Shown here piece by piece: positions 1 to 12,477 of a stretch of DNA of 12,477 nt. The stretch is from positions 1-12,477 of the forward strand of contig DTSJ01000180.1 in the NCBI GenBank assembly GCA_012965445.1, given 5' to 3'. A program made the translations under genes and the position numbers. The DNA comes from Candidatus Hydrogenedentota bacterium. Its GTDB lineage: Bacteria > Hydrogenedentota > Hydrogenedentia > Hydrogenedentiales > GCA-2746185. The notes beneath the pieces are model-generated. The model was not told the origin of the DNA, did no database searches, and saw only the letters and a program-made list of their open reading frames with translations. The first letter of the stretch is position 1. The number at the start of each line of letters is the position of its first letter.

Positions 1-761
1 TTGAGGGTGCGCCAGCCTGCGGGATTCAGGTCTTGCAATTGCTCGATACAATGCTCGACTTGAACGTCGTCTTGATTTCGGACGGCGGAAATGGCCCAGT
101 TGTAGTAGAGATCTTCGGGGTCATGGCTGGTTTTACTTGCTTTTTCGAAAGTTTCGTATGCGGACTCGTAATCGCCCATGTCGCTTTGGAGTACGCCGAG
201 GGATACCCATGCTTCTCCGTCTTCGGGCTCTTGAGCGAGGTAAGTTGTATAGGTGTCTGCGGCGCTTTCGAGGTCGCCCATTAGCTGGTGGCAAATGGAT
301 TTCTGAAAGTAGGCATCGGAGAAAGTGGGCTCGATTTCGAGCGTTTTTTCGTAGGCGTCGATGGACTCGGAGTATCTATTTTCGCGACCGAATACAATTG
401 CGAGATTGAACCAGGGCATGGGATCGTCGGACTGGAGTTCGCATAGGTTTTTGAGGAAGAGCTCGGCGTGTGGGTAGGCTTCGAGATCGGCGAATTGTAT
501 TCCGGCAGCGAGGACGAAGGCATAGTCATCGCCTTCTTCCTTCATGATGTCTCCGATAAGGTTGTGGGCTTCCTGCTGGCGGTCGAGACTCTCGAGTGCG
601 ATGACTTCGAATGCGAGTGCGCGACCGCGGTCTGTTCCGGGGAGATTCTGACCGTAGAGCGTGTTTATCAGGGACAGAGCCTGTTCGGATTGCCCCTGAA
701 ATACGAGGTCTTCTATGCGGTGGAGTGTTTCCAGAGTCTGTTTCCTTGGCGTTTTTATCAT
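1..761 (-). CDS. TPR-repeat protein, 3' end beyond the window
   Basis: The frame opens at an ATG at 761 and stays open for 253 codons to the left edge, so the C-terminus is missing. An in-frame stop at 788-786 leaves this as the only ATG start available. The sequence shows tetratricopeptide helical hairpins: residues about 114-145 (PMPWFNLAIVF...AYEKTLEIEP), 147-180 and 181-214 (GEAWVSLGVLQSDMGDYESA), with a fourth starting near 215. The first 110 residues are also helical and TPR-like but degenerate. There is no signal peptide or membrane segment, so the visible part looks cytoplasmic. TPR proteins are protein-protein scaffolds, and no partner or catalytic domain is visible. It starts 59 nt after the YHYH gene on the same strand and could be the last visible member of that operon. 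No good Shine-Dalgarno precedes the ATG, which weakens the start call. Confidence 0.85.
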   Translation of the reverse strand, partial: MIKTPRKQTLETLHRIEDLVFQGQSEQALSLINTLYGQNLPGTDRGRALAFEVIALESLDRQQEAHNLIGDIMKEEGDDYAFVLAAGIQFADLEAYPHAELFLKNLCELQSDDPMPWFNLAIVFGRENRYSESIDAYEKTLEIEPTFSDAYFQKSICHQLMGDLESAADTYTTYLAQEPEDGEAWVSLGVLQSDMGDYESAYETFEKASKTSHDPEDLYYNWAISAVRNQDDVQVEHCIEQLQDLNPAGWRTL

Positions 762-820
762 GCTACCACAGGGCGGGCGTCTGTGTCATTGCGGATTCGT
801 GGAGGAGGGACGAAATTCCG

Positions 821-1735
821 CTATCGCCTGAGGGGCGGGGGTCGATTTGGGTCACGGTGATTGGGGCGCGGCGGGAACCCTCCTGTTGGTGGAGGTCGGT
901 GATCATCGGTTGGAGGGCGGCGCATGAAGCTGAGGTCTGGTTTTCCTCTAAAGAATCTGGGGATGAAGGGGTAGGCGTCGGTGAGGAAGTAGTGGTAGAT
1001 GCCTGCTGGGTTTTGGGGGGTGACTCCGAAGCGTCCGTTACATTGGTCGAGGTCTCCGGCGCCTTTGACGAATTCGTAGTCCTGGATGAAGGTGCCGTCA
1101 TAATTTCCTCCTGGCCCGGAGGGTCGTGTGCCTTTTTTGAGTTGGTATGAGGAGCGGAGGGGTTTCAGGGGGCTGCGCATGTCCTTTGGATCGGTGTAGC
1201 CGAATTTTATGTAAATTGGGAACCCGTCGGCGGCGTATCCGGCGAGAATCATCTGGTTGTTTGGGTTGCCTGAGGGAACCGAGAAGGGGGGCATGCCGTG
1301 ATAGTGATATGCACCGCCGGGCTGCACGTGGGCGTGGTTCATATCGAGGCCGAGATTGATTCTTCCTAACATGGCTTCGAACTGCCAGCCTGAGTTGCGG
1401 TCGCGTTTGTAGAATTCCATTGCTCCGGGATCGAAGGGGATACCGTTTGTGGCGATGCCGAAGGGCCATAATCCGAGGGGGGTGATCGTTGAGGCTTGCG
1501 AGGGTTTTGCGGGGACTTTGAAGGCGTGCTGCTGGGGAGCGATGGTGTTTGGATTGTTGGCATTGGGGAACAGTCCGGTTTGGTGATTTGGAATTCCGTT
1601 GGAGGTGATGTAGCGGTGGTCGCCTTGGACAGTGATGGAGACTTGATTGCGCCATTGGCTTCTTTGCGCGTTTGCGCTCGTCGTCGCGAGCAGGCTCAAC
1701 GTCAATACCATGGCCAAATAACTGCGAGGTCTCAT
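821..1735 (-). CDS. Secreted YHYH-domain protein
   Basis: The product is 304 residues. The ATG at 1735 is chosen because AGGAG lies 7 nt upstream and a clear signal peptide follows (residues 1-23: RPR, a hydrophobic core, then ANA before Gln24). The open frame extends further upstream, but only as low-complexity sequence inside the neighbouring esterase gene. The mature part matches the YHYH domain family: AYHYHG at 142-147, AADGFPIY at 168-175, LDQCNGRFGVTP at 229-240 and a second YHYF at 247-250. The His- and Asp-rich pattern suggests metal binding, but the family has no well-established biochemical function. The last 35 residues are rich in Pro and Arg and look disordered. It starts 19 nt after the esterase stop codon, so the two are probably co-transcribed and both exported. 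Export is inferred from the signal peptide; the function is unknown. Confidence 0.9.
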   Translation of the reverse strand: MRPRSYLAMVLTLSLLATTSANAQRSQWRNQVSITVQGDHRYITSNGIPNHQTGLFPNANNPNTIAPQQHAFKVPAKPSQASTITPLGLWPFGIATNGIPFDPGAMEFYKRDRNSGWQFEAMLGRINLGLDMNHAHVQPGGAYHYHGMPPFSVPSGNPNNQMILAGYAADGFPIYIKFGYTDPKDMRSPLKPLRSSYQLKKGTRPSGPGGNYDGTFIQDYEFVKGAGDLDQCNGRFGVTPQNPAGIYHYFLTDAYPFIPRFFRGKPDLSFMRRPPTDDHRPPPTGGFPPRPNHRDPNRPPPLRR

Positions 1736-1754
1736 GACCAAACTCCTGGTCTGG

Positions 1755-2942
1755 TTACTTCCAATACTTGTCGGCAAAATCCATGTACTGGCCCCAGTCG
1801 TATTCTGTGAGGTTATGTTTGCCGGAACGCATGTGGTAGGCGACGCGGTCGCCATGGACAGGCTGATCTGCCGTGGGGAAGGAAGCATCGCCGAGACCTT
1901 TGTGTCCGTATAGATTGTAGACGGGGGATGCGTGGAAACCGGAGAGGAATTCGCCTTCGGGATCGGCCCATGTGTCTTCTTGTGCGCTGCCGATGTAGAG
2001 GAGACGGGGGGCGATGAGTGCGGCGAGCATGTGCTGATCGACGGGGAGGCTTTCTTCGTTGTCGTTGAAGTTTCTGTAGTTCCGGTTGAACCAGTGGGGG
2101 AAGCCCTTGTTGATTTTTGCGATGGTTTCGCCCTGCATTCTTCGGGCGAGGGCTGCACCGGTCGAGCCGGATTCATTGCTTATGACCATCGCGAAACGGG
2201 TGTCTTCTGCTCCGGCCCAAAGGGCTGTTTTGCCGCCGCGAGAGTGTCCGATTATGCCGATTTTATCGGGGTCGATTGTGCCTTCGGACTCTATAGCATC
2301 GTAAACGAGGCTTGCGCCCCATGCCCATGCGGCGATTGTTGCCCAGGCGTCTTTGCCGCGAGATTTATCAGGATGGTCGAGCAGTCCGTGTACGCCGTTT
2401 TTGAAGCCATCGTGCTCGTCGGGGTCTACTTCGGCGTTCCAGAAGGCTACTGTGGCGTATCCGCGCCGTATGATTTCTTCTGCGGGCCAGAATGGGCTTT
2501 TGATTTTGCGGGTGGGGTCGATGTTTTCGGGATCGCGGTTGCAAATGAGGATGAAACAGGGGGTGGAGCCGGGTTGCTGATTGACGGGTATGAACAGGGA
2601 TACGTTGATCTGGATTTCGATTCCGTTGTTGTTCATGTTGATTTTGATGCTGTGGAGATCGGCGGCGCCGTCCATGACGCCTTCCGTGACTTCAACGGTC
2701 TTTGAACCGGAGTCGAGATTTTTGGAGTTCCATCCGCCTTTGGTCGAATGGGGTTTGCGTCCGTAGACGTGTTCGCGGAAAAGTTCGAGGACTTCAGGAC
2801 GACGGGCCGCTTCCCACTTGCGACTCGAGTCGATTTCGATTCCAGAGTTTGATATCAAGGGATCCGGGAGATCCAAGTCGGCTGAGAAAGCGCTCATGCT
2901 AATTGCTCCCAGACTTGTGATTGCAAGTACGAGATGTTTCAT
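1755..2942 (-). CDS. Secreted alpha/beta-hydrolase, CE15 glucuronoyl-esterase-like
   Basis: The product is 395 residues from the ATG at 2942. That start has AAGGA 8 nt upstream and gives a normal signal peptide (KHLVLAITSLGAISMSAFSA). An ATG at 2975 would add 11 hydrophilic residues before it and has only a weak AGGT. The nucleophile elbow GHSRGGK (232-238, Ser234) keeps the Ser-Arg-x-Gly-Lys arrangement of carbohydrate esterase family 15, where Arg helps form the oxyanion hole. NESG at 256-259 supplies a candidate acid (Glu257) and GKH at 374-376 the candidate catalytic His376. YGRKP (60-64) near the N-terminus is also usual for the family. CE15 enzymes cleave the ester between glucuronic acid on xylan and lignin alcohols. 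Many bacterial homologues have untested or broader substrates, so this one should be called CE15-like. It follows the selenoprotein gene and precedes the YHYH gene. No other carbohydrate-active gene is in the window. Confidence 0.88.
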   Translation of the reverse strand: MKHLVLAITSLGAISMSAFSADLDLPDPLISNSGIEIDSSRKWEAARRPEVLELFREHVYGRKPHSTKGGWNSKNLDSGSKTVEVTEGVMDGAADLHSIKINMNNNGIEIQINVSLFIPVNQQPGSTPCFILICNRDPENIDPTRKIKSPFWPAEEIIRRGYATVAFWNAEVDPDEHDGFKNGVHGLLDHPDKSRGKDAWATIAAWAWGASLVYDAIESEGTIDPDKIGIIGHSRGGKTALWAGAEDTRFAMVISNESGSTGAALARRMQGETIAKINKGFPHWFNRNYRNFNDNEESLPVDQHMLAALIAPRLLYIGSAQEDTWADPEGEFLSGFHASPVYNLYGHKGLGDASFPTADQPVHGDRVAYHMRSGKHNLTEYDWGQYMDFADKYWK

Positions 2943-2980
2943 TGCTGGTTTCCTTGACTCACTAAGATGCTTCATTGCAC

Positions 2981-3202
2981 CTATTTGTCGCGCAGTGAAG
3001 CCAGGACTTCTTCGTGCTCGGGGAAGCGTCCGACTTCCTGCTTGGAAAAAACGGGGGTACCGTCTGCTATTACGAGGAAGATGCCTCCGGCTCCGCGAAT
3101 TAATTCGGATTCGACGCTAAACTCGTCTTGTATTGCTGCAGCCAGACCGGCCGCTTTGGGTTCGTAGTTTCAAACGCCGCAGTATTCGATGGTGACCTTC
3201 AT
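2981..3202 (-). CDS. SelW-like (Rdx family) selenoprotein, UGA read as selenocysteine
   Basis: ATG at 3202 follows AGGAGG with a 5-nt spacer and opens a 73-codon frame ending in TAG at 2983-2981. The only internal stop is codon 11, TGA at 3172-3170. Reading through it gives MKVTIEYCGV-Sec-NYEPKAAGL and then a complete small protein: residues 35-52 (LIRGAGGIFLVIADGTPV) form the GxGG-F-V-DG strand pair and 54-61 give SKQEVGRF, as in bacterial SelW-like proteins. CxxU at 8-11 is the thioredoxin-like redox motif of the Rdx family; many homologues have Cys at the Sec position. Length is normal for the family and there is no signal peptide, so it should be cytoplasmic. The role is thiol-disulfide or glutathione-linked redox work; the exact substrate is not settled for bacteria. 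A SECIS hairpin follows the UGA. It lies 48 nt after apbE and 38 nt before the esterase start. Confidence 0.93.
3138..3154 (-). promoter_or_regulatory. Bacterial SECIS element inside the selenoprotein gene
   Basis: In the mRNA, 15 nt after the UGA codon, GCGGCC and GGCUGC form a 6-bp stem (one G-U pair) around the 5-nt loop GGUCU. The E. coli fdhF SECIS, recognised by the elongation factor SelB, also shows GGUCU at its apex, and the distance from the UGA to the loop falls in the normal bacterial range. The hairpin lies in the coding frame (codons for Ala-Ala-Gly-Leu-Ala-Ala). Stem and loop are read directly from the sequence; SelB binding is inferred. Confidence 0.85.
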
Positions 3203-3235
3203 TTGTTCCTCCTCATGTGATTTCGAAGTGCATAC

Positions 3236-3244
3236 ACTATACCA
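3236..3244 (-). promoter_or_regulatory. Candidate extended -10 promoter for the selenoprotein gene
   Basis: Between the apbE stop and the selenoprotein ATG the minus strand reads TGGTATAGT, an extended -10 box (TGn plus TATAGT). No convincing -35 lies 17 nt upstream, which is common for extended -10 promoters. Transcription would start near 3229 and leave a leader of about 27 nt containing the AGGAGG site. This could let the 3' genes be expressed apart from nqr. It rests on motif match alone. Confidence 0.4.
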
Positions 3245-3250
3245 TGATCT

Positions 3251-4309
3251 TCAGTTGGACTCATCTGTGACGTTTTCCTCGAGGTAGGATTCGAACGCTG
3301 GGCTTATGGCTTCGCGGAGGGTTCCGTTTTCCTCTTTGATGAGCATCAGCACGGCGAGGTTGCGGTTCTGCGCGAAGGCGAGGCCTTCTTTTTCGCCCAT
3401 CACTGTGAGCGCGGTGGCGTAGCCGTCGGCCCATTCGCATGAATCGTGGATTACGGTTACGGATAGGACGCTGTGGGAGACGGGACGACCTGTGCGGGGA
3501 TCGATGGTGTGGGAGACCTGTTTTCCGTTTGCTTCGACGTAGTTTCGGTAGGTGCCTGAGGTTGCCATGGCGCGGTCGCTCAGGGAGACGATTCGGTGAA
3601 CTTCGCGTGCTTTGGCGAGGGGTTTCTCGATTCCAATGCGCCAGGGAACGCCATCGGGGTTCGTGCCCCTGCAACGAACTTCGCCGCCGATTTCGACGAA
3701 GTAGTTTTCGACGCTTTTGGATTCGAGTACGCGGACAACTTCGTCTACGCCGTAGCCTTTTGCGATTGCGGAGAGATCGCAATAGACCTCGGGAGTGTCT
3801 TTTTGAATGGTTGAGACTGATTCGTCGAGGCTTAGGTGCTGGTAGCCTACGCGGGGACGCAGAGTTTCGAGTTCGGCTTCGGTGGGCAATTCGATCTGTA
3901 TGTCGGGGCCGAAACCGTAGGCGTTTACGACCGGGCCAACTGTGATATCGAATGCGCCGCTGGTTTCGCGGCTGAGCTGGAGTGCATCGTACATTATTTG
4001 GAAGACGTCCGTGGAGAGCTTGAAGGGATTGGTCCCGGAGGTGTTGAAGCGAGACAGTTCGGAGTCTTCGCGATAGGTGGACATGCCTGTGTTTACTTTT
4101 TCAAGGACTATTTCGATTTCTGCGCGGGTGCCGCGATCAAGGGAGGCAAGGAGCTTGACAGTGTAGGTGGTACCCATGGTTTCGCCTTGTATGACGTCCC
4201 AGGCTACGGGTGCTGGCTGGGTAAGGCGATACCAGCTGAGAGCTGTCAAAATAAAAAGTCCCACCACGAGTGCAGCGAGACGATTGCGCGTTAAGGGTTG
4301 TGATGACAC
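3251..4309 (-). CDS. apbE: FAD:protein FMN transferase
   Basis: The product is 352 residues from a GTG start at 4309. ApbE transfers FMN from FAD to the threonine of S-G-A-T sites in NqrB and NqrC through a phosphoester bond, which fits its place right after nqrF. Visible family motifs: MSTYREDSELSRFN (76-89), DLSAIAKGYGVD (178-189), GGEVRCRG (208-215), SGTYRNY (251-257), SHTIDPRTGRP (266-276) and the Mg-binding ADGYATAL (294-301). Residues 11-26 form one hydrophobic segment with no lipobox cysteine, so it appears anchored by an N-terminal helix with the catalytic part in the periplasm. Many ApbE proteins are lipoproteins instead. The GTG lies 12 nt after the nqrF stop, and the only Shine-Dalgarno-like GGAGG is within the last nqrF codons, which suggests translational coupling. 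Confidence 0.97.
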   Translation of the reverse strand: MSSQPLTRNRLAALVVGLFILTALSWYRLTQPAPVAWDVIQGETMGTTYTVKLLASLDRGTRAEIEIVLEKVNTGMSTYREDSELSRFNTSGTNPFKLSTDVFQIMYDALQLSRETSGAFDITVGPVVNAYGFGPDIQIELPTEAELETLRPRVGYQHLSLDESVSTIQKDTPEVYCDLSAIAKGYGVDEVVRVLESKSVENYFVEIGGEVRCRGTNPDGVPWRIGIEKPLAKAREVHRIVSLSDRAMATSGTYRNYVEANGKQVSHTIDPRTGRPVSHSVLSVTVIHDSCEWADGYATALTVMGEKEGLAFAQNRNLAVLMLIKEENGTLREAISPAFESYLEENVTDESN

Positions 4310-4310
4310 G

Positions 4311-4330
4311 GGAGGAGTCGATCAGCCTCC
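4311..4330 (-). promoter_or_regulatory. Hairpin at the nqrF-apbE junction covering the apbE ribosome site
   Basis: GGAGG in the last codons of nqrF (4330-4326) can pair perfectly with CCTCC (4315-4311) directly before the apbE GTG, enclosing a 10-nt loop that holds the nqrF stop codon. A ribosome ending on nqrF would melt the stem and free the GGAGG. This implies coupling of apbE translation to nqrF. The pairing is visible; the regulatory effect is inferred. Confidence 0.35.
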
Positions 4331-5557
4331 GAAATCGTCGAACATGATGTTGTCCGGTTCGACACCGAAATCGATGAGCATATTGATGACAGCGTCGTTC
4401 ATCATGGGCGGGCCGCAGATGTAGTATTCACAGTCTTCGGGCGCTTCGTGATCTTGGAGATACTCGTCGAGGAGAACCTGATGAATGAAGCCGACATAGC
4501 CGTTCCAATTGTCTTCTTCGAGGGGCTCGGACAAGGCGAGATGCCACTCGAAATTGTCGTTGTCGGCCTGAATGGAATCGAAGTGATCGATGTAAAATGC
4601 CTCGCGGAGGCTTCTGGCGCCGTACCAGAATGAGACTTTGCGTTTGCAGCCGAGTGTTTTGAACTGGTCGTATATATGAGAGCGCATGGGCGCCATTCCT
4701 GCGCCGCCGCCAATGAAGATCATTTCGTTGTCGGTATCGCGCGCGAAGAACTCGCCGAAGGGGCCTGAGATTACGACTTCGTCGCCTGGTTTGAGATTGA
4801 AGATATAGGAGGACATGATTCCCGGAGGAGTGCCTTCGGGTTCGCGGGGCGGAGGAGTCGCGATACGAACATTGAGCATAATGATGTCTGACTCGGCGGG
4901 ATAGCTGGCCATGGAATATGCACGGGTCACGGTGTCGGTGACCACAGACTCATAGCGCCAGATATTGAATTTGTCCCAATCCTCCCGATATTCCTCCTCG
5001 ACGTCCATGTCTTTGTAGACGGAAGTGTGCGGCGGGCATTCGATTTGAATATAGCCGCCTGCTTTAAAGGGGACTGCTTCGCCTTCCGGCAGCTCGAGGA
5101 TCAGTTCTTTGATGAAAGTGGCGACGTTGTGATTGGAGCGTACTTTGCATGTCCATTTGCGTACGTCGAAAATTTCGGCGGGAATTTCTATTTTCATGTC
5201 CTGCTTAACTTTGACCTGGCAGGAGAGTCGGCAACCTTCACGTGCTTCGCCGCGGTTGATGAAGCCGAGTTCGGTGGGCAGCATGGCTCCACCACCCTCG
5301 TGAACATTCACGGTGCATACACCGCAAGCGCCTTTTCCGCCGCAGGCGGAGGGAATAAAGATTTTCTTTTCGGCAAGTACGTTCAGCAAGGTATCGCCGG
5401 CTTTGACTTTGAAGGAATTGTCTGGATTGTCGTTGACGATGATGGTTACATCGCCGCTGCTGACGAGCCTGTTGCGCGCCATCATCAGCACACCGACCAG
5501 ACAGAGGATGATCGCGGTAAACATGATCATGCCCATCAAGACTGTTTCTGCTATCAT
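4322..5557 (-). CDS. nqrF: Na+-translocating NADH:quinone reductase subunit F
   Basis: The product is 411 residues, normal for NqrF. It is the NADH-oxidising entry subunit: electrons pass from NADH to FAD and then to a [2Fe-2S] centre. Residues about 5-27 form the single membrane anchor. The ferredoxin-like domain carries C72-x5-C78-x2-C81 and C113, the cluster ligands. The FAD site RAYSMASYP is at 212-220 and the NAD-binding [12 protein letters not shown] at 283-294. The C-terminal region has [11 protein letters not shown], typical of ferredoxin-NADP reductase-like domains, and ends in DDFGG. The ATG at 5557 follows AAGGA with an 8-nt spacer and lies 18 nt after the nqrE stop. All key residues are present. 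Confidence 0.98.
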
Positions 5558-5575
5558 ACTGGTCGTCCTTTTGTA

Positions 5576-6199
5576 TTAGAGTTGGATTCCGCCGAAGGCC
5601 ATGAATCCGATTGCCATCAGGCCTGTAACGATGAAAGTGATTCCGAGACCGCGGAGGCCGTCGGGTACATTGCTGTAGGTCATTTTTTCTCGAACGGCTG
5701 CCAAGAGTACGATGGCCAGTGCCCAGCCGATGCCGTTTCCGATACCGAAAACGACGCTCTCTCCGAAATTGAGGTCTCCTTCGACCATGAAGAGTGATGC
5801 TCCGAGGATAGCGCAGTTTACTGTAATAAGGGGGAGGTAAACGCCGAGGGCTACGTAGAGCTTCGGCATGAATTTATCGAGTCCCATTTCGAGCAACTGG
5901 ACTGCGGCGGCGATTACGCCGATGTAACTGATGAAGCCCAGGAACGAGAGATCGAATTTGCCGAGGGCATCGCCGAAGAAGGGTACCCATGACATGGCGC
6001 CGTCTTTGAGGAGTAGGTTGTAGACGAGGTTATTGAGCGGGACGGTGATGCCGAGTACGAAGATGACGGCGAAGCCGAGGCCGATGGCGGTTTCGACTTT
6101 TTTGGAACATGCGAGGAAGGTACACATGCCGAGAAAGAATGTGAGGGCCATATTTTCGATGAAAATGGCTTTGATCATTATGTTGATGTATTCCTGCAT
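5576..6199 (-). CDS. nqrE: Na+-translocating NADH:quinone reductase subunit E
   Basis: The product is 207 residues and strongly hydrophobic, with about six membrane helices. NqrE pairs with NqrD as an inverted-topology membrane dimer, and conserved cysteines of the two hold the intramembrane iron centre that links NqrF to NqrC. The matching cysteines are visible: Cys26 in FFLGMCTF and Cys129 in [21 protein letters not shown] near the N-terminus is typical of NqrE. RnfA is a homologue, but the full nqrABCDEF context settles the assignment. The ATG lies 3 nt after the nqrD stop, so the two are tightly coupled. Confidence 0.98.
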
Positions 6200-6202
6200 G
6201 GC

Positions 6203-6838
6203 CTATCCTTTCTCTTCGACTTGATCGGGCTTGATGGTTCGGATACCCCAGATCATGAATCCGATTATGAAGAATGCGCCTGGGGCTAAGACCATCATTC
6301 CGTTGGGGATGTACCAGCCGCCGTCGTTGACGGATTTGAAGATTACGGTTCCGAAGAGTTTGCCTGCGCCGAAGAGTTCGCGAAGGAGCGCGGTACCCAT
6401 GAGAATGAGGCTGTATCCAAGGCCGTTGCCGATGCCGTCGAGGAAACTGGGGAGAGGACCGTTTTGCATGGCGTAGCCTTCTGCGCGGCCCATGACGATA
6501 CAGTTTGTGATGATGAGTCCGACGAAAACGGAGAGGTCTTTGCTGGTATCGTAGTCGTATGCCTGTAGGAGTTGATCGGCGACGATGACGAAGGACGCGA
6601 TGATGCACATCTGGACGATGATTCGGATGCTGGAGGGGATATAGTTACGAATGAGACTCACGGACAGGCTCGAAAATGCTGTAACGAGTGTCAATGCGAT
6701 GCACATAATGAATGAAGGTTCCATCTGTGTCGTCACCGCCAACGCCGAACAGATGCCGAGGACCTGGAGTGCAATTGGATTGTTGTTCAAGAGCGGATCG
6801 AGAAGGACTTTTCGCTCTTCTTTACCTAGAACGGCCAT
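6203..6838 (-). CDS. nqrD: Na+-translocating NADH:quinone reductase subunit D
   Basis: The product is 211 residues, a polytopic inner-membrane subunit and partner of NqrE. The start [19 protein letters not shown] is characteristic. Conserved cysteines Cys30 (LGICSAL) and Cys113 ([14 protein letters not shown]) are in the positions expected for the shared iron site with NqrE. The homologue RnfE is excluded by the operon context. The ATG at 6838 overlaps the nqrC stop by one base (TAATG), a sign of translational coupling. Confidence 0.98.
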
Positions 6839-7653
6839 TATGCATCGCTCCCTTCAGTTGGTGTGCTCTCGCGGAGGGTGTCCAGATATGGGCCAAATGC
6901 CTCTTTGCCGAGCCAGAATCGTAACAGATAGGTGACGCCGTTGCTGGTCAAGGTGGCACCGGATAAACCGTCTACTTTATGGGGGGTTTCTGCTGGTGAA
7001 CCGGCGGGGCCTTTGATTACTTCGATCACTACTTTTCCAGAATCGTCAAAGGCGAGGCGACCGGGCCATTTTGCTTTCCAGTTTGGATTGTCGACTTCCG
7101 CACCGAGACCGGGCGTTTCTTTGTGTTTGTAGAATGTAAGGCCTCGAATGGTTTTGAGATCTTTGTCGAGGGCGACGAAACCGTACATAGTACCCCAGAG
7201 GCCCATTCCTTCGACGGGGAGCACATAGAGCGATGGAAGGTCGTCTTCGTCTTTGATTGTGTAGACGGTGATGTAGTTCGGGATACGGGAAACTCTTGCT
7301 CTTCCGGCATCCTTTCCGTCTGCGGCGAAGCTGGTGGAGGCACCCTTGGAGGCTTTCAACTGATTATAGGAGATCGGATCGGGTATACCGCTGTTGTCGT
7401 CGATTGCACGGGTTTCCATATTCAATACCTGAACGTCGATACGGTCTTTGAAGAGGGCGTCAACTTCTTCTGCTGAGGGAGTGCTGCCTTCGGCGGTGAG
7501 GCCGCTGACGGCGAGGACTTTTTGCTGTTTGTCGAGAAGCTTGTTTGCATCCTGGAGCGGCTTCAAGACTACTGCGGTGGAGGAGACGAAGAGAGAGCAG
7601 AAAATGCAGACTACGGCTGCGAACCCGACTATGTAACCGACGCTATTCCGCAT
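6838..7653 (-). CDS. nqrC: Na+-translocating NADH:quinone reductase subunit C
   Basis: The product is 271 residues. The start is set at ATG 7653, which follows GGGAGG by 6 nt and overlaps the nqrB end by 11 nt. A TTG at 7689 would add 12 residues but has no comparable ribosome site. One membrane helix (about residues 5-29) anchors a periplasmic FMN-binding domain. [13 protein letters not shown] (228-240) holds Thr234, the expected site of covalent FMN attachment by Apb[21 protein letters not shown] (173-192) is also typical. FMN here takes electrons from the NqrDE iron centre and passes them to the FMN of NqrB. Confidence 0.97.
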
Positions 7654-8869
7654 AGCGAGCCTCCCTGCGTTTGATGTTGGCTTCGACAATGAAGTGGTCG
7701 ATCAATGGCGCGACCATGTTCATGAACAGTATTGCGAGCATCCAGCCTTCGGGGAATGCGGGGTTGAGGGTGCGCACGAGAATTCCCATGACACCGATGC
7801 CGAGGCCATAGATGAGTTTTCCGTTGTTGGTGAAGGCGGAGGAAACGGGGTCGGTTGCCATGAATACGATGGCGAATGCATAGCCGCCGAGCACCCAGTG
7901 CCAGTAGAACGGGATCTCAAACATGGGGTTCGTTTCGGAGCCGATCACGTTCAGAAGTAGAGCCATGCCGAGGCTTCCGACCATGCAGCCTGCCATAGTG
8001 CGCCAGGAACCGACTCGGGTGGCGATCAAAATGATTGCGCCAAAAATGCAGAAGAGTGCGGATGTCTCGCCCATTGAGCCGGGGATACGTCCGATAAACG
8101 CGTCCATAAATGTAAAGCCGCTTTCGGTGATTCCATCCATACCGTCGAGGGCGCTCATGCCGAGGAGTGTTGCGCCGGAGTAGCCGTCGGCCGTAGTGGA
8201 GGCGGCTATCCAGACTTTGTCGCCGGAGAGCTGAGCTGGATATGCGAAGAAGAGGAATGCGCGCCCGGCTAGAGCGGGGTTGAGGAAGTTCATGCCTACG
8301 CCGCCGAAGACTTCTTTTGCGACGATAACGCCGAAAGCAATACCCATAGCGACCTGCCACAGGGGGGTGGTGGCGGGAAGAATGAGTGGGAACAGGGCGC
8401 TGCTAACGAGGAAGCCTTCGGTTATTTCATGGCCCCGGATAACTGCGAAAATGCCCTCGATTATGCCTCCTACGGCGATTGTCACGGCGTATATTGGGGC
8501 GAAGTGAATGAACCCGAAGAGGATGCATGAGAAGATGCTTGCAGAATTGAAATCCCAGCCGAGAAACTGGAATACGGAAGTCTGCCAGCCTGAGTGGAGA
8601 TCGGAGCCGGCTTCGATTGCGAGGAAAGCCTGATAACCGGTGTTGTACATGGCCATGAACATGCACGGGGCGAGTGCAACGACGACGGTCATCATCATGC
8701 GCTTGAGATCGAGTCCGTCGCGCACGTGGGAGGCGCCTTTGGTCACCTCGCCGGGCGTTAGCATGAAGGTGTCGCCTGCCTCGAAGAGGGGAAAGAGCTT
8801 TTCGAGCGGCTTTCCTTTGGCAAACAACATCTCGTGCTGTTTTTTCTGTAAGTTTTCGAGAAACTTCAC
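7643..8869 (-). CDS. nqrB: Na+-translocating NADH:quinone reductase subunit B
   Basis: The product is 408 residues, the main membrane subunit that carries sodium translocation, with about ten helices. The start is GTG at 8869: AAGGA lies 6 nt upstream, and the N-terminus KFLENLQKK aligns with the KKFLE start usual for NqrB. DGYSGATLLG (228-237) holds Thr234, the expected covalent FMN site. GGVGMNFLNPALAGRAFLFF (189-208) and ATDPVSSAFTNNGK (338-351) are family signatures. RnfD is a shorter homologue, and the long N-terminus and operon context support NqrB. It follows nqrA after 50 nt and overlaps nqrC. Confidence 0.98.
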   Translation of the reverse strand: MKFLENLQKKQHEMLFAKGKPLEKLFPLFEAGDTFMLTPGEVTKGASHVRDGLDLKRMMMTVVVALAPCMFMAMYNTGYQAFLAIEAGSDLHSGWQTSVFQFLGWDFNSASIFSCILFGFIHFAPIYAVTIAVGGIIEGIFAVIRGHEITEGFLVSSALFPLILPATTPLWQVAMGIAFGVIVAKEVFGGVGMNFLNPALAGRAFLFFAYPAQLSGDKVWIAASTTADGYSGATLLGMSALDGMDGITESGFTFMDAFIGRIPGSMGETSALFCIFGAIILIATRVGSWRTMAGCMVGSLGMALLLNVIGSETNPMFEIPFYWHWVLGGYAFAIVFMATDPVSSAFTNNGKLIYGLGIGVMGILVRTLNPAFPEGWMLAILFMNMVAPLIDHFIVEANIKRREARYAE

Positions 8870-8919
8870 TTACAATCCTTAACGAACATCGATTTAGAAC
8901 AGCTATGCGGGAGGACTTT

Positions 8920-10299
8920 CTATCCTTCCGATTCAATGGTGGTCAAAACATCTCGGAGATACGGTCCGTACTCGTATTTTCCGGGGCATGCAAAGGTGCA
9001 GAGCGCTAGATCTTCCTCGTCCAATTCGAGACAGCCAAGACGCTCGGCGCGTTCGACATCGCCTACGATGAGTGCGCGCAAGAGATGGGTCGCCATGAGA
9101 TCCATGGGCATGACCTGCTCGTACATTCCGATGGGGACCATCGCGCGCGCGGAACCGTTCGTCGTCGTCGTGAAATTGAACTTATGTTTGGGCATGAGTT
9201 TCGAGACGAAGGTGTTGATGAGGGAGAATTTTTCCTGGCCGGGGCCGAGCCATCCGAGAAACACGCGTTCCGTGTCTTCGGCGATGACGGAAATTTGCAG
9301 ATGGTGGCGACCGAGATAACCGTGAACATCGCCTTGTGCGCTGCGACCGGACAGTACGGAGCCTGAGATGATGCGATTTTCGCCGTCTTTTAAGCCGCCT
9401 TGGAGCAGGGCGTCTGTGGAGGCGCCGATCCGGGTGCGGACGAGTCTAGGCTGGGAGACTTGGGGACCTGCGATGGAAATGACGCGGGACACGTCCGACT
9501 TTCCGGTTGAGATAAGAGTGCCGAGGGCGATAACGTCCTGATAGTTTATTGTCCACGCGACGCGTGCGGAATGTGCGGGACGCAGAGTATGGATATGGAG
9601 TCCGGCGGTGCCTGCTGGATGGGGACCGTCGAATTTTTCGTGGGATATGCCTGCATAGGGGCCGACTTCGACAGCGGAATTTTCTGCGGTACACAAATAG
9701 ATGTGACCTTCGCGGAGCTTGGCGATCGCGGCGAGGCCTTTTTCGAATGCGGCCTGGTTCGCCTCGTAGATGACATCGACATCTGCCGCGAGGGGATTGG
9801 TGTCTATGGCTGTGATGAAAATTGAGTCGGGATCGGATTCGATGTGGGGCACTTTGCTGAATGGGCGGGTGCGGAAGGATGTCCACAGGCCGGATTCGAT
9901 GAGCAGTGCGCGGACTTCGTCGCGACTCCAGGATACGATATCTTTTTCTTTGAAACTTTTGAAGGAGACTATTTCGCTTTTTGGGGGGTCGTTTTTGAGT
10001 TCGCCTTTGGAGAGTTCGATGACGACGGACTGGAGGGCGCGTTTGTCTCCGCGATTGACTGCGGTGATTGTGCCGGCTGCAGGGGAAGTGAACTTTGTAC
10101 CAGGAGATTTTTTATCTTCGAAAAGGGGTTGCCCGCGCTTTACTTTGTCGCCGACTTTGACGAACATGGTGGGCTTCATGCCGACGTAGTCTGCGGCCAT
10201 GAGGGCGACGGAAGTGACGGCAGCGCCAGCGTGGATGACCTGCTCGGGATCACCAGTGATGGGCAGGTCCAGCCCTTTCTTGAATCTATGAACGCCCAT
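8920..10299 (-). CDS. nqrA: Na+-translocating NADH:quinone reductase subunit A
   Basis: The product is 459 residues, close to the usual length, with no membrane segments. NqrA is the cytoplasmic subunit that sits on NqrB and contributes to quinone reduction; it has no Fe-S cluster, unlike its distant relative RnfC. The N-terminus [15 protein letters not shown] is diagnostic. Residues about 45-80 form a biotin/lipoyl-like fold ([23 protein letters not shown]). No CxxCxxC ferredoxin motif is present, which separates it from RnfC. The ATG at 10299 follows AAGGAG with a 4-nt spacer. It is the first gene of the operon, so its promoter should lie in the gene-free leader to the right. Confidence 0.98.
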
Positions 10300-10438
10300 T
10301 GTACTCCTTGTTTACCTGCGTACCGGAATCGGTTGCCCGGTCAAATTACAACGAATGATACTGGTCGCACCATGCGTTGTATGAGGGTTTCCTGGGGTCG
10401 ATGTGCAGCCTGAATCCCGCGTGTCACAAAAGAATGGA

Positions 10439-10462
10439 TTTCGCACTGGATGTCATGCGAAA
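10439..10462. repeat. Perfect inverted repeat in the nqr leader
   Basis: TTTCGCA and TGCGAAA are separated by 10 nt (CTGGATGTCA). Both arms match perfectly over 7 bp, and the second ends 138 nt before the nqrA start codon. It could be an operator for a dimeric regulator or a leader RNA hairpin. There is no U-tract, so it is not a terminator. Confidence 0.4.
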
Positions 10463-10565
10463 CACGCGAATTTTTGCAGCCGTCACGAAAATATGTCTGC
10501 GCCTCCGTCTAAAACACAGACGATAATACTAATTCACTCGGCTACGAATGTATTTTGCCATATTC

Positions 10566-10594
10566 ATTAAAGGCTGCGCAAGCGATCTGGTCGA
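10566..10594 (-). promoter_or_regulatory. Candidate sigma70 promoter for the nqr operon
   Basis: On the minus strand TCGACC (4 of 6 matches to TTGACA) is followed after 17 nt by TTTAAT (5 of 6 to TATAAT). It would start transcription near 10559 and give a leader of about 260 nt that includes the inverted repeat. The match is modest and no better candidate was seen closer to nqrA. Confidence 0.28.
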
Positions 10595-10639
10595 TAAATA
10601 GCTATGGGCGAGTGGGCTTAGGGCGTGTTGGGGGATGAG

Positions 10640-10669
10640 TTGACTCAGAACGGCATGCTTTTCTATAAT
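10640..10669 (+). promoter_or_regulatory. Sigma70 promoter of the tRNA-His gene
   Basis: TTGACT at 10640-10645 and a perfect TATAAT at 10664-10669 are spaced by 18 nt. Transcription would start near 10676, about 40 nt before the tRNA 5' end. A short odd palindrome (GCCAAGTTGGC, 10696-10706) lies in the 5' leader removed by RNase P. Confidence 0.85.
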
Positions 10670-10716
10670 ACGTTGCGTTCCGACACGGCTTAACTGCCAA
10701 GTTGGCGTCTATATTT

Positions 10717-10793
10717 GCCCGGTTAGCTCAGTTGGTTAGAGCGCCTGGTTGTGGTCCAGGAGGTCCCCTGTTCGAACCAGGGATCGGGTACCA
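10717..10793 (+). tRNA. tRNA-His (GTG anticodon), without encoded G-1
   Basis: All four stems pair: acceptor GCCCGGT with ATCGGGT (two G-U pairs), D stem GCTC/GAGC, anticodon stem CCTGG/CCAGG around loop TTGTGGT (anticodon GTG at 10751-10753), and T stem CCCTG/CAGGG around TTCGAAC. CCA is encoded at 10791-10793. Most bacterial tRNA-His genes encode an extra 5' G (G-1) opposite C73. Here the base before G1 is T, position 73 is A, and the first pair is G1:U72. The 5' end cannot be shifted to create a G-1 because the other acceptor pairs would be lost. Confidence 0.96.
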
Positions 10794-10804
10794 TTTCAAG
10801 AATC

Positions 10805-10839
10805 AGCCCGTCATGCGCCTAGTATGACGGGCTTTTTTT
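10805..10839 (+). terminator. Intrinsic terminator of the tRNA-His unit
   Basis: AGCCCGTCAT and ATGACGGGCT form a perfect 10-bp stem around a 9-nt loop, followed by a run of seven T. It begins 12 nt after the tRNA CCA end. On the minus strand the stem is not followed by a T-run, so it is not a good terminator for the convergent sulfatase-like gene. Confidence 0.95.
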
Positions 10840-10888
10840 GACTCTGAGCGCCTGGAATCAGCTCTGAGCCCGCAGTCTCGGCAAGAAC

Positions 10889-12410
10889 CTACTCGAATGA
10901 GACTGGCTCGAAGTCATAAGCAGCGGCCGTACTTGAAGAATAAGTCGTATCTTCTACTAACTCGAATTCTGTCTTGAAAAATCGATTACTGATCACCCTG
11001 AAGGTATTTGCCGGGGTTATGGCGGGATAGAGGGAAGAGTAGTCCGCGTCCGGGAACAAATAGGCGTTCAATATGCCGGAGCGCTCGTGCATGTTTGTTT
11101 TCGCGAGACTGTTCCCGACATATTGCGAACCTGGACCATGGTCTCCTTGAAGCACAATCACCGCTCCGGGATCTGATTTCCGTATTCGCTTGACCATCTC
11201 GAGTACCATCTGGTTCAAATAGTGTATTTGATTTCCGTAAGACTTCTGATACTCCTGAATGGTCATGGTTATATTGACGAGGCTGTCCGCGTCACCGATG
11301 TGGAAATTTGGATCGGCGGGTTTTGCCGGACTGCCGTCAGCATTGAAGACGAAGGGGGGTGCGGCAGGAGTATGTGCGCAAACACGAACACAGGGGAATC
11401 GTAATTCTGCGTGATCAGTGGAATTCGTTTCATCGCTTCGATCTGTCTTTCGCGATGAGTGTCAAAAGCATTTCGCAGCTGCACATCCATCAAAAATTCG
11501 TGAACAGGGGTCTGCCCGAGAAGTTTTAATTCAAACCGGTTTAAACGGCCAACGGCCGGCTTCTCGATATACTGCATACCTGCTCTGTTCGACCCGATAT
11601 AGGCAGTGCTGATACCGACAGTAGAATAACGGAGCCCGGTGAGTATCTTCGCAAACCGATTCTGGTAGTTGTACAATCTCACCCATGTTTCATTGTGGCT
11701 GTTCTTCAGGTTGTTGGTTTCGATAAATTCGTCCAGTGTGTCCATATTGAAAGTCGAGGCAAGGGAAAAGATCGTGCGGACATAGTTTGATCGGGATTCA
11801 TCGGCGATATAGAAGCCTTCGTTCCGCAGCAGATCCATAAACTTTTCTGCCGGGTATTGGTACAGTTCTTCCAGAACGTCCGCCCGACCATAGCCGTCCA
11901 GCACGATGTAGTATATATTCGGCCGTTCTACCCCTTCGGTGATTTCGACAGTCGGATTTTCCGACACGATCAGCTCTCCCTGTGAGCGGGTCTCTATCAC
12001 ATTTCGCGCTACGAGCCAGAGGGGAAATGCGAGGGCGACGCAGGCGGCAATGTTGAAGAATATCGTGGCGGAGTCCCAGTTTTTTTGCTCTTTACGACGA
12101 AATAGACGAGCCAGTTTACGAGGACTGTAATCAGGACCAGTTGTGCGGAATAGAGTGAATAGAGGTTGAAGGAGAAGAAGAGCAGGATTCCGATGGAAAT
12201 GATTGATGCTGCTTTAGCGGGATTCTTGAGAATGCGCGCCAGGGCCGCGAAACTGAGAGCGGCGACAATCAGGACGGTAATGAGGCTGCGAAGGGCTTCC
12301 GAGAACGACAGCTGCTGGATGTTGGACGCGTAGAATGATACTACTGCATGCAGTACAAAAAGCAGAGGATGTATTGGAAATCGCGCTATTGATCGAAAAA
12401 TATCCAACAC
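10889..12410 (-). pseudogene. Membrane-anchored sulfatase-like (alkaline phosphatase superfamily) protein, two frameshifts
   Basis: Three consecutive frames form one protein of about 507 residues. The first (12410-12080) has four hydrophobic segments and includes RFPIHPLLFVLH; a fifth (ATIFFNIAACVALAFPLWLVA) opens the second. The second frame (12081-about 11355) continues into RPNIYYIVLDGYGRADVL (metal-binding Asp), SRSNYVRTIFSLASTFNMD (probable nucleophile region) and FAHILLPHPP. The third, to the TAG at 10891-10889, has VLQGDHGPGS (metal-binding Asp and His). This layout, membrane helices plus a periplasmic hydrolase or transferase domain, is that of the sulfatase-type phosphotransferases such as LTA-synthase-like enzymes; the substrate is unknown. 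Each break equals one missing base: seven A at 12086-12080 where eight are needed, and six C at 11359-11354 where seven are needed. The start is taken as GTG 12410 after AGGGGA; an ATG at 12467 is possible. The 3' end faces the tRNA terminator. Confidence 0.8.
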
Positions 12411-12477
12411 CCGGACTTCCCCTAAATCAACCTGTCGTCCAATGCAATGTCCAGCAGTACGACGCATGAACACCGAA

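Follow-up and report, generated by a model that had tools for sequence, protein, structure and literature searches.

A probable SelW-like selenoprotein gene with a candidate SECIS hairpin beside nqr and apbE in DNA of an uncultured bacterium

The window, by which we mean the whole 12,477-nucleotide stretch of DNA analysed here, very probably carries a gene for a SelW-like (Rdx-family) selenoprotein, whose UGA at codon 11 would be read as selenocysteine (Sec) through a SECIS hairpin downstream. This reading draws, by sequence and comparison, on an intact reading frame, a UGA conserved among relatives, a hairpin that bears the marks of selection, and a predicted fold. The SelW-like family has been known for about two decades, and the window adds a member from an uncultured lineage; a selenoprotein of this kind would imply that the host uses selenium. 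The features discussed below are as follows.

2981..3202, minus strand: selW-like gene of 73 codons, ATG start, TAG stop, predicted Sec at codon 11
3170..3172, minus strand: predicted Sec-encoding UGA, codon 11, in the CxxU motif; TGA in the best 80/80 relatives
3138..3154, minus strand: predicted bacterial SECIS hairpin, stem GCGGCC/GGCUGC (6 bp), loop GGUCU, 21 nt from UGA to loop
3208..3213, minus strand: Shine-Dalgarno sequence AGGAGG, ending 5 nt before the ATG
3251..4309, minus strand: apbE (FAD:protein FMN transferase), upstream of selW, ending in a TGA stop
4322..10299, minus strand: nqrF, E, D, C, B and A (Na+-translocating NADH:quinone reductase), context only

Reading frame, family and fold

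Read on the minus strand, 3202..2981 forms one open frame interrupted by one TGA, which lies inside Cys-Gly-Val-U, and the read-through product is MKVTIEYCGVUNYEPKAAGLAAAIQDEFSVESELIRGAGGIFLVIADGTPVFSKQEVGRFPEHEEVLASLRDK; translation of the plus-strand frame of 2981..3202 yields no Rdx/SelW-like protein. The first-pass annotation had described a 73-residue protein that is whole only with the UGA taken as Sec, preceded by a strong Shine-Dalgarno sequence and intact on either side of the UGA. All three points stand: the minus-strand frame runs from ATG to TAG with that single TGA, AGGAGG lies 5 nt upstream of the ATG, and the match to Pfam Rdx spans residues 2-72. With Cys written for U in the profile searches, the product scores 65.8 bits against Pfam Rdx (PF10262; cut-off 22.6; E 4.2e-18) and 55.5 bits against NCBIfam TIGR02174 CXXU_selWTH (cut-off 34.2), and with both above cut-off its proposed identity as an Rdx/SelW-like CxxU protein is borne out. 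The equivalog NF041051 SelTWH_Campy, which describes the epsilonproteobacterial SelW, gives 87.7 bits over residues 3-70 and misses its cut-off of 88 by 0.3 bit; the phylum of the host appears to be a different one.

The structure model (Cys for Sec, 39-row alignment) has a pLDDT of 97.7 and consists of a strand at residues 3-8, the CxxU motif at 8-11, a helix at 14-28 and a small sheet, which is the layout of the thioredoxin-like SelW fold. Its 21 best matches in the PDB are all chains of six bacterial entries (2fa8, 2ojl, 2oka, 2obk, 3dex and 2p0g), with query TM-scores of 0.90-0.94 and identities of 27-39%, and these entries are also matched by sequence. The titles of 2fa8 and 2p0g call them selenoprotein W-related, and that of 2obk reads Se binding; in 2fa8 and 3dex, whose alignments we inspected, the position of the window's Sec is held by Cys. 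MIEN1 (TM-score 0.77) and mouse SelW (0.64) come after the bacterial chains. The product is most likely a thiol/selenol oxidoreductase. As far as we are aware, the bacterial SelW-like family has no established substrate.

On the mechanism that we propose, the ribosome would reach the UGA at codon 11, SelB with Sec-tRNA-Sec would bind the GGUCU-loop hairpin, which begins 15 nt downstream of the UGA, and selenocysteine would be inserted in place of termination. The product would be a 73-residue protein of thioredoxin-like fold, with Cys8 and Sec11, in the loop that joins strand 1 to helix 1, as a putative redox pair.

Standard annotation had been expected to fail on this gene, and it did: the database copy of the window's selW is a fragment of 54 aa, beginning at codon 20 (CTG), past the UGA. 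The record of a relative with 80% identity is truncated at the same point, and a single-sequence protein search with selW recovers only two proteins, both truncated, of which one is the window's own copy. Taken at face value, a database record of exactly such a 54-aa protein with a CTG start would suit the view that the UGA is a real stop, either in a decayed gene or ahead of a protein started downstream. We consider this very unlikely, as the frame is intact on both sides of the UGA, the codons before it match the family, all 80 kept relatives (the best 80 of at least 393) have TGA there, and the 54-aa form is without strand 1 and the CxxU motif.

The selenoprotein reading places the gene in a well-described group. 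The available text of Zhang 2006 (PMC1794560) lists SelW-like among the bacterial selenoproteins and remarks that Sec-using organisms have very few Cys forms of it, or none. According to the accessible part of a 2008 study of GOS ocean samples, 427 Sec-type SelW-like sequences with the motif CxxU were found there, and SelW-like was among the most abundant prokaryotic selenoprotein families, or the most abundant, in ocean samples (PMC2398784). For epsilonproteobacteria, the portion available of a 2015 paper describes SelW genes that annotation had overlooked, together with covariation in the SECIS (PMC4607533). The window's gene has the same CxxU motif, family and UGA as these bacterial SelW-like selenoproteins, and nothing essential differs. 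In the open-access literature searched, we found no paper on selenocysteine in Hydrogenedentes, and for Planctomycetes together with a SelW selenoprotein only PMC1794560; the accessible texts of PMC13188914 and PMC12013277 contain no word beginning with SelW.

Conservation of the UGA codon

Because the query used for the genome collection began downstream of the UGA, the search could not select for TGA. It gave at least 393 confirmed relatives (at least 593 stretches), of which the best 80 were kept, and TGA occupies the Sec codon in 80/80 of these; since the loci were found without using that codon, its conservation is beyond chance. The assembly titles of the best 80 name Planctomycetota, Acidobacteria, Deltaproteobacteria, Verrucomicrobia, Calditrichota, Zixibacteria and others. 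As the first-pass annotation had anticipated for SelW/Rdx families, homologues align across the UGA with TGA or Cys at the site, and its placement of Sec at the redox position of CxxU agrees with the TGA of these 80 relatives and with the Cys of the Cys-type homologues.

A profile search of the protein database found 738 relatives, of which 120 were listed; the alignment included two plasmid relatives. Among the 118 newly listed, 76 have a YC/FCxx motif that spans the site and 42 begin inside or after the motif. Of the 76 site-spanning proteins among the matches listed, 63 have W at the Sec site, 12 have C and one has R. We read the W, which is known from protein records, as TGA predicted under code 4. 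The gene illustrates a fault of annotation: many of the database relatives listed begin only after the UGA or show W at the Sec site. The single Arg (CVRR) occurs in P0099, a SelW relative of 59% identity on a 509-base contig, and perhaps reflects a TGA-to-CGA change or a sequencing error.

The predicted W in 63 of those 76 proteins could also be taken literally, with TGA a sense codon (Trp or Gly) throughout the host and the product an ordinary Rdx protein, an explanation to which we give almost no credence. Both apbE and nqrF end in TGA near the ends of their family profiles, nqrF being matched to the last profile position (405/405), and therefore TGA is not globally reassigned. The sequence after these two UGAs (41 nt from each) folds at only -5.6 kcal/mol for apbE and -4.2 kcal/mol for nqrF, short of the threshold of the bSECIS model described below, whereas a conserved hairpin lies downstream of the UGA in selW. 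TGA is accordingly a normal stop in this DNA and would be read as Sec only where the hairpin stands.

The UGA is likewise conserved in the order of genome G556, which belongs to the phylum of G003 (locus L005 is titled Planctomycetaceae). There, 122/154 genomes have selW matches, 147 in total, and 144/147 contain TGA (three contain two, and one also TAG); the remaining 3/147 are without a stop and have TGC at the site. Where the position of the TGA was verified in 30 loci of this order, it was found in 29/30, L107 giving no motif match; one of the 29 is also among the best 80, which leaves 28 further loci. In the phylum of G001, selW matches occur in 17/288 genomes, 6 with TGA and 11 without. 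Four plasmid relatives were fetched, two with TGA (Cytobacillus, beside selD, and Thermomicrobium) and two with Cys, and neither two scans of viral contigs nor phage records held a selW relative. Sec and Cys paralogues of SelW stand side by side in genomes G632, G629 and G630, in which a Cys-type SelW without the hairpin (L140, L141 and L142) is accompanied by a second, TGA copy and by SelB.

The SECIS hairpin and selection on it

The 17 nt of the window hairpin have a fold energy of -10.9 kcal/mol. The bSECIS model, as given in the accessible text of PMC13188914, specifies a loop of 3-9 nt, a stem of 4-16 bp, a G in the first two loop positions, a distance of 16-37 nt from the UGA and an MFE at or below -7.5, and the window hairpin lies within all four constraints of that text (5 nt, 6 bp, GGUCU, 21 nt, -10.9 kcal/mol). 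Its stability is not unusual for its composition (z -0.5 to -1.0), and the MFE alone is not significant. The consensus that RNAalifold derives by itself is weak, at -3.2 kcal/mol, and keeps four of the six pairs (39 of 81 sequences). The SECIS of E. coli fdhF resembles the window hairpin in its GGUC-type apical loop and in how far that loop lies from the UGA; its stem sequence differs from that of the window.

Codon choice is more telling. Across the window and the best 80 of at least 393 relatives, the loop codon U+8 encodes Ser as AGT in 49/49 cases, compared with 7/217 elsewhere in the same genes, and Gly as GGT in 30/32, compared with 77/543 elsewhere (Fisher tests, 2e-46 for Ser and 1e-21 for Gly, with shared ancestry ignored). 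In the same 81 sequences codons U+6 and U+10 both encode alanine in 81/81, which leaves their third bases unconstrained by the protein; these third bases nevertheless form a standard pair in 81/81. The pair is C-G in 65, U-A in 7, G-U in 4, G-C in 3 and U-G in 2 (n=81, the best 80 of at least 393 plus the window), the window itself having the rare G-U form, and in 20,000 permutations of the U+6/U+10 pairing, which ignore shared ancestry, the number of pairs averaged 62.6 and never exceeded 71. This codon choice is strong evidence, on the sequence level, for a SECIS element. The AGT that always encodes the loop Ser, together with the paired third bases of the alanines, provides a simple test between Sec and stop for which no host genome is needed.

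Counted from the outside in, the six stem pairs are formed in 55, 80, 81, 64, 81 and 81 of the 81 sequences (again the window with the best 80 of at least 393), so that 38/81 have all six, 42 have five and 1 has four. The covariation score is 0.266 against a shuffled mean of 0.077, a value reached by 0/500 shuffles (39 of 81 sequences), and with the partner strand shifted by 1 to 3 columns it drops to 0.007-0.111. Two pairs show a two-sided change, a number matched by 150/500 shuffles and hence not unusual (39 of 81 sequences). In the 28 further loci from the order of G556, the U+6/U+10 pair is present in 27/28, mostly as G-C and with one mismatch, and the loop codon is AGT or GGT in 28/28. 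From these comparisons the hairpin is evidently under selection at the RNA level.

The Cys homologues bear on the possibility that an error of sequencing or assembly turned a Cys codon (TGC or TGT) into the window's TGA, which their existence (12/76 among the matches listed) would favour. In this register, three Cys homologues from the order of G556 form 1, 2 and 2 of the 6 pairs, and five Cys-type relatives at greater distance form 1 to 4 of 6; the hairpin is present in the window but unformed in these eight Cys-type loci, and TGA stands at the same codon in all 80 of the kept loci (best 80 of at least 393), so we regard an error of this kind as exceedingly improbable. The scoring of the Cys-type set left out L143, L107, L104, L138, L090, L092, L094 and L096, which gave no motif match; L104 and L138 are nqr/apbE loci, and L108 gave one spurious hit. 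L087 and L091, both TGA-type selW, have a variant hairpin, with loops CGUGU and CGGGU and all six pairs formed.

Genomic context and selenocysteine machinery

The gene selW lies 48 bp downstream of apbE, in the order nqrA-F, apbE, selW on one strand, and in this it differs from the known SelW-like genes, as the context is not seen in the best 80 relatives. When nine window proteins were searched by tblastn (E up to 1e-15), not one of the nine turned up in the best 80 selW loci, 53 of which have at least 3 kb on both sides. A search of 56 loci for a recurrent selW neighbour (ORFs of at least 90 codons, clusters of at least 4 loci) found none; it returned two clusters only, which from their place and letters we take to be frames antisense to selW. 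The neighbourhood offers no hint to the function of selW. It seems very improbable, though worth stating, that in this lineage the selenoprotein is built into an nqr-apbE operon and would serve Na+-NQR, for example by keeping ApbE/NQR thiols reduced during flavin attachment, with rare read-through of the apbE UGA fusing ApbE to SelW. No stop separates the TGA of apbE from the selW ATG, which shares its frame (3203-3253, minus strand), and read-through there would give a fusion.

Of the window's other proteins, NqrF has its best identity, 73%, in G556 among 294 genomes of the phylum of G003; in the phylum of G001 (288 genomes; L016 is titled Verrucomicrobiia) it reaches 66%. Verrucomicrobiota, considered as the phylum of the host, was set aside on this comparison. 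The 120 NqrA relatives listed run from 88% downward, and those with an organism name (five Candidatus Hydrogenedent-, one Acidobacteriota and one 'bacterium') are at 60-67%; the best identity of ApbE is about 45-46%, too low to help in placing the host. Tentatively, the host is probably an uncultured bacterium from the neighbourhood of Hydrogenedentota and Planctomycetota.

The only tRNA in the window is a tRNA-His, and the case for a Sec pathway in the host rests on the window's SECIS together with SelB and tRNA-Sec in related genomes. SelB scores above cut-off in 139/154 genomes of the order of G556, compared with 2/14 control genomes. By a cross-count made by eye within this order, SelB is present in 110/122 genomes with a selW match and in 29/32 without one, and of the 15 genomes where SelB is missing, 12 have a TGA selW. 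In this order the occurrence of one gene does not follow that of the other, a mismatch that incomplete assemblies would explain. In 20 genomes with TGA selW, chosen by hand from those of the best 80 loci, 14/20 have a tRNA-Sec match of at least 63.7 bits, the next best being 53.5. We used this gap in the scores because the family cut-off of 47, passed in 16/20 of the selW genomes, was also passed by 5/14 controls. From these data we infer that Sec is probably inserted in this host and that SelB would bind the hairpin.

Two further pairs of ORFs in the window deserve mention. The adjacent ORFs at 11269-12000 (minus strand, no Pfam match) and 10889-11266 (minus strand, sub-threshold Sulfatase match, 7.8e-4) look like one sulfatase-like gene, 10889-12000, split by a frameshift or by faulty assembly. 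Overlapping ORFs are listed at 821-2176 and 1755-2975 (minus strand) for a YHYH-domain gene and a glucuronoyl-esterase-like gene, and the YHYH gene probably has its true start deeper inside its ORF.
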